Assembly: GCF_014189455.1 (NCBI RefSeq)
Contig: NZ_CP050296.1
Coordinates: 3,034,001-3,098,000, forward strand
Source: Mesorhizobium huakuii
GTDB taxonomy: Bacteria; Pseudomonadota; Alphaproteobacteria; Rhizobiales; Rhizobiaceae
Reading direction: 5' to 3'
DNA: 64,000 nucleotides
Positions 1 through 64,000 of this stretch are shown here, piece by piece; within the stretch, counting starts at the first letter, position 1, and each line of letters opens with the position of its first letter. The notes beneath the pieces were generated by a model, which was given only the letters and a program-made list of their open reading frames with translations, was not told the origin of the DNA and did no database searches. The position numbers and the translations under genes were made by a program.

Positions 1-2
1 AT

Positions 3-443
3 GTCGGCGACGTCGCCGTCTGGCATCCCTGCGAGGGCCGTGCCGGCTATTATGAAGAAATCCCGGGCGGCTATCTGCCTCCCTTCTACCCGCCGGACTT
101 CCCACCGCCCGGCAATCTGCCTCCCTGTCTCGATGTCGAGGACGTCCAGTACTACTGCACACCTTCGGGCCTCGAGGCCGATCTCTATCTCCATGACCAT
201 GCCGGCTTCGGCGGCGATTCGATCAAGGCCCAGTCCAGGACGCCAGGCGTCGGGGTGACGTCACCCATGTCGCATGCGCCCGGCACGCCTTACACGATCG
301 GCATCACCGGCCACTATCCGGGCGACAGAGTGGATGTTGGGCTTTGCTTCTACAGGAAGTCCGACAAGGACAAGGGTGGCTACTACCCTTGCTGCAAGAT
401 GACCTTGCCGCTCCGCACCCCAGCCGTCAGCTGCGAACGTTGA
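3..443 (+). CDS. C-terminal part of a cysteine-rich hypothetical protein (cut by window start)
   Basis: An open frame enters from the left edge and ends at TGA 441-443, so only about 146 C-terminal residues are visible. They contain a proline-rich stretch (PGGYLPPFYPPDFPPPGN) and many cysteines. The last 60 residues contain the pattern PGDRVDVGLCF...GGYYPCCKMTLPL. A similar PGD...G..CC...I.IP pattern occurs around residues 325-370 of the next gene, so the two adjacent proteins probably share a domain. The next gene follows after 10 bp and is likely cotranscribed. I recognise no enzyme motif. Function unknown; probably exported, judging from cysteine content and its neighbour. Confidence 0.7.
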   Translation, partial: VGDVAVWHPCEGRAGYYEEIPGGYLPPFYPPDFPPPGNLPPCLDVEDVQYYCTPSGLEADLYLHDHAGFGGDSIKAQSRTPGVGVTSPMSHAPGTPYTIGITGHYPGDRVDVGLCFYRKSDKDKGGYYPCCKMTLPLRTPAVSCER

Positions 444-453
444 GGAGGGGAAG

Positions 454-3400
454 ATGAACAATCTCGCACTCTCCCCGCTCGCGCAAAACAACGCAACCGT
501 CATGGAGACGATCATGAAACCCCTGTCATACGCCAGGCGCGGCGCGCGCTGGCTGATGGCGGCCGGTATCGCGGTCGCCACCCTAACCCCGGTGCAAAGC
601 TTCGCCTATGATGTCTACACCGCTGTTACCCAACCCAAACTCGATTTCGACAATCCACGCGTCGTCAATCCGGAACCGGGCCGGCTCGTGCCCTTCTTCA
701 CCAAGAAAGGCGGACAACGAAGCTGCGACTATGTCGAATATTTCCTGAGCTTCGGCGTGCGCGGCGATCCGCAGACCTTTGCCAACCCGAGCCTGGCGGC
801 CTTACTGAAAAAAGCCCAGCTCGACTTCAAGGACGTGCTTCCGCACGGCCTGCAGATCGTCAGCGTACATGTAGGTGGCGACGGCACGGATTCATCCGGC
901 GGGCCTTTGCCCGGTGCTTCGATCAGCACGTCGACAAATCCGAACGATACCGCCACGGTGTCCGATTTCCGGCTCTCCGCCGCCGATCTCGATGGCGCCG
1001 GGGCTGCCAATGAACGCGTCATCAACTTCCAGATCACGGCCAAGATCGACCATGCGGCATTTCCCGCGCCGACGATCGTCGACAATCAGGGCCTGATCAA
1101 GGTGAGCAACGAAGCCGGCACCGGGACCATCATCCCGTCGCAGGATCCGAGCAAGCCCGACGATGGCGACTACAAGACCGGCGTGAAGACCTCGATCAAG
1201 ATCGATGTCACCAAGTGCGAACCACCGCCACCGCCTCCCGGCAAGGAATGCTTCAAGGTGGAACGCGGCACGGTCGATTGCGTGCCCGGCGGCGGCGGCG
1301 CCTTCATCTACCACATGCCTGTCGGCCCGGAGATGGGCGGCAAGTGGGTGCAGGTGTCGACCACCACGCCCGGCATCACCATCATCCCCGATACCCAGCT
1401 GGTGCCTGCGGGCGGCGGTGTGCTCAACTGGAAGATCGTCGGTGCGTCACCCGGCGACGTCATCCACCTCATCGTCACCGGCATCGAGACCTATGCCGGG
1501 CCGAAGGAAGGCTGGGGCCTGTGCTGCACGCAGACCATCGACATCGTCATCCCGCGTGACCAGCGCTGCCCGCCCAAGGACAAGGAGCCGGACCTCAAGG
1601 TCGAGAAACGCGCCGATGTCCCGCGCTGCACCATGGCCGGCGGCTGCGACTTCACCATCCGCGTCACCAATGTCGGCACCGCGCCCTACAACGGCAAGAT
1701 CGTGCTCGACGAGGTGACGCTGCCGGCCGGCTCGACGCTGAGTTCGGGGCCCAATCCGCCCTGGGTCTGCGTACCCGGCACCACCCCGATGACGTGCACC
1801 TATCCGGTGACAACGCTCAATCCGGGCGCCTTTGTCGACCTCACGCTCGGCTTCAAGCCGGCAGGGGGCTGGCAAGGCAAGGTGTTGCGCAACTGCGCCA
1901 CCTACAATTATCCGGCCAGCGGCAAGCCGCTGTTCGGCAGCCAGGCCAACGACCGTGGCTGCGCCTCGATCCCGATCTGCCGCCGTGGCGATCGTGACCG
2001 CGACTGCCAGCCGCCGGTCGAGAAGAAGGTCGACCTGATCCTGAAGAAGCGTGCCCGCACCGAAATCTGCACGGCCGACGGCGTCTGCTACTTCGTGATC
2101 GACATCATCAACAACGGTACATCGACCTATAACGGGCCGCTGACGGTGATCGACAACTATCCCGGCGGCGCGCCGGCCTCCTCGACCTTCGGGCCGAGCC
2201 CGCCCTGGACATGCGGACCGAACGGCCCCGGCCAGTTCCGCTGCGACAATGCAGGCATCTCATTGCCTGCGGGCGCCTCGACGCCGATCTTCGTCAAGGC
2301 GGTCATGCCGGCCGGCTATCAGTCGGATACGGTCGAAAACTGCGCCGCGGTGAAGCCTATCCCGGGTGAGGTCGACCTCACCAACAACAAGGCCTGCGCC
2401 AAGGAACGCATTCGTCGTCCCAATGGCGGCCAGCCTGGCCTGCGCATCACCAAGGTGTGCAGCGGCTCGCTGGCCGGTGCCGCGGTCGTCTCTTGCCGCA
2501 TCACCGTCTCCAACGCCGGCACGGCTGCCCCCACCGGTCCGGTGCGGGTCAACGATGCCGCCACGCTGGTGTCGGGCGGTGCGCCCGTCCAGATCCAGAC
2601 CGTCACACCAGACGGCGCGGAATGGGCATGCGGACCGGTTCCGGCCAACACGCTGTCGTGCCAGATTCCCGGTGCCGTCATGACACCCGGAACCAGCCGT
2701 CACTTCGACGTGACGGTCTCGGCCAATGGCGAGTTCGAGAACTGCGCGCGCGGCTCCTATGGCCCGGCGCAAGGCGACGACGTCGTCTATCCGATCGGCC
2801 AGGCCTGCGCCAAGGGCGGCGGCTCTTCGACCATCCGTGTCGAAAAGACCGGCGACCGCGAATGCCGGCTCGGCCAGCCCTGTTCGTTCGACATCACCAT
2901 CACCAATGACGGGACGAGCCCCGTCTCCGGCCCGGTTCGCATCGGTGATGCGATCGGCGTGGAAGGGCTCGGCCGGCTGGACGGCGTTGCGATCACCTCG
3001 ATCGACCCGCCCTTCGGCTGTTCGCCCGAACCGGCAACCTTGCCGCTGTCCTGCATCGCCAACCTGACGCTCGGCGCCGGCGAAAGCCAGTCGCATCGCG
3101 TTACCGTGGTCATTCCCGACGACGGGCGTCTGGCCAACCTGCAGGGCAACGTCAATGGCCAGAACTGCGTTGGCGTCCTGTCTCCCGACACGCGGGTGCA
3201 GGGCGGCGGCGACGTGCTGGGCGGCGACCAGACCAACGTGCAGGGCGATCGCGGAAAGGCCTATGCGTGCCACCCCTTCATCATCACCCATGAGGTGAAG
3301 AACCAGTGCTCGCCGGGCTTCGTCATGAACGACGCCGGCCGCTGCGTCTGCCCGGAAGGCACCACCTTCCGCAACGGCCAGTGCACCGGCGGCGGCACCA

Positions 3401-4311
3401 ACATCCTGCCGACGCCACCGCCGCCGCCGAAGCGCTGCGTGCTGCTCGAAGGCCAGATCCGCACCGAGGACGGGCGCTGCATTTGCCCGCGCGGTACGCA
3501 ACTGGAGAACGGGAAGTGCGTCAGGACCGACAGACCCGAGCAGTGCACCATCCGTGGCCAGATCCACAACGCCGATGGCGACTGCGTCTGCCCGCAAGGG
3601 ACCGAGGTGCGCAACGGCGCCTGCCGTCCGGTCCGGCCGAAGCCTGAGCAGTGCCGCATCCCCGGTCAGATCCGCAATGCCGATGGCGATTGTGTCTGTC
3701 CGCAAGGGACCGAGGTGCGCAACGGCGCCTGCCGACCGATCCGGCCGAAGCCTGAGCAGTGCCGCATCCCTGGCCAGATCCGCAATGCCGATGGCGATTG
3801 TGTCTGTCCGCAAGGGACCGAGGTGCGCAATGGCGCCTGCCGACCGGTCCGGCCGAAGCCTGACCAGTGCACCATCCGCAGCCAGGTGCACGATGCCAAT
3901 GGCGATTGCGTCTGCCCGCGTGGGACCGAGGTGATCGACGGCGCATGCCGGCGCAAGCAGCCGCAGCTGGAGCAGTGCGACATACGCGGCCAGGTCCACA
4001 ACAAGCGCGGCGAGTGCGTCTGTCCGCGTGGGACCGAGGTCATCGACGGCGCCTGCCGCAAGCCCAGGCAACAGACGGAATGCGCACCGGGCTCGCAGAT
4101 GGTCGATGGCCAGTGCCAGCCGATCTTCAGGCGGCGCTGCCCGGAAGGCACGATTGGGCGCTATCCCAACTGCCGGCCGATACGCGGGCAACCGTCGCTG
4201 GAGATCAATCCGGGCCTGCTGCTGCAGCAGGTCCTGCCACGGCGCGCACCGCAGGTCGAACAGCAGCAGGATCCGACACCAAACAGGATCCTGAAACTCC
4301 AGCAGCAGTAA
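454..4311 (+). CDS. large exported protein with DUF11/CARDB-like repeats and a cysteine-rich C-terminal repeat array
   Basis: 1285 residues. A GAGGAGGGG ribosome site precedes ATG 454. ATG 514 (MKPLSYARRGARW) is an alternative start and would give a more standard signal peptide. A hydrophobic segment at residues 33-47 ends in SFA-YDV, a plausible signal-peptidase site near residue 51. Residues 250-370 form a Cys-containing module shared with the upstream gene. Four immunoglobulin-like repeats follow at about 378-505, 525-650, 661-780 and 791-930, each with an I.V.N.GT....GP..V.D core as in DUF11/CARDB domains. From about 950 there are at least seven short units with C......GQI...DG.CVCP.GTEV.NG.C, resembling TIL/EGF-like disulfide modules. 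The tail is Q-rich. This suggests a cell-surface or secreted adhesive protein. No catalytic motif is seen, and the exact role is unknown. Confidence 0.85.
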   Translation: MNNLALSPLAQNNATVMETIMKPLSYARRGARWLMAAGIAVATLTPVQSFAYDVYTAVTQPKLDFDNPRVVNPEPGRLVPFFTKKGGQRSCDYVEYFLSFGVRGDPQTFANPSLAALLKKAQLDFKDVLPHGLQIVSVHVGGDGTDSSGGPLPGASISTSTNPNDTATVSDFRLSAADLDGAGAANERVINFQITAKIDHAAFPAPTIVDNQGLIKVSNEAGTGTIIPSQDPSKPDDGDYKTGVKTSIKIDVTKCEPPPPPPGKECFKVERGTVDCVPGGGGAFIYHMPVGPEMGGKWVQVSTTTPGITIIPDTQLVPAGGGVLNWKIVGASPGDVIHLIVTGIETYAGPKEGWGLCCTQTIDIVIPRDQRCPPKDKEPDLKVEKRADVPRCTMAGGCDFTIRVTNVGTAPYNGKIVLDEVTLPAGSTLSSGPNPPWVCVPGTTPMTCTYPVTTLNPGAFVDLTLGFKPAGGWQGKVLRNCATYNYPASGKPLFGSQANDRGCASIPICRRGDRDRDCQPPVEKKVDLILKKRARTEICTADGVCYFVIDIINNGTSTYNGPLTVIDNYPGGAPASSTFGPSPPWTCGPNGPGQFRCDNAGISLPAGASTPIFVKAVMPAGYQSDTVENCAAVKPIPGEVDLTNNKACAKERIRRPNGGQPGLRITKVCSGSLAGAAVVSCRITVSNAGTAAPTGPVRVNDAATLVSGGAPVQIQTVTPDGAEWACGPVPANTLSCQIPGAVMTPGTSRHFDVTVSANGEFENCARGSYGPAQGDDVVYPIGQACAKGGGSSTIRVEKTGDRECRLGQPCSFDITITNDGTSPVSGPVRIGDAIGVEGLGRLDGVAITSIDPPFGCSPEPATLPLSCIANLTLGAGESQSHRVTVVIPDDGRLANLQGNVNGQNCVGVLSPDTRVQGGGDVLGGDQTNVQGDRGKAYACHPFIITHEVKNQCSPGFVMNDAGRCVCPEGTTFRNGQCTGGGTNILPTPPPPPKRCVLLEGQIRTEDGRCICPRGTQLENGKCVRTDRPEQCTIRGQIHNADGDCVCPQGTEVRNGACRPVRPKPEQCRIPGQIRNADGDCVCPQGTEVRNGACRPIRPKPEQCRIPGQIRNADGDCVCPQGTEVRNGACRPVRPKPDQCTIRSQVHDANGDCVCPRGTEVIDGACRRKQPQLEQCDIRGQVHNKRGECVCPRGTEVIDGACRKPRQQTECAPGSQMVDGQCQPIFRRRCPEGTIGRYPNCRPIRGQPSLEINPGLLLQQVLPRRAPQVEQQQDPTPNRILKLQQQ
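3538..4077 (+). repeat. 108-bp in-frame tandem repeat (five units) inside the large exported protein gene
   Basis: Units begin at 3538, 3646, 3754, 3862 and 3970, an exact 108-bp (36-codon) period. The first four are nearly identical at the DNA level, while the fifth is more diverged. Each encodes EQC.I.GQ...A.GDCVCP followed by GTEV.(N/D)GACR. The near-identity suggests recent duplication or gene conversion, so copy number may vary between strains. Confidence 0.9.
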
Positions 4312-4337
4312 CCATTCTGCTCAACGCCAGGTCAAAA

Positions 4338-4364
4338 CCCGCCGGAGCAATCCGGCGGGTTTTT
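4338..4364 (+). terminator. rho-independent terminator after the exported protein gene
   Basis: A perfect 9-bp stem CCCGCCGGA / TCCGGCGGG with a GCAA tetraloop is followed by TTTTT. It lies 27 bp downstream of the stop codon. Confidence 0.9.
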
Positions 4365-4531
4365 CTTCATGGCCCGGCAAGCGGGAATTGGCTGCGGCAG
4401 GATCGGAGACGCCGCAACGCCACCCAAGCCTGTGGAGCCCCTGTGCCTGCACCCTCGACAAGTCACCCGCCGGGCATTAGGCAGTCGGTCCAGGATCAGC
4501 GGACGAAAAGGCCGTCCGGAAAGGCTGCGGC

Positions 4532-5209
4532 ATGAGCAAAAAGACCTTGATAGCACCGTCGGTGCTGGCTTCGGACTTTTCGAAGCTTGGCGACGAGGTC
4601 GAAGCCGTCGCGGCCGCCGGCGCCGACTGGATCCATCTCGATGTCATGGATGGCCATTTCGTCCCCAACATCACCTTCGGCCCGCCGGTGATCAAGGCGA
4701 TCCGCAACCGCACCAAGGCCTTCTTCGACTGCCATCTGATGATTGCGCCGGCCGATCCCTATCTCGCCGCCTTCGCTGAGGCCGGCTGTGACGGCATGAC
4801 GGTGCATGCGGAGGCCGGGCCGCATCTCGACCGCTCGCTGCAGACCATCAGGAACCTCGGCAAGAAGGCCGGCGTGGCGCTCAATCCGGCGACGCCGGAA
4901 GCGGTGATCGAATATGTGCTCGACCGGCTCGACCTGATCCTGATCATGACCGTCAACCCGGGGTTCGGCGGCCAGGCCTTCATCCCGGGGATCGTCGACA
5001 AGGTGAGAAGGGTCAAGGCGCTGATCGGCGACCGGCCGATCCGCATCGAGATCGACGGCGGCGTTTCGCCCGAAACAGCCCCCCTGGTCACATCGGCCGG
5101 CGCCGATGTGCTGGTGGCCGGCGCCGCGATCTTCAAGGGCGGCAGCGTCGAAGCCTACCGCGCCAACATCGAGGCAATCAGGACGGCGGCCGACGAGGCC
5201 GCCGGCTAA
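4532..5209 (+). CDS. rpe: ribulose-phosphate 3-epimerase
   Basis: 225 residues, the usual length for Rpe. It interconverts D-ribulose 5-phosphate and D-xylulose 5-phosphate in the pentose phosphate/Calvin pathways in the cytosol. Family signatures along the TIM barrel are visible: [17 protein letters not shown] (residues about 34-50), CHLMI (about 68-72), VNPGFGGQ (about 141-148) and EIDGGV (about 172-177). These hold the metal-binding His/Asp residues and the phosphate-binding glycines. It is preceded by a terminator and followed by 400 bp of noncoding DNA, so it is probably monocistronic. Confidence 0.96.
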
Positions 5210-5542
5210 CGCGCTGCGTTCCATTCCGGTCAAAATCCAACGGTCGGCTAAGAGTCCTTGTGCCGACGTGACTCTTCCAGGTCCGGCGCGCCCGAATCAG
5301 CACCCGCACGGGAGGCCTGATTCGCGGTGAACCGCCGGTTGTCTTTGCGCGCGACAGAAAAGATGCTCGCATGGGCACACAGGAAACAGATGATCCTGCG
5401 TGCATACAAAACATGTTAAGTTTCTACTGGTTGTAGAGATGCGCGATTTTCCACGCTCAGATGCAGATCGGGGTATATTCCTTTGTGCTTAAGTACAATA
5501 ACGCCATCTTCTGCTTGAGCCCCTTGACGCAAGCACTGTATG
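5210..5542. other. noncoding gap between rpe and the GntR regulator
   Basis: About 330 bp in which I see no conserved coding sequence, RNA signature or long repeat. It presumably holds the promoter of the GntR gene near its right end; TTGAGC at 5515 and TATGGT at 5539 are weak -35/-10 candidates with an 18-bp spacer. Confidence 0.4.
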
Positions 5543-5552
5543 GTACATGTAC
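5543..5552. promoter_or_regulatory. candidate GntR operator (palindrome GTACATGTAC)
   Basis: A perfect 10-bp palindrome inside TGGTACATGTACGGA, about 60 bp upstream of the GntR start and overlapping the weak -10 candidate. FadR-subfamily GntR proteins often bind short GT..AC palindromes, so autoregulation is plausible. Binding is inferred from position and symmetry only. Confidence 0.35.
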
Positions 5553-5610
5553 GGAAGGAATCTTTTCGGACTCGAATTGCCCGGAGAAAAATGGGGACAA
5601 GGAGTCGATT

Positions 5611-6354
5611 TTGACATACGGAGCTGCCAACCTGAACGACGACGGCACAGGATCCAAGAGCACGCTTGCCAGTACGGTCTATCACCAATTGCGCGATGAT
5701 CTTCTCGGCGGCGCTCTTGAAACCGAAAGCAAACTGCGGGTCGAGTGGGTTGTCTCCAAGTATGGCGCCGGTGCTTCCCCGGTTCGTGAAGCCCTTAATC
5801 GCCTTGCCTCCGAAGGACTTCTTGGTCGTCATGACCAGCGTGGCTTTTTCATCATGCCGGTCAGTGCGACGGAGCTCGAGGAGCTGACGCGCACCCGCTG
5901 CTGGCTCGAGGAGCGGGCGCTTCGCGAATCCATTGCCCACCGCACAGCCGAATGGGAAGAACAGCTGGTGCTGGCGTTACACCGCCTGGGCCGCGCCTCA
6001 CGCCTTTCGCCGCAAAATGCCACGTCGCTCGATCCGGATTGGGAGAAATTGCACCGCACCTTCCATAGGGTGCTGATCTCGGCCTGCCGGTCGCACTGGC
6101 TGGTGGGTTTCTGCGACCAGCTTTCCGATCATGCCTATCGCTACCGGCAAATGGCCAATGACGGCGAAAGCATCCAGCGCGACGATTTCGCCGAACACCG
6201 GCTGATCGCCGAATGCGCGCTGGACGGCAATGCCGACGGCGCCGTCCAGGCCTTGATCGATCACTACCAGCTGACCGCGTCCATGTGCATGGAACGCTTC
6301 AAGCAGGGGGAAATCGCAAAAGCCGCCGCCCCGGCCGAACGCGTCCGGCGCTAA
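5611..6354 (+). CDS. matR: GntR/FadR-family transcriptional regulator (MatR-like)
   Basis: 247 residues from a TTG start at 5611, chosen because AAGGAG lies 6 nt upstream. An in-frame ATG at 5461 would add 50 residues that do not look like this family. The N-terminal winged helix (about residues 15-80) contains the typical GASPVREALNRLASEGLL recognition-helix segment. The rest is an FCD ligand-binding domain (TRCWLEERALRE..., LHRTFHRVLISAC, EHRLIAECALDGNADGAV). It lies 178 bp upstream of matB in the same orientation. In rhizobia a GntR protein (MatR) controls malonate genes in response to malonate. The neighbour supports that role here, but the ligand is inferred. Confidence 0.75.
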   Translation: MTYGAANLNDDGTGSKSTLASTVYHQLRDDLLGGALETESKLRVEWVVSKYGAGASPVREALNRLASEGLLGRHDQRGFFIMPVSATELEELTRTRCWLEERALRESIAHRTAEWEEQLVLALHRLGRASRLSPQNATSLDPDWEKLHRTFHRVLISACRSHWLVGFCDQLSDHAYRYRQMANDGESIQRDDFAEHRLIAECALDGNADGAVQALIDHYQLTASMCMERFKQGEIAKAAAPAERVRR

Positions 6355-6532
6355 CGATCACTTCCTTTGGCGAGCCTTGCCGTCGTCGTTCGCGACCTTT
6401 CGGCTGACGTGACGCGTTGGACCGCCATCTCCAGTCTTGACGGCATGACAGAGAAACGCGAACGCTTCGCCGCCAAACATGCCGCTCGAAGCGCATGCTA
6501 AGCCTGCCGTTCCGCCGCCCAGGGAAGACTTC

Positions 6533-8047
6533 ATGAGCAATCATCTGTTCGATGCGTTCCGGTCCCGGATGCCGGCGCCGGAGCGCCTGTTGATGGAAAC
6601 CGATGATGGGCGCTCGCTGAGCTACGGCGACATGCTGGCGCGGTCGGCACAGCTCGCCCATGCGCTGCTGCAATTGGACGTCGAGCCCGGCGACCGGGTC
6701 GCCGTGCAGGTCGAGAAGAGCCCGGAGGCACTGTTGCTCTATCTCGCCTGCGTGCGCGCCGGTGCCGTCTTCCTGCCGCTCAACACCGCCTATACGCTGA
6801 CCGAGCTCAGCTATTTCTTTGGAGATGCCGCACCGCGGGTCATCGTCTGCGATCCGGCAAAGGCCGCCGATATCGGGCGCATGGTCGAGCCATCCGGTGC
6901 CGTCGTGGTCACGCTCGACCGCAATGGCCGGGGATCGTTAGCGGACCAGGCCTCGCGTCTGCCGTCGGATTTTCACAATGTGGCGCGTGGGCCGGAGGAT
7001 CTCGCGGCAATCCTCTACACCTCGGGAACCACCGGACGCTCGAAGGGCGCCATGCTCAGCCACGAGAACCTGGCCTCGAACGCGCGGGTGCTGGTCGAGC
7101 AATGGCGCTTCACCTCAGGCGATGTGCTGATCCACGCGCTGCCGATCTTCCACACCCACGGCCTGTTCGTCGCCACCAATGTCATCCTGATGGCCGGCGC
7201 CGCGATGCTGTTCGAGCAGAAATTCGATCCGGCTCGCATCGTCGCGCTGCTGCCGCGCGCCACGGCACTGATGGGCGTGCCGACCTTCTATACCAGGCTG
7301 CTGCAGCAGGCTGGACTGGACCGCGAGGCGGCGAAAAACATACGCCTGTTCGTGTCCGGCTCGGCGCCGCTGCTGGCCGATACGCACAAGGCCTGGCGCG
7401 AGCGCACCGGCCACGCCATCCTCGAGCGCTACGGCATGACCGAGACCAACATGAACACGTCGAACCCCTATGAGGGCGAACGGCGCGCCGGCACGGTCGG
7501 CTTCCCCTTGCCCGGTGTCGCCCTGCGCATCGCCGATCCCGACAATGGCAAGCCGCTGGCCCAAGGCGAGGTCGGCATGATCGAGGTCAAGGGCCCGAAC
7601 GTGTTTGGCGGCTACTGGCGCATGCCGGAAAAGGCCAAGGCGGAATTCCGCGCCGACGGCTTCTTCATCACAGGCGATCTCGGCATGATCGACACCGACG
7701 GCTATGTCCATATCGTCGGCCGCGGCAAGGACCTGATCATCTCAGGCGGCTACAACATCTATCCGAAGGAACTCGAGAGCGAGATCGACGCACTCGACGG
7801 GGTCTTGGAAAGTGCCGTGATCGGCGTCGCCCATCCGGATTTCGGCGAAGGCGTCACCGCCGTCGTCGTGCGGGCGCCGGCATCGCAGATCACCGGAGCC
7901 GAAATTCTCAGTGCCATCACGGAACGCGTGGCAAAATACAAGCACCCGAAGCAGGTGATCTTCGTCGACGAATTGCCGCGCAACACCATGGGCAAGGTGC
8001 AGAAGAATCTTCTGCGCGACACGTACAAGGACCTCTACGCATCCTAG
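6533..8047 (+). CDS. matB: malonyl-CoA synthetase
   Basis: 504 residues. It is an acyl-activating (ANL) enzyme that makes malonyl-CoA from malonate, ATP and CoA. ATG 6533 has an AGGGAAG site; upstream in-frame ATG 6479 is less likely. The AMP-binding P-loop YTSGTTGRSKGAML is near residues 161-174. The E-RYGMTETNMN segment near 300, the hinge GRGKDLIISGGYNIYPKELE near 394-413, and the C-terminal catalytic lysine in NTMGKVQKN near 488 are all present. The sequence is MatB-like rather than acetyl- or long-chain-type. Partner genes matA (decarboxylase) and matC (carrier) are not adjacent, and an insertion element begins exactly at the stop codon. The gene is intact, but anything once cotranscribed downstream is now separated from it. 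Confidence 0.85.
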   Translation: MSNHLFDAFRSRMPAPERLLMETDDGRSLSYGDMLARSAQLAHALLQLDVEPGDRVAVQVEKSPEALLLYLACVRAGAVFLPLNTAYTLTELSYFFGDAAPRVIVCDPAKAADIGRMVEPSGAVVVTLDRNGRGSLADQASRLPSDFHNVARGPEDLAAILYTSGTTGRSKGAMLSHENLASNARVLVEQWRFTSGDVLIHALPIFHTHGLFVATNVILMAGAAMLFEQKFDPARIVALLPRATALMGVPTFYTRLLQQAGLDREAAKNIRLFVSGSAPLLADTHKAWRERTGHAILERYGMTETNMNTSNPYEGERRAGTVGFPLPGVALRIADPDNGKPLAQGEVGMIEVKGPNVFGGYWRMPEKAKAEFRADGFFITGDLGMIDTDGYVHIVGRGKDLIISGGYNIYPKELESEIDALDGVLESAVIGVAHPDFGEGVTAVVVRAPASQITGAEILSAITERVAKYKHPKQVIFVDELPRNTMGKVQKNLLRDTYKDLYAS

Positions 8048-9461
8048 CATTACAGTTGCATATTTATCTACGGTCTGAATCTATGGGTCTCCATGATTCG
8101 GAGGTCATGGATGACAGGTGCATCAATCGAGACGACGCTTGAGCTTTGGGCATCATCGCTGCGTGACGTGAAGGCTCGCATGCGCGGACTGTTTACGCAG
8201 GAGCGAGTTGCAGCCTCTGCGAACCTCTTCCTGGACGGCCTGCTGGGTGACGAGCGGCGTAAGACAGGTTGGATGCGCGCTGAGGCGGCCGGTGACCCCG
8301 GCCCGTGGCGGCAACAAGCCGTTCTGGGTCGCGGGCGTTGGGACGCGGACGCACTTCGCGACATCGTGCGAGAGTATGTTGTAGAAAACCTCGCCACGGA
8401 TGATGCGGTCCTGGTCATCGACGAGACGGGCTTCCTCAAGCAGGGCAAGACGTCGTGCGGTGTTGCGCGTCAATATACAGGTTCGGCAGGCAAGATAACG
8501 AACTGCCAGATCGGTGTGTTCGCCGCCTATGTGTCCGCTCGCGGTCATGCCTTTATCGACCGGGCCTTGTACTTGCCCAAAAGCTGGACCGGAGATCGGG
8601 CAAGGCTTGCAGCAACCCATGTTCCTGAGGCTATAGCCTTCGCTACCAAGCCAGGCTTGGCTGTCGATATGATACGGCGTGCGCTGGCAGCCGATGTGCC
8701 GTTTTCATGGGTGGCCGCAGATGCGGTGTATGGCGTCGGGGACGTCGAAGGAACCCTGCGCCGAGCCTGCAAAGGCTACGTTCTTGGGGTCAAATCGGAC
8801 CACCATTTCGGCTCCTGGTCGGGTAAGCCTCCGGTCGCCGGCACAGCTCAGGAGATCGCCCGTGATCTTGATCCAACTGCATGGCAGCGTCTTTCCGCCG
8901 GTGAGGGCACCAAAGGCGCGCGGCTTCATGACTGGGCCTACTGCGAACTCGCCGATCTCGATGCCGACGAATATAACGAGACGAAATCGGGGCTTTGGAC
9001 CCGTGGCCTCCTAATCCGGCGCAATATCAGCGACGGTGATCTCGCATTCTTCACCACATGGTGCCCGGCCGGGACGGGCATCCAGACGCTCGTTTCCGTT
9101 GAAGGCCATCGCTGGGCGATCGAAGACAGCTTCGAGACCGCCAAGAACGAGCTCGGACTCGATCACAACGAAACCCGGTCATGGCATGGCTGGCATCGCC
9201 ACGTCTCCCTCGTCATGCTGGCCTTCGCCATGATGGCGGTGATCCGATACCGCGCCAATGACGTGACGCCCCAAAAAAGACCGCGGATGCCGACCATCAG
9301 GATTTGATCCGCTGGTCTATCCAGGAAGTCCGGCGCATCGCCATCAGACTCGCCCAGCGTCGCATAAAACCCGCCTACGTCATCGCATGGTCATGCTGGA
9401 GGCGCGCCCATCAGGCGGCCGCTCGACGAGCTCATCTGAAATCTAAACCGCAACTGTAATG
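8048..9461 (+). mobile_element. IS701-family insertion sequence with CTAG target duplication
   Basis: The 1414-bp element is bounded by inverted repeats CATTACAGTTGC (8048-8059) and GCAACTGTAATG (9450-9461). It is flanked by CTAG on both sides (8044-8047 and 9462-9465), the 4-bp YTAR-type duplication expected for IS701 elements. The left CTAG contains the TAG stop codon of matB, so insertion kept the matB reading frame intact. It encodes one transposase whose frame shifts near the 3' end. Confidence 0.88.
8111..9459 (+). CDS. IS701-family DDE transposase, read across a -1 shift at an A6 run
   Basis: Start ATG 8111 has GGAGG 6 nt upstream. The zero frame runs to 9307 and contains VIDETGFLKQGK, GVARQYTGSAGKITNCQIGV, VAADAVYG and EDSFETAKNELGLDH, the RNase-H-like core of IS701/IS4-type transposases. 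At CCCCAAAAAAG (9270-9280) the zero frame continues into unrelated residues, while the -1 frame continues naturally (KKTADADHQDLIRWS... to KSKPQL) and stops at 9457-9459, just inside the right inverted repeat. Either ribosomal slippage on the A-run or a one-base loss explains this. All catalytic segments lie before the shift. Confidence 0.85.
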
Positions 9462-9464
9462 CTA

Positions 9465-10338
9465 GGTCGTGGTGAGGATTTAACGGTTGGGATTCCCAGG
9501 ATCGGGCAAATCAGATTCAAGACTGCTTTTGGGAGAAGCAGTCTTGGCCGAGAGCTACGATCCAGATCGCCTGAACGATGCGCAATGGGCGCGATTAGCA
9601 CCTCTGATGCCTGGTGGCTGCAAGGGCAAGCGCGGCCCACGCACCAACAACCGGCTGTTCATGGATGCTATTTTCTGGATGGCCCGTTCCGGGGCACGCT
9701 GGCGCGACCTGCCGGAGCGGTTCGGTGACCATCGTATCGTGAAGCGTCGCTACTACGACTGGGTGGGACGGGGCGTCTTACATGATCTCTTCCAGGCGCT
9801 GAGCCAAGATGGGGATTTCGAATGGCTGTGCGTGGACGCCACCGTCATCCGCGCCCATCAGCACGCCAGCGGGGCGCGCAAGCAAAAGGGGGGCCTGATG
9901 CCCAGGGGCTGGGCCGCTCAAAGGGCGGCTTAGGCACTAAGCTGCACGTCGCCACCGATAGCCTCGGCAATCCTGCCAACCTCCTTGCCAGCCCGGGCCA
10001 TCGGGGCGAGGTTCTTTTTGGTGCCCCCTTGATCAAGGGGATCGCATGCCGCTTCGTCATCGCCGATCGGGCCTATGATGCCGAGCACTTTCACGACACC
10101 ATTCTGGACGCCGGTGCCGAGCCAGTCATACCACCTCGGCCCAACCGCCGCAGGCCGCATGCTTACGACAAGGATCTCTATAAGGAACGCAATCTGGTCG
10201 AGCGCTTCTTCAACAAGCTCAAGCACTTTCGGCGCATCGCAACCCGCTACGACAAACTGCTTGCCAACTTCATGGGCTTCGTCACACTCGGCGCAATCCA
10301 CATCCTGCTGAGGTAAAAGTTAAATCCTCACCACGACC
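9465..10338 (+). mobile_element. IS5-family (IS427-group) insertion sequence inserted at the IS701 target copy
   Basis: The 874-bp element has perfect terminal inverted repeats GGTCGTGGTGAGGATTTAAC (9465-9484) and its complement (10319-10338). The flanking TA at 9463-9464 and 10339-10340 is the expected 2-bp duplication, within a CTAG target. That CTAG is the right-hand target duplication of the adjacent IS701 element, so this element inserted after, or directly beside, IS701. It carries orfA and orfB transposase frames. Confidence 0.9.
9544..10316 (+). CDS. IS5/IS427-type transposase (orfA-orfB, -1 frameshift)
   Basis: orfA begins most likely at TTG 9544 (GGGAG 8 nt upstream) and ends at 9933. 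It contains the N-terminal DUF4096-like part (LNDAQWARLAPLMPG, DAIFWMARSGARWRDLPERFG) and the first catalytic Asp in CVDATVIRAHQH. orfB continues in the -1 frame to 10316 with LGTKLHVATD, ADRAYDAEHF and ERNLVERFFNKLKHFRR, the D and E motifs. The frames overlap at AAAAGGGGGGCC (about 9885-9896), where G.GGG.GGC fits a classical -1 slippery heptamer. This is the normal expression mode of the group, so the transposase is probably active. Confidence 0.87.
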
Positions 10339-10441
10339 TAGAGCATTTCACCGTTTCATGGAAACGGCGAACCGCTCTAACTCTTTGTTTTGACGCAATT
10401 CCGGACGGAAAACCGCTCACACTTTCCCTGGAATTGCTCTA
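10339..10441. repeat. rhizobial intergenic palindromic repeat (full copy)
   Basis: It begins TAGAGCATTTCACCGTTTC, contains GAAACGG..GAACCGCTCTAA, then TTTTGACGCAATTCCGGACGG and AAAACCGCTCACAC, and ends CTGGAATTGCTCTAGG. The ends form partial inverted repeats (AGAGCA...TGCTCT, CAATTCCgg...ctGGAATTG). A related partial copy lies at 61063-61116. I recognise it as a type of element frequent between genes of Mesorhizobium and relatives; its function is unknown. Confidence 0.75.
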
Positions 10442-10459
10442 GGTGGTGGGTGCGCCCCG

Positions 10460-12522
10460 CTACTTCGGCTTGCGCGGCTTTTCGGCCTTCGTACCGGAGC
10501 CCCACAAGGCGCGCTGGATCAGGCCACGTTTGCGCTTGCGCGACACGAGATCGATATTCCCAACCAGTTTCGCGCCGCCCTTGTGCCGCTCCAGCGTGAT
10601 CTTGCGGGTGTGGAAGGCCTCCAGTTCGGCGCGGTGCGCCACGCTGACGATGGTGACCTCAGGCAATTCGCGGATCACCGTTTGCATCATCTGGTCCTGG
10701 CTCTTTTCGTCCAGCGCCGAGGTCGCCTCGTCCAGCACGACGATGTCGGGGCGATGCAGCAGAAGGCGCGCGAAGGCGACCCGCTGTTTTTCGCCGCCCG
10801 ACAAGGTCTGGTCCCAGGGCGCTTCCTCCTTGATCCGCCCAGTGAGGTGGCCGAGGCCGACCTTGTCGAGGGCTGCCTTGATCTGATCGAGCTTCCACTT
10901 GTTGGCGGCCGCGGATAGGCGACCACCCGGCGCAGCGTGCCGGACGGGATGTAGGGCCGCTGCGGCAACATGAACAATCGCTTGTCGGGATGGAAACTGA
11001 CGCTGCCGCTTCCCCATGGCCACAGGCCGGCGATCGCCCGCACCAGCGTCGACTTGCCCGAGCCGGATTCGCCTGAAACCAGCACCCGCTCGCCCGCTTC
11101 GACCCCGACTTCCGTTTCCTTGACCACGGACGTGCCGTCATCGAGCGTCACCGAGAGGTTGTCGAGGGAGAGCATCGTATCGCCCCTGGTCTCGCCGTGA
11201 AGGATACGCCCGAGCTCGTCGCTCTGCTCAGCGCGCTCCAGCCCGTCGAGCGACATCATCAGCGAGGCGATGCGGCGTGCGGAGGCATTCCAGTCGGCGA
11301 GACGCGGGTAGTTGTCGACCAGCCAACCGAACGAGCCCTGCACGATGGCGAAGGCGGAGGCGGCCTGCATGACCTGGCCGAGCGACATCGAGCCGTCAAG
11401 GAACTTTGGCGCACAGAGCAAGACCGGCACGACCGGCGCGAACAGGCTCGAACCCTGCGAGACCAGGGCCGTGCGCATATGCTGGCCGGTCAGCTGCGCC
11501 CATCGCTTCAGCACGCCGGCAAAGGTCCTGTCGATACCGCTGCGTTCCTCCTCCTCGCCGCCGAGCAGGGCGATGCTCTCGCCGTTTTCGCGCACGCGCG
11601 TCAGCACGTAGCGAAATTCGGCTTCTGTCTGGTTCTTCTCTTCGGACAGCCGCACGAAATCGCGGCCGATGACGAACATCGAGGTGGAGGTGATCGCGGC
11701 ATAGATCACCGCCGTGATGACGAGGAAGCCGGGCACGGTGAAGGTCGAGCCTCCCAGGTTGACGCTCAACGCCCCGCCGATCGTCCACAGCACCACGATG
11801 AAGGTCGAGGCCGAGAGGGTGGCGACAATCACGCCGGCAACGAAGTCGACGGGCGCCTCGGTGGCCACCCGCAGATCTTCCGAGAGGCGGGCCTCTGGGT
11901 TCTGGTGGTCACCCTTCACGAGGTTCAGCTGGTAGTAACGGCCGTTGGCCAGCCAGCGCGCTATCACCGAGGTGGTCAGCCAGGCGCGCCAGCGGCGCTG
12001 CATGGTCATGCGCAGATAGACCTGCGCAACGACAAGGCTGATGCTGCCAAGCACGAGCGGCACGAACACCGCGCTGAGGAAATAGACAGTATGGGCGTCT
12101 CGCTTCTCGATGGCGTCGAAGATGGCGCGGTTCCAGAGATTGATCCCGTACTGAAAGCCGACATTGACGCCGATCAGGATAAGCAGCCCGACGGTCAGCG
12201 GCCAGCCGAGCCTGTCGCCATGCCGCCCCCAATAACCGCGTCCGCTGATCCAGAATCGCTTGAGCAGATATTTCTTGCGCGCCTGTTCGGCCGCCTCGGG
12301 CGTCAACTCCGGATCGGGTTCGACGGCCTCCGGCGGTGGAGCTTCGCCGACAATGTCGGAGGCGGCCGCTTCGACGGCCGATGCCTTCTTGTCGCGTGGC
12401 TTTTTTTCGCGCGGTTCCTGCTCGCGCAGTCTCTCGTCACGCAGCGTTTGCCGTCGCGGCTTCGGGGCGCCGCGCGGTTCGATGCCGTCAGCCGGTTTCG
12501 ATCTGGGTTTCGCCTCGGACAT
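10460..12522 (-). pseudogene. YddA/SbmA-type ABC transporter, membrane plus ATPase domains, one-base frameshift
   Basis: Intended product about 687 residues from ATG 12522. A charged, probably disordered N-terminus of about 85 residues leads into an ABC_membrane_2 domain with six predicted helices (GWPLTVGLLILIGVNVGFQY, TFIVVLWTIGGALSV, FLVITAVIYAAITST and others). An ATPase domain follows with Walker A GESGSGKST. Near 10912-10920 the frame is lost after GTLRRVVAYP. The correct continuation lies in another frame (AAANKWKLDQIKAALDKVG, signature LSGGEKQR, Walker B DIVVLDEATSALDE) and ends at 10460. One missing G in the CCG(G)CGGCC run explains it. It is the last gene of the leftward amino-sugar operon, 75 bp after the oxidoreductase. 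The substrate is unknown. If the indel is a sequencing error, the gene is intact. Confidence 0.8.
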
Positions 12523-12597
12523 ACGCTCCGACAACGACCTCGAAATCAAAAGGTTTCATGACCTCCGCTTGGGATGATAAATTCCCAGCGGCGCCTC

Positions 12598-13710
12598 TCA
12601 TTGCGGATAGAGCAGTTCGACCACATGGTCGGCGATCGCCAGGCTTGCCGTCAGGCCGGGGCTTTCTATGCCGAACAGGTTGACGATGCGCCCAGCGCCA
12701 TGATCCGCAGGACCCTGGATCACGAAATCGGTGGCAGGCTGGCCGGGGCCGGACAGTTTCGGCCTGACCCCGGCATAGGCCGGCTGCAGCGCGCCGTCGG
12801 CAAGGGCGGGCCAATAGCGCCGGATCGCTTCGTAGAAGACGGCGCTTCGGCTGGGATCGACGGTGTAATCCACATGGTCGACCCACTCGACATCGGGCCC
12901 AAAGCGCGCACTGCCGCCGAGGTCGAGCGTCAGATGGACGCCAAGCCCACCGTCGACCGGAACCGGATAGATCAGCCGCGAAAAGGGCGACCGGCCTGGC
13001 AGGGAGAAGTAGTTTCCGCGCGCCAGCCACTGCCGGGGGATGAGCCCTTGTGGGAAGCCGGCGATCCGGCCGGCCACGGCCTGCGCATCGAGGCCGGCGG
13101 CATTGACGAAGGCTGCCGCCTCCAGCGCAAAGGTCTCGCCATTGGCATGGCGCGTGTCGATCCGGATCCCGTCGGTCTCGATCGTCGCCCCGGCGAACGC
13201 GGTGAGCAAGGCGAAGGACGCGCCGGCGGTCTCGGCGGCGCCGCGCAACGACAGCATCAGAGCATGGCTGTCGACAATGCCGGTCGACGGCGACAACAGC
13301 GCGCCGGCACATGTCAGCGCCGGTTCCAGGCTTTCGGCCTCCCTTTGCGTCAAGAACTGGAGATCATCGACCCCGCAGCGTCGGGCATTGGCCTCGATTG
13401 CCCGCAACCCGTCCGTCTGGCCGGGCTCGCTGGCGACGATCAGCTTGCCGGTGCGCGTATGGGCGATGTTGTGCTCGGCGCAATAGGCGTAGAGGCGCTG
13501 CCGCCCTTCAAGGCAAAGCCGGGCCTTCAGGCTCCCGGGCGCATAATAGAGTCCGGCATGGATGACTTCGGAATTGCGCGAACTGGTGACGGTGCCGATC
13601 GCATCGGCCTGTTCGATCACCACCACCTCGCGGCCCGACAAAGCAAGCGCCCTGGCAATGGCAAGTCCGACGACGCCGGCTCCGGCGACGACGCAATCGA
13701 TTGTCTGCAT
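12598..13710 (-). CDS. FAD-dependent oxidoreductase of the DAO / L-2-hydroxyglutarate oxidase type
   Basis: 370 residues with an N-terminal dinucleotide-binding motif [17 protein letters not shown] followed by an acidic residue (VVVIEQ). The segments [15 protein letters not shown] and [10 protein letters not shown] are typical of LhgO-like flavoproteins that oxidise 2-hydroxy acids. It starts 10 bp after nagA and is probably translated from the same leftward mRNA. A 2-hydroxyacid substrate such as lactate released by MurQ would fit the context, but this is inference. The C-terminus ([22 protein letters not shown]) contains the second FAD-contact segment. Confidence 0.78.
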
Positions 13711-13720
13711 GGCCTCGCTC

Positions 13721-14893
13721 TCAGTGCGGAGCGACAGCCTCGAACACTTTGGCGCCGCCGATCCAGACGCTTCCTATGCCAAGATCGTCCGACAGCGCAA
13801 CGATGTCGGCGGCCGTGCCGTTGGCGAAGCGGCCAAGCCGGTGCGACTGGCCGATCGCCTGCGCCGGATAGAGCGAGGCCATGCGCAAGGCTTCGGACAG
13901 ATCGACGCCGACGACATTGTGCATGAAACGCACGGCCGAGATCATGTCGAGATCGGCGCCCGCCAGCGTGCCGTCGGCAAGCCTGAGACTCCCGTCCTTG
14001 CGGTAGATGGTGCGGCCGTTGAGCGTGAACGAAGTCATGTCGGTGCCGATCGTCGCCATCGCGTCTGAGACCAGCACGATCTTGCCCGGTCCCTGTTTGG
14101 CGTCGAGCGCGATCCTGATGCTTGCGGGATGGACATGGATGCCGTCGGCGATCAGCCCGGCGGACAAGGTGCCGATGTCGATGGCCGCACCGACGAGGCC
14201 AGGCTCGCGGTTGCCGATCTGGCTCATCGCGTTGAACAGATGGGTAGCCACGCTGGCACCCGCTTCGGCGAAGGCTTTTGCCGTCGCGTAACCCGTGTCG
14301 GAATGGCCGAGGCTGACGATGATGCCGGCCTTGGCCAAGGCCGCAACGCGGGCTGGTTCCACGGATTCCGGCGCGATCGTGGTGAGCAGCACCGGCAGTT
14401 TCTGCCGCGCCGCGATCAGCATCGCCTGATCGGCATCCGTCATCGGCCGGATCAGCGCCGGATCATGCGCGCCCTTGCGCGCGATCGACAGATGCGGGCC
14501 CTCGAGATGCAGGCCGAGGAAACCAGGGACGTTTTGCAGTGTGGCGGCTTCGCCGGCGGTGATGGCGGAAGCGGTGATGGCGGGCGTGTCGGTGATCAGC
14601 GTCGCCAGCAGCGCCGTCGTGCCGAAGGGCGCATGCGCCCGGCAGATGGTTTCGATCGAGGCGACATCGGGATGGTCGTTGAGCATGACGCCGCCACCGC
14701 CATTGACCTGGATGTCGACGAAGCCCGGCGCCAGCATGCCGCCGCCGGTGTCGACGGTGCGGATATCCGAGGGGATGGCGCCGGTGGGCAAAATAGCCTC
14801 GACGAGGCCGTCGCGCACGACAAGTGCGTGGCCCTCATGCCAGTCGTCGCCATCAAATATGCGGGCGCCAGTCAGGGCAAAACGGTCGCTCAT
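13721..14893 (-). CDS. nagA: N-acetylglucosamine-6-phosphate deacetylase
   Basis: 390 residues, typical for NagA. It removes acetate from GlcNAc-6-phosphate to give glucosamine-6-phosphate. The amidohydrolase barrel is recognisable: [12 protein letters not shown] (about 56-67), LHLEGPHLS with the metal-binding Glu (about 127-135), LGHSDTG and HLFNAMSQ with metal-binding His residues (about 192-216), and VSDAM plus GTLAGAD near the catalytic Asp and substrate pocket. Its ATG overlaps the stop of the upstream SIS gene by 4 bp, showing translational coupling within the nag operon. Confidence 0.95.
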
Positions 14894-15924
14894 ACCGTCT
14901 CCGTCACCTTGCGAAGATTGCGCGGCGTGTCCGGATCGAGGCCGCGGTGGCGCGCGAAGGCCTCGACGAACACGTAGAATGAGACGATCAGCGTCAGCGG
15001 GTCGGTCAGCGGGTGACCGGTGGCGACATGCGGCAGCCGCGTGGCGCGGTTGGCAAGCGCCGATGTGACGAACACCGGTGCCCCCTTGGCCGCCAGCCCG
15101 TCGGCCGCTTCGGCGACGGACGGTTCGGACGCATCGCGCGCGGCCAGCGCCAGCACCGGAAAATCGGGGCCGATCAGCGCCAGCGGGCCATGCATGACTT
15201 CGGCCGCGCTGTAGGCCTCGGCATGCATGCCGCAGGTTTCCTTGAACTTCAGCGCCGCCTCGTTGGCCATCGCCGCCGACGGTCCGCGGCCAAGGATGAA
15301 CAGCGACTTCTGCTTCTCGATCGTTTCAGCGAGCAGGCTCATCCAATCGCAGGCAATCGCCTTGCCGAAATGCTCGGGCAAGCGCGCCAGCGCTGCCAGA
15401 AGTGCCTCGTCGCCGGTGGAATGCGCCATCAAGGCGAGACCGGCGACGGCGGAATTGACGAAGGTCTTGGTAGCCGCGACGCTGCGCTCGGGCCCGGCCA
15501 ATATGTCGATCGCATAGTCCGAGGCCCGCGCCAGCGGCGAATCGGCGGTGTTGGTAACGGCGACGGTCAGCGCGCCGCCGGCGCGTGCGGTTTCGGCCAT
15601 GGCGACGATGTCGGGGCTCTTGCCCGACTGCGAGATCGCGAGACACGCCGAGCCGCCGAGCCGGAGTTTACGGCCATAGATGGAGGCGATGGAGGGGCCG
15701 ACCGAAGCGACGGCGAGGCCCGCGGTCAGTTCGACGGCGTATTTCATGAAGGTCGCCGCATGGTCGGACGAACCGCGCGCCACGGTGACGACAAACTGCG
15801 GGTCGCGCTCGCGAATGCCGCGCCCGGCTTCCGCCAGCACGGCGCCGGAACCGTCGAGCAGACGGGCGACGGCCTGCGGGATCTCCTCGATCTCGCGCTG
15901 CATATGGGTGGTGTTGGAGATCAT
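14890..15924 (-). CDS. SIS-domain aminosugar isomerase/deaminase (NagB-II type)
   Basis: 344 residues with two sugar-isomerase (SIS) domains. The first contains VTVARGSSDHAATFMKY and AISQSGKSPDIVAM, the second LFILGRGPSAAMANEAALKFKE and the ..AYSAAEVMHGPLALI segment. These match the isomerase half of GlmS, but the glutaminase domain is missing, so it resembles the NagB-II family that converts glucosamine-6-phosphate to fructose-6-phosphate and ammonia. No classical nagB is present in the window, and its position between nagA and the regulator supports the deaminase role. It overlaps both neighbours by 4 bp. Confidence 0.85.
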   Translation of the reverse strand: MISNTTHMQREIEEIPQAVARLLDGSGAVLAEAGRGIRERDPQFVVTVARGSSDHAATFMKYAVELTAGLAVASVGPSIASIYGRKLRLGGSACLAISQSGKSPDIVAMAETARAGGALTVAVTNTADSPLARASDYAIDILAGPERSVAATKTFVNSAVAGLALMAHSTGDEALLAALARLPEHFGKAIACDWMSLLAETIEKQKSLFILGRGPSAAMANEAALKFKETCGMHAEAYSAAEVMHGPLALIGPDFPVLALAARDASEPSVAEAADGLAAKGAPVFVTSALANRATRLPHVATGHPLTDPLTLIVSFYVFVEAFARHRGLDPDTPRNLRKVTETV

Positions 15925-16703
15925 GGTCGGCCCTCTTCGCTCGGCCCTGTCAGCCGCAGTTCGGCGACGAAATCATAGGCGTCGCCCCGGTAGATGGAGC
16001 GGGTGAATTCGATCACCTTGCCGCTCGCCAGATAGGAAATGCGTTCGATGTGCAGGCCGGCAATGCCCGGCGGCACTTCGAGCAGGCGCGCATCGCTGTC
16101 GCCGAGATTGGCGGCCGATATGCGCTGCACCGCCCGCACCGGCCGGTTGCCGGTCAATTCCAGCGCCGCATAGAGCGAGGAACCGATGCCCGCCGGGTCG
16201 GGCAGCACGCTGGCCGACAGCGAGGCGCGTTCGATCGCCAGCGGCGTGTCGTTGGCGATGCGCAGGCGCGCCACGCGCGCCACCAGTTCGCTCGACGACA
16301 GGCCAAGCACCATCATCTCGTCGGGCGAGGGCGCGTAGAGGCCACGATCGAGCCAGGCCGACCGCACCGCCATGCCGCGCCGCGCCATGTCTTCGGTAAA
16401 CGAGGTCAGACGCGACAGCGATTGCTCGACGCGCTCCATGCGCGGCGCCACGAAGGTGCCGGAGCCGTGGCGCTGCACCAGGATGCCGCCCTTGACCAGG
16501 TCCTGCACCGCCTTGCGCACGGTGACGCGCGAAATGTCGGCCTTGGTGGCGATGTCGCGCTCCGAAGGCAGCGCGTCGCCCGGACCGATCAGGCCGCGAT
16601 TGACGGCGTCCTCGATGCTTTTGCGCAATTGCAGATAGAGCGGGGCGCCGCTTTGCGAGGATTGCTTCAGCGTGGCGAAGATCTGGTCGGCGGCGTCGCT
16701 CAT
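15921..16703 (-). CDS. nagQ: GntR/HutC-family regulator of amino-sugar genes (NagQ-like)
   Basis: 260 residues from ATG 16703; upstream codons in the same frame fall inside nagK and are not protein-like. The N-terminal winged helix (LPSERDIATKADISRVTVRKAVQDLVKGGILVQRHGSGTFV, in parts) is followed by a UTRA effector domain (about 100-255) that usually senses phosphorylated sugars. It is embedded between nagK and the SIS gene with 4-bp overlaps. The shared intergenic region upstream of nagK and murQ has five TGGTATT boxes spaced 11 bp apart. I recall such direct repeats being proposed for NagQ-type GntR regulators, so it probably represses both arms until GlcNAc-6-P or GlcN-6-P accumulates. Confidence 0.82.
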   Translation of the reverse strand: MSDAADQIFATLKQSSQSGAPLYLQLRKSIEDAVNRGLIGPGDALPSERDIATKADISRVTVRKAVQDLVKGGILVQRHGSGTFVAPRMERVEQSLSRLTSFTEDMARRGMAVRSAWLDRGLYAPSPDEMMVLGLSSSELVARVARLRIANDTPLAIERASLSASVLPDPAGIGSSLYAALELTGNRPVRAVQRISAANLGDSDARLLEVPPGIAGLHIERISYLASGKVIEFTRSIYRGDAYDFVAELRLTGPSEEGRP

Positions 16704-17581
16704 CGAGCCGCCTCCGCTGGTTTGGCGAACAGCCGCGCCGCCATCTGCACCGCCCCGCCCAGCGCGTCGTCGAGCGGCGGCTTCAGCAGCGCCTGGTAGC
16801 GTGCCGACAGGCGCGGCGCATAAAGCGGTGCCAGTCCGCCGAGCAGACAAAGCGGCGCATCATCCGGAAGGCCGAGCGCGCCAAGCGAGGCTTCGACATC
16901 GCTGACCGCCTTGTCGACGATCCAGTTGGCGACGGCATCGCCCTTTTCGGCGTGCTCGAACACTTTGGGCGCGAAGCCGCCGAAATCGCCGGGCTTGGCA
17001 TTGGTGGTGAATTCGACCACGTCTTCGGGATTGTTGCGGAAGGTGGCCATCATGGCGTCGGTCAGGGACGAAGCCGCGCGCACACCATCATAGGCAAGCA
17101 GCGTCTGTTCCAGTAGGTCGCGGCCGATGCGGGCGCCGCTGCCCTGATCGCCGACCTGGAACCCCCAGCCGCCAATGGCGCGCGATTTGCCGTTCTTGCG
17201 CGCCATATAGGCGGTGCCGGTGCCGAGGATGGCCATGGCGCCGTCACCGGAGCCGACGGCGCCTTCAAGCGCGATCTCGGCGTCGGTCTCGACGCGGCTG
17301 ATGCTGAACGGCAGGATGGCTTCGAGCTGCTGCCGGTAAGTGCCGACATTGGCGCCGGCAAGGCCGAGAATGGCCGGTGTCTGCGGGATCAGTTCGGGAT
17401 CTTGCCCGGCGGCGATGAATGCCTGCCGCGCGGCGTCGACAATGTTCGAGCGCGCCCCGGTGAGGTCGGTTCGGATGTTTGCGGCGCCGCTTTTGGCGCG
17501 GCCAATGACAGCGCCGTCCACTGTTGCCAGGGCGGCCCTGCAGCTGGTGCCGCCGCCATCGATACCGAGCACGAATTTCAC
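16700..17581 (-). CDS. nagK: N-acetylglucosamine kinase (BadF/BadG/BcrA/BcrD ATPase family)
   Basis: 293 residues from a GTG start at 17581, selected because GGAGGAG lies just upstream and FVLGIDGGGTSCRAAL begins directly after it. ASKHA-fold motifs are visible: phosphate-1 LGIDGGGTSCR (about 4-14), AILGLAGANVG, AILGTGTAYMAR (phosphate-2) and GGWGFQVGDQGSGARIGRDLL. It would phosphorylate GlcNAc, and possibly MurNAc, entering through the ABC transporter encoded on the other strand, producing the substrates for NagA and MurQ. It is first in the leftward operon and has its own operator pair about 23-42 bp upstream. Confidence 0.88.
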   Translation of the reverse strand: MKFVLGIDGGGTSCRAALATVDGAVIGRAKSGAANIRTDLTGARSNIVDAARQAFIAAGQDPELIPQTPAILGLAGANVGTYRQQLEAILPFSISRVETDAEIALEGAVGSGDGAMAILGTGTAYMARKNGKSRAIGGWGFQVGDQGSGARIGRDLLEQTLLAYDGVRAASSLTDAMMATFRNNPEDVVEFTTNAKPGDFGGFAPKVFEHAEKGDAVANWIVDKAVSDVEASLGALGLPDDAPLCLLGGLAPLYAPRLSARYQALLKPPLDDALGGAVQMAARLFAKPAEAAR

Positions 17582-17603
17582 GCGATTTCTCCTCCGGGCG
17601 GAT

Positions 17604-17623
17604 AATACCAATAAAATACCAAT
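17604..17623 (-). promoter_or_regulatory. paired GntR (NagQ-type) operator boxes upstream of nagK
   Basis: AATACCAAT occurs at 17604-17612 and again at 17615-17623, i.e. two ATTGGTATT boxes in the nagK direction, 11 bp apart (one helical turn). The same box recurs three times on the murQ side in the mirrored orientation. Shared sequence and phasing argue for one regulator controlling both promoters. Confidence 0.75.
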
Positions 17624-17738
17624 AGCCAAGAGTTAATTTCCGTTTCAAAAAGATTAAGCCGTATTTTATTGAAAAATCTGCACATTTCGTCGGCTCAGCG
17701 ATTTCCTGCGCGCGAATTCGTTAATGCATGTGGACAAG

Positions 17739-17767
17739 TGGTATTTTTTTGGTATTGTTCTGGTATT
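17739..17767 (+). promoter_or_regulatory. triple GntR (NagQ-type) operator boxes upstream of murQ
   Basis: TGGTATT starts at 17739, 17750 and 17761, exactly 11 bp apart, giving TGGTATT-N4-TGGTATT-N4-TGGTATT. The last box touches the GGAGGA ribosome site of murQ, so a bound repressor could block both transcription and access to the start of the mRNA. Confidence 0.78.
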
Positions 17768-17779
17768 GGAGGAACACGG

Positions 17780-18739
17780 ATGGCTGAAACGCGCACCGAA
17801 GCGCTTCACAGGAATGCCGAGGGGCTGGATATCCAGGCTCCGGAAGCCATCCTTGTTTCGCTGGCCGATGCGCAGATCGAAGCCGCCAAGGCCGTCCGCA
17901 ACGCCATCCCCGCCATCGCCAAAGCCGCCGAGATCATCGCCGCCCGGTTGCGCAGCGGCGGCAAGCTTGCCTATGCAGCGGCCGGCAGCTCCGGCCTGAT
18001 GGCGCTGGCCGACGCCCTGGAATTGCCCGGCACCTTCGGCATTCAGCGCGACCGCATCGCCATCCTGGTCGCCGGCGGCGACGAGGCTTTCAAGACACTG
18101 GCCGGCGGCCCCGAGGATGACACCGAGGAGGCCGCGACTGCCGTCGCCAATGCCGGCATCGGTGCGGGCGATTGCCTGATCGCCCTTTCCGCCAGCGGCA
18201 CCACGCCCTATGCCGTGTGCGCCATCGAGGAAGCCGCTCGCCGCGGTGCGGCCACCATCGGCATCGCCAACAACCGGGATTCTGCTCTGCTTCGCCAGGC
18301 GGAAACCGCCATCCTGCTCGAAACACCGCCGGAAGTGATCGCCGGCTCGACGCGCATGGGCGCCGGCACCGCGCAGAAGATCGCGCTCAACATGCTGTCG
18401 ACCTTGACCGCCGTCCATCTCGGCCATGTCCATGACGGCTACATGGTCAATCTGATGGCCGACAACATCAAGCTGCGCGACCGCGCAGCGCGCATCGTCG
18501 CCGCCGTCAGCGGGCGCAGCACGGACGATGCAGCCCGTCTGCTCGAAAAGAGCGGCGGCGCGGTCAAGACCGCCATTCTGCTCGCCGCCGGTGCCGACAG
18601 CGCCGATGCGGCCGAGAAACTGCTGGAAGGAACCGGCCACAAATTGCGGCCGGCGCTTTCCGCGATCGAGGGGAGCAAGGGGTCAAAAGCCTCTGTTCTC
18701 ATCAAAACCGAACCTGAAAAAGGTCAACAGGGAGACTGA
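17780..18739 (+). CDS. murQ: N-acetylmuramic acid 6-phosphate etherase
   Basis: 319 residues from ATG 17780, preceded by GGAGGA. MurQ cleaves the lactyl ether of MurNAc-6-phosphate, giving GlcNAc-6-phosphate and D-lactate. It has a SIS fold with AYAAAGSSGLMAL (about 72-84), AGGDEAF and the LIALSASGTTPYAVCAIEEA segment (about 133-152). STRMGAGTAQKIALNMLST (about 195-213) is the MurQ/GckR signature. It starts the rightward arm of the regulon, 2 bp before the ABC binding-protein gene. The combination with nagK and nagA indicates salvage of peptidoglycan amino sugars. Confidence 0.93.
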   Translation: MAETRTEALHRNAEGLDIQAPEAILVSLADAQIEAAKAVRNAIPAIAKAAEIIAARLRSGGKLAYAAAGSSGLMALADALELPGTFGIQRDRIAILVAGGDEAFKTLAGGPEDDTEEAATAVANAGIGAGDCLIALSASGTTPYAVCAIEEAARRGAATIGIANNRDSALLRQAETAILLETPPEVIAGSTRMGAGTAQKIALNMLSTLTAVHLGHVHDGYMVNLMADNIKLRDRAARIVAAVSGRSTDDAARLLEKSGGAVKTAILLAAGADSADAAEKLLEGTGHKLRPALSAIEGSKGSKASVLIKTEPEKGQQGD

Positions 18740-18741
18740 GC

Positions 18742-20002
18742 ATGACAACGAAACTACTGACGGCACTGCTTCTGGGCACCAGCATTCTCGGCTCGGCCGG
18801 GATGGCTTCTGCCGCGGACGTAACGCTCAACATCGAAAGCTGGCGCGGCGACGACCTGTCCATCTGGAAGGACAAGCTGATCCCGGCTTTCGAAGCCAAG
18901 AACCCCGGCATCAAGGTGGTGTTCGCACCCTCGGCGCCGACCGAATATGACGCCGCACTCGGTGCCAAGCTCGCCGCTGGCTCGGCGGGCGACCTGATCA
19001 CCTGCCGCCCGTTCGACAAGTCGCTTGAACTCTACAAGAAGGGCAACCTCGCCGACCTCCTCGGCGCTGCCCGGCATGGAGAACTTCTCGCCGGTCGCCA
19101 AGTCCGCCTGGCAGACCGACGACGGCAAGGCGAGCTTCTGCGTGCCGATGGCCTCCGTCATCCACGGCTTCATCTACAACAAGGACGCCTTCGACAAGCT
19201 CGGCATCAAGGTGCCGACGACCCGTGACGAGTTCTTCGCCGCGCTCGACAAGATCAAGGCCGACGGCACCTACATCCCGATGGCCATGGGCACCAAGGAT
19301 CTTTGGGAAGCCGCGACCATGGGCTACCAGAACATCGGCCCCAACTACTGGAAGGGCGAGGACGGCCGCGCGGCGCTGATCAAGGGTGATCAGAAGCTGA
19401 CCGACAAGGACTGGGTCGCTCCCTATGAGGAACTGGCCAAGTGGAAGCCGTATCTCGGCGACGGTTTTGAAGCCCAGACCTATCCGGACAGCCAGAACCT
19501 GTTCACGCTCGGCCGCGCCGCAATCTATCCGGCCGGCTCGTGGGAAATCGGCCTGTTCAACACCCAGGCGCAGTTCAAGATGGGCGCCTTCCCGCCGCCG
19601 GTCGAGAAGGCCGGCGACACCTGCTACATCTCCGACCATACCGATATCGGCATGGGCCTGAATGCAGCATCGAAGAACGCCGACGCCGCCAAGACCTTCC
19701 TGTCCTGGGTGGCCTCGCCGGACTTCGCCACCATCTACGCCAACGCGCTGCCGGGCTTCTTCAGCCTGAACTCCGCGCCGGTGAAGATGGCAGACCCGCT
19801 GGCGCAGGAATTCGTCTCCTGGCGCGGCAAGTGCAAGTCGACGATCCGTTCGACCTACCAGATCCTGTCGCGCGGCACGCCGAACCTCGAAAACGAGACG
19901 TGGGTTGAATCGGCCAACGTCATCAACGGCACCGACACGCCGGAAGCCGCGGCCAAGAAGCTGCAGACCGGTCTCGACAGCTGGTACAAGCCGGCGAAGT
20001 AA
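18742..20002 (+). pseudogene. sugar ABC transporter periplasmic binding protein, one-base frameshift
   Basis: Intended product about 419 residues. It has a clear signal peptide (MTTKLLTALLLGTSILGSAG...ASA) and a CUT1 extracellular-solute-binding fold (LNIESWRGDDLSIWKDKLIPAFE, PNYWKGEDGRAAL, GSWEIGLFN). After KKGNLADL the frame is lost: CTCCTCGG at about 19055-19062 has one extra C compared with CTCTCGG, which would read ADLSALPGMENFSPVAKSAW. The remainder is in the second frame to 20002. It sits between murQ and the permeases and should deliver amino sugars or their disaccharides. Conservation on both sides suggests sequencing error or very recent loss. Confidence 0.85.
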
Positions 20003-20015
20003 GAGCTCAGGCAAC

Positions 20016-20047
20016 GGAGCCGGCTGGGCGCATGCCTGGCCGGTTCC
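20016..20047 (+). terminator. intercistronic hairpin after the binding-protein gene
   Basis: GGAGCCGGCTGGGC and GCCTGGCCGGTTCC form a stem around GCAT with one or two mismatches and no T-run. A stable hairpin directly after a binding-protein gene usually attenuates or protects the mRNA so that it is expressed above the permeases. A 200-bp stretch without visible features follows. Confidence 0.5.
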
Positions 20048-20254
20048 GGATACCCTGGCTTTCAGAACAAGCCCATTCAGATAGCGATTGTCGGCACCGC
20101 CTCGCGGCCTTACCCTTGTTCGTCTTGGGGAAGGCTAGCTGATCAGTCGCAGGCCTTTGTTCTTGCCGTACCGGGCAAGGATGTCTGGGCCGTGCATCGA
20201 GGCATCATCTAGCATCGACACCCTTTGGAACCGAGAGACGGCGGGGACGAACTC

Positions 20255-21184
20255 ATGGCCGCAGAAATACGACCGAAAAGACCGTTCCGCTGGCACATCG
20301 GCATCTTCCTGGCGCCGGCCGGGCTTGTCTATACGGCGATCATGATCCTGCCACTCGCCGGCACGCTGCAGCTGTCGCTGTTCCGCAACATCGAACAGCA
20401 CCAGGTCTTCGTCGGTCTGGACAATTTCCGCACCCTGTTCGGCGATCCCAACTGGTCGGTGAATTTCTGGAATGCGCTGCGCAACAACGTCTGGTTCTTC
20501 ATCATCCACATGCTGGTGCAAAACCCGATCGGCGTCATGCTGGCCGCCCTTCTGTCCAGCCCGAGACTGAGATTCGCCGCCTTCTACCGCACGGCGATCT
20601 TCGTGCCCACCATCCTGTCCTTCGTCATCGTCGGCTTCGCCTGGAAGCTGATCCTGTCGCCGCTCTGGGGCGTGGCGCCGCATATGATGGATCTGGTCGG
20701 CCTGAAAAGCCTGTTCACACCATGGCTCGGCAAGGAACAATACGCGCTGACCGCGCTCAGCCTGATCTCGGTGTGGCAGTTCGTCGGCATCCCGATGATG
20801 CTGATCTACGCCGCCCTCCTGTCGATCCCTGAAGAGGTGATCGAAGCGGCTGAGTGTGACGGCATCACCGGCCTGTCGCAGTTCTGGAAGATCAAGCTGC
20901 CGCTGATCCTGCCGTCGATCGGCATCATCTCGATCCTCACCTTCGTCGGCAATTTCAATGCCTTCGACCTGATCTACACCGCGCAAGGGGCGCTCGCCGG
21001 GCCGAATTATTCGACCGATATTCTCGGCACCTTCCTCTACCGCGCCTTCTTCGGCTTCCAGCTGCAGGTCGGCGATCCCAATATGGGCGCGGCGATCGCC
21101 ACGATGATGTTCCTTATCATCCTCGGCGGCGTCTGCGTCTACCTCTTCCTCGTCCAGACGCGCCTGCGTCGCTACCAGTTCTGA
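20255..21184 (+). CDS. sugar ABC transporter permease (MalF/UgpA type)
   Basis: 309 residues from ATG 20255 (GCGGGGA upstream). Six membrane segments are visible, from IFLAPAGLVYTAIMILPLAG to MFLIILGGVCVYLFLVQT. The cytoplasmic EAA loop that contacts the ATPase is EEVIEAAECDGITGLSQFWKIKLPLILP (in parts, about 200-227). It forms the heterodimeric channel with the next gene, importing the sugar presented by the upstream binding protein. Confidence 0.92.
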   Translation: MAAEIRPKRPFRWHIGIFLAPAGLVYTAIMILPLAGTLQLSLFRNIEQHQVFVGLDNFRTLFGDPNWSVNFWNALRNNVWFFIIHMLVQNPIGVMLAALLSSPRLRFAAFYRTAIFVPTILSFVIVGFAWKLILSPLWGVAPHMMDLVGLKSLFTPWLGKEQYALTALSLISVWQFVGIPMMLIYAALLSIPEEVIEAAECDGITGLSQFWKIKLPLILPSIGIISILTFVGNFNAFDLIYTAQGALAGPNYSTDILGTFLYRAFFGFQLQVGDPNMGAAIATMMFLIILGGVCVYLFLVQTRLRRYQF

Positions 21185-21194
21185 GGGGCAAGAG

Positions 21195-22034
21195 ATGAGC
21201 ACCGCCACCCGTTCGCTGCCCCGCACCATCGGCGCCCACGCGATCCTGTTGACCTACACGGCGATCGCGCTGTTTCCGGTGATCCTGGTCATCATGAACT
21301 CGTTCAAGTCCCGTGCCGGCATCTTCGGCGCGCCATTGACGCCGCCGACGCCCGGGACATTCGACCTGATCGGCTACACCACCGTCATCGGCCAGGGCGA
21401 CTTCATCCACTATTTCCAGAACAGCCTCGTCGTCACCGTCGCCTCGCTGTTCTTCGTGCTGTTGTTCGGCGCTATGGCCGCCTTTGCCCTGTCGGAATAC
21501 CGTTTTCGCGGCAACACGCTGATGGGCCTCTATCTGGCGCTCGGCATCATGATCCCGATCCGGCTGGGCACCGTCGCCATCCTGCAATTGATGGTGGCGA
21601 GTGGGCTGGTCAACACGCTGACGGCGCTGATCCTGGTCTACACCGCGCAAGGCCTGCCGCTGGCCGTCTTCATCCTGTCGGAATTCATGAAGCAGGTGTC
21701 CGACGACCTGAAGAACGCCGGCCGCATCGACGGCCTGTCGGAATACACCATCTTCTTCCGGCTGGTGCTGCCGCTGGTCAGGCCATCGATGGCGACGGTC
21801 GCCGTCTTCACCATGATCCCGATCTGGAACGATCTGTGGTTCCCGCTGATCCTGGCGCCGTCGGAAGAAACCAAGACGGTGACGCTCGGCGCGCAGCTCT
21901 TCCTCGGCCAGTTCGTCACCAACTGGAACGCCATCCTGGCAGCACTGTCGCTGGCGATCATGCCGGTGCTGATCCTCTACGTCATCTTCTCGCGGCAACT
22001 GATCCGCGGCATTACTTCCGGAGCCGTCAAGTGA
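21195..22034 (+). CDS. sugar ABC transporter permease (MalG/UgpE type)
   Basis: 279 residues, starting 10 bp after the first permease with GAGGGGCAAGAG as ribosome site. Six membrane helices (LLTYTAIALFPVILVIMNSF, SLFFVLLFGAMAAFALSEY and others) and a carboxy-proximal EAA loop (DLKNAGRIDGLSEYTIFFRLVLPL) mark it as a CUT1 inner-membrane permease. Its stop overlaps the GTG start of the next gene, so the two are translationally coupled. Confidence 0.92.
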   Translation: MSTATRSLPRTIGAHAILLTYTAIALFPVILVIMNSFKSRAGIFGAPLTPPTPGTFDLIGYTTVIGQGDFIHYFQNSLVVTVASLFFVLLFGAMAAFALSEYRFRGNTLMGLYLALGIMIPIRLGTVAILQLMVASGLVNTLTALILVYTAQGLPLAVFILSEFMKQVSDDLKNAGRIDGLSEYTIFFRLVLPLVRPSMATVAVFTMIPIWNDLWFPLILAPSEETKTVTLGAQLFLGQFVTNWNAILAALSLAIMPVLILYVIFSRQLIRGITSGAVK

Positions 22035-23093
22035 GTTCGCAGACCCCCTCTTCGTGTCGTCGTCGCCGGGCTCGGCAATATGGGCCGCAGCCATGCGCTG
22101 GCCTATCACGCCAATCCGGGCTTCGAGATCGCAGCCCTCATCAACCGCTCCGACGTGCCGCTGCCGGAAGGCCTGTCGGGCTATGGCATCAGGCGGTCCT
22201 TCGATGAGGTGCTGCGCGACGAAAAACCCGATGTCGCCTGCATCGCCACCTATTCCGACAGCCATGCCGACTATGCGGTCAAGGCGTTCGAGGCCGGCTG
22301 CCATGTCTTTGTCGAAAAGCCGCTGGCAACGACCGTAGCCGACGCCGAGCGCGTCGTCGCGGCGGCCAAGGCCAATGGCAAGAAACTGGTGATCGGCTAC
22401 ATCCTGCGCCATCACCCCTCCTGGATCAGGCTGATCGCCGAGGCGCGCAAACTCGGCGGCCCCTACGTCTTCCGCATGAATCTCAACCAGCAATCCTCGG
22501 GCCACACCTGGGAGACGCACAAGCAGCTGATGCAGACGACCTCGCCGATCGTCGACTGCGGTGTCCACTATCTCGACGTCATGCTGCAGATCACCGACTC
22601 CAGGCCGGTCGAGGTGCGCGGGATGGGGCTGCGGCTGACCGACGAGGTCGCGCCAACGATGTACAATTACGGCCATCTGCAGGTGCTGTTCGATGACGGC
22701 TCCGTCGGCTGGTACGAAGCCGGCTGGGGTCCGATGATTTCCGAAACCGCCTTCTTCGTGAAGGACGTGATCTCGCCGAATGGCTGCGTGTCGATCGTCA
22801 TGAAAGAGGGCGTGAAATCGGATGACATCGACACCCACACCAAGACCTCGACCATCCGCCTGCACAGCGCGGCGACCGGCCCGGACGGCAAATTCGTCAA
22901 GCAAGATGAAATGCTGTCGATGGCAGGCGAACCCGGCCATCAGGACCTCTGCGATCTCGAACAGGCCTTCGTGCTGAAGGCGATCCGCGAGGATCTGGAT
23001 CTCACCAAACACATGGACGACGCGGTCAAGTCGCTCGCCGTCTGCCTCGCAGCCGACGAGAGCGTGCGCAGCGGCGCAGCCGTCAAACTCTAA
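22031..23093 (+). pseudogene. Gfo/Idh/MocA-family oxidoreductase, frameshift in the first 20 codons
   Basis: The body (from 22080) reads LG..MGRSHALAYHANPG, VACIATYSDSHADYAVKAFEAGCHVFVEKPLATTV (in parts) and VDCGVHYLDVML, a standard NAD(P)-dependent sugar dehydrogenase/dehydratase. The expected start is GTG 22031, overlapping the permease stop, reading VSSQTPLRVVVAGLGNMG. That needs ACCCCT, but the sequence at about 22043-22049 has ACCCCCT, one C too many. Without the extra base the gene is complete at about 353 residues with the N-terminal Rossmann glycines. It probably modifies an imported amino sugar. Confidence 0.82.
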
Positions 23094-23109
23094 CGACAGG
23101 AACGAAGCC

Positions 23110-24108
23110 GTGGGCTCGCTGAAGATTGAGAATGTTAAGAAGGCCTTTGGGCCGGTCGAGGTGCTGAAGGGCATCAACCTCGAAGTGAACGATGGCGAAT
23201 TCGTCGTCTTCGTTGGCCCTTCCGGCTGCGGCAAGTCGACCTTGCTCAGGGTCATTGCCGGCCTGGAGGATTCGACCTCGGGCCGGGTGGTCATCGACGG
23301 CGCGGATGTCTCCGCCACGCCGCCGGCCAAGCGCGGCATCGCCATGGTGTTCCAGACCTATGCGCTCTACCCGCATCTGACGGTGAAGAACAATATGGGC
23401 CTCGGCCTGAAGCAGGCCGGCACGCCCGCCCCAGAGATCGACCGACGCATCGGTATCGCCTCCTCGATGCTGTCGCTGGAGCCATATCTCGAAAGGCGGC
23501 CGGCCGAACTTTCCGGCGGCCAGCGCCAGCGCGTCGCCATTGGCCGCGCCGTGGTGCGCGAGCCAAAACTGTTCCTGTTCGACGAGCCGCTGTCGAACCT
23601 TGACGCCGCACTGCGCGTCAACACCCGGCTGGAGATCGCGCAGCTGCACCGCCGGCTGAAGGCAACGATGATCTACGTCACCCACGACCAGGTCGAGGCG
23701 ATGACGCTGGCCGACAAGATCGTCGTGCTGAATGCCGGCCGCATCGAGCAGATTGGCGGCCCGATGGAGCTCTACAATGCGCCGGCAAACGAGTTCGTCG
23801 CCGGCTTCATCGGCTCGCCGAAGATGAATTTCATCGACGGCGCCAGGCTCGGCGAGACGGCCAAGACCATCGGCGTGCGGCCCGAGCATCTGACGGTCGA
23901 CACGAAATCCGGCAGCTGGAAGGGCACCGTGGTGCATGCCGAGCATCTCGGCGCCGACACCAACCTTTACCTCGACTGCGAGAAGGCCGGGCTGATCACG
24001 GTGCGAATTTTTGGCGTCTATGACGCCGAGCCCGGCGCGACGCTCTATGCGACGCCGGATCCGGCGAAGACCTATCGGTTTGGCGCGGATGGGAAGGTGC
24101 TGAAGTAG
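23110..24108 (+). CDS. sugar ABC transporter ATP-binding protein (MalK/UgpC type)
   Basis: 332 residues from GTG 23110, 16 bp after the oxidoreductase. Walker [10 protein letters not shown] (about 37-45), Q-loop [12 protein letters not shown], signature [14 protein letters not shown] (about 136-149), Walker [14 protein letters not shown] and H-loop YVTHDQVEA are all intact. A C-terminal TOBE/MalK-like domain (VRPEHLTVD...) ends the protein. It energises the amino-sugar transporter and closes the rightward operon, which is followed by a palindromic repeat that may terminate transcription. Confidence 0.94.
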
Positions 24109-24123
24109 CGCGGCACCAACGCT

Positions 24124-24318
24124 TCTTCCCTTCTCCCCTTGTGGGAGAAGGTGGATCGGCGCGCAGCGCCGAGACGGATGAGGGGTGTTCCAGCGGAGTG
24201 AGGCGTGAAAAGATCGAAGGATTATAAGCGCTTACTTCCGCAAAGCAGAGATCCTTCGCGCACCCCTCATCCGACCTCGCTTCGCGAGGCCACCTTCTCC
24301 CACAGGGGGAGAAGGTAA
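24124..24318. repeat. large palindromic intergenic element
   Basis: The left arm CTTCTCCCCTTGTGGGAGAA followed by GGTGGATCGG...GACGGATGAGGGGTG is mirrored by CACCCCTCATCCGACCTCGC and GAGGCCACCTTCTCCC...GGGGGAGAAGG. Each arm also contains its own small hairpin (TTCTCCC..GGGAGAA). It could fold into a cruciform mRNA end and act as a transcription stop between convergent genes. Such elements recur in rhizobial genomes; the exact family name is not assigned. Confidence 0.75.
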
Positions 24319-24328
24319 GAGCTGCCGC

Positions 24329-25174
24329 CTACAAATCCGCCTTGAACGTCTGCTTCTGCTGGCCCAGGCCCTCGATGCCCAGTTCCACCACATCGCCAGC
24401 CTTCAAAAACACCGGCGGCTTCATGCCGAGGCCGACGCCGGGCGGCGTGCCTGTCGAAATAATGTCGCCGGGATGCAGCGACATGAACTGGCTGAGATAG
24501 GAAACCAGATATTTCACGCCATAGACCATGGTTTTGGTCGAGCCGTTCTGCATGGTCTTGCCGTTGACGGTCAGCCACATTTTGAGGTTCTGCGGGTCGG
24601 CGACCTCATCCTTGGTCACCAGCCACGGGCCGGTCGGGCCGAACGTGTCACAGCTCTTGCCCTTGGTCCACTGGCCCTGGCGCTCGGCCTGGAAGGCGCG
24701 CTCGGACACGTCATGGGCGACGGCATAGCCGGCGACATAGTCGAGCGCGTCGGCTTCACTGACATATTTTGCCGTCTTGCCGATCACCACGGCGAGTTCG
24801 ACTTCCCAGTCGGTCTTTTCAGAACCGCGCGGGATCAGCACGTCGTCATCCGGGCCGACAATGGCCGAGCTTGCCTTCATGAAGATGATCGGTTCCGGCG
24901 GCACGGTGGCGCCGGTTTCGGCGGCGTGGTCGGAATAGTTGAGACCGATGCAGATGAACTTGCCGGTGCCGGCGACGCAGGCGCCGAGGCGAGGCTTGCC
25001 GGAAACCACAGGCAGCGACTTCGGATCAAGCTTGCCCAGCATCTCCAGCGAGGCCGGATGAAGCGTGGTGCCGGCAATGTCGGCGACATGGGCGGAGAGA
25101 TCGCGGATCGTTCCATCCGCATCGAGCAGGCCGGGACGTTCGCTCCCGGCTTCGCCATAGCGCAGCAGTTTCAT
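24329..25174 (-). CDS. fumarylacetoacetate hydrolase-family enzyme (2,4-diketo-3-deoxy-sugar-acid hydrolase candidate)
   Basis: 281 residues with the FAH C-terminal fold. Metal ligands lie in DWEVELAVVIGK (the ExE...D pattern with GLNYSDHAAETG upstream, about 72-83), and the end TGTPPGVGLGMKPPVFLKAGD is typical. The following gene in the operon is an SDR dehydrogenase. FAH plus SDR pairs are known in the non-phosphorylated L-fucose/L-rhamnose pathways, where the SDR oxidises 2-keto-3-deoxy acids and the FAH enzyme hydrolyses the diketo product. That assignment is inferred. Other options are an oxaloacetate tautomerase or decarboxylase of the same family. Confidence 0.8.
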   Translation of the reverse strand: MKLLRYGEAGSERPGLLDADGTIRDLSAHVADIAGTTLHPASLEMLGKLDPKSLPVVSGKPRLGACVAGTGKFICIGLNYSDHAAETGATVPPEPIIFMKASSAIVGPDDDVLIPRGSEKTDWEVELAVVIGKTAKYVSEADALDYVAGYAVAHDVSERAFQAERQGQWTKGKSCDTFGPTGPWLVTKDEVADPQNLKMWLTVNGKTMQNGSTKTMVYGVKYLVSYLSQFMSLHPGDIISTGTPPGVGLGMKPPVFLKAGDVVELGIEGLGQQKQTFKADL

Positions 25175-25199
25175 AGAATCTCTCCTCAGTCAGATTGGT

Positions 25200-25931
25200 T
25201 CAGATCGACCAGCCGCCGTCGATATTATAGGCCTGTCCGGACGTATAGGTGGCGCCGGCCAGATAGACGGCGAGATCGGCGATTTCCTCAGGCGTGCCGA
25301 GCCGGCCCATCGGCTGGCGGGCGATGAAGGCGGCGCGGGCGGCCTCATAGTCGCCTTGCGCGTGCATGCGGTCCTGCAGCGACGGGCTCTCGACCGTGCC
25401 CGGGCAGATGGCGTTGCAGCGTATGCCCTTGCTGACATAGTCGGCGGCAATCGCCTTGGTCAGGCCGATGACCGCGGCCTTGGTGACGCCATAGGCGAAG
25501 CGGTTCGGCACGCCTTTGCCGGCGCCGGCGACCGAAGACATGTTGATGATCGATCCATCGCCGCGCTCCAGCATGCCGGGCAGCACCGCACGTATGGTGC
25601 GGATCATGGCGCGGACATTGAGGTTGAAGGCGAAATCGAGATCGCCATCCTTCATCTCGAGGATCGAGCCGGAATGGACGAAGCCGGCGCAGTTGAACAG
25701 CACGTCGACGCGGCCGATCTCGGCGAAGGCGGCGTTCACGGCCTCGTCGTTCAACACATCGAGCTTGCGGGTCTTGATCCCTGGCGTCTTGGCGAGTTCG
25801 GCGAGAAGCGTCTCGTTGATATCGGTGGCGTGGACGGTGGCCCCAGTCTTGGCGAAGGCCAGCGCGCTCGCCTTGCCGATGCCTTGCGCCGCTGCCGTGA
25901 TGACAACGACCTTGCCTGCCAGATCCGCCAT
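25200..25931 (-). CDS. short-chain dehydrogenase/reductase resembling human BDH2 (DHRS6)
   Basis: 243 residues. The NAD-binding motif TAAAQGIGKASALAF (about 12-26) is followed by ATDIN (NAD-preferring Asp). The catalytic set is Ser in NMSSVAGAG, then Tyr and Lys in YGVTKAAVIGLTK (about 145-157), and the end GQAYNIDGGWS is typical. The wording of several segments (LDVLNDEAV, FNCAGFVHSGSIL, RCNAICPGTVESPSLQ) closely matches BDH2-type enzymes. It is upstream of, and cotranscribed with, the FAH hydrolase (25-bp gap), so a sugar-acid or 3-hydroxy-acid dehydrogenase role is most likely. Confidence 0.85.
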   Translation of the reverse strand: MADLAGKVVVITAAAQGIGKASALAFAKTGATVHATDINETLLAELAKTPGIKTRKLDVLNDEAVNAAFAEIGRVDVLFNCAGFVHSGSILEMKDGDLDFAFNLNVRAMIRTIRAVLPGMLERGDGSIINMSSVAGAGKGVPNRFAYGVTKAAVIGLTKAIAADYVSKGIRCNAICPGTVESPSLQDRMHAQGDYEAARAAFIARQPMGRLGTPEEIADLAVYLAGATYTSGQAYNIDGGWSI

Positions 25932-26118
25932 GTTTTTCCTCGTCAGCTTGGGTCAACTGCCTTTATCGGCGGCCGGCGAAGGCGTCATGTGCCAGTCAGG
26001 CTCGATTGTGCGGCCTGTGTCGCAGCCAGTTCACTGATAAAGATGTTTTTTCTCGTTAAAGAACATGCGTTCGGGCGTCAAGCCCGAACACGATCACCAT
26101 TGCGACAGCCCTGAAATG

Positions 26119-28491
26119 TCAGTCGCCGTAAGGCACCCAGACATTCTTCACCTCGATGGCGCGGCGCAGGAAGGCATCGCCAGCCGCCTCGTCGGACGCC
26201 CAGTCGAGGCTGCGGCCATTGCCGCTCCAGACGCGCTTGAGGTTGCCGATGGACTCGGCTTCCGCCTTGGCGCAGGTCTCGGCATCGGCGAACACCCAGA
26301 GCCCGTCGACATCGTCATGCTTGGCCAGCACGCCGGCAAGCTCTGCCGTGCGGCCGGTGACAATGTTGATGGCGCCGGCCGGAACGTCGGAATATTCGAT
26401 CACCTGATAGAGATCGGTGGCGAGCAGCGGATAACGCTCGGACGGCACCGCGACCACCGTGTTGCCCATGGCCAGCGCCGGCGCAATGAGCGAGATCAGG
26501 CCAAGCAGCGGCGAGGCGTCGGGTGCGACGATGCCGACGACCCCGACCGGCTCGTGCAGCGCCAGCGTCACCGCACGCGCCGGCGGCTGGTGCACGCGGC
26601 CCTCGAACTTGTCGGCAAGGCCGGCATAGAGGAACAGCCGTTCGATCGTTTGGTCGACTTCTTCCCGCGCGGCCTTGGGCGCAGCGCCGGTCAGCTCGGT
26701 CAGGCGGGTGGCGAATTCACTCGCGCGGCCGGAAAGGTTCTCGGCCAGATAGTAGAGCACCTGGGACCGGTTGTAGGCGGTCGCTTCCGGCCAGGCCTTG
26801 CAGGCGCGGGCGGCCGAAACAGCATCACGGATGTCCTTGCGGCTGCCAAAGCCGACTTCGCCGGCGAGCTTGCCCTTGGCTGTTGCGACCGCCAGCGAAT
26901 AATTGCCGTCCGGCCGCACCTGCTTGCCGCCGATGAACAGTTTTGCGGTGCGGTCGATGGCCGCGCCGTCAGCCTGCTCGACAGGTTGCGCCGAAACCAC
27001 CGCCGGCTTGATGACCGGGCCGAGCGGCAGCTTTGCCGTGAGATATTCGAACATGCCCTCGCGCCCGCCCTCGCGCCCGAAGCCGCTTTCGCGGTAGCCG
27101 CCAAAACCGCAGGCGGCGTCGAACATGTTGGTGCCGTTGACCCAGACGACACCGGCCTTCAACTGCGGCGCGACATGCAGAGCGAGGTTGATATTCTCGC
27201 TCCACACGCTCGCCGCAAGGCCGTAGCGCGTGTTGTTGGCAAGCTCGATCGCTTCCTCGGTGTTGCGGAAGGTCATGGTCGCCAGAACGGGGCCAAAGAC
27301 TTCCTCTTGCGCCAGAATGTTAGCCGGCGAAACACCGGTGGCGAGCGTCGGCAGATGGTAGTAGCCGGAAGACGGCAGCGCCGCATCCGGCTGCCAGCAG
27401 ACGGCGCCCTGCTTCGCGCCCTCGGCGACCAGGCCCTTGACTCGGTCGAGCTGTGTGATGTCGACCAGCGGGCCGATATCGGTGTTCTTGTCGAGCGGGC
27501 TGCCGACGCGCAGCCGGCTCATACGCGTCTTGACCTTGGCGATCAAGGCTTCGGCAATGCCTTCCTGCACCAAGAGCCGCGAGCCGGCGCAGCAGACCTG
27601 GCCCTGGTTGAACCAGATGCCGTCGACCAGGCCTTCGACTGCGCTGTCGAGATCGGCATCCTCGAAGACGATGAAGGCCGACTTGCCGCCGAGTTCCAGC
27701 GACAATTTCTTGCCCGAGCCGGCGGTGGCCTTGCGGATGATCTTGCCGACTTCCGAAGAGCCGGTGAAGGCAATCTTCTGGATACCGGCATGGTTGACGA
27801 TGGCAGCGCCCGCTTCCGGTCCGCCGTGGACAATGTTGACGACGCCCTTCGGCACGCCCGCGCGTTCGCAGATCTCGGCGAACAGGATGGCGGTCAGCGG
27901 CGTGAATTCGGCCGGTTTCAGCACCACCGTGCAGCCGGCGGCCAGTGCCGGCGCGATCTTCCAGGCCAGCATCAGCAGCGGGAAATTCCACGGGATGATC
28001 TGGCCGACGACGCCGACGCCCTTGTGCCCGGGAAAATCCTTGTCCAGCGCCTGCGCCCAGCCGGCATGATGGATGAAATGGCGGATCGCCAGGGGCACGT
28101 CGATGTCGCGGCTTTCGCGGATCGGCTTGCCATTGTCGATTGTCTCAAGCACGGCGAACAGGCGCTGATGCCGCTGCATGGCGCGGCCGATCGCGTAGAG
28201 CACTTTTGCTCTGGTGTAGTCTGAACTGGCGCTCCATTTCGGCAGCGCCTTGGTGGCGGCCGCAACCGCTGCGTCGATATCGGCCGCACTGGCGTCGGAC
28301 ACCTTGGCCAGCAGCTTGCCGGAAGACGGCTCGCTGGTGTCGAAGGTCTTGCCGCCGCTCGCGGCTTTCCAGCCGCCGTCGATGAACAGTGCCTTGCCGA
28401 AATCGCGTGCGGCGAGCCACGCATCGGCCTCGTTGCGGGCTTCCGGCGCCGGGCCGTACTCCATGGCGTGATAGCGGTCGAGAATATTCAT
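26119..28491 (-). CDS. two-domain aldehyde dehydrogenase (ALDH16-like)
   Basis: 790 residues, far longer than a normal aldehyde dehydrogenase (about 500). Residues 1-490 form a complete domain with IPWNFPLLMLAWKIAPAL, FTGSSEVGKII, LELGGKSAFIVFEDADL and the catalytic cysteine in NQGQVCCAGSRLLVQ. Residues 510-790 form a second, degenerate domain (FIGGKQVRPDGNYSLAVA, VGIVAPDASPLLGLISLIAP) without the cysteine motif. This is the architecture of bacterial ALDH16. The neighbouring deoC gene, transcribed in the same direction upstream, yields acetaldehyde, which this enzyme may oxidise. The pairing with deoC supports deoxyribose catabolism. Confidence 0.87.
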   Translation of the reverse strand: MNILDRYHAMEYGPAPEARNEADAWLAARDFGKALFIDGGWKAASGGKTFDTSEPSSGKLLAKVSDASAADIDAAVAAATKALPKWSASSDYTRAKVLYAIGRAMQRHQRLFAVLETIDNGKPIRESRDIDVPLAIRHFIHHAGWAQALDKDFPGHKGVGVVGQIIPWNFPLLMLAWKIAPALAAGCTVVLKPAEFTPLTAILFAEICERAGVPKGVVNIVHGGPEAGAAIVNHAGIQKIAFTGSSEVGKIIRKATAGSGKKLSLELGGKSAFIVFEDADLDSAVEGLVDGIWFNQGQVCCAGSRLLVQEGIAEALIAKVKTRMSRLRVGSPLDKNTDIGPLVDITQLDRVKGLVAEGAKQGAVCWQPDAALPSSGYYHLPTLATGVSPANILAQEEVFGPVLATMTFRNTEEAIELANNTRYGLAASVWSENINLALHVAPQLKAGVVWVNGTNMFDAACGFGGYRESGFGREGGREGMFEYLTAKLPLGPVIKPAVVSAQPVEQADGAAIDRTAKLFIGGKQVRPDGNYSLAVATAKGKLAGEVGFGSRKDIRDAVSAARACKAWPEATAYNRSQVLYYLAENLSGRASEFATRLTELTGAAPKAAREEVDQTIERLFLYAGLADKFEGRVHQPPARAVTLALHEPVGVVGIVAPDASPLLGLISLIAPALAMGNTVVAVPSERYPLLATDLYQVIEYSDVPAGAINIVTGRTAELAGVLAKHDDVDGLWVFADAETCAKAEAESIGNLKRVWSGNGRSLDWASDEAAGDAFLRRAIEVKNVWVPYGD

Positions 28492-28502
28492 AAGGTGCCT
28501 CC

Positions 28503-28560
28503 TTTACCCTCCCCCTTGTGGGGAGGGTCGATCAGCGAAGCCGATCGGGGTGGGGGTAAT
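28503..28560. repeat. short palindromic intergenic repeat between deoC and the aldehyde dehydrogenase
   Basis: TACCCTCCCCCTTGTGGGGA, GGGTCGATCAGCGAAGCCG and ATCGGGGTGGGGGTA form nested inverted repeats (TACCCTCCCCC...GGGGTGGGGGTA, and GATC.gcgaagcc.GATC). It resembles half of the longer element at 24124-24318 in style, though not in sequence. It lies inside a presumed operon and could adjust relative expression of the two genes. Confidence 0.65.
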
Positions 28561-28567
28561 TGGGTGC

Positions 28568-29629
28568 TCAAGCCATTGCGTGGCGGTGATTGGCCGAATA
28601 GTGCCCGGTCAGATGATGCTCAAGCTGCCGCTCAATGTCGGTCAGCAGGCTTGAAGCGCCGAAGCGGAACAGCTCCGGCTCCAGCCACGGCCGGCCGAGC
28701 TCCTCCTTCATCAGCACAAGCCAATCGAGCGAGGCCTTTGCCGTGGAAATGCCGCCGGCCGGCTTGAAACCGATGAGATAGCCGGTTTCCTCGAAATACG
28801 CCCTGATGGCGCGCACCATGGCCAGCCCGACGGGCAGCGTCGCATTGACGCTTTCCTTGCCGGTCGAGGTCTTGATGAAGTCGGCGCCCGCCATCATCGC
28901 CACCATCGAGGCCAGCATGACATTGCGCAAAGTGGCAAGGTCGCCGGTGCCCAGAATGACTTTCAGATGCGCGTCGCCGCAGGCGGCGCGCATCGAGACG
29001 ATCTCGTTGTAAAGCTCCCGCCATTTGGCGCCGAACACCAGCCCGCGCGGAATGACGACGTCGATCTCGTCGGCGCCGTCGCGCACCGAGGCCTCGATCT
29101 CCTGCAGGCGGGTCGACAGCGGCGCCAGCCCATGCGGAAAGGCAGTGGAGACGGCGGCGACATGAATGCCGGTGCCGCGCACGGCGTCCACCGCGGTGGC
29201 GACGAAGGGATGGTAGACGCAGACAACGGCTGGCCGGATGGTCTCGCCCGCAATGCCGAGCCCTTCGACGATGTCGCGGCGGAACGGATTGATCGCTTTG
29301 GCGCAGAGCCGGCGCACGCGCTCCTCGGTGTCGTTGGAGTTCAGCGTCGTCAGGTCCATGCAGGCGACGGCGCGCAGCAGCCATGCCGCCTGGTTGTCGG
29401 CCTTGATCGAGCGCCGCTTGGTTAGGCTGGCGACCCGGCGTTCCAGCGCCGAGCGGTTGACGCTGCGCACCGATTCCATGAAGCCGAGGTCGAGTTTCAT
29501 GCCCGGATTGCGCGCGATGCGATGGTCCAGCGGTACGGGGGTGTTGGCGGCGGCGCGCGCCGGCAGGGGCGTCACCTTGGTGCCAAGATCGGCTTCGCGG
29601 ATTGTGCTGCTCATCTCCTGCCCTTTCAT
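28568..29629 (-). CDS. deoC: deoxyribose-phosphate aldolase, eukaryote-type
   Basis: 353 residues, longer than the roughly 250-residue enterobacterial enzyme and similar in layout to animal DERA. It cleaves 2-deoxyribose-5-phosphate to glyceraldehyde-3-phosphate and acetaldehyde. The Schiff-base lysine lies in DFIKTSTGKESVNATLPV (about 229-246), and GFKPAGGIS holds the second lysine (about 265). The C-terminal part ...ELFRFGASSLLTDIERQLEHHLTGHYS is also DERA-like. The start is uncertain: ATG 29629 or ATG 29614. It is transcribed ahead of the two-domain aldehyde dehydrogenase. Confidence 0.92.
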   Translation of the reverse strand: MKGQEMSSTIREADLGTKVTPLPARAAANTPVPLDHRIARNPGMKLDLGFMESVRSVNRSALERRVASLTKRRSIKADNQAAWLLRAVACMDLTTLNSNDTEERVRRLCAKAINPFRRDIVEGLGIAGETIRPAVVCVYHPFVATAVDAVRGTGIHVAAVSTAFPHGLAPLSTRLQEIEASVRDGADEIDVVIPRGLVFGAKWRELYNEIVSMRAACGDAHLKVILGTGDLATLRNVMLASMVAMMAGADFIKTSTGKESVNATLPVGLAMVRAIRAYFEETGYLIGFKPAGGISTAKASLDWLVLMKEELGRPWLEPELFRFGASSLLTDIERQLEHHLTGHYSANHRHAMA

Positions 29630-29801
29630 TCAGCGACTTGCGCTTATGTCTTGGTGCGCGTCGTTTCCCGGCGCGAACAAAGATAGCCCGTGAAGTCGTG
29701 CTTCACGAGTCCTCAAGCGAGGGATAGCTGAAAAAGGCCGCAAAAGCAGCTAGTTTTTGACCGCATGGTCAAAATGCAGGTTCGAGGTGTCGGCGTCCGG
29801 C

Positions 29802-30629
29802 TCAGCCGACGAAGGCGCGCTCGACGACGAAAGTCGCGGGATGGCTGAGCGAGCCTTCCTGGAAGCCGAGGCTTTCGGCGAGTTCCTTGACGTCCTTCAG
29901 CATATGCATAGAGCCGCAGATCATGATGCGGTCCGTTTCCGGATTGAGCTTCTCGATGCCGAGGTCGGCGTAGAACTTGCCCGAGCCGATCAGCGCGGTG
30001 ATTCGGCCCATGCGGGCCGATTCTTCACGGGTCGTCGAATTGTAGAGCGTGACGCGCCCGGTGGTCAGCTCACCGATCAGCGGATCGCTTTCCAGCGCCG
30101 CCACCAATTCCTGGCCGTAGGTCAGCTCGGCATTGTCGCGGCAGGTATGCGTCAGGATCAGCTGATCGAACTTTTCGTAGGTGTCGGGGTCGCGCAGCAG
30201 GCTGGCGAAGGGCGCGATGCCGGTGCCGGTCGAAATCATGAACAGCCGCTTGGCCGGGGTCAGCGCGTCGACCACCAGCGTGCCGGTCGACTTCTGACGC
30301 ATGATAACGGTGTCGCCGACTTGGATCTTCTGCAGTTCCGAGGTCAGCGGGCCGTCCGGCACCTTGATCGAGAAGAATTCCAGCTCTTCGTCCCAGGCCG
30401 GGCTCGCCACCGAATAGGCGCGGAACACCGGCTTCTCGGCATTGGGCAGGCCGATCATGACGAACTCGCCGGAGCGGAAGCGCAGCGACTGCGGACGGGT
30501 GATGCGGAACGAGAACAGCCGGTCGGTGTAGTGCTTCACCGAGACGACGGTCTCGGCATAGACATTCGCCGGAATCGGAAACTGCAGCGGGCGGGCGCCG
30601 GCGGTGTCGAGAGCGGATGTGGTGTTCAT
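29802..30629 (-). CDS. fpr: ferredoxin-NADP(+) reductase
   Basis: 275 residues from ATG 30629. FAD-binding motif FRAYSVAS (RxYS type, about 92-99), NADP-binding MISTGTGIAPFASLLRD (about 154-170), the MICGSMHMLKDV segment, and the C-terminal AFVG tail are typical of the bacterial plant-type FPR subgroup. It exchanges electrons between NADPH and ferredoxin or flavodoxin and is often part of the oxidative-stress response. It is divergent from the hydantoinase operon across 220 bp and appears monocistronic. Confidence 0.92.
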   Translation of the reverse strand: MNTTSALDTAGARPLQFPIPANVYAETVVSVKHYTDRLFSFRITRPQSLRFRSGEFVMIGLPNAEKPVFRAYSVASPAWDEELEFFSIKVPDGPLTSELQKIQVGDTVIMRQKSTGTLVVDALTPAKRLFMISTGTGIAPFASLLRDPDTYEKFDQLILTHTCRDNAELTYGQELVAALESDPLIGELTTGRVTLYNSTTREESARMGRITALIGSGKFYADLGIEKLNPETDRIMICGSMHMLKDVKELAESLGFQEGSLSHPATFVVERAFVG

Positions 30630-30758
30630 CAAATCCAACTTTCTGGCCCAACAAGGGACGCGGGCGCCAAACTTTCACCTGCGCGCCCGGCCCGTTCAGG
30701 TCCCGGCGTGCTGTTCGCACACTCCAAAGCGGTAAGCTCTTGTGTCCGGAATTTATTA

Positions 30759-30764
30759 GTATAC
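30759..30764. promoter_or_regulatory. possible operator in the fpr-hyuA divergent region
   Basis: GTATAC sits within TTATTAGTATACAAACG, about 90 bp upstream of hyuA. Many GntR-FCD regulators bind GTATAC-centred sites, but no such regulator is encoded next to it, so this is only a candidate. Confidence 0.2.
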
Positions 30765-30849
30765 AAACGATATTTGCGTCAAGATGCTACCTTAAAACAC
30801 CTTTCCAAACTGACGCATATCCGTAGTCCCAGCGTTTCGGGTTTCGACG

Positions 30850-32934
30850 ATGAAAGAGAATTTTCCCGCGCAAGCGCGCCATTCCCAGGGAAATGTTGTT
30901 GCCGGCATCGATGTCGGCGGGACCTTCACCGACCTGCTTCTGATCGACGGCAAGGACGGCGGCAAGGTGCATATCGCCAAGACGCCGACGACGGTCGACA
31001 ACCAGGCCTTCGGCGTGGTTTCAGCACTTGGCGCCACCGGATTTGCGATCGACGGCATCGACCTCATCGTGCATGGCACGACCACCACCACCAATGCGGT
31101 GCTGGAGCGCCGGCTGGCCAAGACCGGCATGATCACCACGCGCGGCTTTCGCGACGTGATCGAGCTTGGCCGGCGCACACGGCCGCAACCCTATGGCATG
31201 ACCGGCAGTTTCGTCCCGATCATCCCGCGCAATCTCAGGCTCGAAGTGTCGGAGCGCGTCGAGGCATCCGGAACCGTGCGCACGCCGCTCGACGAAGCCG
31301 AAATGCGCGAGGCGGTTAGGGCGCTCATTGCGGCCGGCTGCGAATCCCTCGTCATCCATTTCCTGCATTCCTACGCCAACCCTTCGCATGAGCGGCGCGC
31401 CGCCGAGATCGCCGTCGAACTCTGGCCGAACAGCTACATCACCACGGGCCATGCGCTGCTGTCGGAAGCGCGCGAATTCGAGCGTGGCGTCACTGCCTCG
31501 GTCAACGCCTCGGTGCAGCCGATCCTCGAGCGCTATGTCGAGCGGCTGCGCAAGGAACTGGCGGCAAAAGGCTATGCCCGCGACTTCCTGATCATGAACG
31601 GCAATGGCGGCATGATCTCGGCCCGCTTCGTCACACGTGAGTCGGCCAAGACGGTGATGTCCGGCCCGGCCTCCGGGGTGATTGCCGCCGCCTATACCGG
31701 CAAGCGCGCCGGTTTCGAAAACCTCGTCACCTACGACATGGGCGGCACCTCGACCGACGTGGCCCTGATCCGCAACGCCGAGCCGGCGGTGTCGAACGAG
31801 ATCGAGATCGAATACGCGATGCCCATCCATGTGCCGATGGTGGCGGTGCACACGGTCGGCGCCGGCGGCGGGTCGATCGCCCGCGTCGACGCGGCCGGCC
31901 TGATCCAGATCGGCCCGGAAAGCGCCGGCGCCAATCCCGGCCCGATCTGCTATGGCCGCGGCGGGCTGGAGCCGACCATCACCGACGCCAACCTAGTGCT
32001 CGGCCGGCTGGCGCCGAAGAAGCTGCTGGCGGTTGAAAACCCGGTCACGTCAGAGCGCGTCACCGGCATTTTCGCGGACAAGATCGGCAAACCGACCGGC
32101 CTGTCCGGCGTCGAGGCTGCGGGTGCGGTTCTGCGGCTCGGCAACATGAAGATGGCCGGCGCCATCCGCATGGTCTCGGTGTCGCGCGGCCATGATCCAC
32201 GCGATTTCGCGCTGTTCGCCTTTGGCGGCGCCGGGCCGCTGCATGCCACCGCACTGGCGCGTGAACTCGGTCTGCCGCGTGTGCTGGTGCCGGCGCGGCC
32301 GGGCATCACCAACGCGCTCGGCTGCGTCGTCGCCGATCTGCGGCACGACTTCGTCAACACCATCAACCAGCCGGTGGCTGTGCTCGATGAATCCCAGCTC
32401 CACTCCGTATTGGAACGGCACCGAAACGAAGGCGAGGAGCTGATCGCCAAGGAAGCGGTGAAGCCGCAGACGATCCGCGTCACCCACTCCGCCGACATGC
32501 AGTTCGTCGGCCAGACCCACATCATCAACGTGCCGCTGCCGTCTTCGTCCGTGACACGGCAGGAACTGCAAGCCCTGTTCGAAAAGGCCTATTTCGCCCG
32601 TTTCAAGGTCGAGCTGCCGGAAATCCGCGCCAACCTCGTCAACCTCAACACATCGGTCACCGGCGTCAGGCCGGCGATCGACCTGTCGCGGCTGATCGAC
32701 CCGGCCGGGCGCGCCAAGACGCTCGAAGAGGCAAGGCGCGAGATCCGGCCGGTCTGGTACGCGGGCCAGTGGCACGACACGCCGGTGTATGCTCGCGAAA
32801 AACTGCCGCTCGATGCCGTCATCGACGGCCCGGCGATCCTCGAACAGATGGACGCCACCACCGTGCTCGAACCCGGCGACCGCGCAAGATCGGATGCCGA
32901 CGGCAACATCATCATCGACATTGGCGAGGCCTGA
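30850..32934 (+). CDS. hyuA: hydantoinase/oxoprolinase subunit A (HyuA, N-methylhydantoinase A type)
   Basis: 694 residues. The N-terminus AGIDVGGTFTDLLLID carries the first phosphate-binding glycines of the ASKHA ATPase fold. GTTTTTNAVLERR, YDMGGTSTDVALI, VHTVGAGGGSIARVD and ALFAFGGAGPLHA are the hallmark segments of the HyuA/5-oxoprolinase family. With HyuB it performs ATP-dependent opening of a cyclic amide ring such as hydantoin, N-methylhydantoin or 5-oxoproline. Start ATG 30850 follows a 220-bp divergent region. hyuB starts 2 bp after the stop, giving one transcript. Confidence 0.92.
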   Translation: MKENFPAQARHSQGNVVAGIDVGGTFTDLLLIDGKDGGKVHIAKTPTTVDNQAFGVVSALGATGFAIDGIDLIVHGTTTTTNAVLERRLAKTGMITTRGFRDVIELGRRTRPQPYGMTGSFVPIIPRNLRLEVSERVEASGTVRTPLDEAEMREAVRALIAAGCESLVIHFLHSYANPSHERRAAEIAVELWPNSYITTGHALLSEAREFERGVTASVNASVQPILERYVERLRKELAAKGYARDFLIMNGNGGMISARFVTRESAKTVMSGPASGVIAAAYTGKRAGFENLVTYDMGGTSTDVALIRNAEPAVSNEIEIEYAMPIHVPMVAVHTVGAGGGSIARVDAAGLIQIGPESAGANPGPICYGRGGLEPTITDANLVLGRLAPKKLLAVENPVTSERVTGIFADKIGKPTGLSGVEAAGAVLRLGNMKMAGAIRMVSVSRGHDPRDFALFAFGGAGPLHATALARELGLPRVLVPARPGITNALGCVVADLRHDFVNTINQPVAVLDESQLHSVLERHRNEGEELIAKEAVKPQTIRVTHSADMQFVGQTHIINVPLPSSSVTRQELQALFEKAYFARFKVELPEIRANLVNLNTSVTGVRPAIDLSRLIDPAGRAKTLEEARREIRPVWYAGQWHDTPVYAREKLPLDAVIDGPAILEQMDATTVLEPGDRARSDADGNIIIDIGEA

Positions 32935-32936
32935 GA

Positions 32937-34676
32937 ATGAAACTCGACGCCATCACGCTTTCGGTCCTCCAGGCTGCTTTGCAGCAGGTCTGCGACGAGA
33001 TGGACCTGACATTCTCCCGCGCCGCCTTCTCCCCGGTCATTGCGGAAGCCAATGACCGCTCCGACGGCATCTATTCGGCCGTCGACGGCTCGCTGATCGC
33101 ACAGGGAAGCCAGGGCCTGCCGGTGTTCGTCGGCGTCATGCAATATTCGACAAAAACGGTGATCGAGATGATCGCCGACGGTCGCTGCCTGGCCCCTGAG
33201 CCCGGCGACATCTACATCGTCAACGACCCCTATCTCGGCGGCACGCATCTGATGGATGTGCGCTTCGCCATGCCGGTCTACCGGGACGGCAAGATCTTCT
33301 GCTGGCTGTCCAACACCGGCCATTGGCCGGACATTGGCGGCTCGGTGCCGGGCGGCTTCTCGGCCTCCGCGACCGCGGTCGAACAGGAAGGCCTGCGGCT
33401 GCCGCCGGTGAAACTGTTCAAGAAGGGCGTGCTCGATCCCGAGATCTACGCCATCATCTGCTCCAACATCCGCGTCGCCGACCAGCGCATTGGCGACATC
33501 AGGGCGCAGGCCGCCGCGCTGCTGATCGGCCAGGACCGGCTCAATGGAATCTTGGATCGTTACGGAGATGAAACGGTTGTGGAGGCAATCGCCGAACTGC
33601 GCCGTCGCGCCGCCGAGCAGATGCGCGCCAACATCGCGGCCATTCCCGACGGCACCTATCGCTCCAAGGCCTTTGTCGATTCCGACGGGGTGATCAACGA
33701 GCCGCTGACCATCGCCCTCGCGGTGGAGAAGCAGGGCGATACTCTGACCTTCGATTTCTCCGGCTCGTCAAAACCCTGCGCCGGGCCGATGAACAGCGTG
33801 CTGGCGACGACGCTGTCCTCGGTCTACCTCGCCATGCGCCACATCTTTCCGGATGTGCCGATCAGTGCCGGCGCTTTCGAGCCGCTGATCGTCAAGCGGC
33901 CGGAAGGCACCTTCCTGGACGCCAAGTACCCGCGTCCCGTGTCGGGCTGTGCGGCCGAAGTCTCGCAGCGCATCGCCGAGGCGGTGTTCGCAGCGATGGT
34001 GCAGGCGTTGCCGGACAAGGTGACAGCAGCACCCGCCGGCTCCAGCGGCAATTTCGCGCTTGGCGGCAACGATCCGGCACGTGGCCGCGACTATGTCATG
34101 TACCAGATCTCCGGCGGCGGCTATGGCGGCAATTCGGGCCATGACGGCCTGACCAATGGCTGCTCGACCATCGGCATTTCGAAATCGCCGCCAGTCGAGA
34201 TCATGGAACAGGCCTTTCCGGTGCTCTACCGCCACTATGCCTTGCGCGAAGGCTCGGGAGGCGCCGGCAAGCATCGCGGCGGCTTTGGGCTCGCCTATGA
34301 GGTCGAGATCCTGCGCGGCGATGCCCGGGCCTCCTTCGTCATGGATCACGGTCGTTTCGGCCCGCAAGGCGCGCTCGGCGGCGGCGATGGCGCGGTCAAC
34401 ACGGTGACCGTGTTCCGCAACGGCGAGGAACACGTGCCGCCGCATCTGTCCAAGGAGCAGGACATCCCGCTGAAGGCCGGCGACCGCGTCCGCGTGGGCA
34501 CACCGGGCGGTGGCGGCTATGGCGATCCGCGCGAGCGTGATGCCGATCAAGTGCAGCGCGATGTGGCGCTGGGATACTACACCGCAGAGGAAGCCAGCCA
34601 AAAATTCGGCGTTGTCCTGTCGGCGGGCGATCTCACCGTTGACCGGGAGGCAACGGACAAGCACCGCGCTGGCTAA
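32937..34676 (+). CDS. hyuB: hydantoinase/oxoprolinase subunit B (HyuB)
   Basis: 579 residues from ATG 32937; the frame stays open further upstream inside hyuA but is not protein-like. Characteristic segments are FSRAAFSPVIAEANDRSDGI, VNDPYLGGTHLMDV, NTGHWPDIGGSVPGG, the glycine-rich GGGYGGNSGHDGLTNGCST, EGSGGAGKHRGGFG and the terminal TPGGGGYGDPRERD. It is the catalytic partner of HyuA. The following periplasmic binding protein and GcvT-like gene suggest uptake and breakdown of an N-methylated or cyclic amino-acid derivative, for example creatinine-derived N-methylhydantoin leading to sarcosine. The substrate is inferred. Confidence 0.92.
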   Translation: MKLDAITLSVLQAALQQVCDEMDLTFSRAAFSPVIAEANDRSDGIYSAVDGSLIAQGSQGLPVFVGVMQYSTKTVIEMIADGRCLAPEPGDIYIVNDPYLGGTHLMDVRFAMPVYRDGKIFCWLSNTGHWPDIGGSVPGGFSASATAVEQEGLRLPPVKLFKKGVLDPEIYAIICSNIRVADQRIGDIRAQAAALLIGQDRLNGILDRYGDETVVEAIAELRRRAAEQMRANIAAIPDGTYRSKAFVDSDGVINEPLTIALAVEKQGDTLTFDFSGSSKPCAGPMNSVLATTLSSVYLAMRHIFPDVPISAGAFEPLIVKRPEGTFLDAKYPRPVSGCAAEVSQRIAEAVFAAMVQALPDKVTAAPAGSSGNFALGGNDPARGRDYVMYQISGGGYGGNSGHDGLTNGCSTIGISKSPPVEIMEQAFPVLYRHYALREGSGGAGKHRGGFGLAYEVEILRGDARASFVMDHGRFGPQGALGGGDGAVNTVTVFRNGEEHVPPHLSKEQDIPLKAGDRVRVGTPGGGGYGDPRERDADQVQRDVALGYYTAEEASQKFGVVLSAGDLTVDREATDKHRAG

Positions 34677-34793
34677 CGCCCTCCTATGGCGCGGACCACC
34701 CGCCGCGCCGTGATCGCCGCATGACATGTCGCTTCCGTCTCCGCCGGAGGCACGAAAGCCCGTAGACTTCTCGTCCTCAACGGGATCTGGAAC

Positions 34794-35567
34794 ATGCGTC
34801 TTTTCGGTCGTTTCGTGCTTGCCGCTTCCGTCGCCCTCACGATTGCCACCGGCGCTGCCAGCGCCCAGGACAAGCTCAGGATCGGCACCGAGGGCGCCTA
34901 TCCGCCCTTCAACTACGCCAGTGCCGACGGCACGCTGGGCGGCTTCGACATCGATCTCGGCAAGGCGCTGTGCGCCGAAATGAAGGCCGAATGCGAATTC
35001 AATGTCCAGGATTTCGACGGCTCTATCCCCGCACTCCAGGCCGGCAAGTTCGACGCCATCATCAACATCACCATCACGCCGGAGCGGGCCGAGAAGGTGG
35101 AGTTCACCCACAAATACTACCAGACGCCGCCGGCCATCGCGGTGCCGAAGGATTCGACCATCGCCGGCACCTCGCCGGACGATTTGAAGGGCAAGGCGCT
35201 CGGCGTGCAGACCGCCACCATCCACCAGAAATTCGCCGAGCAGAAATATGCGGGCTCGACCGTCAAGGCCTATCCGACCGGTGACGACGCCCGCACCGAC
35301 ATGGCCAATGGCCGCCTCGACGCGATGATGGACGGCTCGATCATCCTGACCGAATGGCTGAAGAAGCCCGACGGCGCCTGCTGCAAGTTGCTCGGCACGC
35401 TGACCGCCGATCCGGTCATCCACGGCCCCGGCGTCGGCATCGCCCTGCAGAAGGGCAACAAGGAACTGGCGGATAAGTTCAATGCCGCCATCGACGCCTT
35501 GCGCGCCAGCGGAAAATACAAGGAAATCAACGACAAATACTTTGCCTTCGACGTCTACGGCAACTGA
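34794..35567 (+). CDS. amino-acid ABC transporter periplasmic binding protein (HisJ/ArgT type)
   Basis: 257 residues. Signal peptide MRLFGRFVLAASVALTIATG...ASA is followed by a family-3 solute-binding domain: RIGTEGAYPPFNYASADGTL, GGFDIDLGKALCAEM and FDAIINITITPERAEKVEFT are diagnostic. Cys in CEF and CCK suggests a disulfide. No permease or ATPase genes are adjacent, so it must share a transporter encoded elsewhere. It follows hyuB by 117 bp and may be coregulated with it. Confidence 0.9.
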   Translation: MRLFGRFVLAASVALTIATGAASAQDKLRIGTEGAYPPFNYASADGTLGGFDIDLGKALCAEMKAECEFNVQDFDGSIPALQAGKFDAIINITITPERAEKVEFTHKYYQTPPAIAVPKDSTIAGTSPDDLKGKALGVQTATIHQKFAEQKYAGSTVKAYPTGDDARTDMANGRLDAMMDGSIILTEWLKKPDGACCKLLGTLTADPVIHGPGVGIALQKGNKELADKFNAAIDALRASGKYKEINDKYFAFDVYGN

Positions 35568-35737
35568 GACCGTTTGGAAATTCTACTCTGGCGGCCATCT
35601 GAAGGCGTTTTCTGCGCTTCCGGTGCTCACGGACCTGAACGTCCGCTGCGCTCCGGTTCTCGAAACCACCAACATATGGCTCGCCAGAGCGAATTTCGAA
35701 ACGGTCTCTGCACAGCAAATACATGATGGAGATCTTC

Positions 35738-36853
35738 TTGGCTGAGCGGCGTTCCCCCTTTTACAGCAGCATTGTCGGGCTCGGCGCGACCATGGGTCGG
35801 GTCGGCGGCGATTTCATCTCGGCCAAGTACTATTCCGGCATCGCCGACGAGCACCTGAACACGCGCGCAAATGTCGGCGTGCAGGATCTCAGCACCATGG
35901 GCAAGATGGACATCAAGGGGCCGGACGCCGAGGCGCTGGTCAACCTTGTCATCGTCAACGATGCCGCGGCGATGAAACCGGGCCAGGTCCGCTATTCCAC
36001 CGTCTGCCGCGAGGACGGCGGCATCATGGACGACCTCACCGTGTTCCGGCTAGGACCGGAGCATTTCATGCTGGTCACCGGTTCGGTCAACCGCCTGAAG
36101 ATGCTGCCTTGGCTGCAGCACCATGCCGGAGGGCGAAAAGCCTATGTCACCGACATCACCGCCGCCGTCGCCTTCCCCACCATTCAGGGCCCGCGCTCGC
36201 GCGAATTGTTGAAGGCGCTGGTCGCAGAGGCCGACCTAGACGGCTTGAAGCGCTGGGCGTTCACCTCAGGCCAGATCAATGGCACAAGGGTGCTGATCTC
36301 GCGCACCGGCGTGACCGGTGAACTCGGCTTCGAACTCTTCGTGCCGGCCGACGAGGCAGCCTCCGTCTGGGATGCACTGATGCGGGCCGGCAAGGACTTC
36401 GGCCTGAAACCCTATGGCGTGCTGGCGATGTTCACGCTTGGCCTGGAAAAAGCCTATCCGGCGCATGGCATCGACATGGACGAGACCCGCACACCGTTCC
36501 ATGTCGGTCTCGACCGCTGGATCAAGTTCGACAAGGGCGATTTCATCGGCCGTGAGGCGCTGCTCAAAATCCGCGACAAGGGCCTCGACGAGCGCTGGAC
36601 CGGCCTGATCGTCGACGGCGACAAACCAGCGGCAACGGATGCGCGTGTGCTGGCCGAAGGCGAGGATGCCGGCATTGTCACCTACAGCGATCACGGCTAT
36701 TCACTCGGCAAGGTGCTGGCGACCGCGCATCTGCGCCTGCCTTTCACGGGGATAGGCACAGAACTAAGCGTCGATATTGACGGCGTGCCGACCCGCGCGG
36801 TGGTCGCGCCGATGCCGTTCTTCGATCCGGAGGGGGCGAGGTTGCGGGGCTAG
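35738..36853 (+). CDS. GcvT-like aminomethyltransferase (folate-dependent)
   Basis: 371 residues if started at TTG 35738, which has GGAG 6 nt upstream; ATG 35723 or 35726 would add 4-5 residues. The folate-binding aminomethyltransferase fold is shown by ANVGVQDLSTMGKMDIKGPDA, GGIMDDLTVFRL (catalytic Asp region), ISRTGVTGELGFELFVP and GLEKAYPAHGIDMDETRTPF. The protein is a paralogue of the glycine-cleavage T protein, and no gcvH or gcvP is present. Such stand-alone enzymes demethylate sarcosine, dimethylglycine or related compounds onto tetrahydrofolate, which fits the hydantoinase operon just upstream. Confidence 0.85.
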   Translation: MAERRSPFYSSIVGLGATMGRVGGDFISAKYYSGIADEHLNTRANVGVQDLSTMGKMDIKGPDAEALVNLVIVNDAAAMKPGQVRYSTVCREDGGIMDDLTVFRLGPEHFMLVTGSVNRLKMLPWLQHHAGGRKAYVTDITAAVAFPTIQGPRSRELLKALVAEADLDGLKRWAFTSGQINGTRVLISRTGVTGELGFELFVPADEAASVWDALMRAGKDFGLKPYGVLAMFTLGLEKAYPAHGIDMDETRTPFHVGLDRWIKFDKGDFIGREALLKIRDKGLDERWTGLIVDGDKPAATDARVLAEGEDAGIVTYSDHGYSLGKVLATAHLRLPFTGIGTELSVDIDGVPTRAVVAPMPFFDPEGARLRG

Positions 36854-36910
36854 CTTGGCTTGCCGGGAATCGTTTTGGCCTCGCCTCCGAGCTTATGATA
36901 AGATCTCCCA

Positions 36911-37118
36911 ATGAAGTCTCCGAGTTCAAGAATCGTCCGTTCCGCCAAGACAGGCCAGTTCGTTCTGACGAGCGTGCGCGGTGAGAAAATCAGCGCTGTG
37001 GAAGGGATGAAGCTGTCTCCCCCGCATGGGTGAAATACTTAGCCAGGGCGTGCGGCGCGGACTGTCCGGTGATGAACGGCGTTCGCTCATCAAGGAAGAA
37101 ATCCGCAAAAAGAAATAG
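36911..37118 (+). pseudogene. small putative antitoxin preceding Fic, one-base frameshift
   Basis: The zero frame gives RIVRSAKTGQFVL...EKISAVEGMKLSPPHG and stops early. If CTCCCCCG at about 37017-37024 had one C less, the frame would continue KLSPRMGEILSQGVRRGLSG-DERRSLIKEEIRKKK to TAG 37116-37118, a 68-residue basic protein. It ends 3 bp before the Fic gene. Small basic proteins of this length encoded immediately before Fic or Doc toxins are usually the antitoxin. I do not see the S/T-x-x-x-E-G/N inhibitory motif of VbhA-type antitoxins, so the subclass is open. Confidence 0.6.
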
Positions 37119-37121
37119 ACG

Positions 37122-37697
37122 TTGATCTATGCCGCCGAATTCGATCCGCTCTGCTATCCCGGCACGACGGTGCTTATCAATCTGCTGGACGTCAGCGACC
37201 AGGCCGAGCTTGATGAGGTCGAGCTCGCCCTGTTCCTGACTCGCGCCGATGAGCCTCTTCCGGCAGGCGAACTCGACTACGTTCACTACCTCAGCCTGCA
37301 CCGGCACTTGTTCCAGGATGTATATGGCTGGGCGGGTCAGGCGCGCACGATCCGCATCGGCAAGGCCGGCAGTTGGTTCTGTTATCCCGAACACATAGCC
37401 AGTGAGATGGCGCGGGTGTTCCGCGAACTCGGCAATCCCGACCACCTGGCTGATCTTGACAGAGTCAGCTTTGCGAAGCATCTGGCGCACATCATCGCCG
37501 AGATCAATGCCGTTCACCCATTTCGTGAAGGCAATGGCCGTACCCAGCTCACATTCCTTGCCATGCTCGCCGAGCACGCAGGCTTCACGTTCAACGCCGA
37601 TATCCTCGACCGTGACCGGGTGATCCAGGCTATGATTGACAGTTTCAGTGGGTCCGAAGCACCACTACAGGCTCTCATCGAAGACATCATCGCCTAG
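37122..37697 (+). CDS. fic: Fic-domain protein (AMPylase-type toxin)
   Basis: 191 residues from TTG 37122. The catalytic Fic motif is intact: NAVHPFREGNGRTQ (about 127-140), with His, the anion-binding Glu, and Asn-Gly-Arg for ATP. The upstream segment HRHLFQDVYGWAGQARTIRI and SWFCYPEHI (flap) are also typical. Such proteins usually transfer AMP to a target protein and arrest growth unless neutralised. The small upstream gene is the likely antitoxin. The stop is 8 bp from the convergent metI end. Confidence 0.9.
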   Translation: MIYAAEFDPLCYPGTTVLINLLDVSDQAELDEVELALFLTRADEPLPAGELDYVHYLSLHRHLFQDVYGWAGQARTIRIGKAGSWFCYPEHIASEMARVFRELGNPDHLADLDRVSFAKHLAHIIAEINAVHPFREGNGRTQLTFLAMLAEHAGFTFNADILDRDRVIQAMIDSFSGSEAPLQALIEDIIA

Positions 37698-37704
37698 CTC
37701 GCCG

Positions 37705-38367
37705 TCACCCTCGCCGGTCCAACCTCGCCACCAGCCGATCCCCCACCCACTGGATGCCGCAGACCAAAACAATCAGCACGATCACCACCGCCACCATCAC
37801 CGACGTCTCGAACCGCTGATAGCCGTACCGTATAGCGAGATCGCCCAAGCCGCCGGCGCCGATCGCGCCAGCCATGGCCGAGGCGCCGATCAGCGTCACC
37901 AGCGTCACGGTAAAGCCGGCAACGATGCCGGGGAGCGCCTCGGGCACCAGCACCTCGCGGATGATCGTCCAGCGGTTGCCGCCCATGGCCCGCGCCGCCT
38001 CGATCAGCCCATGGTCGACCTCGCGCAGCGACACTTCGGCGATGCGCGCGTAGTAGGGCGTGGCGGCGATCGACAGCGGCACGATGGCGGCCCAGGTGCC
38101 GATCGAGGTGCCGACGATCAGCCGTGTCAGCGGAATCAGCGCCACCAGCAGGATGATGAACGGCACCGAGCGGAAGCCGTTGATAATTGCGGCGAGCGCG
38201 CGGTTGACCCACAGGTTTTCGGCAATGCCGCCGCGTTCGGTTGATATCAAGGCCAGCCCAAGCGGCAGGCCGAAGACCAGCGAGATCAGGCCGGAGGCGG
38301 CCGTCATCAGCACCGTCTCCCAGATCGACCGCAGCAGAAGCTCAAACAGGATTGGCGACATGGCCAA
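37705..38367 (-). CDS. metI: methionine ABC transporter permease
   Basis: 220 residues with five membrane helices and the MetI-type binding-protein-dependent transport domain. The ATPase-contact loop is GLIEAARAMGGNRWTIIREVLVPEALPG (about 112-139). It begins inside the 3' end of metN (26-bp overlap), indicating strict coupling. It forms the homodimeric channel of the D/L-methionine importer together with MetN and MetQ. Confidence 0.93.
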   Translation of the reverse strand: MAMSPILFELLLRSIWETVLMTAASGLISLVFGLPLGLALISTERGGIAENLWVNRALAAIINGFRSVPFIILLVALIPLTRLIVGTSIGTWAAIVPLSIAATPYYARIAEVSLREVDHGLIEAARAMGGNRWTIIREVLVPEALPGIVAGFTVTLVTLIGASAMAGAIGAGGLGDLAIRYGYQRFETSVMVAVVIVLIVLVCGIQWVGDRLVARLDRRG

Positions 38368-39439
38368 GCACCTCCACCCGCGCCTGGCGGGCCTTCAGGA
38401 ATGTGATGATTTCAGCGAGATGGCTAGCCTCGCTGCCGGGAACGGAGAGAAACAGCGTGCCGACCGGCTGTTGCTGGATATGATCGATGCCGCCATGGAC
38501 GAGGCGGAAGGCGCCTGGAACAGAAGTAGCAAGGTCGGAAAGCAGCGGCCCGCTTGCGGCTTCGCCGGCAACGTCGATGCGCAGGATCGTCTCGGCTCCG
38601 GAAGCCGGCAGCAGCCTTGCCGCCAGTTCGGCCGGCAGTTGCGGGCGGATGGCGCCGAGCAGGCTTTTGGTGATGTCCGACTGCGGATCGGCGAACACCG
38701 ACCAGACCGGTCCTTGCTCGACGATGCGCCCGGCATCGATCACCGCCACGCGGTCGGCGATCGAGCGGATCACCTCCATCTCATGGGTGATCAAAAGGAT
38801 GGTCAGGCCAAGCTGCCGGTTGATATCCTTGAGCAGTGCCAGAATGGAGCGCGTCGTCTCCGGGTCGAGTGCCGAGGTCGCTTCATCAGACAAAAGCAGC
38901 GCCGGCCGCGCGGCGAGCGCCCTGGCGATGCCGACGCGCTGCTTCTGCCCACCCGACAAGGATGCCGGATAGGCCTTGGCTTTCTCCGACAGCCCGACAA
39001 GCTCAAGCAGCTCTGCCGCCCGCGCCAGCCGCTCGGCCTTTGGGCGGCCCTCGATCTTCAGCGGCAGCGCCACATTCTCCTCGACCGTCTTGGCCGACAG
39101 CAGATTGAAATGCTGGAAGATCATACCGATGCGCCGCCGCAGCGGCTGCAGGTCGCGCTCGCCGAGCCGGCTGATCTCGCGGCCCTCGATAAACACCTCG
39201 CCGGAATCCGGCCGCTCCAGCCCGTTCAGGCAGCGGATCAGCGTCGACTTGCCGGCGCCGCTGCGGCCGATAATGCCGAGGATCTCGCCCTTGCGCACCG
39301 TCAGCGAGATGCCATCGATCGCCGGCGTGGCACCAAAGCGGCGCTTCAGGTCGACAAGCCGCACCACGTCTTGCGACGCGTCGGGCCTAGCGTGGGTCGG
39401 ATCGGCAATCTCCCGGGATGCCGTAATATGCTGGTTCAT
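38342..39439 (-). CDS. metN: methionine ABC transporter ATP-binding protein
   Basis: 365 residues from ATG 39439. Walker A GRSGAGKST, Q-loop FQHFNLLSAKTV, signature LSGGQKQRVGIARA, Walker B LLLSDEATSALDP and H-loop LITHEMEVI are complete. The C-terminal part (about 290-365, ILRIDVAGEAASGPLLSDL) is the ACT-like NIL domain through which methionine inhibits its own uptake. It lies between metQ and metI in a leftward operon. Confidence 0.94.
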   Translation of the reverse strand: MNQHITASREIADPTHARPDASQDVVRLVDLKRRFGATPAIDGISLTVRKGEILGIIGRSGAGKSTLIRCLNGLERPDSGEVFIEGREISRLGERDLQPLRRRIGMIFQHFNLLSAKTVEENVALPLKIEGRPKAERLARAAELLELVGLSEKAKAYPASLSGGQKQRVGIARALAARPALLLSDEATSALDPETTRSILALLKDINRQLGLTILLITHEMEVIRSIADRVAVIDAGRIVEQGPVWSVFADPQSDITKSLLGAIRPQLPAELAARLLPASGAETILRIDVAGEAASGPLLSDLATSVPGAFRLVHGGIDHIQQQPVGTLFLSVPGSEASHLAEIITFLKARQARVEVLGHVANPV

Positions 39440-39529
39440 GCGGTTCCCTGTTCTCGCCAGCTCGAAACGCAAGTGCGGCCCGCGCTCAGGCGCGGACCGC
39501 ATTTGCTCTCGAACTGGACGTCCGGCGGA

Positions 39530-40384
39530 TCAATAGGCGCTAAGGCCGGTGCCCTTGTAGACCTTGTCGAACTCGGCCTTCACCGCGTCGTTCTGGTACG
39601 AAGCCACCAGCGTCTTCACCCAGGCTGCGTTCTCATTGCCGACCTTCACCGCGATGAAGTTGCGGTAGGGATTGTCAGCGATCGGCTCCTGCGCGATGCG
39701 GTTGTCCGGCGTCAGGCCGCTTTTCAGCGCCCAGTCGGTGTTGACCACGGCGGCGTCGAGATCCTCGACCGAGCGGCCGACGATGCCGGCATCCAATTCC
39801 TTGATCTCGACCTTCTTGGGGTTTTCCGCGATGTCGGCGGTGGTGGCGAGAATGCCGGTGCCGTCCTTGAGCTTGATCACGCCCTCGTTCTGCAGCACGC
39901 GCAGCGCCCGGCCTTCATTGGAGGGGTCGTTGGGCACGCCGATGACCGCGCCTTCCGGCAGGTCGGCGACCTTCGTGTATTTCTTGGAGTAGAGGCCGAT
40001 CGGCCAGACGCCGGTATAGCCGACGCGCACGATGTGGTAGCCCTGGGTCTTGATCTGGTTGTCGAGATAGGGCTGGTGCTGGAAGGCGTTGGCGTCGATT
40101 TCGCCGCGCTCCAGTGCCTCGTTCGGCTGGGTGTAATCGTTGAACACCACGGTCTCGATGGTCAGGCCCTTTTCGGCGGCCTGGGCGACAACGACGCGCC
40201 AGACATCCTCGTCCTCGCCGCTGATGATGCCGACCTTGATCGCTTTCTTGTCCTCCGCGAAGGACGCATGCGGCGCCATCAGGCTGCCGACCGCGACGGC
40301 AGACGCGAACAGCAGAGCGAGGCCACTGCGCCGGTTGAGAGTTGACCAAAGGGAAGAGGACAAAGTGTTGTTGACGTCGGACAT
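39530..40384 (-). CDS. metQ: methionine ABC transporter substrate-binding protein
   Basis: 284 residues, NlpA/MetQ family. The N-terminal region has a hydrophobic segment (GLALLFASAVAVGSLM) and an APHASFAED cleavage region; I see no lipobox cysteine, so the protein is probably soluble periplasmic. Family segments include KVGIISGEDEDVWRVV, NAFQHQPYLDNQ, IGLYSKKYTKVADLPEGA, PNDPSNEGRAL and NPYRNFIAVK. It is the first gene of metQNI. An AT-rich palindrome lies 71-94 bp upstream of its start. Confidence 0.93.
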   Translation of the reverse strand: MSDVNNTLSSSLWSTLNRRSGLALLFASAVAVGSLMAPHASFAEDKKAIKVGIISGEDEDVWRVVVAQAAEKGLTIETVVFNDYTQPNEALERGEIDANAFQHQPYLDNQIKTQGYHIVRVGYTGVWPIGLYSKKYTKVADLPEGAVIGVPNDPSNEGRALRVLQNEGVIKLKDGTGILATTADIAENPKKVEIKELDAGIVGRSVEDLDAAVVNTDWALKSGLTPDNRIAQEPIADNPYRNFIAVKVGNENAAWVKTLVASYQNDAVKAEFDKVYKGTGLSAY

Positions 40385-40454
40385 GTCTGAATCTCTGCGG
40401 TTGTGAAGTCATGGCAGCAAGGCGGATTGCCTAGGCTTGGACACATCGTCAGAA

Positions 40455-40478
40455 ATTCTATCGATTTTATCAAAGAAT
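40455..40478. promoter_or_regulatory. AT-rich imperfect palindrome upstream of metQ
   Basis: ATTCTATCGAT-TTT-ATCAAAGAAT forms two half sites (ATTCTATCGAT against ATTCTTTGAT) around a 3-bp centre. Its position and unusual AT content in a GC-rich genome suggest a regulator site, perhaps for a LysR-type sulfur/methionine regulator. I found no SAM riboswitch signature in the leader. Confidence 0.35.
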
Positions 40479-40627
40479 GCGTTTCGCCGTTCTCGCCAAA
40501 GCCGGGAATATTCTCTCAAAAATTTCAAGACATGGAGCACAAGACGGCACCGGACTGACCGCAGCGAACTGCCGTGCGATCCAGAGGCATCTGAAGCGGT
40601 CAGATTCTCAGGGAGCCCGGCGGGCTC

Positions 40628-42116
40628 TCAAAGCGCGATCCAGGCCGTCTTGAGTTCCAGATATTTCTCCAGCGCGTGCATCGACTTGTCGCGACCGAAG
40701 CCGGATTGCTTGACGCCGCCGAGCGGCACGGTGATGTCGGCACCGCCATAGGTGTTGACATGGACGACGCCGGCATGGATGGCGTGCACCATGCGATGCG
40801 CGGTCGACAGGTTGGCAGTCCACACCGCCGAGGCGAGGCCGTAGACGGTCGAATTGGCAAGCCGCACGGCCTCTTCCTCGGTGTCAAAGCGCATGACGCC
40901 AAGCACCGGCCCGAACACTTCCTCGCGGGCAAGCTGCATAGCCTGCGTGACATTCTCGAAGATCGTCGGCGCCATATAGCTGCCGCCGGTCTCGGCCAGG
41001 ATCCGGTCGCCGCCGGTGACCAGCCTTGCGCCCTCGTCCCTGGCCCTGGTGACGAACCCGAGATTCTTATCCAGCTGCTCCGCGCTCGACACCGCGCCGA
41101 CATCGCTGCTGAGATCGAGCGGGTCGCCGACTTTCAGCCGCGTGGTCGCCGAGACAAGCTCCTCCATGAAGCGGTCATAGACCGAGGACTGAACGAGCAG
41201 GCGCGAACCGGCGACGCAGACCTGGCCGGAATTGCGAAAGATACCATTGGCCGAGACGATCGCGGCCTGCTTCAGGTCCGGCGCATCGGCAAAGACGATG
41301 TTGGGCGACTTGCCGCCGAGTTCGAGGAAGACGCGCTTCAAATTGGAGCGGGCGGAATAGTCGAGCAGCCGCCTGCCGACCGGCCCCGAACCGGTGAAGG
41401 CGATGGCGTCGACATCCATATGCAGGCCAAGCGCCTCGCCGGTGACCGCGCCGCGCGCCGGTGACGACGTTGAGCACGCCGGGCGGCAGGCCGGCTTCTG
41501 CCGCCAGTTCCGCCAGCTGCAGCAGTGTCAGCGAGGCGATCTCCGGCGGCTTGACCACCACGCAATTGCCGGCGGCAAGCGCCGGCGCGATCTTCCAGGC
41601 GCCGATCATCAGCGGGAAATTCCATGGCACGATGACGCCGACGACGCCGAGCGGCTCCTTGTGGATCAGCCCCAGCACGTTCTCGGCCGTCGGCGCGATC
41701 TCGCCATAGACCTTGTCGATCGCCTCGGCGTAGTAGCGGATGGTGCCGGCCGCCGACAGCGGCTCGGCCTTGTAGGCCATGCCGATCTCGGTGCCGTTGT
41801 CGCGCACGCCGAGCACGGCCAGTTCGTCGACATGCTTTTCGATGAGTTCGGCGAGCTTGGTCAGCACCTTCTTGCGGAAGGCGGGCGCCGCGCGCGACCA
41901 CGAACCCTTCTCAAATACTCTGCGCGCCGATTTCACCGCACGGTCGATATCTGCGGCATTGCCGTCGGCTATGCTGGCGAAAGCGCGACCGTCGATCGGC
42001 GAAATGACAGGCAATGTCGCGCCGCTTGTTCCCTGCGACTGTGCGCCATCGATGAACAGGCCGCGCGCGCCGATCTCCGTGTGGCGCAGCGTGTCGATGG
42101 CATTTTGAGTGATCAT
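40628..42116 (-). pseudogene. PuuC-like aldehyde dehydrogenase, one-base frameshift
   Basis: Intended product about 496 residues. The first part (42116 to about 41460) has VSPIDGRAFASIADGNAADI, GVIVPWNFPLMIGAWKIAPAL and VVVKPPEIASL. After GVLNVVTG the frame is lost in a GCGCGCGGCGCGG run at about 41452-41464 (one extra base). The other frame continues with MDVDAIAFTGSGPVGRRLL, LELGGKSPNIVFADAPDL, the catalytic Cys in NSGQVCVAGSRLLVQ and the C-terminal GGVKQSGFGRDKSMHALE. It resembles gamma-glutamyl-aminobutyraldehyde and other amino-aldehyde dehydrogenases. It shares a strand with the adjacent permease and may act in the same pathway. If the indel is artefactual, the enzyme is complete. Confidence 0.85.
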
Positions 42117-42178
42117 GATCTTCTCATTTCAAGCAGGTGTCTTGCTGGGCGGCTTGGTATGCCGCCCAGATTTTTCGC

Positions 42179-43627
42179 TCAATCCTTCAGGGGCAGGCCG
42201 AGGCTTTCGAAGGCGACCGGATCGCGGCTCCTCAAGGCACCGGCGAGCAGCAGGCCGACCACCGCCGCGATCAGCACCAGCCCCGGCAGGAACACGCCGA
42301 GGAAGCCGCCGGCTCCCGACAGGCTGCCGAAATTGATGACGATCAGGTAGATGATGACGACGAAGGCGATGAAGGTTAGTCCGGGCAGGATGGTGGTCTT
42401 CACCGCGTTCTCCTGCGCCGACGGATTGGCACGGAAATACATCACCACGGCCAGCGAGGCGACAGCCATCATGACGATGACGCCGAGTGTCGCGACATTG
42501 GTCAGCCAGGAAAAAAGCGCCAGCACCGGGTCGAGGCCGAGCACGGCGAACAGGCCGACGACGACAGCCGCCAGCACGCTCTGGATCACCGAGGCGACAT
42601 GCGGGCTCTGGTGGGCGGAATGCGTCACGCCGATCGACTGCGGCAAAAGCTTCTCGCGGCCGGAGACATAGATGTAGCGGGCAACCGCATTGTGGAAGGC
42701 CAGCACGCCGGCGAACAGGCTCGACACGAACAGGATGCTCATCGCATGGGTCAGCAGCGTTCCGGCATAGCGATCGGACAGGCCGAACAGGAAGGTCGTC
42801 GGATCCTGCAGGCCCTGCAGTGCCGGCAGCAATTTGTCGACACCGGCGCCGACCGCCATCAGCCAGGCCGTGACCATGTAGAAGACGCCGATCAAAAGCA
42901 CCGAGAAATAGGTGGCGCGCGGAATGGTGACCTTCGGGTCGCGGGCTTCCTCGGCGTAGATCGTCGTCGCCTCGAAACCGATGAAGGCGGCAAAGCAGAA
43001 CAGGATGGCGATCGCTGGCGCGCCCGATGTGATCTGGCTCCAGCTGAAGGGCGCGGCCGAAAGGCCGCTGTCGCCGCCGGTCTTGAGGATCGTCAGATCG
43101 AGGATCAGCACCACGGCGTATTCACAGAGAACCAGCACCGTCAGGATCTTGGCCGACAGATCGACCTGACGGTAGCCGAGCACGGCGACAATGGCGATGG
43201 CGATGAAGCTCCACACCCACCAGGGCAGGTTGATGCCCCAGCCGGCAAACAGCCCGGCGGTCGCGGCACCCAGCAGGCCCATGACGCCGATCTGCATGGC
43301 ATTGTAGGACAGGATGGCGATCAGCGCCGTGGCGCCGCCGGCGAGCCCGCCGAGGCCGCGCGCGGCATAGGCATAGAAGGCGCCCGCATTGCCGACGTGG
43401 CGCGACATGGCGACATAGCCGACCGCGAACAGCAGCAGCAGAACCGTCACGATCAGATAGGTGCCGGCAAAGCCCGCGCCATTGCCCATCAGCATGCCGA
43501 GCGGCGTGCCGCCGGCGACCGCCGTGAGCGGTGCCGCCGCCGAAATCACCATGAAGGTGATGGCGCCGACGCCGAGACTGTTCTTGCGCAGCCTGTTGGC
43601 CGGCGCCTGTTCCGAAACTGCTGACAT
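42179..43627 (-). CDS. APC-family amino-acid/polyamine permease
   Basis: 482 residues from ATG 43627, which has a strong GGAGGG site; the frame stays open further upstream without such a signal. About twelve hydrophobic segments are visible. The first contains GVGAITFMVISAAAPLTAVAGG, the substrate-site type sequence of amino-acid/polyamine/organocation carriers, and FAAFIGFEATTIYAEEARDP marks helix 6. It is transcribed with the amino-aldehyde dehydrogenase and divergent from the IclR gene, so it probably imports the substrate of the 40-50 kb catabolic cluster. Confidence 0.9.
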   Translation of the reverse strand: MSAVSEQAPANRLRKNSLGVGAITFMVISAAAPLTAVAGGTPLGMLMGNGAGFAGTYLIVTVLLLLFAVGYVAMSRHVGNAGAFYAYAARGLGGLAGGATALIAILSYNAMQIGVMGLLGAATAGLFAGWGINLPWWVWSFIAIAIVAVLGYRQVDLSAKILTVLVLCEYAVVLILDLTILKTGGDSGLSAAPFSWSQITSGAPAIAILFCFAAFIGFEATTIYAEEARDPKVTIPRATYFSVLLIGVFYMVTAWLMAVGAGVDKLLPALQGLQDPTTFLFGLSDRYAGTLLTHAMSILFVSSLFAGVLAFHNAVARYIYVSGREKLLPQSIGVTHSAHQSPHVASVIQSVLAAVVVGLFAVLGLDPVLALFSWLTNVATLGVIVMMAVASLAVVMYFRANPSAQENAVKTTILPGLTFIAFVVIIYLIVINFGSLSGAGGFLGVFLPGLVLIAAVVGLLLAGALRSRDPVAFESLGLPLKD

Positions 43628-43756
43628 TGGTCCCTCCTGTTCGCGAACACCGTCGTCCGCTGGCCGCTTGGCCTGTCCCATACGCTCTGGATGCTGGTTC
43701 ATTATTTGAACCCTTATTTTGAATATAGACTTGCAAACAAAGCGGCTTCCTGTCAA

Positions 43757-43775
43757 GTTAATTCACACGTTAATT
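43757..43775. promoter_or_regulatory. candidate IclR operator (direct GTTAATT repeats)
   Basis: GTTAATT occurs at 43757-43763 and 43769-43775, 12 bp apart, between the divergent permease and IclR genes and about 25 bp upstream of the IclR start. This is the natural place for an autoregulatory site; binding is inferred. Confidence 0.35.
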
Positions 43776-43800
43776 GATTAGTCCGTGCTTGGAGGCAAAT

Positions 43801-44571
43801 GTGGGTACGGTTGGCAAGGCGATTTCACTTCTTGAACTGTTCACCGTGGCCGAGCCCGAGCTCGGGCTGACCGATCTGGCGCGCCGGTCGGGCTTCGACA
43901 AGGCGACGACGCGGCGGCTGCTGGTGGCCCTGACCAACCATGGCTTCGTCGAGCAGGACGCCGGCACGCGGCATTATCGGCTCGGTGCCGGCCTGTCGCG
44001 GCTGGCGCGCATCCGCGAGGCCCGCTTCCCTTTCCTGCAGACCGCGGTGCCGCTGGTGCGGGATCTGGCTGGCGCCACGGCCGAGACCGTGCATCTGTCG
44101 GAATTCGGCACCGACAGGCTGGTCACCGTCCATGTCGAGCATCCGGCCTGGGCGAACCGCGTCAACATCGACATCGGCCAGCTGCTGCCCCTGCATTCGA
44201 CCGCGTCGGGCATCGCCTATCTGGCTTTCGCCAGGGATGAGGCCGTCAAGGCATGCCTGGCGGGACCTCTCGAGGCCTTTACGGCGCATACGCTGATCGA
44301 GCCCGCCGCCATCGCCCGTTCCATGGCTGAGGCGCGTGAGCGCGGCTATTCGATCTGCGACCAGGGCCTGGAAGAAGGCGTCATCTCCGTCGCGGCGGCA
44401 ATCCTGGCGGCGGACGGTTTCGCGCTCGGCACCATCGCCGTGGCGGCGCCCAAGGCCAGGAGGGCGCCGGCCGACATCACGCAACGAGGACTTGCGGTCA
44501 TGGCCGCGGCACGGGAGATTTCGATGCGCCTCAATGGCGACAATTTGCAAACCCTGAGGAGGCAGGCCTGA
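43801..44571 (+). CDS. IclR-family transcriptional regulator
   Basis: 256 residues from GTG 43801 (GGAGG 5 nt upstream). The N-terminal winged helix (VGKAISLLELFTVAEPELGL, TDLARRSGFDKATTRRLLVAL) is followed by the GAF-like IclR effector domain (LRLGAGLSRLA-type region, HLSEFGTDRLVTVHVEHP, LPLHSTASGIAYLAF, ERGYSICDQGLEEGVISVAA). It is divergent from the APC permease, and its stop overlaps the next start (TGATG), so it heads the rightward operon and presumably controls both directions. Confidence 0.92.
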   Translation: MGTVGKAISLLELFTVAEPELGLTDLARRSGFDKATTRRLLVALTNHGFVEQDAGTRHYRLGAGLSRLARIREARFPFLQTAVPLVRDLAGATAETVHLSEFGTDRLVTVHVEHPAWANRVNIDIGQLLPLHSTASGIAYLAFARDEAVKACLAGPLEAFTAHTLIEPAAIARSMAEARERGYSICDQGLEEGVISVAAAILAADGFALGTIAVAAPKARRAPADITQRGLAVMAAAREISMRLNGDNLQTLRRQA

Positions 44572-45851
44572 TGTCTGCACAGACAACGCCCCGCATCCTG
44601 GTCATCGGCACCGGCGACACCAAGGCCGACGAGCTGCTGTTCATGAAGCAGTGCATCGAGGCATCGGGCGGTAGCGCCGTGATGATGGATGTCAGCGTTC
44701 TCGGCAATCCGCCCTACAGCCCCGATCACGACAAGCATGCCGTTGCCCGGGCCGTCGACGTGACGATCGAGGAGATCGTCGCCAGCGGTGACGAGAACAC
44801 CGCCATGACATTGATGGCCGGCGGCGCCGTCCAACTCGTTCGTAAGCTGCACCGCAACGGCGAGATCGATGCCTTCATTGCCATAGGCGGCTCGATGGGC
44901 ACCGATCTGGCGCTCGACGTGGCGCTCTCCCTGCCGCTCGGCGTGCCGAAATTCGTCGTCTCCACCATCGCCTATTCGCACCTCATCCCGCCCGAGCGCG
45001 TCGCGCCCGATCTGATGATGATCCTCTGGGCAGGCGGGCTCTACGGTCTCAACTCGATCTGCAAGCTGGTCCTGTCGCAGGCTTGCGGCGCGGTGGTCGG
45101 CGCGGCGAGGATCGTGCTGGAAGCCCGCGCTTCGGCGCCGGCGATTGGCCCGACCATCGGCATGACTTCGCTCGGCAGCTCCTGCCTGCGCTACATGAAG
45201 ACGCTGAAGCCGGCGCTGGAGCGGCGCGGCTATGACGTCGCCGTCTTCCACACCACCGGGATGGGTGGCCGCGCCTTCGAATCGATCGCCGGCCAGGACC
45301 ATTTCTGCGCCGTCCTCGATTTCAGCCTGCAGGAAATCACCAACCATCTCGCCGGCTCCGTCGTCTCCTCCGGCAGCGACCGGCTGGAAAATGCCGGCGC
45401 CCGCGGCATCCCGCAGATCGCGGCCCCCGGCGCGGTCGACATGGTCGATCTACCGACCTGGCAGGATTTGCCGGCTAAATTCTCCGAGCGCCCATTTCAT
45501 GCCCACAACAGGCTGATCGCCTCGATCACGGTCGACGCCGATGACCGCCGCCAGGTAGCCAGGACCATCGCCGCCAAGCTCGGCGCGTCGAAAGGCCGTT
45601 CCGCCTTCATCCTGCCGTCCCAGGGCATCCAGGAATGGGACACAGAGGGCGAGCCGCTCTACGAGCCTGAAGCGCTTGCCGCCTTCATCGATGAGATGCG
45701 TAAGGCGATCCCCGCCGGGGTCGAGTTCCACGAGATCGATGCCCACATCAACAGCGACGGCTTTGTCGCCAAGGCGCTGGAGATCTTCGACCGCTGGGTC
45801 GAGGAAGGCATCATCCCGCGCGGCATGCCGGCCAAGGGAGTGGCCGCGTGA
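44571..45851 (+). CDS. Tm-1-like (UPF0261) ATP-binding-domain protein
   Basis: 426 residues. The N-terminal part resembles the nucleotide-binding half of the Tm-1 family (ILVIGTGDTKADELLFMKQC, AIGGSMGTDLAL). The C-terminal part (GMTSLGSSCLRYMKTLKPAL, VFHTTGMGGRAFESI, FHEIDAHINSDGFVAKAL) is the rest of the UPF0261 fold. The plant member is a virus-resistance protein, but bacterial members occur in catabolic operons and their reaction is not established. Its ATG overlaps the IclR stop and its end overlaps the HAD gene (GTGA), showing tight coupling. It may act on a phosphorylated or CoA intermediate, but I cannot assign a reaction. Confidence 0.85.
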   Translation: MSAQTTPRILVIGTGDTKADELLFMKQCIEASGGSAVMMDVSVLGNPPYSPDHDKHAVARAVDVTIEEIVASGDENTAMTLMAGGAVQLVRKLHRNGEIDAFIAIGGSMGTDLALDVALSLPLGVPKFVVSTIAYSHLIPPERVAPDLMMILWAGGLYGLNSICKLVLSQACGAVVGAARIVLEARASAPAIGPTIGMTSLGSSCLRYMKTLKPALERRGYDVAVFHTTGMGGRAFESIAGQDHFCAVLDFSLQEITNHLAGSVVSSGSDRLENAGARGIPQIAAPGAVDMVDLPTWQDLPAKFSERPFHAHNRLIASITVDADDRRQVARTIAAKLGASKGRSAFILPSQGIQEWDTEGEPLYEPEALAAFIDEMRKAIPAGVEFHEIDAHINSDGFVAKALEIFDRWVEEGIIPRGMPAKGVAA

Positions 45852-46516
45852 GCGCTGTTCCGGCCCAGGCGCTTGTGCTTGATTTCGGTGGCGTCGTCAC
45901 CCGCACCCTGTTCGAGACCCATGCCTTGACCGAGCAGGCGCTCGGGCTTGCGCCCGGCACGCTGCAATGGCGCGGGCCGTTCGATCCAGACAGCGACCCG
46001 CTGTGGCGCTCCATGCAGGCCGACGAGATCGGCGAGCGCGACTATTGGCGCGCCCGCACCAGCGAGGTCGGCCGGCTCGTCGGCGAGGACTGGCAGGCGA
46101 TGGAAACCTTTGTCCAGCGCGCCCGGGGCGCCGAGCCGGAAAAGGTGGTGCGGCCCGAAGCCGACCGAGCCATTCGCGCCGTCCATGCGGCCGGGTTTCG
46201 CCTGGCGATCCTGTCCAACGAACTCGACCTGTTCTACGGCGCCGACTTCCGCCAACGGCTGCCGCTGCTCGGCCTGTTCGACACCATCGTCGACGCCACC
46301 TACACCGGCATCCTCAAACCCGATCCGCGCGCCTATGGCTTCGTCACCGAGGCGCTTGGACTGCCGGCCAGCGCCTGCGTCTTCGTCGACGACCAGCAGC
46401 GCAATGTCGATGGCGGCCGAGCCGCCGGCATGCGCACGGTGCATTTCGACGTTGCGCGGCCAGCACTTTCCTATGCCGAAGCCCTTGCCCAGTTCGACCT
46501 CGTCCCAGTTGCCTGA
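45848..46516 (+). CDS. HAD-superfamily hydrolase (HAD-IA)
   Basis: 222 residues from GTG 45848. Motif I LVLDFGGVVTRT (the nucleophile Asp, with Gly rather than the usual Asp two residues later), motif II LAILSNELD, a Lys in GILKPDPRAYG and motif IV VFVDDQQRNVDGG are present. The second motif-I residue is not Asp, as in some haloacid-dehalogenase-like or X-PP-type members, so phosphatase activity is not certain. It lies in the operon between the Tm-1-like and aminotransferase genes and may process a phosphorylated amino alcohol. Confidence 0.85.
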   Translation: MSAVPAQALVLDFGGVVTRTLFETHALTEQALGLAPGTLQWRGPFDPDSDPLWRSMQADEIGERDYWRARTSEVGRLVGEDWQAMETFVQRARGAEPEKVVRPEADRAIRAVHAAGFRLAILSNELDLFYGADFRQRLPLLGLFDTIVDATYTGILKPDPRAYGFVTEALGLPASACVFVDDQQRNVDGGRAAGMRTVHFDVARPALSYAEALAQFDLVPVA

Positions 46517-46537
46517 GACCATTTGCGGAGCCTTGTC

Positions 46538-47887
46538 ATGCGCGACATCAATTTCCTCACCGAGACCAACGCCAAGCCGATCTGGCACCCGATGGCGCAT
46601 CCGGCCGAGATGCGGGCCAACCCGCCGAAGGTCATCATGAAGGGTGAGGGCGTCACCGTCACCGACATTGATGGCAAGAGCGTGCTCGACGCCGTCGGCG
46701 GGTTGTGGAACGTCAATCTCGGCTACAGCAGCGACCCGATCAAGAAGGCGATCGCCGACCAACTCGGCGCGCTGCCCTACTATTCCGGCTTTCGCGGCAC
46801 CTCGACCGGGCCGTCGATCGAGCTCGCCTACGAACTCGCCGAATGGTTCGCGCCGGAAGGCATGGTGCGGACCTTCTTCACGTCGGGCGGCTCCGATTCA
46901 GTGGAAACAGCCCTGCGGCTGGCCCGGCAATACTGGAAGATCCGCGGCCAGGGCGACCGGACAAAATTCATGGCGCTCAAGAAAGGCTATCACGGCACGC
47001 ATTTCGGCGGCGCCTCGGTCAATGGCAACGCCAATTTCCGCCGCAACTACGAGCCGCTGCTGCCCGGCGCCTTCCACATTCCCGTACCCTGGACCTTCCG
47101 CAACCCGTTCGACGAGACCGATCCGGCACGGCTGGCGAAGCTCTGCGCCAAGGCGCTGGAGGACGAGATCGCCTTCCAGGGCGGCGACACCATCGCCGCC
47201 TTCATCATGGAGCCGGTGCTCGGCGCCGGCGGCGTCATCGTTCCGCATGAAAGCTTCATGCCGCTGGTGCGCGAAATCTGCGACCGCCACGAAATCCTGC
47301 TGATCGCCGACGAGGTCGTCACCGGCTTCGGCCGCACCGGCGCCTGGTCGGGCTCGCGGCTCACCGGTGTGAAGCCGGATTTCATGACCATCGCCAAGGC
47401 GATCACCTCGGGCTATTTTCCGCTCGGCGCGACGCTAATCGGCGCCAAGGTCGCCGATGTCTTCGAGGCCGACAAGACCAGTTTTGGGTCGATCGGCCAT
47501 GGCTACACCTATTCCGGCCATCCGGTCGGCTGCGCTGCGGGTCTGGCGGCGCTTGCCGAGACCAAACGGCTTCGTCTGAACGAGAACGCGACCGCGCGCG
47601 GCGTCGAGCTAGGGGCGGTGCTGGAAAGCCTGAAGGCCAAGCACGCCATCGTTGGCGATGTCCGTTACAAAGGCCTGATGGCGGCGCTGGAGCTGGTCTC
47701 CGACCGCGCCACCAAGAAGCCGACCGACAAGAAGACCATGGCCGTGGTTTCCGAGGCTGCCTACGAGGCCGGCGTCATGCTGCGCGTCTCCGGCAACAAC
47801 ATCATCCTGTCGCCGCCCCTCATCATCAGCGCCGCTGACGTCGCGAAGATCGGCGAAGCGCTCGACGCTGGCCTGTCGAAGGTCTGA
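46538..47887 (+). CDS. class-III PLP aminotransferase (omega-amino acid/polyamine:pyruvate type)
   Basis: 449 residues from ATG 46538 with GGAG 7 nt upstream. Fold-type-I signatures: FFTSGGSDSVETALRLAR (cofactor phosphate loop), KKGYHGTHFGGASVNG, the Asp in LLIADEVVTGFGRTG, and the Schiff-base lysine in MTIAKAITSGYFPLGA (about 288). The sequence resembles putrescine/taurine/beta-alanine:pyruvate transaminases. It would convert a terminal amine to the aldehyde, the substrate for the aldehyde dehydrogenase encoded to the left. Confidence 0.9.
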   Translation: MRDINFLTETNAKPIWHPMAHPAEMRANPPKVIMKGEGVTVTDIDGKSVLDAVGGLWNVNLGYSSDPIKKAIADQLGALPYYSGFRGTSTGPSIELAYELAEWFAPEGMVRTFFTSGGSDSVETALRLARQYWKIRGQGDRTKFMALKKGYHGTHFGGASVNGNANFRRNYEPLLPGAFHIPVPWTFRNPFDETDPARLAKLCAKALEDEIAFQGGDTIAAFIMEPVLGAGGVIVPHESFMPLVREICDRHEILLIADEVVTGFGRTGAWSGSRLTGVKPDFMTIAKAITSGYFPLGATLIGAKVADVFEADKTSFGSIGHGYTYSGHPVGCAAGLAALAETKRLRLNENATARGVELGAVLESLKAKHAIVGDVRYKGLMAALELVSDRATKKPTDKKTMAVVSEAAYEAGVMLRVSGNNIILSPPLIISAADVAKIGEALDAGLSKV

Positions 47888-47924
47888 CGGGTCGACGGGC
47901 ACAACGGAGGTTTGGTACGCACAG

Positions 47925-49231
47925 ATGGCTCAATCCCAGAAGAAAGCGGCTGGAGAAACGCTGATTAGCCGGCGTGGCCGCCTGCTCGGCGCGAAATCGC
48001 AATTGTTCTATGACGAGCCCGTGCATCTGGTGCGCGGCGAAGGCGTCTGGCTCTATGATGCCGACGGCCGCAAATATCTCGACGCCTACAACAATGTCGC
48101 CCATGTCGGCCATTGCCATCCGCATGTGGTTGAGGCGCTGTGCCGGCAGGCAAGCCTGCTCAACACCCACACGCGCTATCTGCACACCGCGATCCTCGAC
48201 TACGTCGAACGGCTGACCGCGACCTTCGATGCCAGCCTGTCGACCGCCATCCTCACCTGCACCGGCAGCGAGGCCAACGACATCGCGCTGCGCATGGCGC
48301 AGGCGACATCAGGCCGGATGGGCATCATCGCCACCGACGCCACCTATCACGGCAACACCACGGCGGTCTCGCAGCTCTCAACCCGCATGCCGCCGGTCGG
48401 TGGCCGCGCGCCCTATGTCAGGCTGGTGCCGGCGCCCGACAGTTTTAGGCATCCCGACGCGATGGCCAACGGCAAAGCCTTTGGCGACGCCGTACGGGAA
48501 GCCATCGCTTCGCTGGCAAAGGACGGCATCGGACTGTCCGGCATGATCCTGTGTCCATTGCTTGCCAATGAAGGCTTCCCGACGCTTCCTCACGGGTTCT
48601 TCGACGACGCCGTGGCGGCGGTGCGCGAGGCGGGCGGGCTGGTCATCGCCGACGAAGTGCAGCCCGGCTTCGGCCGCACCGGCAGCCATTTCTGGGGCCA
48701 TCAGCGCGCCGGCTTCCCCCCGACATCGTCACCATGGGCAAGCCGATGGGCAATGGCCACCCGGTCGCCGCCGTGGTGACCACCAAAGAGATCCTGGCGA
48801 CGTTCCGCAATGCCTTCCGCTACTTCAATACGTTCGGCGGCAATCCGGTCTCCTGCGCGGTGGCCAACGCGGTCCTCGATGTGTTGGAAGACGAAAACCT
48901 CGTCGCCAACGCACACGATGTCGGCGCCTATGCGCTCGGCCTGCTACAGCCGCTGGCCGACCGCCATGACTGTATCGGCGAGGTCAGGGGCGCCGGCCTG
49001 TTCTTCGGCGCCGAGCTGGTCCGCGACCGTGAAACCCGCGAGCCCGCGCCCGACATCGCCGGGCGCGTCATCAACGCGATGCGCGACCGTGGCGTGCTGA
49101 TGGGCAAGACCGGCATCCATGGCAATGTGCTGAAGATCCGCCCACCAATGCCGTTTTCCCGCGCCAATGCCGAGCTGCTGATCGGAACGCTCGACGAGGT
49201 GCTCGGCGAAGTCGGCGGAGTGACGGCGTGA
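47925..49231 (+). pseudogene. class-III PLP enzyme resembling AGXT2L-type phospho-lyases, one-base frameshift
   Basis: Intended product about 435 residues. The first frame has YLDAYNNVAHVGHCHPHVVE, LTCTGSEANDIALRMAQ, YHGNTTAVSQLS and VIADEVQPGFGRTGSHFWGH. At GGCTTCCCCCCGAC (about 48711-48724) one base is missing, and the second frame continues with the cofactor-lysine segment PDIVTMGKPMGNGHPVAAVV, YFNTFGGNPVSCAVANAVL and NVLKIRPPMPF. These segments are strikingly like human AGXT2L1/L2, which are not transaminases but remove phosphate and ammonia from phosphoethanolamine or 5-phosphohydroxylysine. The kinase gene overlapping its end makes a kinase/phospho-lyase pair very likely. Confidence 0.85.
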
Positions 49232-50247
49232 ACGTGGTTTCCGCGCGATCCGAGCCTGAGACGGCGGCGGATGTCACGGCGCTTGCCCGGCATGCGCTCG
49301 AGCATTGGGGCGTCCGCAACGCTGAGCCGGAGCTGCTGAAATACCGCGAGAACGCGGTCTTCCGCGTCCGCCTGGCCGATGGCCGGCCGGCCGCCATGCG
49401 CATCCATCGGCTTGGCTACCACTCCGATGCCGCGCTGCGCTCGGAACTGCAATGGATGGCCTTCCTGCAATCGGCCGGTGTCGCCACGCCATCCCCGGTG
49501 CCGACTTTAGCCGGCGATCTGTTCGTGCCCGTCGGCATCGGCACTTCGGCGCCGCGTCAGGTCGATTGTCTGAGCTGGCTGGAAGGCCGCGCCGTCGGCG
49601 CGCGCGGCGTGCCGCTTGATTACACGCCGCAACGCGCGCGAGAAGTCTTCACCGCCATAGGGCGAACCATCGCGCGCATGCACAATGCCGCCGCTAACTG
49701 GGTGCCACCACAAGGTTTTGCCCGCCACGCCTGGGATTTCGACGGTTTCTTCGGCCCAAACCCGACCTGGGGCCGCTTCGAGACCTGCCCGTTTCTGGAC
49801 GATGCCAATCGCGACCTGGTCCGGCGTGCCCACAAGAAAGCGGTCGCGGCACTGTCGCGGCATGAGCGCAGCCCGCGCAATTTCGGCCTGATCCATGCCG
49901 ATCTGGTGCGCGAGAACGTGCTGCTCGACGGCGACACCATAGAGATCATCGACTTCGACGATTGCGGCTATGGCTGGCACATGTATGACCTTGCCGTCGC
50001 GCTTTACCAGAACCGCGAGGAGGCGATCTATCCGCTGATCGAGGCCGCTCTGCTCGGCGGCTATCGGCAGGAGCGAGAGCTAACCGCACAGGACATCGCG
50101 GCGCTGCCCCTGTTCGCGGCGCTGCGTGCCTTCGCCTTTCTCGGCTGGGTGCAGAGCCGTGTCGAAGGCGACATCCCCAGGGAGGTCGGGCACCGCATGT
50201 CAATCATTGCGGCTGACGTGGTGATTGCCTACCTGCGCGGCGAATAG
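49228..50247 (+). CDS. APH-fold kinase resembling 5-hydroxylysine kinase
   Basis: 339 residues from GTG 49228, overlapping the stop of the phospho-lyase gene by 4 bp. The aminoglycoside-phosphotransferase fold is shown by the catalytic loop NFGLIHADLVRENVLLDG (about 211-228, HxDxxxxN) and the metal-binding IIDFDDCGYGWHMYDLA (about 233-249). Animal hydroxylysine kinase belongs to this branch and is paired with an AGXT2L phospho-lyase. Here it would phosphorylate a hydroxyl of an amino alcohol or hydroxylysine, preparing it for elimination by the upstream enzyme. It is the last gene of the operon. Confidence 0.85.
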   Translation: MNVVSARSEPETAADVTALARHALEHWGVRNAEPELLKYRENAVFRVRLADGRPAAMRIHRLGYHSDAALRSELQWMAFLQSAGVATPSPVPTLAGDLFVPVGIGTSAPRQVDCLSWLEGRAVGARGVPLDYTPQRAREVFTAIGRTIARMHNAAANWVPPQGFARHAWDFDGFFGPNPTWGRFETCPFLDDANRDLVRRAHKKAVAALSRHERSPRNFGLIHADLVRENVLLDGDTIEIIDFDDCGYGWHMYDLAVALYQNREEAIYPLIEAALLGGYRQERELTAQDIAALPLFAALRAFAFLGWVQSRVEGDIPREVGHRMSIIAADVVIAYLRGE

Positions 50248-50278
50248 CGACGACTGACAGGGGCCGGCGGCGGAGCCG

Positions 50279-51085
50279 TCAGATCTTGGCGAAGTGGATG
50301 CTGACCGTGCCGGAACTGCCGAAGTCGGCGACGATCGTGTCACCCGGCCGCGCTTCGACTGGCCGCACGAACGAGCCCGACAGCACCACCTCGCCAGCCG
50401 CGATCGACATGCCGTAGCAGGCGAGCCGGTCGGCCAGCCAGGCGATGCCCATGGCCGGATGGTTGAGCACGCCGGCGCCGAGCCCGGTCTCCTCGACCTC
50501 GGCATTGCGCGAGACGATGGCGCCGATCCAGCGCATGTCGGCCTCATTAGGCCGCTGCGGCCGCCCGCCGATGACGATGCCGGCATTGGCGGCGTTGTCG
50601 GAAATCGTGTCGAAGAAGCTGCGCGCCTTCTTCGTCTCGGCATTGACGCGCTCGATGCGCGTATCGAGGATTTCCAGCGCCGGCGTGATGTAATCGGTGG
50701 CGTTGAGCACGTCGAAGATGGTCACGCCGGGACCTTTAAGCGGCGCCTTCATGACGAAGGCGATCTCGGCCTCGACGCGCGGCTGGATGAAGCGGCCGGC
50801 GGGAATGGTCGCGCCGTCGTTGAAGAACATGTCGTCGAACAGCACGCCGGAATCCGGCGTGTCGATGTTCAGCGCATATTGCATCGCCTTGGAGGTCAAG
50901 CCGATCTTCCAGCCCTTCGGCTTCAGCCCGGCATCGGTCTTGCGTTTCACCAATGCCGCCTGCACCCGATAGGCGTCTTCCATCGTCGCCTCGGGAAAAT
51001 CGAGGCTGAGCAGCCGGATCTGCTTGCGCGAACGCTCGGCCTCGAACAGCCGCGCCGCGGCGTCTTCCACTTGTTCCGGGGTCAT
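50279..51085 (-). CDS. hpaH: 2-oxohept-3-ene-1,7-dioate hydratase
   Basis: 268 residues from ATG 51085. The FAH-like hydratase fold of HpaH/MhpD is visible: GWKIGLTSKAMQ, GVLFDDMFFNDGATIPAG, PRVEAEIAFVMK (metal-binding Glu residues, about 102-113) and VLSGSFVRPVEARPGDTIVADFG. It hydrates 2-oxohept-3-enedioate to 4-hydroxy-2-oxoheptanedioate, the step before aldolase cleavage in homoprotocatechuate degradation. It is the last gene of the leftward hpa operon and overlaps hpaG by 4 bp. An hpaI aldolase gene is not found in this window. Confidence 0.92.
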   Translation of the reverse strand: MTPEQVEDAAARLFEAERSRKQIRLLSLDFPEATMEDAYRVQAALVKRKTDAGLKPKGWKIGLTSKAMQYALNIDTPDSGVLFDDMFFNDGATIPAGRFIQPRVEAEIAFVMKAPLKGPGVTIFDVLNATDYITPALEILDTRIERVNAETKKARSFFDTISDNAANAGIVIGGRPQRPNEADMRWIGAIVSRNAEVEETGLGAGVLNHPAMGIAWLADRLACYGMSIAAGEVVLSGSFVRPVEARPGDTIVADFGSSGTVSIHFAKI

Positions 51086-51948
51086 GCCGTTGCCTCGTCG
51101 ACGACGCCGTTCCTGAGCACCCCAATGCCGTCCGCCTCGACCTCGATGACGTCGCCGGTCTTCAGCCAGATCGGCGGGTCGAAGCGGGCGCCGGCGCCCG
51201 TCGGCGTGCCGGTGACGATGATATCGCCAGGCACCAGCGTGGTGAAGGTCGAGATGTAGTTGATGATCTTGCGGAAGGAAAAGATCATCCGGCTGGTGCG
51301 ATCCTGCTGGCGGATCTCGCCATTGACGCGCGTGGAGAGCGCGATGTCGGCGATCTGCGCCTCGTAGGTGAACGGCACCAGCCACGGCCCGATCGAGCCG
51401 GTGCGGTCGAAATTTTTACCTTGCGTGACGTTGAACTTGGCGTGCCGCACCCAGTCACGGATGGTGCCCTCGTTGCACAGCGACAGCGCCGCGATATGGC
51501 CGAGCGCATCCGCCTCGGCGATGCGCCGCCCGCTTTTGCCGATGACGATGACGATCTCGCCCTCATAGTCGAGCTGCGGTGATTCCGGCGGCCGCACCAG
51601 CGGCGTGCCATGGCCGACGAAGGAACGGGGGAAGCGGATGAACAGCGACGGGTTAGAGGGTGCCGCCTGCCCGTCCTTGTACTCCTCGTTGCGGTCCGGA
51701 TAGTTGACGCCGACGCAGATGATCTTCTCCGGCGACGGGATCGGGATGTCGTGGGCGATGGCGTCGAGCGGGAAATCGACCGCAAAGGCCTCGGCCTCTT
51801 CCGCCAGCCGCCGCAAGGCGCCGGCTTCGATCACTTCGCGCAATGTCGGCCACTGGCTGTGGCGAGCCGACAGGTCGATGACACCCTTGTCGGTGACCGC
51901 GCCATAGCGGGTCTTGCCGTTGATGGTGAAGGTGGCGAGCCGGTTCAT
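51082..51948 (-). CDS. hpaG: FAH-family decarboxylase/isomerase of homoprotocatechuate degradation
   Basis: 288 residues from ATG 51948; a GTG at 51960 overlapping the hpaD stop is an alternative. Segments ICVGVNYPDRNEEYKDG, LDYEGEIVIVIGKSGRRI (metal ligands), SIGPWLVPF and VTGTPTGAGARFDPPIWLKTGD define the FAH C-terminal domain. Enterobacterial HpaG is a tandem fusion of two such domains; here a single domain is present and the isomerase is provided by hpaF. It most likely decarboxylates 5-oxopent-3-ene-1,2,5-tricarboxylate. Overlap with hpaH shows coupling. Confidence 0.85.
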   Translation of the reverse strand: MNRLATFTINGKTRYGAVTDKGVIDLSARHSQWPTLREVIEAGALRRLAEEAEAFAVDFPLDAIAHDIPIPSPEKIICVGVNYPDRNEEYKDGQAAPSNPSLFIRFPRSFVGHGTPLVRPPESPQLDYEGEIVIVIGKSGRRIAEADALGHIAALSLCNEGTIRDWVRHAKFNVTQGKNFDRTGSIGPWLVPFTYEAQIADIALSTRVNGEIRQQDRTSRMIFSFRKIINYISTFTTLVPGDIIVTGTPTGAGARFDPPIWLKTGDVIEVEADGIGVLRNGVVDEATA

Positions 51949-51956
51949 GGTGCTGC

Positions 51957-52937
51957 TCACGGCGCAATGATCGGCGATGCCGTCAGGTCCGGCTGGCGTG
52001 CCACTGCGCCGGCAAAGCTGCTGCCTTCCTCGAACCAGCTTTTCGGCGCCGGCGCGCCCCACAGCGTCTGGCGCTGCGGGTCCTTGAGGTCCCATTTGAT
52101 CGGCTCGAGGTCAGGATCGACCGTCTGGTAGTCCGAGCAATAGATCTCGATGCGGTGGTTGTCCGGGTCCCGGACATAGAGGAAGAAGGCGTTGGAAATG
52201 CCGTGCCGGCCGGGGCCGCGTTCGATGTTCGGCAAATAGCCCGTCGTCGCCATCAAATCGAGCAGGTCGATGATGTTGAGCGGCGTCGGCACCCAGAAGG
52301 CGACATGGTGCAGGCGCGGCCCGACGCCATTGGTGAAGGCGATATCGTGGACACCGCCCTTGCGGTGCGTCCATGCCGCCCACAGCTTCCCGCTTGAGGC
52401 ATCCTCGGTGTATTCGGTCACGCGAAAACCGAGCTCGTTGTAGAAGGCGACGGATTCGTCGACATTGGGCGAGAAGCAGTTGAAGTGGTCGATACGCAGC
52501 GGTTTCACGCCCTTGTAGAGCGCGTATTTCTGGTGGATCGGCGGCAGTCGCTCCATCTGCGCGTAGAATTCAAGCGGTATGCCGTGCGGATCCCGGGTGC
52601 GGAAGGTGCGCGACTGGTAGGGCCGCTCGACCCATTCCACCGGCAGGCCCTTGCCCTTGAAGAAGTGCACCGCCTTGTCGAGGTCGTCATCCGAAAAGAC
52701 CTTGAAGCCGAGGTCGCGCGCTTCCGGCGTCGTTGCCTTGCGCAGCACGATGCAGTGATGGCCGCGCTCCTCCATGGCGCGCAAATAGATGGCGCCTGAT
52801 GTCTCGTCGGTGACCTGCAGGCCGAGCGTGTCGACGTAGAAGGCGCGCGATCTGGCAAGGTCGGTGACCGCCAGCTCGACATGGCTGAGGCGCACGATGT
52901 TGAAGGCGGGATAGAGGTTGGGCTTGGGCAAGGGCAT
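51957..52937 (-). CDS. hpaD: 3,4-dihydroxyphenylacetate (homoprotocatechuate) 2,3-dioxygenase, glyoxalase-fold
   Basis: 326 residues, a vicinal-oxygen-chelate extradiol dioxygenase of the Brevibacterium/Arthrobacter type rather than the E. coli LigB type. The two N-terminal betaalphabeta modules begin RLSHVELAVTDLARSRAFY. Metal ligands are in the second half: His in LRIDHFNCF (about 155), His in RLHHVAFW (about 214) and Glu in HRIEIYCSDYQ (about 265). It opens the catechol ring of homoprotocatechuate to 5-carboxymethyl-2-hydroxymuconate semialdehyde. It lies between hpaE and hpaG in the operon. Confidence 0.93.
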   Translation of the reverse strand: MPLPKPNLYPAFNIVRLSHVELAVTDLARSRAFYVDTLGLQVTDETSGAIYLRAMEERGHHCIVLRKATTPEARDLGFKVFSDDDLDKAVHFFKGKGLPVEWVERPYQSRTFRTRDPHGIPLEFYAQMERLPPIHQKYALYKGVKPLRIDHFNCFSPNVDESVAFYNELGFRVTEYTEDASSGKLWAAWTHRKGGVHDIAFTNGVGPRLHHVAFWVPTPLNIIDLLDLMATTGYLPNIERGPGRHGISNAFFLYVRDPDNHRIEIYCSDYQTVDPDLEPIKWDLKDPQRQTLWGAPAPKSWFEEGSSFAGAVARQPDLTASPIIAP

Positions 52938-52951
52938 TCTGGTCTCCTCCG

Positions 52952-54469
52952 TCAGCCGCCGAGTTTCTGGATCGCGTGCGCCGTCGTTGCGAAGGCGACG
53001 TTCTTCGTCTCCATGTAGAAGTCGAAGGAATGGTCGCCGCCGTCGCGGCCGATGCCGGAATTCTTGGCGCCGCCGAACGGTGTCGGCAGATGGCGCACAT
53101 TTTCCGAATTGACCCAGATCATGCCGGCGTCCAGCGCATCGGTGAAGCGGAAGGCGCGGGTCACGTCAGAGGTCCAGAGATAACCGGTCAGGCCATATTG
53201 CGTGTCGTTGGCGAGCGTCAGCGCCTCCGCCTCGTCCTTGAAGGCGATTGCCGTCAGAACCGGCCCGAAAATCTCCTCCTGGGCGATGCGCATCCTGTTG
53301 GTGGCGCCGGTGAACAGCGTCGGGCTGACATAGCAGCCGCCGCCCGGCCCGGCGAATTTGCCGCCGCCGGCGGCAACCACGGCACCCTCCGATCTGCCGA
53401 TCTCGATATAGGACAGCACTTTCTCCTCATGCACCGGGTGGATCAGCGGACCGACCACGGTTTTGGGGTCGAGCGGGTGACCGATCTTGATGCGCTTGGC
53501 CTTCTCCGCCACCAGATCGGTGAACCGATCATACACGGAGGCTTCGACCAGAAGGCGCGATGACGAAGTGCAGCGTTCGCCGTTGAGCGAGTAGATCATG
53601 AACACCGCCGCATCCGCCGCGCGATCGAGGTCGGCATCGGCGAAGACGATCACCGGGTTCTTGCCGCCGAGCTCGAAATGCACGCGCTTCAGCGTGTCGG
53701 CGCCCTGTTTCATGATCATCGAGCCGGTGCGGCTTTCGCCGACAAAGCCGATCGCCTTGATGTCGGGATGTTCGGTCAGCGCCTTGCCGGCATGCTCGCC
53801 AAGGCCGTTGACCAGGTTCCACACGCCTTTCGGCAGGCCGGCCTCCTCGGCGATCTCGACCAGAAGCCGGGCGGTCAACGGCGAGAATTCAGCCGGCTTA
53901 TGAACGACGGAGCAGCCTGCCGCCAGCGCCGGTGCGATCTTCCAGGTCGACAGCATGAACGGTGTGTTCCACGGCGTGATGATGCCGACCGGGCCGATCG
54001 GCACGCGGGTGGTGATGTTGACCTGGCCCGTGGTCCGCAACGTCTCGCCGTCGCGTGCTTCGGGCGCGCGGTCGGCGAAGAAGCGGAAATTCTCGGCACC
54101 CCGCAATGCCGCCTTGGCCATGAATTTCAGCGCCTGGCCGGTGTCCATGCACTCGACGAAGGCGATCTCCTCGGCACGCGCCTCGATCGCGTCGGCAATT
54201 CTGTGCAGCAGCTTCTTGCGTATCTCGCCCGGCATGGCGGCCCAGGCCGGGAACGCCGCCTTGGCCGCCTTGGCGGCTCGGTCGATGTCGGCGGTGCTGC
54301 CGCGAGCGACTTTTGCCAGCGGCTTGAGGTCGACCGGTGACAGGGTCTCGAACGTCGAGCCGTCGGCGGCCGGCACCGCCTCGCCGCCGATCTGGTTCAG
54401 CACGCCGTCTTTCTTGAAGCGGGCGAGATAGGCCTCGGCCTTTTTCAGATTGCCTTCGAGGTCGGACAT
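52952..54469 (-). CDS. hpaE: 5-carboxymethyl-2-hydroxymuconate semialdehyde dehydrogenase
   Basis: 505 residues, aldehyde-dehydrogenase superfamily. GIITPWNTPFMLSTWKIAPAL, FVGESRTGSMIMKQGADTL, FELGGKNPVIVFADADLD (the catalytic Glu) and SLNGERCTSSSRLLVE (catalytic Cys, about 302) are the marks of the HpaE subfamily. It oxidises the ring-cleavage product of HpaD with NAD. It is 14 bp upstream of hpaD in transcription order and follows hpaF. Confidence 0.94.
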   Translation of the reverse strand: MSDLEGNLKKAEAYLARFKKDGVLNQIGGEAVPAADGSTFETLSPVDLKPLAKVARGSTADIDRAAKAAKAAFPAWAAMPGEIRKKLLHRIADAIEARAEEIAFVECMDTGQALKFMAKAALRGAENFRFFADRAPEARDGETLRTTGQVNITTRVPIGPVGIITPWNTPFMLSTWKIAPALAAGCSVVHKPAEFSPLTARLLVEIAEEAGLPKGVWNLVNGLGEHAGKALTEHPDIKAIGFVGESRTGSMIMKQGADTLKRVHFELGGKNPVIVFADADLDRAADAAVFMIYSLNGERCTSSSRLLVEASVYDRFTDLVAEKAKRIKIGHPLDPKTVVGPLIHPVHEEKVLSYIEIGRSEGAVVAAGGGKFAGPGGGCYVSPTLFTGATNRMRIAQEEIFGPVLTAIAFKDEAEALTLANDTQYGLTGYLWTSDVTRAFRFTDALDAGMIWVNSENVRHLPTPFGGAKNSGIGRDGGDHSFDFYMETKNVAFATTAHAIQKLGG

Positions 54470-54481
54470 GTCAGTTTTCCG

Positions 54482-54868
54482 TCACTTGCCACGCAGCCGC
54501 GGGTGGATTGCATTCTTCTTCCAGCTCAGCACCGGGTCGATTTCCCGGATCTCCAGCGACAGAGCGAAATGCGGGGTCTCGAACAGCGCGGCCAGATATT
54601 GGCTCACCGCCGCGAACACAGCCTCGCCGGTCCGCTTCTTGTCCTCGGCGCTGCGGCCGGTGCCGATGCGAAACGACATGTCGAGAAAGGCGTTTTCCGG
54701 CAGGCTGTCGGCAATGGCATAGGCCTCGGCGCGAAAGGCCCGCACCCGCACCGCGCCGGTCTCGAACAGCCCGGTGTCGAGCACGGTGCGCAACACCAGC
54801 GCGCACAATTCGCCCATGTCGACCTTGGCATCGAGATTGGCCGAATACTCGATGGAGAAGTGCGGCAC
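54482..54868 (-). CDS. hpaF: 5-carboxymethyl-2-hydroxymuconate delta-isomerase
   Basis: 128 residues from GTG 54868, chosen because the mature enzyme must begin with the catalytic proline: MPHFSIEYSANLD gives Pro at position 2, as in the tautomerase superfamily. The end of the protein (FALSLEIREIDPVLSWKKN) matches the CHMI family. It is the first gene of the leftward hpa operon. Its start is 31 bp from a 22-bp palindrome that probably binds HpaR. A much longer upstream open frame is not coding. Confidence 0.92.
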   Translation of the reverse strand: MPHFSIEYSANLDAKVDMGELCALVLRTVLDTGLFETGAVRVRAFRAEAYAIADSLPENAFLDMSFRIGTGRSAEDKKRTGEAVFAAVSQYLAALFETPHFALSLEIREIDPVLSWKKNAIHPRLRGK

Positions 54869-54898
54869 GGCGTTTCGTTCCCTGGTCGCTTGTATTGT

Positions 54899-54920
54899 TG
54901 TAGTTAACGCGTTAATTACA
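54899..54920. promoter_or_regulatory. HpaR operator candidate between hpaF and hpaR
   Basis: TGTAGTTAACG / CGTTAATTACA is a 22-bp palindrome with a single mismatched pair, placed between the divergent hpaF and hpaR genes. MarR-family proteins bind palindromes of this size. Control of both genes by HpaR is the simplest reading. Confidence 0.75.
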
Positions 54921-54972
54921 TGGGGTGTCGCCGAAGTCAAGCCTTGCATCCGGCCTGAGGCGACGATACGGG

Positions 54973-55479
54973 ATGACTGTAACGGGCTTTGAGAGCAAGC
55001 GCCGGCGAAGCCTGCCGCCGATCGCAAGCCAGCGTTGGAGAGAATTTCACTTGCTGCCGGAAAACACCCGCCGCTCCTTGCCAATGGCGCTCCTTCATGC
55101 CCGCGAAGTGGTGATGGCGCGGTTTCGCCCGATGCTCGCCGCGCATGACGTGACCGAACAGCAATGGCGCGTGCTGCGCGTGCTGAGCGAGGCCGGCTCG
55201 GTCGAGGCGACGGAGCTGGCCGATCGCGCCTCGGTGCTGCCACCCAGCCTGACACGCATCATCAAGGCACTCGAGGGTCGAAAATTCATCACCCGCAACA
55301 AGGCGGAAGGCGACGGTCGCCGCGTTGTCCTGACCATCGCCCCGGCCGGCGCCGCCCTGATCGACGCCCTGTCGCCCGAGCGCCGCGTCATCTATGACGA
55401 CATCGAGCGGCGCTTCGGCCATGAGAAATTGGAGCAGTTGCTCGACCTGCTGGAGACGCTGATCGACGGCGAGAGCTGA
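54973..55479 (+). CDS. hpaR: MarR-family regulator of homoprotocatechuate degradation
   Basis: 168 residues from ATG 54973; the conserved part begins near MALLHAREVVMARFRPML, so a shorter protein from 55081 is possible. The winged helix is shown by VTEQQWRVLRVLSEAGSVEA, ELADRASVLPPSLTRIIKAL (recognition helix) and RNKAEGDGRRVVLTIAPAG (wing). HpaR proteins repress the meta-cleavage operon until the aromatic inducer binds. The gene is divergent from hpaF, across the palindrome at 54899-54920, and convergent with hpaC 3 bp away. Confidence 0.9.
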   Translation: MTVTGFESKRRRSLPPIASQRWREFHLLPENTRRSLPMALLHAREVVMARFRPMLAAHDVTEQQWRVLRVLSEAGSVEATELADRASVLPPSLTRIIKALEGRKFITRNKAEGDGRRVVLTIAPAGAALIDALSPERRVIYDDIERRFGHEKLEQLLDLLETLIDGES

Positions 55480-55482
55480 GGC

Positions 55483-55992
55483 TCACCCGCCAAAACTCCC
55501 CAGCCGCGTCGGCTGCGTGTAGTTGCGGTCGACATAGAGCAGCGCCGAACCGCCGCTGCCGTGCCTGACATCGATGACGCGGCCGATCATGACATTGTGC
55601 GTGCCGACGATGTGCACGTCCTCGATCTCGCAATCGAAATTGACGATCGCGTCCGACAGCGCCGGCGTGCCCGATGTCAGCGTCTGCCAGCGCGCCGCCG
55701 AATAGCGTGCCTCCATGTCCCTGGTCGCGCCGGCGAACTTTCCCGCCAGATGCATATGGTCATGCGTCAGCACGTTGACGCAGAAGCGCCGGTTGGCGAG
55801 GAACATGGCGGCCTGCGTCGAACGCCCGTTCATGCACACCAAGAGCGTCGGCGGCTCGTCGGAAACGCTGCACATGGCGGTGGCGGTGAAGCCGCCGCGC
55901 CCCGCCGGCCCATCGGTCGTGACGATGTTGACCGGCGCGCAGACCCTTGCCATGGCGTCGCGGAAATCGGTTTTCGAAATCTGCGTGGCCAT
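55483..55992 (-). CDS. hpaC: 4-hydroxyphenylacetate 3-monooxygenase, flavin reductase component
   Basis: 169 residues, flavin-reductase-like split-barrel domain. FRDAMARVCAPVNIVTTDG, GFTATAMCSVSDEPPTLLVCMN and ANRRFCVNVLTHDHMHLAGKFAG are diagnostic. It supplies reduced FAD (or FMN) to HpaB using NADH. It starts 6 bp after the hpaB stop, so both come from one transcript. Confidence 0.92.
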   Translation of the reverse strand: MATQISKTDFRDAMARVCAPVNIVTTDGPAGRGGFTATAMCSVSDEPPTLLVCMNGRSTQAAMFLANRRFCVNVLTHDHMHLAGKFAGATRDMEARYSAARWQTLTSGTPALSDAIVNFDCEIEDVHIVGTHNVMIGRVIDVRHGSGGSALLYVDRNYTQPTRLGSFGG

Positions 55993-55998
55993 CGGCGT

Positions 55999-57543
55999 TC
56001 ACCCAGCCGGCGAAGCAAGTGGATCGAGCCAGGTATCATCAGTCCAGCCATTCTCGTCATAGTCGGCCATGCAAGAGTCGACGAGCTCCTCCATTGCCTT
56101 CAGCCGCCCGCCGCGTTCGGCGCCCTTCAGCACCTGCAGCCGCACCTCTTCCGGCGCGCCGGCATAATTGAGTTCATAAAGCGCGTGGCGGCCCCCGAAC
56201 TCGGTGCCGGTCGCGTCCCACAGCAGCTTCATGATCTTGATGCGCTCGACATGGCCCATGTCGTTGGAGCCGCGCACATATTGCGCCAGATATTTGTCGA
56301 TCTCGGGATTGTTGAAGTCGCGCACCGAAGACGGCAGGTAGATCAGCCCCGACGCGATCACGCGGCGCACCGTGTCGATGACGCGCGGATAGGCCTCCGA
56401 CATGAAGGTCCGGTAGGCAAGTGCGGCGTCGAGATTGGGCAGCACCGCCCCATTCGCCCACGGGATCGGGTTATAGGCCATGGCATTGGAAAAGCTCCAG
56501 AACATGTGCCTGAGCGCAATCACCTCGCCAAGTGCGGCCTGGTTGCCGCGGAAAGCATCGCCGCCGGTGGCGCGCAGCGCCTTGGCCAGCAGGCCGGCGA
56601 GGAAGTCGAGCTTGACGGCAAACCGCGTGCAGCCCTGAAAGCAATAGCCATGCATGAACCCCGACGCCGGATGGAACGACAGGATCTTCTGCGCATCGCG
56701 CAGCACCAGCACGTCCTCCCAGGGGATGAAGACATCGTCGAGCACCAGGATCGCGTCGTTCTCGTCGAAACGCGACGACAGCGGATAGTCGAAGGGGGCT
56801 GCCACCGTGTTGGCCGTCTGCTCATAGGAGACGCGGCAGAACATCTTGATCCCCGGCGCGTTCATCGGCACGATGAACATCACCGACAGCGACGGGTCCT
56901 CGGTAACGGTCGCCGAGCCCTGCGCCAGGAAATTGTAGTGCGTCAGCGCCGACGACGTCGCCACCACCTTGGCGCCCGAGACATAGATGCCGGCATCCGT
57001 CTCCTTGGTGATGTGGACGAACACATCCTTCACCTGCTCGGCCGGCTTGTGGCGGTCGATCGGCGGGTTGACGATGGCGTGGTTCATGAACAGCACGGCT
57101 TCCTGGGCTCTGCTGTGCCAGGACAGCGCATTGTCCTTGAACGGCCCGTACCAGTCGGCATTGGCGCCGAGCGTGTTCATCAGCGCCGCCTTGTAGTCGG
57201 GCGTACGCCCCATCCAGCCATAGGACATGCGCGACCACTCGGCGATCGCCGTCTGCTGGGCAGCGAGTTCGCCCGAGGATTTGGCGACGCGGAAATATTT
57301 GTGGGTGTAGCCGCCCGAACCGGTGTCGGTGGCCGAGGTCAGCGTGTCGCGCCGTTTCGGATCATGCAGCGCATCGTAAAGCCGCGCCAGCGACCGCACG
57401 GAATTGCGCATCGCCGGGTGCGTGGTGACGTCGGCGACGCGTTCGCCGTTGATATATACCTCGCGGCCGTCGCGCAGGCTCTCCAGATATTCGGCGCCGG
57501 TGAACGGGCGCGCTTTGTCCGCACGAAAATCTTCTGACCGCAT
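55999..57543 (-). CDS. hpaB: 4-hydroxyphenylacetate 3-monooxygenase, oxygenase component
   Basis: 514 residues, group-D flavin monooxygenase. It begins with YLESLRDGREVYINGERVADV, typical of HpaB, and has the FAD/substrate region FVHITKETDAGIYVSGAKVVA, DDVFIPWEDVLVLRDAQKI and GSNDMGHVERIKIMKLLWDA. It hydroxylates 4-hydroxyphenylacetate to 3,4-dihydroxyphenylacetate with FADH2 from HpaC. It is the first gene of the hpaBC operon, divergent from an AraC-type regulator that probably activates it. Confidence 0.95.
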   Translation of the reverse strand: MRSEDFRADKARPFTGAEYLESLRDGREVYINGERVADVTTHPAMRNSVRSLARLYDALHDPKRRDTLTSATDTGSGGYTHKYFRVAKSSGELAAQQTAIAEWSRMSYGWMGRTPDYKAALMNTLGANADWYGPFKDNALSWHSRAQEAVLFMNHAIVNPPIDRHKPAEQVKDVFVHITKETDAGIYVSGAKVVATSSALTHYNFLAQGSATVTEDPSLSVMFIVPMNAPGIKMFCRVSYEQTANTVAAPFDYPLSSRFDENDAILVLDDVFIPWEDVLVLRDAQKILSFHPASGFMHGYCFQGCTRFAVKLDFLAGLLAKALRATGGDAFRGNQAALGEVIALRHMFWSFSNAMAYNPIPWANGAVLPNLDAALAYRTFMSEAYPRVIDTVRRVIASGLIYLPSSVRDFNNPEIDKYLAQYVRGSNDMGHVERIKIMKLLWDATGTEFGGRHALYELNYAGAPEEVRLQVLKGAERGGRLKAMEELVDSCMADYDENGWTDDTWLDPLASPAG

Positions 57544-57558
57544 GATGTTCCTCCACTG

Positions 57559-57597
57559 ATAACGTCGATCCTAGCGCTCGGGCCGTGGATCGGTTAT
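57559..57597. promoter_or_regulatory. inverted repeat between hpaB and the AraC regulator
   Basis: ATAACGTCGATCC (57559-57571) is mirrored by GGATCGGTTAT (57587-57597), separated by 15 bp and located between the divergent genes. It is a possible activator site for the AraC protein; spacing and symmetry are the only evidence. Confidence 0.35.
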
Positions 57598-57636
57598 GGA
57601 CGGAACGGCAAAACCGATTGGACTTTTTTCGGCGCA

Positions 57637-58506
57637 ATGAGCCAGAATTCCATTCCCGATTTCTTCGTCTACGGCGAGCCGGTGCGGCCGCTCGATGTCG
57701 GCTTCCTGCACGTCGAAACAGTGCTGGCGCGCAGCAACATCCATCTCGGTCAGGTCGCGGCGCATAAGCATCCGCAGATGGGCCAGATCACCTACTGGAC
57801 CAGCGGCTCCGGCACCTACCGTATCGAGGACCGGTCCTGGGACTTTTCGGCGCCCGCCGTCAGCTTCGTGCCGAGCACCATCGTGCATGGCTTCTCGATC
57901 GGCCCCGGCACCGACGCCATCGTCGTCTCGGTCGCCGACGATGCGCTCGCCGTAATCGCGGGTCACAGCCTGCTGCCATTGGACAGGCCGGTATTCACTG
58001 ACGGCCTTCCGGACCGGGCCGCATGGAAGCAGTTGGCGGCGGTGCTGGAGATGATCGCCGCCGAATACACCGAGGCGCAAGCCGGCAACGACAAGATCCT
58101 GCCGGCGCTGATCGCTGTCGCACTCTCCCACATCGCACGTCTCGCTCCGGCGACCGTCGCAGCCGCCCAATCCTCTGAAGCTTCTCTGGCACTCGGCCTG
58201 CGCCGGCTTGTCGACGCACACTTCCGCGACAACTGGCCAGTCGACCGCTACGTCGAGACGCTGGCCACGACACCGCATCTTCTCGACAAGGCCGCCCATG
58301 CTGTGCTGGGCAGCGGCGTCAAGCGTGTGGTCAGCGAACGGCGGCTGCTGGAAGCCAAACGCCTGCTGCTGTTCACCGTGCGCACGGTCGAGGACATCGC
58401 CTACGAGATCGGTTTTGATGATCCCGCCTATTTCTCCAGGTTCTTTCGTGAGCGGGTCGGCGAGGCACCCGCCGCCTGGCGCCGGAAGCAGTTGCAAGGG
58501 CACTGA
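57637..58506 (+). CDS. hpaA: AraC/XylS-family regulator (HpaA-like activator)
   Basis: 289 residues. A cupin-like sensor domain (HKHPQMGQITYWTSGSGTY, SFVPSTIVHGFSI, about 45-100) is followed by two helix-turn-helix modules. The first is atypical and the second (RLLLFTVRTVEDIAYEIGFDDPAYFSRFF, in parts, about 247-275) is canonical. HpaA activates hpaBC in response to 4-hydroxyphenylacetate in enterobacteria. Position next to hpaB supports the same role here. Confidence 0.85.
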   Translation: MSQNSIPDFFVYGEPVRPLDVGFLHVETVLARSNIHLGQVAAHKHPQMGQITYWTSGSGTYRIEDRSWDFSAPAVSFVPSTIVHGFSIGPGTDAIVVSVADDALAVIAGHSLLPLDRPVFTDGLPDRAAWKQLAAVLEMIAAEYTEAQAGNDKILPALIAVALSHIARLAPATVAAAQSSEASLALGLRRLVDAHFRDNWPVDRYVETLATTPHLLDKAAHAVLGSGVKRVVSERRLLEAKRLLLFTVRTVEDIAYEIGFDDPAYFSRFFRERVGEAPAAWRRKQLQGH

Positions 58507-58518
58507 TCGCGTGTTGGC

Positions 58519-58544
58519 GGATGCGGACCTTGCGGCCCGCATCC
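58519..58544. terminator. bidirectional hairpin between the convergent AraC and rtcB genes
   Basis: GGATGCGG and CCGCATCC form a perfect 8-bp stem around a 10-nt loop, 12 bp after the AraC stop and 10 bp after the rtcB stop. Only a short TGTTT follows, so termination efficiency is uncertain. Confidence 0.45.
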
Positions 58545-58553
58545 TGTTTCCGG

Positions 58554-59966
58554 CTAACGCCCCTGCTGCTGGCGCGCTTCCCGCTTCTTGCGCCATGGCG
58601 CGTTGGCTTCCCAGTCGCCGGCCATGATACAGCCATAAGGCAGCACCTCGTCGACGACCTCTGCCAGACCAAAGTGCTCGATCTGGCGGCGCATCGAGGC
58701 CGCGTTCTTGTAGGCGCTCGGCAGCTCCGAAATATCCGTCACGCCGGAGAAGAAGCGGGCATCGATGCCTTTCGTCTCCTCAGCGAAGATATCGGCGTCG
58801 CTGCGCCCCGCCTGCATGCGCCGGTGCTGGGTGCGCGAGAAATTGCGCCCGGCGCCGTGCGGCGAGAAGCCAAGTCCGTGCGCCGCGTTCTTGCCGCGCA
58901 CGATCAACACCGGCTCCGCCATGTTGAGCGGGATCAGCGTCAGATCGGTCGCGTCGTCGGCCCAGTTGTCGAAGGCCGGCGTGGCGCCCTTGCCGTGGTA
59001 GAACAGCCCGTCCGAACGGCGGAAGACGAAGTTGTGTTCGTTCCAGAACCGGTTCGACACCTTCGCAGCCAGCTTTTCGGCCGCCAGGTCGTGGATGAGC
59101 ATGTGGTTGCCCTTGGTCCATTCGCGGATCGTTTGCAGGGCCTCCCAATAGTCATCGCCTTCCCGTGTATCGGCCGGAATCCAGGCGTTCTGCGGCAAGG
59201 TCTCCGGCGACAGCGTCTTGCGCACACCCTCGGCGATCTTCATGCCCTTGCTGTAGAGCCGCGCACCCGGCGAGCGCGAGCCGTGATGCGTAACCAGCGC
59301 CGTCTCGCCGCTCGACTTCAGCGTGCCGACATAGGCGAAATGGTTGCCGTCGCCCTGCGTGCCGAAATGCTCGATCGCGGCACTGGTCAGGTCGCGCAGC
59401 AAGGGGTTGGCCTCGAAACGCTCGAAGACCTCCTTGACCGGCCGGATCTGCTGGCCGCGCGGACGCCCACCCGGTCCGAAATGGGTGACCCCATGAACGG
59501 CATCGAGCAACACGGCCGGCGCGACGCCGGGAAACACCGAGATCGCCATCGAGCAGCAGATGTCGGCCGAATGCATGCCGGGATGGATCGCCTCCGACAC
59601 CGCGACGCCGCCGACCGGAATCGTGCCCGACGGACCGGCCGGGCAGGCATCCGGCATGATGGCGCCGGCGCGGATCATCGGCGTGCGCATCAGCTCGGCC
59701 ATCGAGCGCATCACCGCCTCGACATTGGCGGCCTCGTCAGGCGTTTCGGCCTCGATGTTGAGATGCAGCGGCATCGAGGAGGCGGCATGCAGCTTCATGG
59801 CCGGCGGCGGCGCGAAAGTACGCGCGGCCTCCAGCGCATCGCCCTGCGATCCGCCGTTCTCCAGCACGGCATTGGCGGCGGCGAGCGCCTTGCCGAACCA
59901 CTTGCCCTGCGGCATGCCGGCGTCGATCAAATCCTGTCCACTCAAAATCTCGGTCATGTCTTTCAC
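58554..59966 (-). CDS. rtcB: RtcB-family RNA ligase
   Basis: 470 residues from GTG 59966 (ATG 59957 is an alternative). RtcB joins RNA 2',3'-cyclic phosphate or 3'-phosphate ends to 5'-OH ends using GTP and manganese. Variant forms of the active-site motifs are visible: HPGMHSADICCSM with metal-binding Asp135 and Cys137, GTQGDGNHF (202-210), HHGSRSPG (227-234), FYHGKGATPAF, and SPHGAGRN with the guanylylated-His segment nearby. It is longer than E. coli RtcB (408) and diverged at several motifs. It lies 34 nt downstream of seven Y-RNA-like elements and rsr on the same strand. No rtcA cyclase gene follows. Confidence 0.9.
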   Translation of the reverse strand: MKDMTEILSGQDLIDAGMPQGKWFGKALAAANAVLENGGSQGDALEAARTFAPPPAMKLHAASSMPLHLNIEAETPDEAANVEAVMRSMAELMRTPMIRAGAIMPDACPAGPSGTIPVGGVAVSEAIHPGMHSADICCSMAISVFPGVAPAVLLDAVHGVTHFGPGGRPRGQQIRPVKEVFERFEANPLLRDLTSAAIEHFGTQGDGNHFAYVGTLKSSGETALVTHHGSRSPGARLYSKGMKIAEGVRKTLSPETLPQNAWIPADTREGDDYWEALQTIREWTKGNHMLIHDLAAEKLAAKVSNRFWNEHNFVFRRSDGLFYHGKGATPAFDNWADDATDLTLIPLNMAEPVLIVRGKNAAHGLGFSPHGAGRNFSRTQHRRMQAGRSDADIFAEETKGIDARFFSGVTDISELPSAYKNAASMRRQIEHFGLAEVVDEVLPYGCIMAGDWEANAPWRKKREARQQQGR

Positions 59967-60000
59967 TTTCGGTCCATATCAAGCACTGCGTATTGCGGAC

Positions 60001-60136
60001 GGACGACAAGGGAATGCGAGACATCTTTTCCGCCACTTCGCGAAGCTGCGAAGGAGGGACACGAACCCTCACGCCTTTCGGCACCCGCTTTCCTGAAGCG
60101 AGCCGCGTCTACCTGTAGTCTCGCAGGCATTCGTCC
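60001..60136 (-). ncRNA. tRNA-like Y RNA, unit 7 (nearest rtcB)
   Basis: On the minus strand the RNA begins GGACGAATGCC and ends CTTGTCGTCC. Terminal helix GGACGA/TCGTCC and inner helix TGCGAGAC/GTCTCGCA (8 perfect pairs) flank the conserved loops ATGCC and N4-CTTG. The body has GCCGAAAGGC (variable-arm-like hairpin), T-arm GAGGG-TTCGTGT-CCCTC, a looped acceptor-like stem CTTCGC/GCGAAG, and a D-arm-like GTGGCGGAA, as in class II (Leu/Ser) tRNAs. Confidence 0.82.
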
Positions 60137-60149
60137 TGTTCATTCGGTC

Positions 60150-60280
60150 TGGCGACAAGGGTCGGCAAGACAATAACTGAGCTACTTCCATCCTGAGACG
60201 GAAGGGATGGTTTGAACATCCGACCTTCCGCGACTTTCGCCGCGGACGCTCTGTCCCTGTAGTCCTGCCTGCATTCGCCA
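60150..60280 (-). ncRNA. tRNA-like Y RNA, unit 6
   Basis: Starts TGGCGAATGCA and ends CTTGTCGCCA. Inner helix is GGCAGGAC/GTCTTGCC (8 pairs, one G-U). A variable-arm-like hairpin TCCGCG...CGCGGA with a GAAAG loop precedes a perfect T-arm GGATG-TTCAAAC-CATCC. Acceptor-like stem CTTCCGTC/GATGGAAG is closed by TCAG, followed by TAGCTCAGTT as in a D-arm. Confidence 0.83.
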
Positions 60281-60299
60281 TTCATTCTCTTCCCTCGGC

Positions 60300-60394
60300 G
60301 GGCGACAAGTCGATGCGAGAAACCGATCGATCAACCGACCGACGGGCGGATTCTGAACCGCCAGATCCCAATGTATTCCCGCAGGCATTCGCCC
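60300..60394 (-). ncRNA. tRNA-like Y RNA, unit 5 (short form)
   Basis: Starts GGGCGAATGCC and ends CTTGTCGCCC. Inner helix is TGCGGGAA/TTCTCGCA. At 95 nt it is the shortest unit. A T-arm-like hairpin GGCGG-TTCAGAAT-CCGCC is present, but the acceptor part is degenerate and there is no clear D-arm. The usual CTACAG is ATACAT here, so it may be a decaying or specialised copy. Confidence 0.68.
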
Positions 60395-60406
60395 TGTTCA
60401 ATCGGC

Positions 60407-60535
60407 TGGCGACAAGGATCGGCAAGACGACGCTTGACTGCGCCACCCCGCTCCACGGAGCGGGAGAGTGATTTGAACACCCGACCTCCCGCCTTTCGGC
60501 GGGCGCGCTACCTGTAGTCCTGCCTGCATTCGCCA
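60407..60535 (-). ncRNA. tRNA-like Y RNA, unit 4
   Basis: Starts TGGCGAATGCA and ends CTTGTCGCCA. Inner helix GGCAGGAC/GTCTTGCC is identical to unit 6. A variable-arm-like hairpin CCCGCC-GAAA-GGCGGG is followed by T-arm GGGTG-TTCAAAT-CACTC, acceptor-like stem CCCGCTC/GAGCGGG closed by CGTG, and GTGGCGCAGTCAAG as a D-arm. It resembles a class II tRNA body. Confidence 0.82.
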
Positions 60536-60547
60536 TGTATTCGCGTC

Positions 60548-60677
60548 GCCGCGGCGACAAGGGATGATGAAACACCGGGAGTCCCGCTCGTGCCAGAGAG
60601 CGCCAGCAAGGTGAGGAGTCGAACCTCACGGAGCATCCCGTTATGGTGCTGTAGTTCCATCCGGCATTCGCCGCGGC
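60548..60677 (-). ncRNA. tRNA-like Y RNA, unit 3
   Basis: Starts GCCGCGGCGAATGCC and ends CTTGTCGCCGCGGC, a perfect 10-bp terminal helix. Inner helix is GATGGAAC/GTTTCATC. T-arm is GTGAGG-TTCGA-CTCCTCAC. The acceptor and D-arm part (GCTGGCGCTC...GAGCGGGAC) is more degenerate than in units 1, 2, 4 and 6. Confidence 0.77.
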
Positions 60678-60689
60678 TGTTCCTTGCGA

Positions 60690-60824
60690 GGTGTGACGAC
60701 AAGTCTGTTGTGAAACTGCCTTTCTGCTCTACCGACTGAGCTACGGAGCCGATTGGCAGCTCCGGCAGGAATCGAACCCGCGACCCGAAAGTTAGGATGT
60801 AGTTCCACAGGCATTCGTCACGCC
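60690..60824 (-). ncRNA. tRNA-like Y RNA, unit 2, with full permuted tRNA acceptor and CCA
   Basis: Starts GGCGTGACGAATGCC and ends CTTGTCGTCACACC. Inner helix is TGTGGAAC/GTTTCACA. T-arm GCGGG-TTCGATT-CCTGC leads into acceptor strand CGGAGCT-GCCA, then loop remainder ATC, then GGCTCCG, which pairs with the acceptor over 7 bp. The D-arm TAGCTCAGTCGGTAGAGCAG follows. The tRNA order is therefore circularly permuted (3' half before 5' half), with the Y stem in place of the anticodon arm. Confidence 0.87.
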
Positions 60825-60879
60825 GTTTGTTGAGTCCCTTTCTGTCCAGTTGCGAACGAAGCCGCGCAAAAAAGTCGTC

Positions 60880-61014
60880 GGGCATGACGACAAGGTTTGA
60901 CGAAACGTCCCGCTCTACCGCTGAGCTACGGGTCCATAGTGGCGAACCCGACGGGATTCGAACCCGCGACCTGGAGGTGAACAGCCTGTAGTTCCATCGG
61001 CATTCGTCATGCCC
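60880..61014 (-). ncRNA. tRNA-like Y RNA, unit 1 (nearest rsr), with full permuted tRNA acceptor and CCA
   Basis: Starts GGGCATGACGAATGCC and ends CTTGTCGTCATGCCC, giving a perfect 11-bp terminal helix. Inner helix is GATGGAAC/GTTTCGTC. T-arm GCGGG-TTCGAAT-CCCGT leads to acceptor CGGGTTC-GCCA, loop CTAT, then GGACCCG (7 pairs with the acceptor) and D-arm TAGCTCAGCGGTAGAGCG. It lies 97 bp downstream of the rsr stop and is presumably processed from the rsr operon transcript. Confidence 0.88.
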
Positions 61015-61031
61015 AGAAAATTTGTTCCGGT

Positions 61032-61062
61032 GGTCCCGGCGGGCGCACCGCCGGGACCTTTT
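61032..61062 (+). terminator. strong hairpin with T-run on the plus strand between the Y RNA array and rsr
   Basis: GGTCCCGGCGG / CCGCCGGGACC is a perfect 11-bp stem with loop GCGCA, followed on the plus strand by TTTTGTTT. In the operon's own direction (minus) no T-run follows, so it should not stop rsr transcription. It could block antisense transcription into rsr or protect the rsr 3' end. Confidence 0.75.
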
Positions 61063-61116
61063 GTTTGACGCAATTCCGGACGGAAAAGCGCTCACTTTTC
61101 CTGGAATTGCTTAGAG
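61063..61116. repeat. partial copy of the intergenic repeat seen at 10339-10441
   Basis: It contains TTTGACGCAATTCCGGACGG, AAAAGCGCTCAC and TTTTCCTGGAATTGCTTAGAG, nearly the same as the 3' half of the copy at 10395-10440. Its right end overlaps the rsr stop codon (TTA at 61111-61113), so the element ends inside the gene. Confidence 0.75.
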
Positions 61117-62670
61117 TTCGACCGCCTCGATCGTGCGCACCCAATGGTCCGGGTCGCCGCTCGAGGACAGCATCGTGCCCACCACATCGAAGACGCGGTC
61201 GGAGAAACCACCGACATTCAATATGTCGGCCCGCGGCTTGGCCTGCGTCGTCGCATAGGGCTGGATGTCGATGCAGACCAGCTTGGCTGCCGGGTTCAAC
61301 CCCTTCAGCTTCTGCCATTCCTGCATCGTCGCCGTCCCCTGATGCGCATGCGCTGTCGCATCCACCCAGGACTGGTTGTCCGACACGAACACCACCAGGT
61401 CGACATCAGCCTTCTCACGCACCAGCCGTGCCAGCGGAGCCGAACAGTTGGTTCCGCCACCACCGATGGCGGCAAGCTTTGCGGCGTTGGTCATCACCGT
61501 GTCGCGAGCGTTGAGGCGGATATCCACCACATCGTTCTCGAACGGCAAGACCCTCGCCGTCGGGTTGCGTCGCAGCATCGCGGCGGCCACCAAGGCAGCC
61601 ACGTCGATGCAACGCACGGCCGAGGTCGCGCCCTTGCGGTAACCGGTCGCCGGCGAGCCCATCGAGCCCGAAACGTCCGGACACACGACCACCTTGCCCT
61701 TGATGCGGGGCACGTTGCCGAGCGCAATTTCCATTGCATCCTGCAGCGCGTCTCTGACCACGCCGGGCACCTCCGCACCGGCCATGGTGAACGCCACCAT
61801 GAGCTGATACGGGAACACCCGAGCACGCCGGACCTCTTCCGGGTCACGCAGCCGCGCCGCCAGCTTTTCGCCGAAACCTTCCACTTCGAACACGCCGTTG
61901 CGGGCGAAAGTGTTCAGGTTCTGGCGCAGCATCTGCCAGCCGGCCGTCGCCGCGATCTGCACCCAATGCTCCCGCGACAGCGGCATCGAGGTGAGCATCT
62001 GGAACGGCACTTCCGGCACGGGCAGCGACGGATCACGCTTGAAGGCCTCGAATGCCTTGACCACGTCCGGCAGCACCGCCACATCATGCGGCTTGCCGAT
62101 CAGGTAGCCATAAAGCGCCTCACGCGACGCCGACTTCGGCTTCGGGTGAACCATCTTGATGACATCGGCCAGCGACGGATCATTGCCGACCGCGGCCCGC
62201 ATGATCTCGAAGTCGGCCGCCTGCTCAAGCCACGCCTGGACAAGCCGCTTCGGCCGCGTGCCGAGCGACTTGCGCCCGGTGGCGCCCGAACGCATGACCT
62301 GCACGAAGTTGCGCAGCATCTTGCCGTTCCTGACGATACGCCCGAAAGCCCGGTTGAACTCGTCACCCTGCATCGCGGACAGAACGGCCAGCAGCAGTGC
62401 CGGCATGTCCTTCATGTAGCCCTGCTCGGAAGCGTGGACGGCGGTGCGCGCCAGGAACCCCGGCTCGACCTGCCACGCCAGCTTCAGCACTTCGTCCAGC
62501 TGCTCACGCGGCTCGGCATAGAAGGTCGCGTTGAACGTGCCCGTCGCCGCTAGCTGCGCCAGGGCCTGATGCGGCGACAGGCGGTAAGCCCTGGCGCCTT
62601 CACGGTTCCTGGCATCAGCCGGCGGGAGCAGCTTTCCTGCAATCGTCGCAAACACGGATTTGTTCGCCAT
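61111..62670 (-). CDS. rsr: Ro60/TROVE-domain protein (Rsr)
   Basis: 519 residues from ATG 62670 (AAGGA 8 nt upstream; ATG 62679 lacks spacing). Residues about 20-320 form the TROVE HEAT-repeat ring (YRLSPHQALAQLAATGTFNATF, GFLARTAVHASEQGYMKDMP, LVQAWLEQ). Residues 325-519 form a von Willebrand A domain with an intact MIDAS motif DVSGSMGS (332-339) and GGGGTNCSAPL. Ro proteins bind Y RNAs and misfolded or damaged RNA and can gate exonucleases. Sigma54 promoter upstream, Y-RNA-like array and rtcB downstream: the arrangement of the RNA-repair operon. Confidence 0.94.
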   Translation of the reverse strand: MANKSVFATIAGKLLPPADARNREGARAYRLSPHQALAQLAATGTFNATFYAEPREQLDEVLKLAWQVEPGFLARTAVHASEQGYMKDMPALLLAVLSAMQGDEFNRAFGRIVRNGKMLRNFVQVMRSGATGRKSLGTRPKRLVQAWLEQAADFEIMRAAVGNDPSLADVIKMVHPKPKSASREALYGYLIGKPHDVAVLPDVVKAFEAFKRDPSLPVPEVPFQMLTSMPLSREHWVQIAATAGWQMLRQNLNTFARNGVFEVEGFGEKLAARLRDPEEVRRARVFPYQLMVAFTMAGAEVPGVVRDALQDAMEIALGNVPRIKGKVVVCPDVSGSMGSPATGYRKGATSAVRCIDVAALVAAAMLRRNPTARVLPFENDVVDIRLNARDTVMTNAAKLAAIGGGGTNCSAPLARLVREKADVDLVVFVSDNQSWVDATAHAHQGTATMQEWQKLKGLNPAAKLVCIDIQPYATTQAKPRADILNVGGFSDRVFDVVGTMLSSSGDPDHWVRTIEAVEL

Positions 62671-62703
62671 TGTTCTCATCCTTCATTTTCACACCAGCAT
62701 CAT

Positions 62704-62720
62704 TGCAGGCAGCGTGCCAG
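62704..62720 (-). promoter_or_regulatory. sigma54 (-24/-12) promoter of rsr
   Basis: The minus strand reads CTGGCACGCTGCCTGCA, matching TGGCAC-N5-TTGCA with one deviation and the obligatory GG-N10-GC spacing. It is 34 bp upstream of the rsr start, and the divergent gene encodes the sigma54 activator RtcR. Confidence 0.88.
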
Positions 62721-62805
62721 TTTGAAGAATGAGCGCGTATCGATCCGCTCAAATTCAGCTAGTTATTTGATTCAACAAGGAAATAAAAACGAGCTGACAG
62801 CTATG

Positions 62806-62832
62806 CTCCCTCTGGCCTTGTCCAGGGGAGAG
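62806..62832. promoter_or_regulatory. candidate RtcR upstream activating site
   Basis: CTCCCTCTGG and CCAGGGGAGAG form an imperfect inverted repeat around CCTTGT, about 90 bp upstream of the sigma54 promoter and 47 bp upstream of rtcR. The distance is typical for enhancer sites of sigma54 activators. Binding is inferred; it could also be a hairpin in the rtcR leader. Confidence 0.35.
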
Positions 62833-62878
62833 CCTGTATAGTGATCTAAAAATCTCGCAACTTATATCACAGGATAAA

Positions 62879-64000
62879 ATGAAACGACGCGTTGCGATTG
62901 GCATTCTCGGCACAACGCTCGATGCCGGCCGTACCGAAGACCGCTGGCGGAAGTGGCGGCCAACGGTTGCGCTGTGCCAGCAGCCGGGATTGTTCATCGA
63001 TCGGCTGGAGCTCATCCATGGGACCCAGTCGCGGCAACTGGCCACGCAAATCATTGCCGACATCGAGCAGGTCTCGCCCGCCACCGAGGTCAGGCCGCAT
63101 CTGATCAGCATGCGCGACCCCTGGGATTTCAGCGAGGTCTACACTGGCCTGCGCGATTTCGCCCGCGCCTATCAATTCGATCCGGAGAAGGAAGACTACC
63201 TCGTCAACATCACCACCGGCACCCATGTCGCGCAGATCTGCTGGTTCCTGCTCACCGAGGCGCACTTCATCCCGGCGCGGCTGCTACAGCTTTCGCCGCG
63301 CAAGGAGGGGCGTGACGAGGACGTCTCCGGCAGCCATTCAATCATCGACCTCGATCTGTCGCGATACGATGCGATCGCCACGCGCTTCACCGCCGAGCAC
63401 GACGAGGCGACATCCTTCCTGAAGTCGGGCATTGCCACCCGCAATCCCGCGTTCAACCAGATGATCGACCAGATCGAGAAGGTGACGATCCGCTCGCGCG
63501 CGCCGGTTTTGCTCACCGGCCCGACAGGCGCGGGCAAGTCGCAGCTGGCCAGGCGTATCTACGAGCTCAAGAAAGCACAGCGACAGGTTTCCGGCGCCTT
63601 CATCGAGGTCAATTGCGCGACTTTGCGCGGCGACCAGGCGATGTCGACCCTTTTCGGTCACGTCAAGGGCGCCTTCACCGGCGCCCAGAACGAGCGTGCC
63701 GGGCTGATGAAGTCGGCCAACAAGGGCGTGCTGTTCCTCGACGAGATCGGCGAGCTTGGCCCCGACGAGCAGGCCACGTGCCTGCGCGCCATCGAGGAAA
63801 AGCGCTTCCTGCCGGTCGGCGCCGACCAGGACGTGATGTCGGATTTCCAGCTTCTGGCCGGCACCAACCGCGATCTGTCGATCGGCGTGAAGGAGGGCAA
63901 GTTCCGCGAGGATCTTTTTGCGCGCCTGAACCTGTGGACCTTCCAGCTGCCGGCGCTGCGAGACCGCAAGGAAGACATCGAGCCGAACCTCGACTTCGAG
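62879..64000 (+). CDS. rtcR: sigma54-dependent activator of RNA repair genes (RtcR), cut by window end
   Basis: 374 residues visible from ATG 62879 (AGGA upstream); the C-terminal DNA-binding domain lies beyond the window. The N-terminal RtcR/CARF-type sensor (VAIGILGTTLDAG, DPWDFSEVYTGLRDFARAY, YLVNITTGTHVAQICWFLL) occupies about residues 1-165. CARF domains bind cyclic or linear oligonucleotides or RNA ends. The AAA+ domain follows with Walker A GPTGAGKS (214-221), sigma54-contacting GAFTGA (264-269) and Walker B GVLFLDEIGEL (283-293). RtcR activates the divergent rsr operon. Confidence 0.94.
   Translation, partial: MKRRVAIGILGTTLDAGRTEDRWRKWRPTVALCQQPGLFIDRLELIHGTQSRQLATQIIADIEQVSPATEVRPHLISMRDPWDFSEVYTGLRDFARAYQFDPEKEDYLVNITTGTHVAQICWFLLTEAHFIPARLLQLSPRKEGRDEDVSGSHSIIDLDLSRYDAIATRFTAEHDEATSFLKSGIATRNPAFNQMIDQIEKVTIRSRAPVLLTGPTGAGKSQLARRIYELKKAQRQVSGAFIEVNCATLRGDQAMSTLFGHVKGAFTGAQNERAGLMKSANKGVLFLDEIGELGPDEQATCLRAIEEKRFLPVGADQDVMSDFQLLAGTNRDLSIGVKEGKFREDLFARLNLWTFQLPALRDRKEDIEPNLDFE

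Follow-up and report, generated by a model that had tools for sequence, protein, structure and literature searches.

What an RNA-repair operon would do with seven Y RNAs is the question raised by this locus, in which an array of small units lies between the genes for a Ro protein (rsr) and an RNA ligase (rtcB) within the 64,000-nucleotide stretch of DNA analysed here, hereafter the window. The reading we favour, with a probability of roughly 0.55, is that the array supplies an RtcR-controlled, ordered set of Rsr-bound tRNA mimics, held in different orientations, for enzymes that cleave or process tRNA. The locus would then be an RNA-repair operon whose usual one or two Y RNAs became an ordered array, in which every Y RNA carries its own tRNA mimic on a shared stem that presumably binds Rsr. 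The genes and the promoter that frame the array are the following.

58554..59966, minus strand: rtcB, a divergent RtcB with an HGAGR motif (PF01139, 116.7 bits)
61111..62679, minus strand: rsr, a Ro60-like protein of a divergent lineage (Ro60 vWA domain PF25045, 66.1 bits, above the Pfam cut-off of 27.7)
62705..62719, minus strand: sigma54-type -24/-12 site TGGCACGCTGCCTGC, a pattern match 26 bp upstream of the rsr ATG
62879..64000, plus strand: rtcR, divergent from rsr and extending past the window edge (PF06956, 274 bits)

The locus thus has the layout of an RtcR-controlled operon, i.e., a divergent rtcR, a sigma54-type site before rsr and an rtcB in the operon direction. Related loci were found with an Rsr alignment, and the best 80 of a larger number of matches were retained: 75 of these 80 have rtcR on the opposite strand and 69 carry rtcB on the same strand; in 22, a sigma54-type site is present no more than 400 bp from rsr, where about 0.013 would be expected per locus. 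With an alignment profile, the window Rsr matches the solved Rsr structure 2nvo at E 7.3e-29. Its TROVE match (PF05731, 22.4) is slightly below the cut-off of 23, and given it scores 87.7 bits against the equivalog NF041674, where the cut-off is 900, it is placed in a divergent lineage. The protein is 95% identical to one of an unclassified Mesorhizobium, and in a sample of 289 genomes of the class, 5, counting its own, have a match to it at E<=1e-30. The window RtcB matches the best solved RtcB structure at E 5.1e-8. The RtcA cyclase (PF01137) was not found in the host's own genome (8.45 Mb), hence the control circuit may differ from that of Salmonella. Past rtcB, positions 55999-58506 hold a gene for an HpaB-type 4-hydroxyphenylacetate monooxygenase and a divergent HpaA-like AraC regulator, both of which seem unrelated to the Y RNA array.

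The array itself occupies 60000-61010 on the minus strand and comprises seven Y RNA units resembling YrlA, in agreement with the original prediction of seven tandem Y-RNA/tRNA-like units between rsr and rtcB. Within the 64-kb window, CGAATGC followed by CTTGTCG within 60-160 nt occurs seven times on the minus strand and zero times on the plus strand, and all seven units have a Y stem with CGAAUGC and CUUGUCG. The predicted pairing of the unit ends as a stem is seen in the MFE folds of each of the seven. The motif GGA(A)CTACAG, which had been taken as shared, is exact in U1, U3, U4 and U6, and is altered in U2 (GGAACTACAT), U5 (GGGAATACAT) and U7 (AGACTACAG). The gaps from U1 to U7 are 62, 18, 14, 10, 17 and 11 nt, which replaces the earlier figures of 12-19 bp with 55 bp between the first two units. 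Describing the units as a single pattern captured the common Y stem, yet missed that their architectures differ, some being opened in the anticodon arm and others in the D-loop, as listed below.

60884-61010, minus strand: U1, Y stem and a complete cloverleaf permuted at 28/29 (RF02553 71.6 bits; complete-cloverleaf test)
60975..60987, minus strand: anticodon-type hairpin of U1, AGG CTGTTCA CCT, immediately 3' of CTAC
60693-60821, minus strand: U2, Y stem and a tRNA-like insert opened at the anticodon loop (RF02553 71.3 bits)
60551-60674, minus strand: U3, Y stem, a T-arm-like hairpin and a further hairpin with CTCTCTGGCA
60406-60536, minus strand: U4, Y stem placed within the D-loop; D halves at 60505-60512 (3') and 60438-60445 (5')
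60299-60395, minus strand: U5, a short unit with a T-arm-like hairpin and one more hairpin (RF02553 40.8 bits, below the cut-off)
60149-60281, minus strand: U6, Y stem placed within the D-loop; D halves at 60248-60257 (3') and 60177-60184 (5')
60000-60137, minus strand: U7, Y stem placed within the D-loop of a class-II body resembling tRNA-Leu; D halves at 60105-60113 (3') and 60029-60035 (5')

A covariance search with the Rfam YrlA model (RF02553), proposed earlier as a check, recovered six of the seven units at E<=1. Only U1 and U2 exceed its gathering score of 69, whereas U5, U4, U6 and U7 fall below it (40.8, 32.1, 31.1 and 27.9 bits, respectively), and U3 has no match at E<=1. The YrlA insert order, i.e., T arm, acceptor and D hairpin with an opening at the anticodon, is held by U1 and U2. 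It is broken in U6 and U7, where the D arm is split to both sides of the insert, and by comparison likewise in U4. When 14 of the best 80 rsr loci were scored, 10 of 84 units passed the gathering score, and none of the 28 D-loop-type units in those loci did. Such scores show that the Rfam YrlA model overlooks most array units of this kind. A weak Rfam tRNA match at 60757-60935 (27.0 bits, below the cut-off) was rejected as a gene; it combines the D arm of U1 with the T arm of U2, which are separated by 112 positions.

In native order, ARAGORN called no tRNA in any of the seven units, nor anywhere in the 64-kb window. U1, U2, U4, U6 and U7 were un-permuted by cutting out the Y stem, restoring the order and adding ends to all five, with an artificial loop in U1 and U2, and a tRNA was called in each of the five tried. 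A circularisation test was also applied, in which the insert is closed without added bases and a tRNA is required across the junction. A total of 184 of 377 units gave such a match, versus none of the 377 in each of three dinucleotide shuffles, and a native-order tRNA was called in one of the 377. The remaining 193 gave no match, a point against the favoured reading. In the window, U1, U2, U4, U6 and U7 match across the junction, and U3 and U5 are incomplete tRNA mimics by the same test. Among the 157 matches scoring at least 105, the junction falls in the anticodon arm in 122, in the D-loop in 23 and elsewhere in 12. Five more genome stretches, three from other families (L206-L208) and two from the same genus (L209 and L210), hold 24 units with 11 junction-crossing matches. 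By sequence and comparison, five of the seven window inserts are circularly permuted tRNAs, and the break at which the Y stem is attached differs among them, lying in the anticodon loop, in the anticodon stem at 28/29 or in the D-loop. This anatomy of the array is well supported.

The individual units differ in how they fit. U1 scores 121.5 with ARAGORN across the junction, its acceptor linker begins with GCCA, and its hairpin at 60975..60987 is a 13-nt insert relative to the Rfam consensus; taken alone, however, it folds otherwise, with an MFE of -46.3 versus -37.4 for the cloverleaf. U2 has a 5-bp anticodon stem between its two halves, an ARAGORN score of 119.2 and a constrained fold of -44.4 versus an MFE of -45.4; no likeness is claimed for its ATCCTAA as an anticodon loop (cct according to ARAGORN). 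Neither a cloverleaf nor an ARAGORN match was found for U3, whose motif recurs in 47 units in 46 loci. Short units with a T loop number 31 in 30 loci; the window's U5 is untyped in that scheme.

In the class to which U1 belongs, a full cloverleaf broken at 28/29 was found in 59 of the 113 units with good T, acceptor and D arms, versus 3.29 expected after shuffling the hairpin segment. These 59 come from 55 loci and the window, and include records from Beta- and Gammaproteobacteria, Verrucomicrobia and Bacteroidota. Two pairs of the anticodon stem involve the 3' part, three come from the hairpin directly after CUAC, and the loop has 7 nt. Given the register was fixed by requiring the stem, stem pairing there is a product of the selection, and the real tests are restricted to the loop letters, the lower pairs and the shuffles. 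Among 35 distinct combinations of stem and loop, position 32 is C or U in 35, position 33 is U in 30 and position 37 is a purine in 30, while 21 different triplets occur. Of the 50 units in a related set filtered for U33, 45 form both lower pairs; reassigning the partners across units gives 32.2 (sd 1.8). Many units have similar bodies (acceptor GGACCCG/CGGGUCC), several being nearly constant, while the loop varies. The anticodon-loop framework is kept, whereas the triplet differs from genome to genome.

Another register for the anticodon loop was tried and set aside as poor, with U33 in 20 of 57 rows, a weak signal. The triplets GUU, GUC and GUA are frequent (13 of the 35 distinct combinations, among which related sequences are not independent); tRNAs for Asn, Asp and Tyr have these anticodons. 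Near the start of some Mesorhizobium arrays, units (L060_2, L062_1, L064_1, L069_2, L209_2 and L210_2) join a Leu/Ser-type D arm to a Leu-type anticodon loop, so that body and anticodon agree. The loop is TTCAGGT in these units, except for TTAAGGT in L210_2, and the window's U2 is a different unit at the same place in the array.

Such loops invite the explanation that U1-type units are bait for anticodon nucleases, i.e., decoys or sentinels which, after cleavage, would be repaired by RtcB or send a signal to RtcR. The 59 units with an anticodon stem and a 7-nt loop, the pattern at positions 32, 33 and 37 with its 21 triplets, the near constancy of several tRNA bodies and the viral contigs described below, which carry Rsr together with dense tRNA genes, are all in its favour, as is the finding that 36 units satisfy Y32-U33-R37 jointly versus 0.25 expected. 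However, 54 of the 113 anticodon-class units lack the arm in the cloverleaf test, C33 occurs in 13 of the 59 cloverleaf units, the window's own U1 loop (CUGUUCA, 7 nt) has C37, and a tetraloop replaces the anticodon loop in U4 and U6. We consider this explanation, too, rather unlikely.

U4, U6 and U7 present a different order. After CUAC comes the 3' half of the D arm (U4 GGUAGCGC, U6 GGGACAGAGC, U7 GGUAGACGC), followed by a hairpin at the anticodon position, the variable region, the T arm, one acceptor strand, a short linker and the other acceptor strand, with the 5' half of the D arm at the insert end (U4 UGGCGCAG, U6 UAGCUCAG, U7 UGGCGGA). In U4 and U6 the hairpin at the anticodon position is closed by a GAAA tetraloop and there is no anticodon loop. 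For U6 the permuted fold is the MFE (-59.5), the ARAGORN score across the junction is 103.6 at offset 12, and the score with R1, a model of the D-loop class, is 125.2 bits, U6 being part of the R1 alignment. For U7, which lies outside that alignment, R1 gives 69.1 bits, the permuted fold is again the MFE and the junction is also at offset 12; the nearest tRNA of the genome is tRNA-Leu(CAG), at 36.0 versus 12.0 for shuffles (sd 2.1, maximum 19.5). U4, included in the R1 alignment, scores 112.1 bits, but two results speak against its placement: its best circular ARAGORN match has the junction at offset 29, outside the D-loop register, and its MFE is -64.2 versus -60.7 for the permuted fold, with the 5' D half in a local hairpin. 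A tRNA-Pro-like D arm was considered for U4 and dropped, the best matches being Met and Gly, with Pro fifth.

In all, the set of D-loop-class units numbers 78, of which 11 are Leu-like. Since the class had earlier been defined with D pairing as a criterion, the set used for covariation was reselected by 5'-segment length, T arm and acceptor, and not by D pairing. Two of the 80 rows collected (L079_3 and L087_4, both U3-type) were dropped, and thinning of similar rows then reduced the 67 class-I rows to 42 and the 11 Leu-like rows to 6, the 42 class-I rows forming alignment A2. The original prediction held that base pairs should be conserved in homologous loci, and in this class they are: in the 42 rows 93.5% of cells are paired versus 76.0% (sd 0.7) after shuffling, both sides have changed in 30 of 37 pairs, and the covariation score is 0.488 versus 0.172 shuffled, a signal destroyed by sliding the partners. 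The Y stem is conserved and covaries in the same alignment. Across the 42 rows, 97.6% of the D-helix cells are paired, and RNAalifold predicts this helix unaided; its covariation is small, with one pair being AU in 35 rows and CG in 4, and another having one double change.

These results bear on two further explanations. The first is that the array consists of tandem tRNA-like repeats in decay, without function. Its patchiness would agree with this, given strong D-loop-class matches (E <1e-20) are present in 18 of 119 Mesorhizobium genomes; in a sample of 299 genomes from the phylum, 5 have matches of at least 90 bits. Lower R1 matches, at roughly 30-60 bits, were left uncounted (E<=1e-4 in 46 of the 119 and 98 of the 299 genomes), since ordinary tRNAs or anticodon-class units seem to account for many of them. 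Decay is nonetheless very improbable in view of the compensatory changes throughout, the unit order shared between loci, and the presence of the same D-loop class in two Verrucomicrobia MAG loci (L129 and L132).

The second is that these are permuted tRNA genes, from which the Y stem is removed and the ends are joined by RtcB to give working tRNAs. The cloverleaf of U1-type units is complete, RtcB is encoded next door, and in algae the break of permuted tRNA genes lies in the D-loop or the anticodon loop, according to the passages cited (PMC3978253). The acceptor linker moreover starts with NCCA in 58 of 115 anticodon-class units, but it does so in only 2 of 57 D-loop-class units and 0 of 10 Leu-like ones. 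With no anticodon loop in U4 and U6, a Y stem that is conserved and covarying, and ordinary tRNA genes already present in the genome (48 matches), this explanation is hardly credible, and nothing indicates that array units mature into working tRNAs.

A unit finder located 370 units in 79 regions downstream of rsr, among the best 80 loci of more matches, versus 2 units in dinucleotide-shuffled copies and 6 in 71 2-kb regions upstream of rsr. At least two units are present in 78 of these best 80 related loci, with a range of 2-8 per locus and a median of 5; hence other genomes share such arrays, and a seven-member array is not unusual in this Rsr lineage, contrary to what had been supposed. With units typed by letter (A, anticodon; B, D-loop; L, Leu-like D-loop; C, U3-type; M, U5-type; -, untyped), the window array reads AACB-BL, and relatives read AACBMBL (L057, L060), AACB- (L080, L081, L084) and BMAAA (L129, L132). 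Of the 377 units, 33 received looser types (t 28, a 5) and 65 remained untyped. Array order is largely shared among Rhizobiales loci. In the available flanks of three loci of a Deinococcus-like Rsr lineage, no array was found and the finder returned 0 units; a single YrlA match, below the cut-off, is present in one of them (L213).

Rsr homologs are also present on 42 IMG/VR viral contigs (L159-L200), many of them 100-500 kb long (e.g., L186, L199, L162 and L159). At least one ARAGORN tRNA is found in 28 of the 42 viral loci, the most being 35 (L186), followed by 34 in L199, and rtcB is found in one (L174). Of 40 viral candidate units, 12 gave a tRNA across the junction, one of which (offset 3) is probably an ordinary tRNA; one viral unit is of the D-loop type (L186:4235-4387).

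The shared order also bears on a further alternative, in which the known YrlA function is multiplied: each unit would tether Rsr to PNPase and gate its substrates, and additional copies would increase dosage or substrate range. The Y stem and the operon are the same as for YrlA, and YrlA does connect Rsr with PNPase, and is modified by DusA and TruB, according to the passages cited (PMC8394870). Dosage alone, however, leaves unexplained both the permutation registers in a shared order and the conserved anticodon-loop framework, and we consider this alternative rather unlikely.

The favoured reading, an ordered set of Rsr-bound tRNA mimics, would work as follows. When tRNAs are cut, RtcR would turn on rsr, the array and rtcB; the passages cited have RtcR activated by tRNA fragments (PMC7790460). 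Rsr would grip the stem of each Y RNA and so hold its tRNA body in a set orientation, with an acceptor end that is closed and presumably unchargeable. Enzymes that act on tRNA by cutting, modifying, degrading or repairing it would then meet these bodies as adaptors or competitors. An anticodon arm would direct a unit to anticodon-directed enzymes, and D-loop-opened units with capped anticodon arms would address enzymes that recognise the T arm and acceptor, while the true tRNAs would be religated by RtcB. That anticodon nucleases are among the target enzymes is a bolder reading. A role as a set of scaffolds or decoys, as originally suggested, is plausible.

More speculatively, the array might present an evolving assortment of tRNA surfaces and anticodons, as a Ro-bound RNA defence against tRNA-cleaving toxins in bacteria and large phages. 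The almost constant U1-type bodies with their changing triplet would then be decoys for anticodon nucleases, or sentinels that RtcB can reseal, and the D-loop-opened units would be bait for enzymes recognising the T arm and acceptor. We advance this only tentatively. What matters is that a conserved array with one stem, to which tRNA mimics are attached at different points, makes the role of bacterial Ro and Y RNA testable, because each tRNA surface can be matched to the enzyme it attracts.

Among known systems, the closest is YrlA (RF02553; Salmonella YrlA, PDB 6CU1), which shares the Y stem, the tRNA-like insert, the adjacency to rsr and the RtcR operon, and whose structure superposes on tRNA through a circular permutation in the passages cited (PMC11472068). 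Its opening in the anticodon arm is known and is the same in U1 and U2, whereas U4, U6 and U7 are opened in the D-loop; U1 also keeps an anticodon arm, an insert relative to the Rfam consensus. The array also departs from YrlA in having seven units of mixed architecture, of which U3-U7 are under the Rfam score or unmatched. As to function, passages of PMC7790460 propose YrlA as a competitive inhibitor of anticodon nuclease, and report that YrlA fragments were not seen in Salmonella with cut tRNAs; in the same passages, Hughes et al. place the role of Ro protein and Y RNA in RNA-repair operons outside the scope of their study (PMC7790460).

The Salmonella rsr-yrlBA-rtcBA operon, as described in the passages cited (PMC9879122, PMC7790460), has rsr, Y RNA genes, rtcB, a divergent rtcR and a sigma54-type site, all of which recur in the window. 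It differs in having two Y RNAs rather than seven, and the window's Rsr and RtcB are divergent and its genome has no RtcA. In the permuted tRNA genes of red algae and archaea, too, the two tRNA halves are swapped and the break lies in the D-loop or the anticodon region (passages of PMC3978253), but here the break bears a conserved stem and several units are without a usable anticodon. In the literature searched, to which the main YrlA papers do not belong, no description of Y RNA arrays, or of D-loop-opened or anticodon-bearing Y RNAs, was recognised. Judged against Rfam and the literature passages, what appears to be new here is the inserts, i.e., permuted tRNAs that are opened in the D-loop or bear an anticodon; a single RNA scaffold here carries tRNAs permuted in more than one register.
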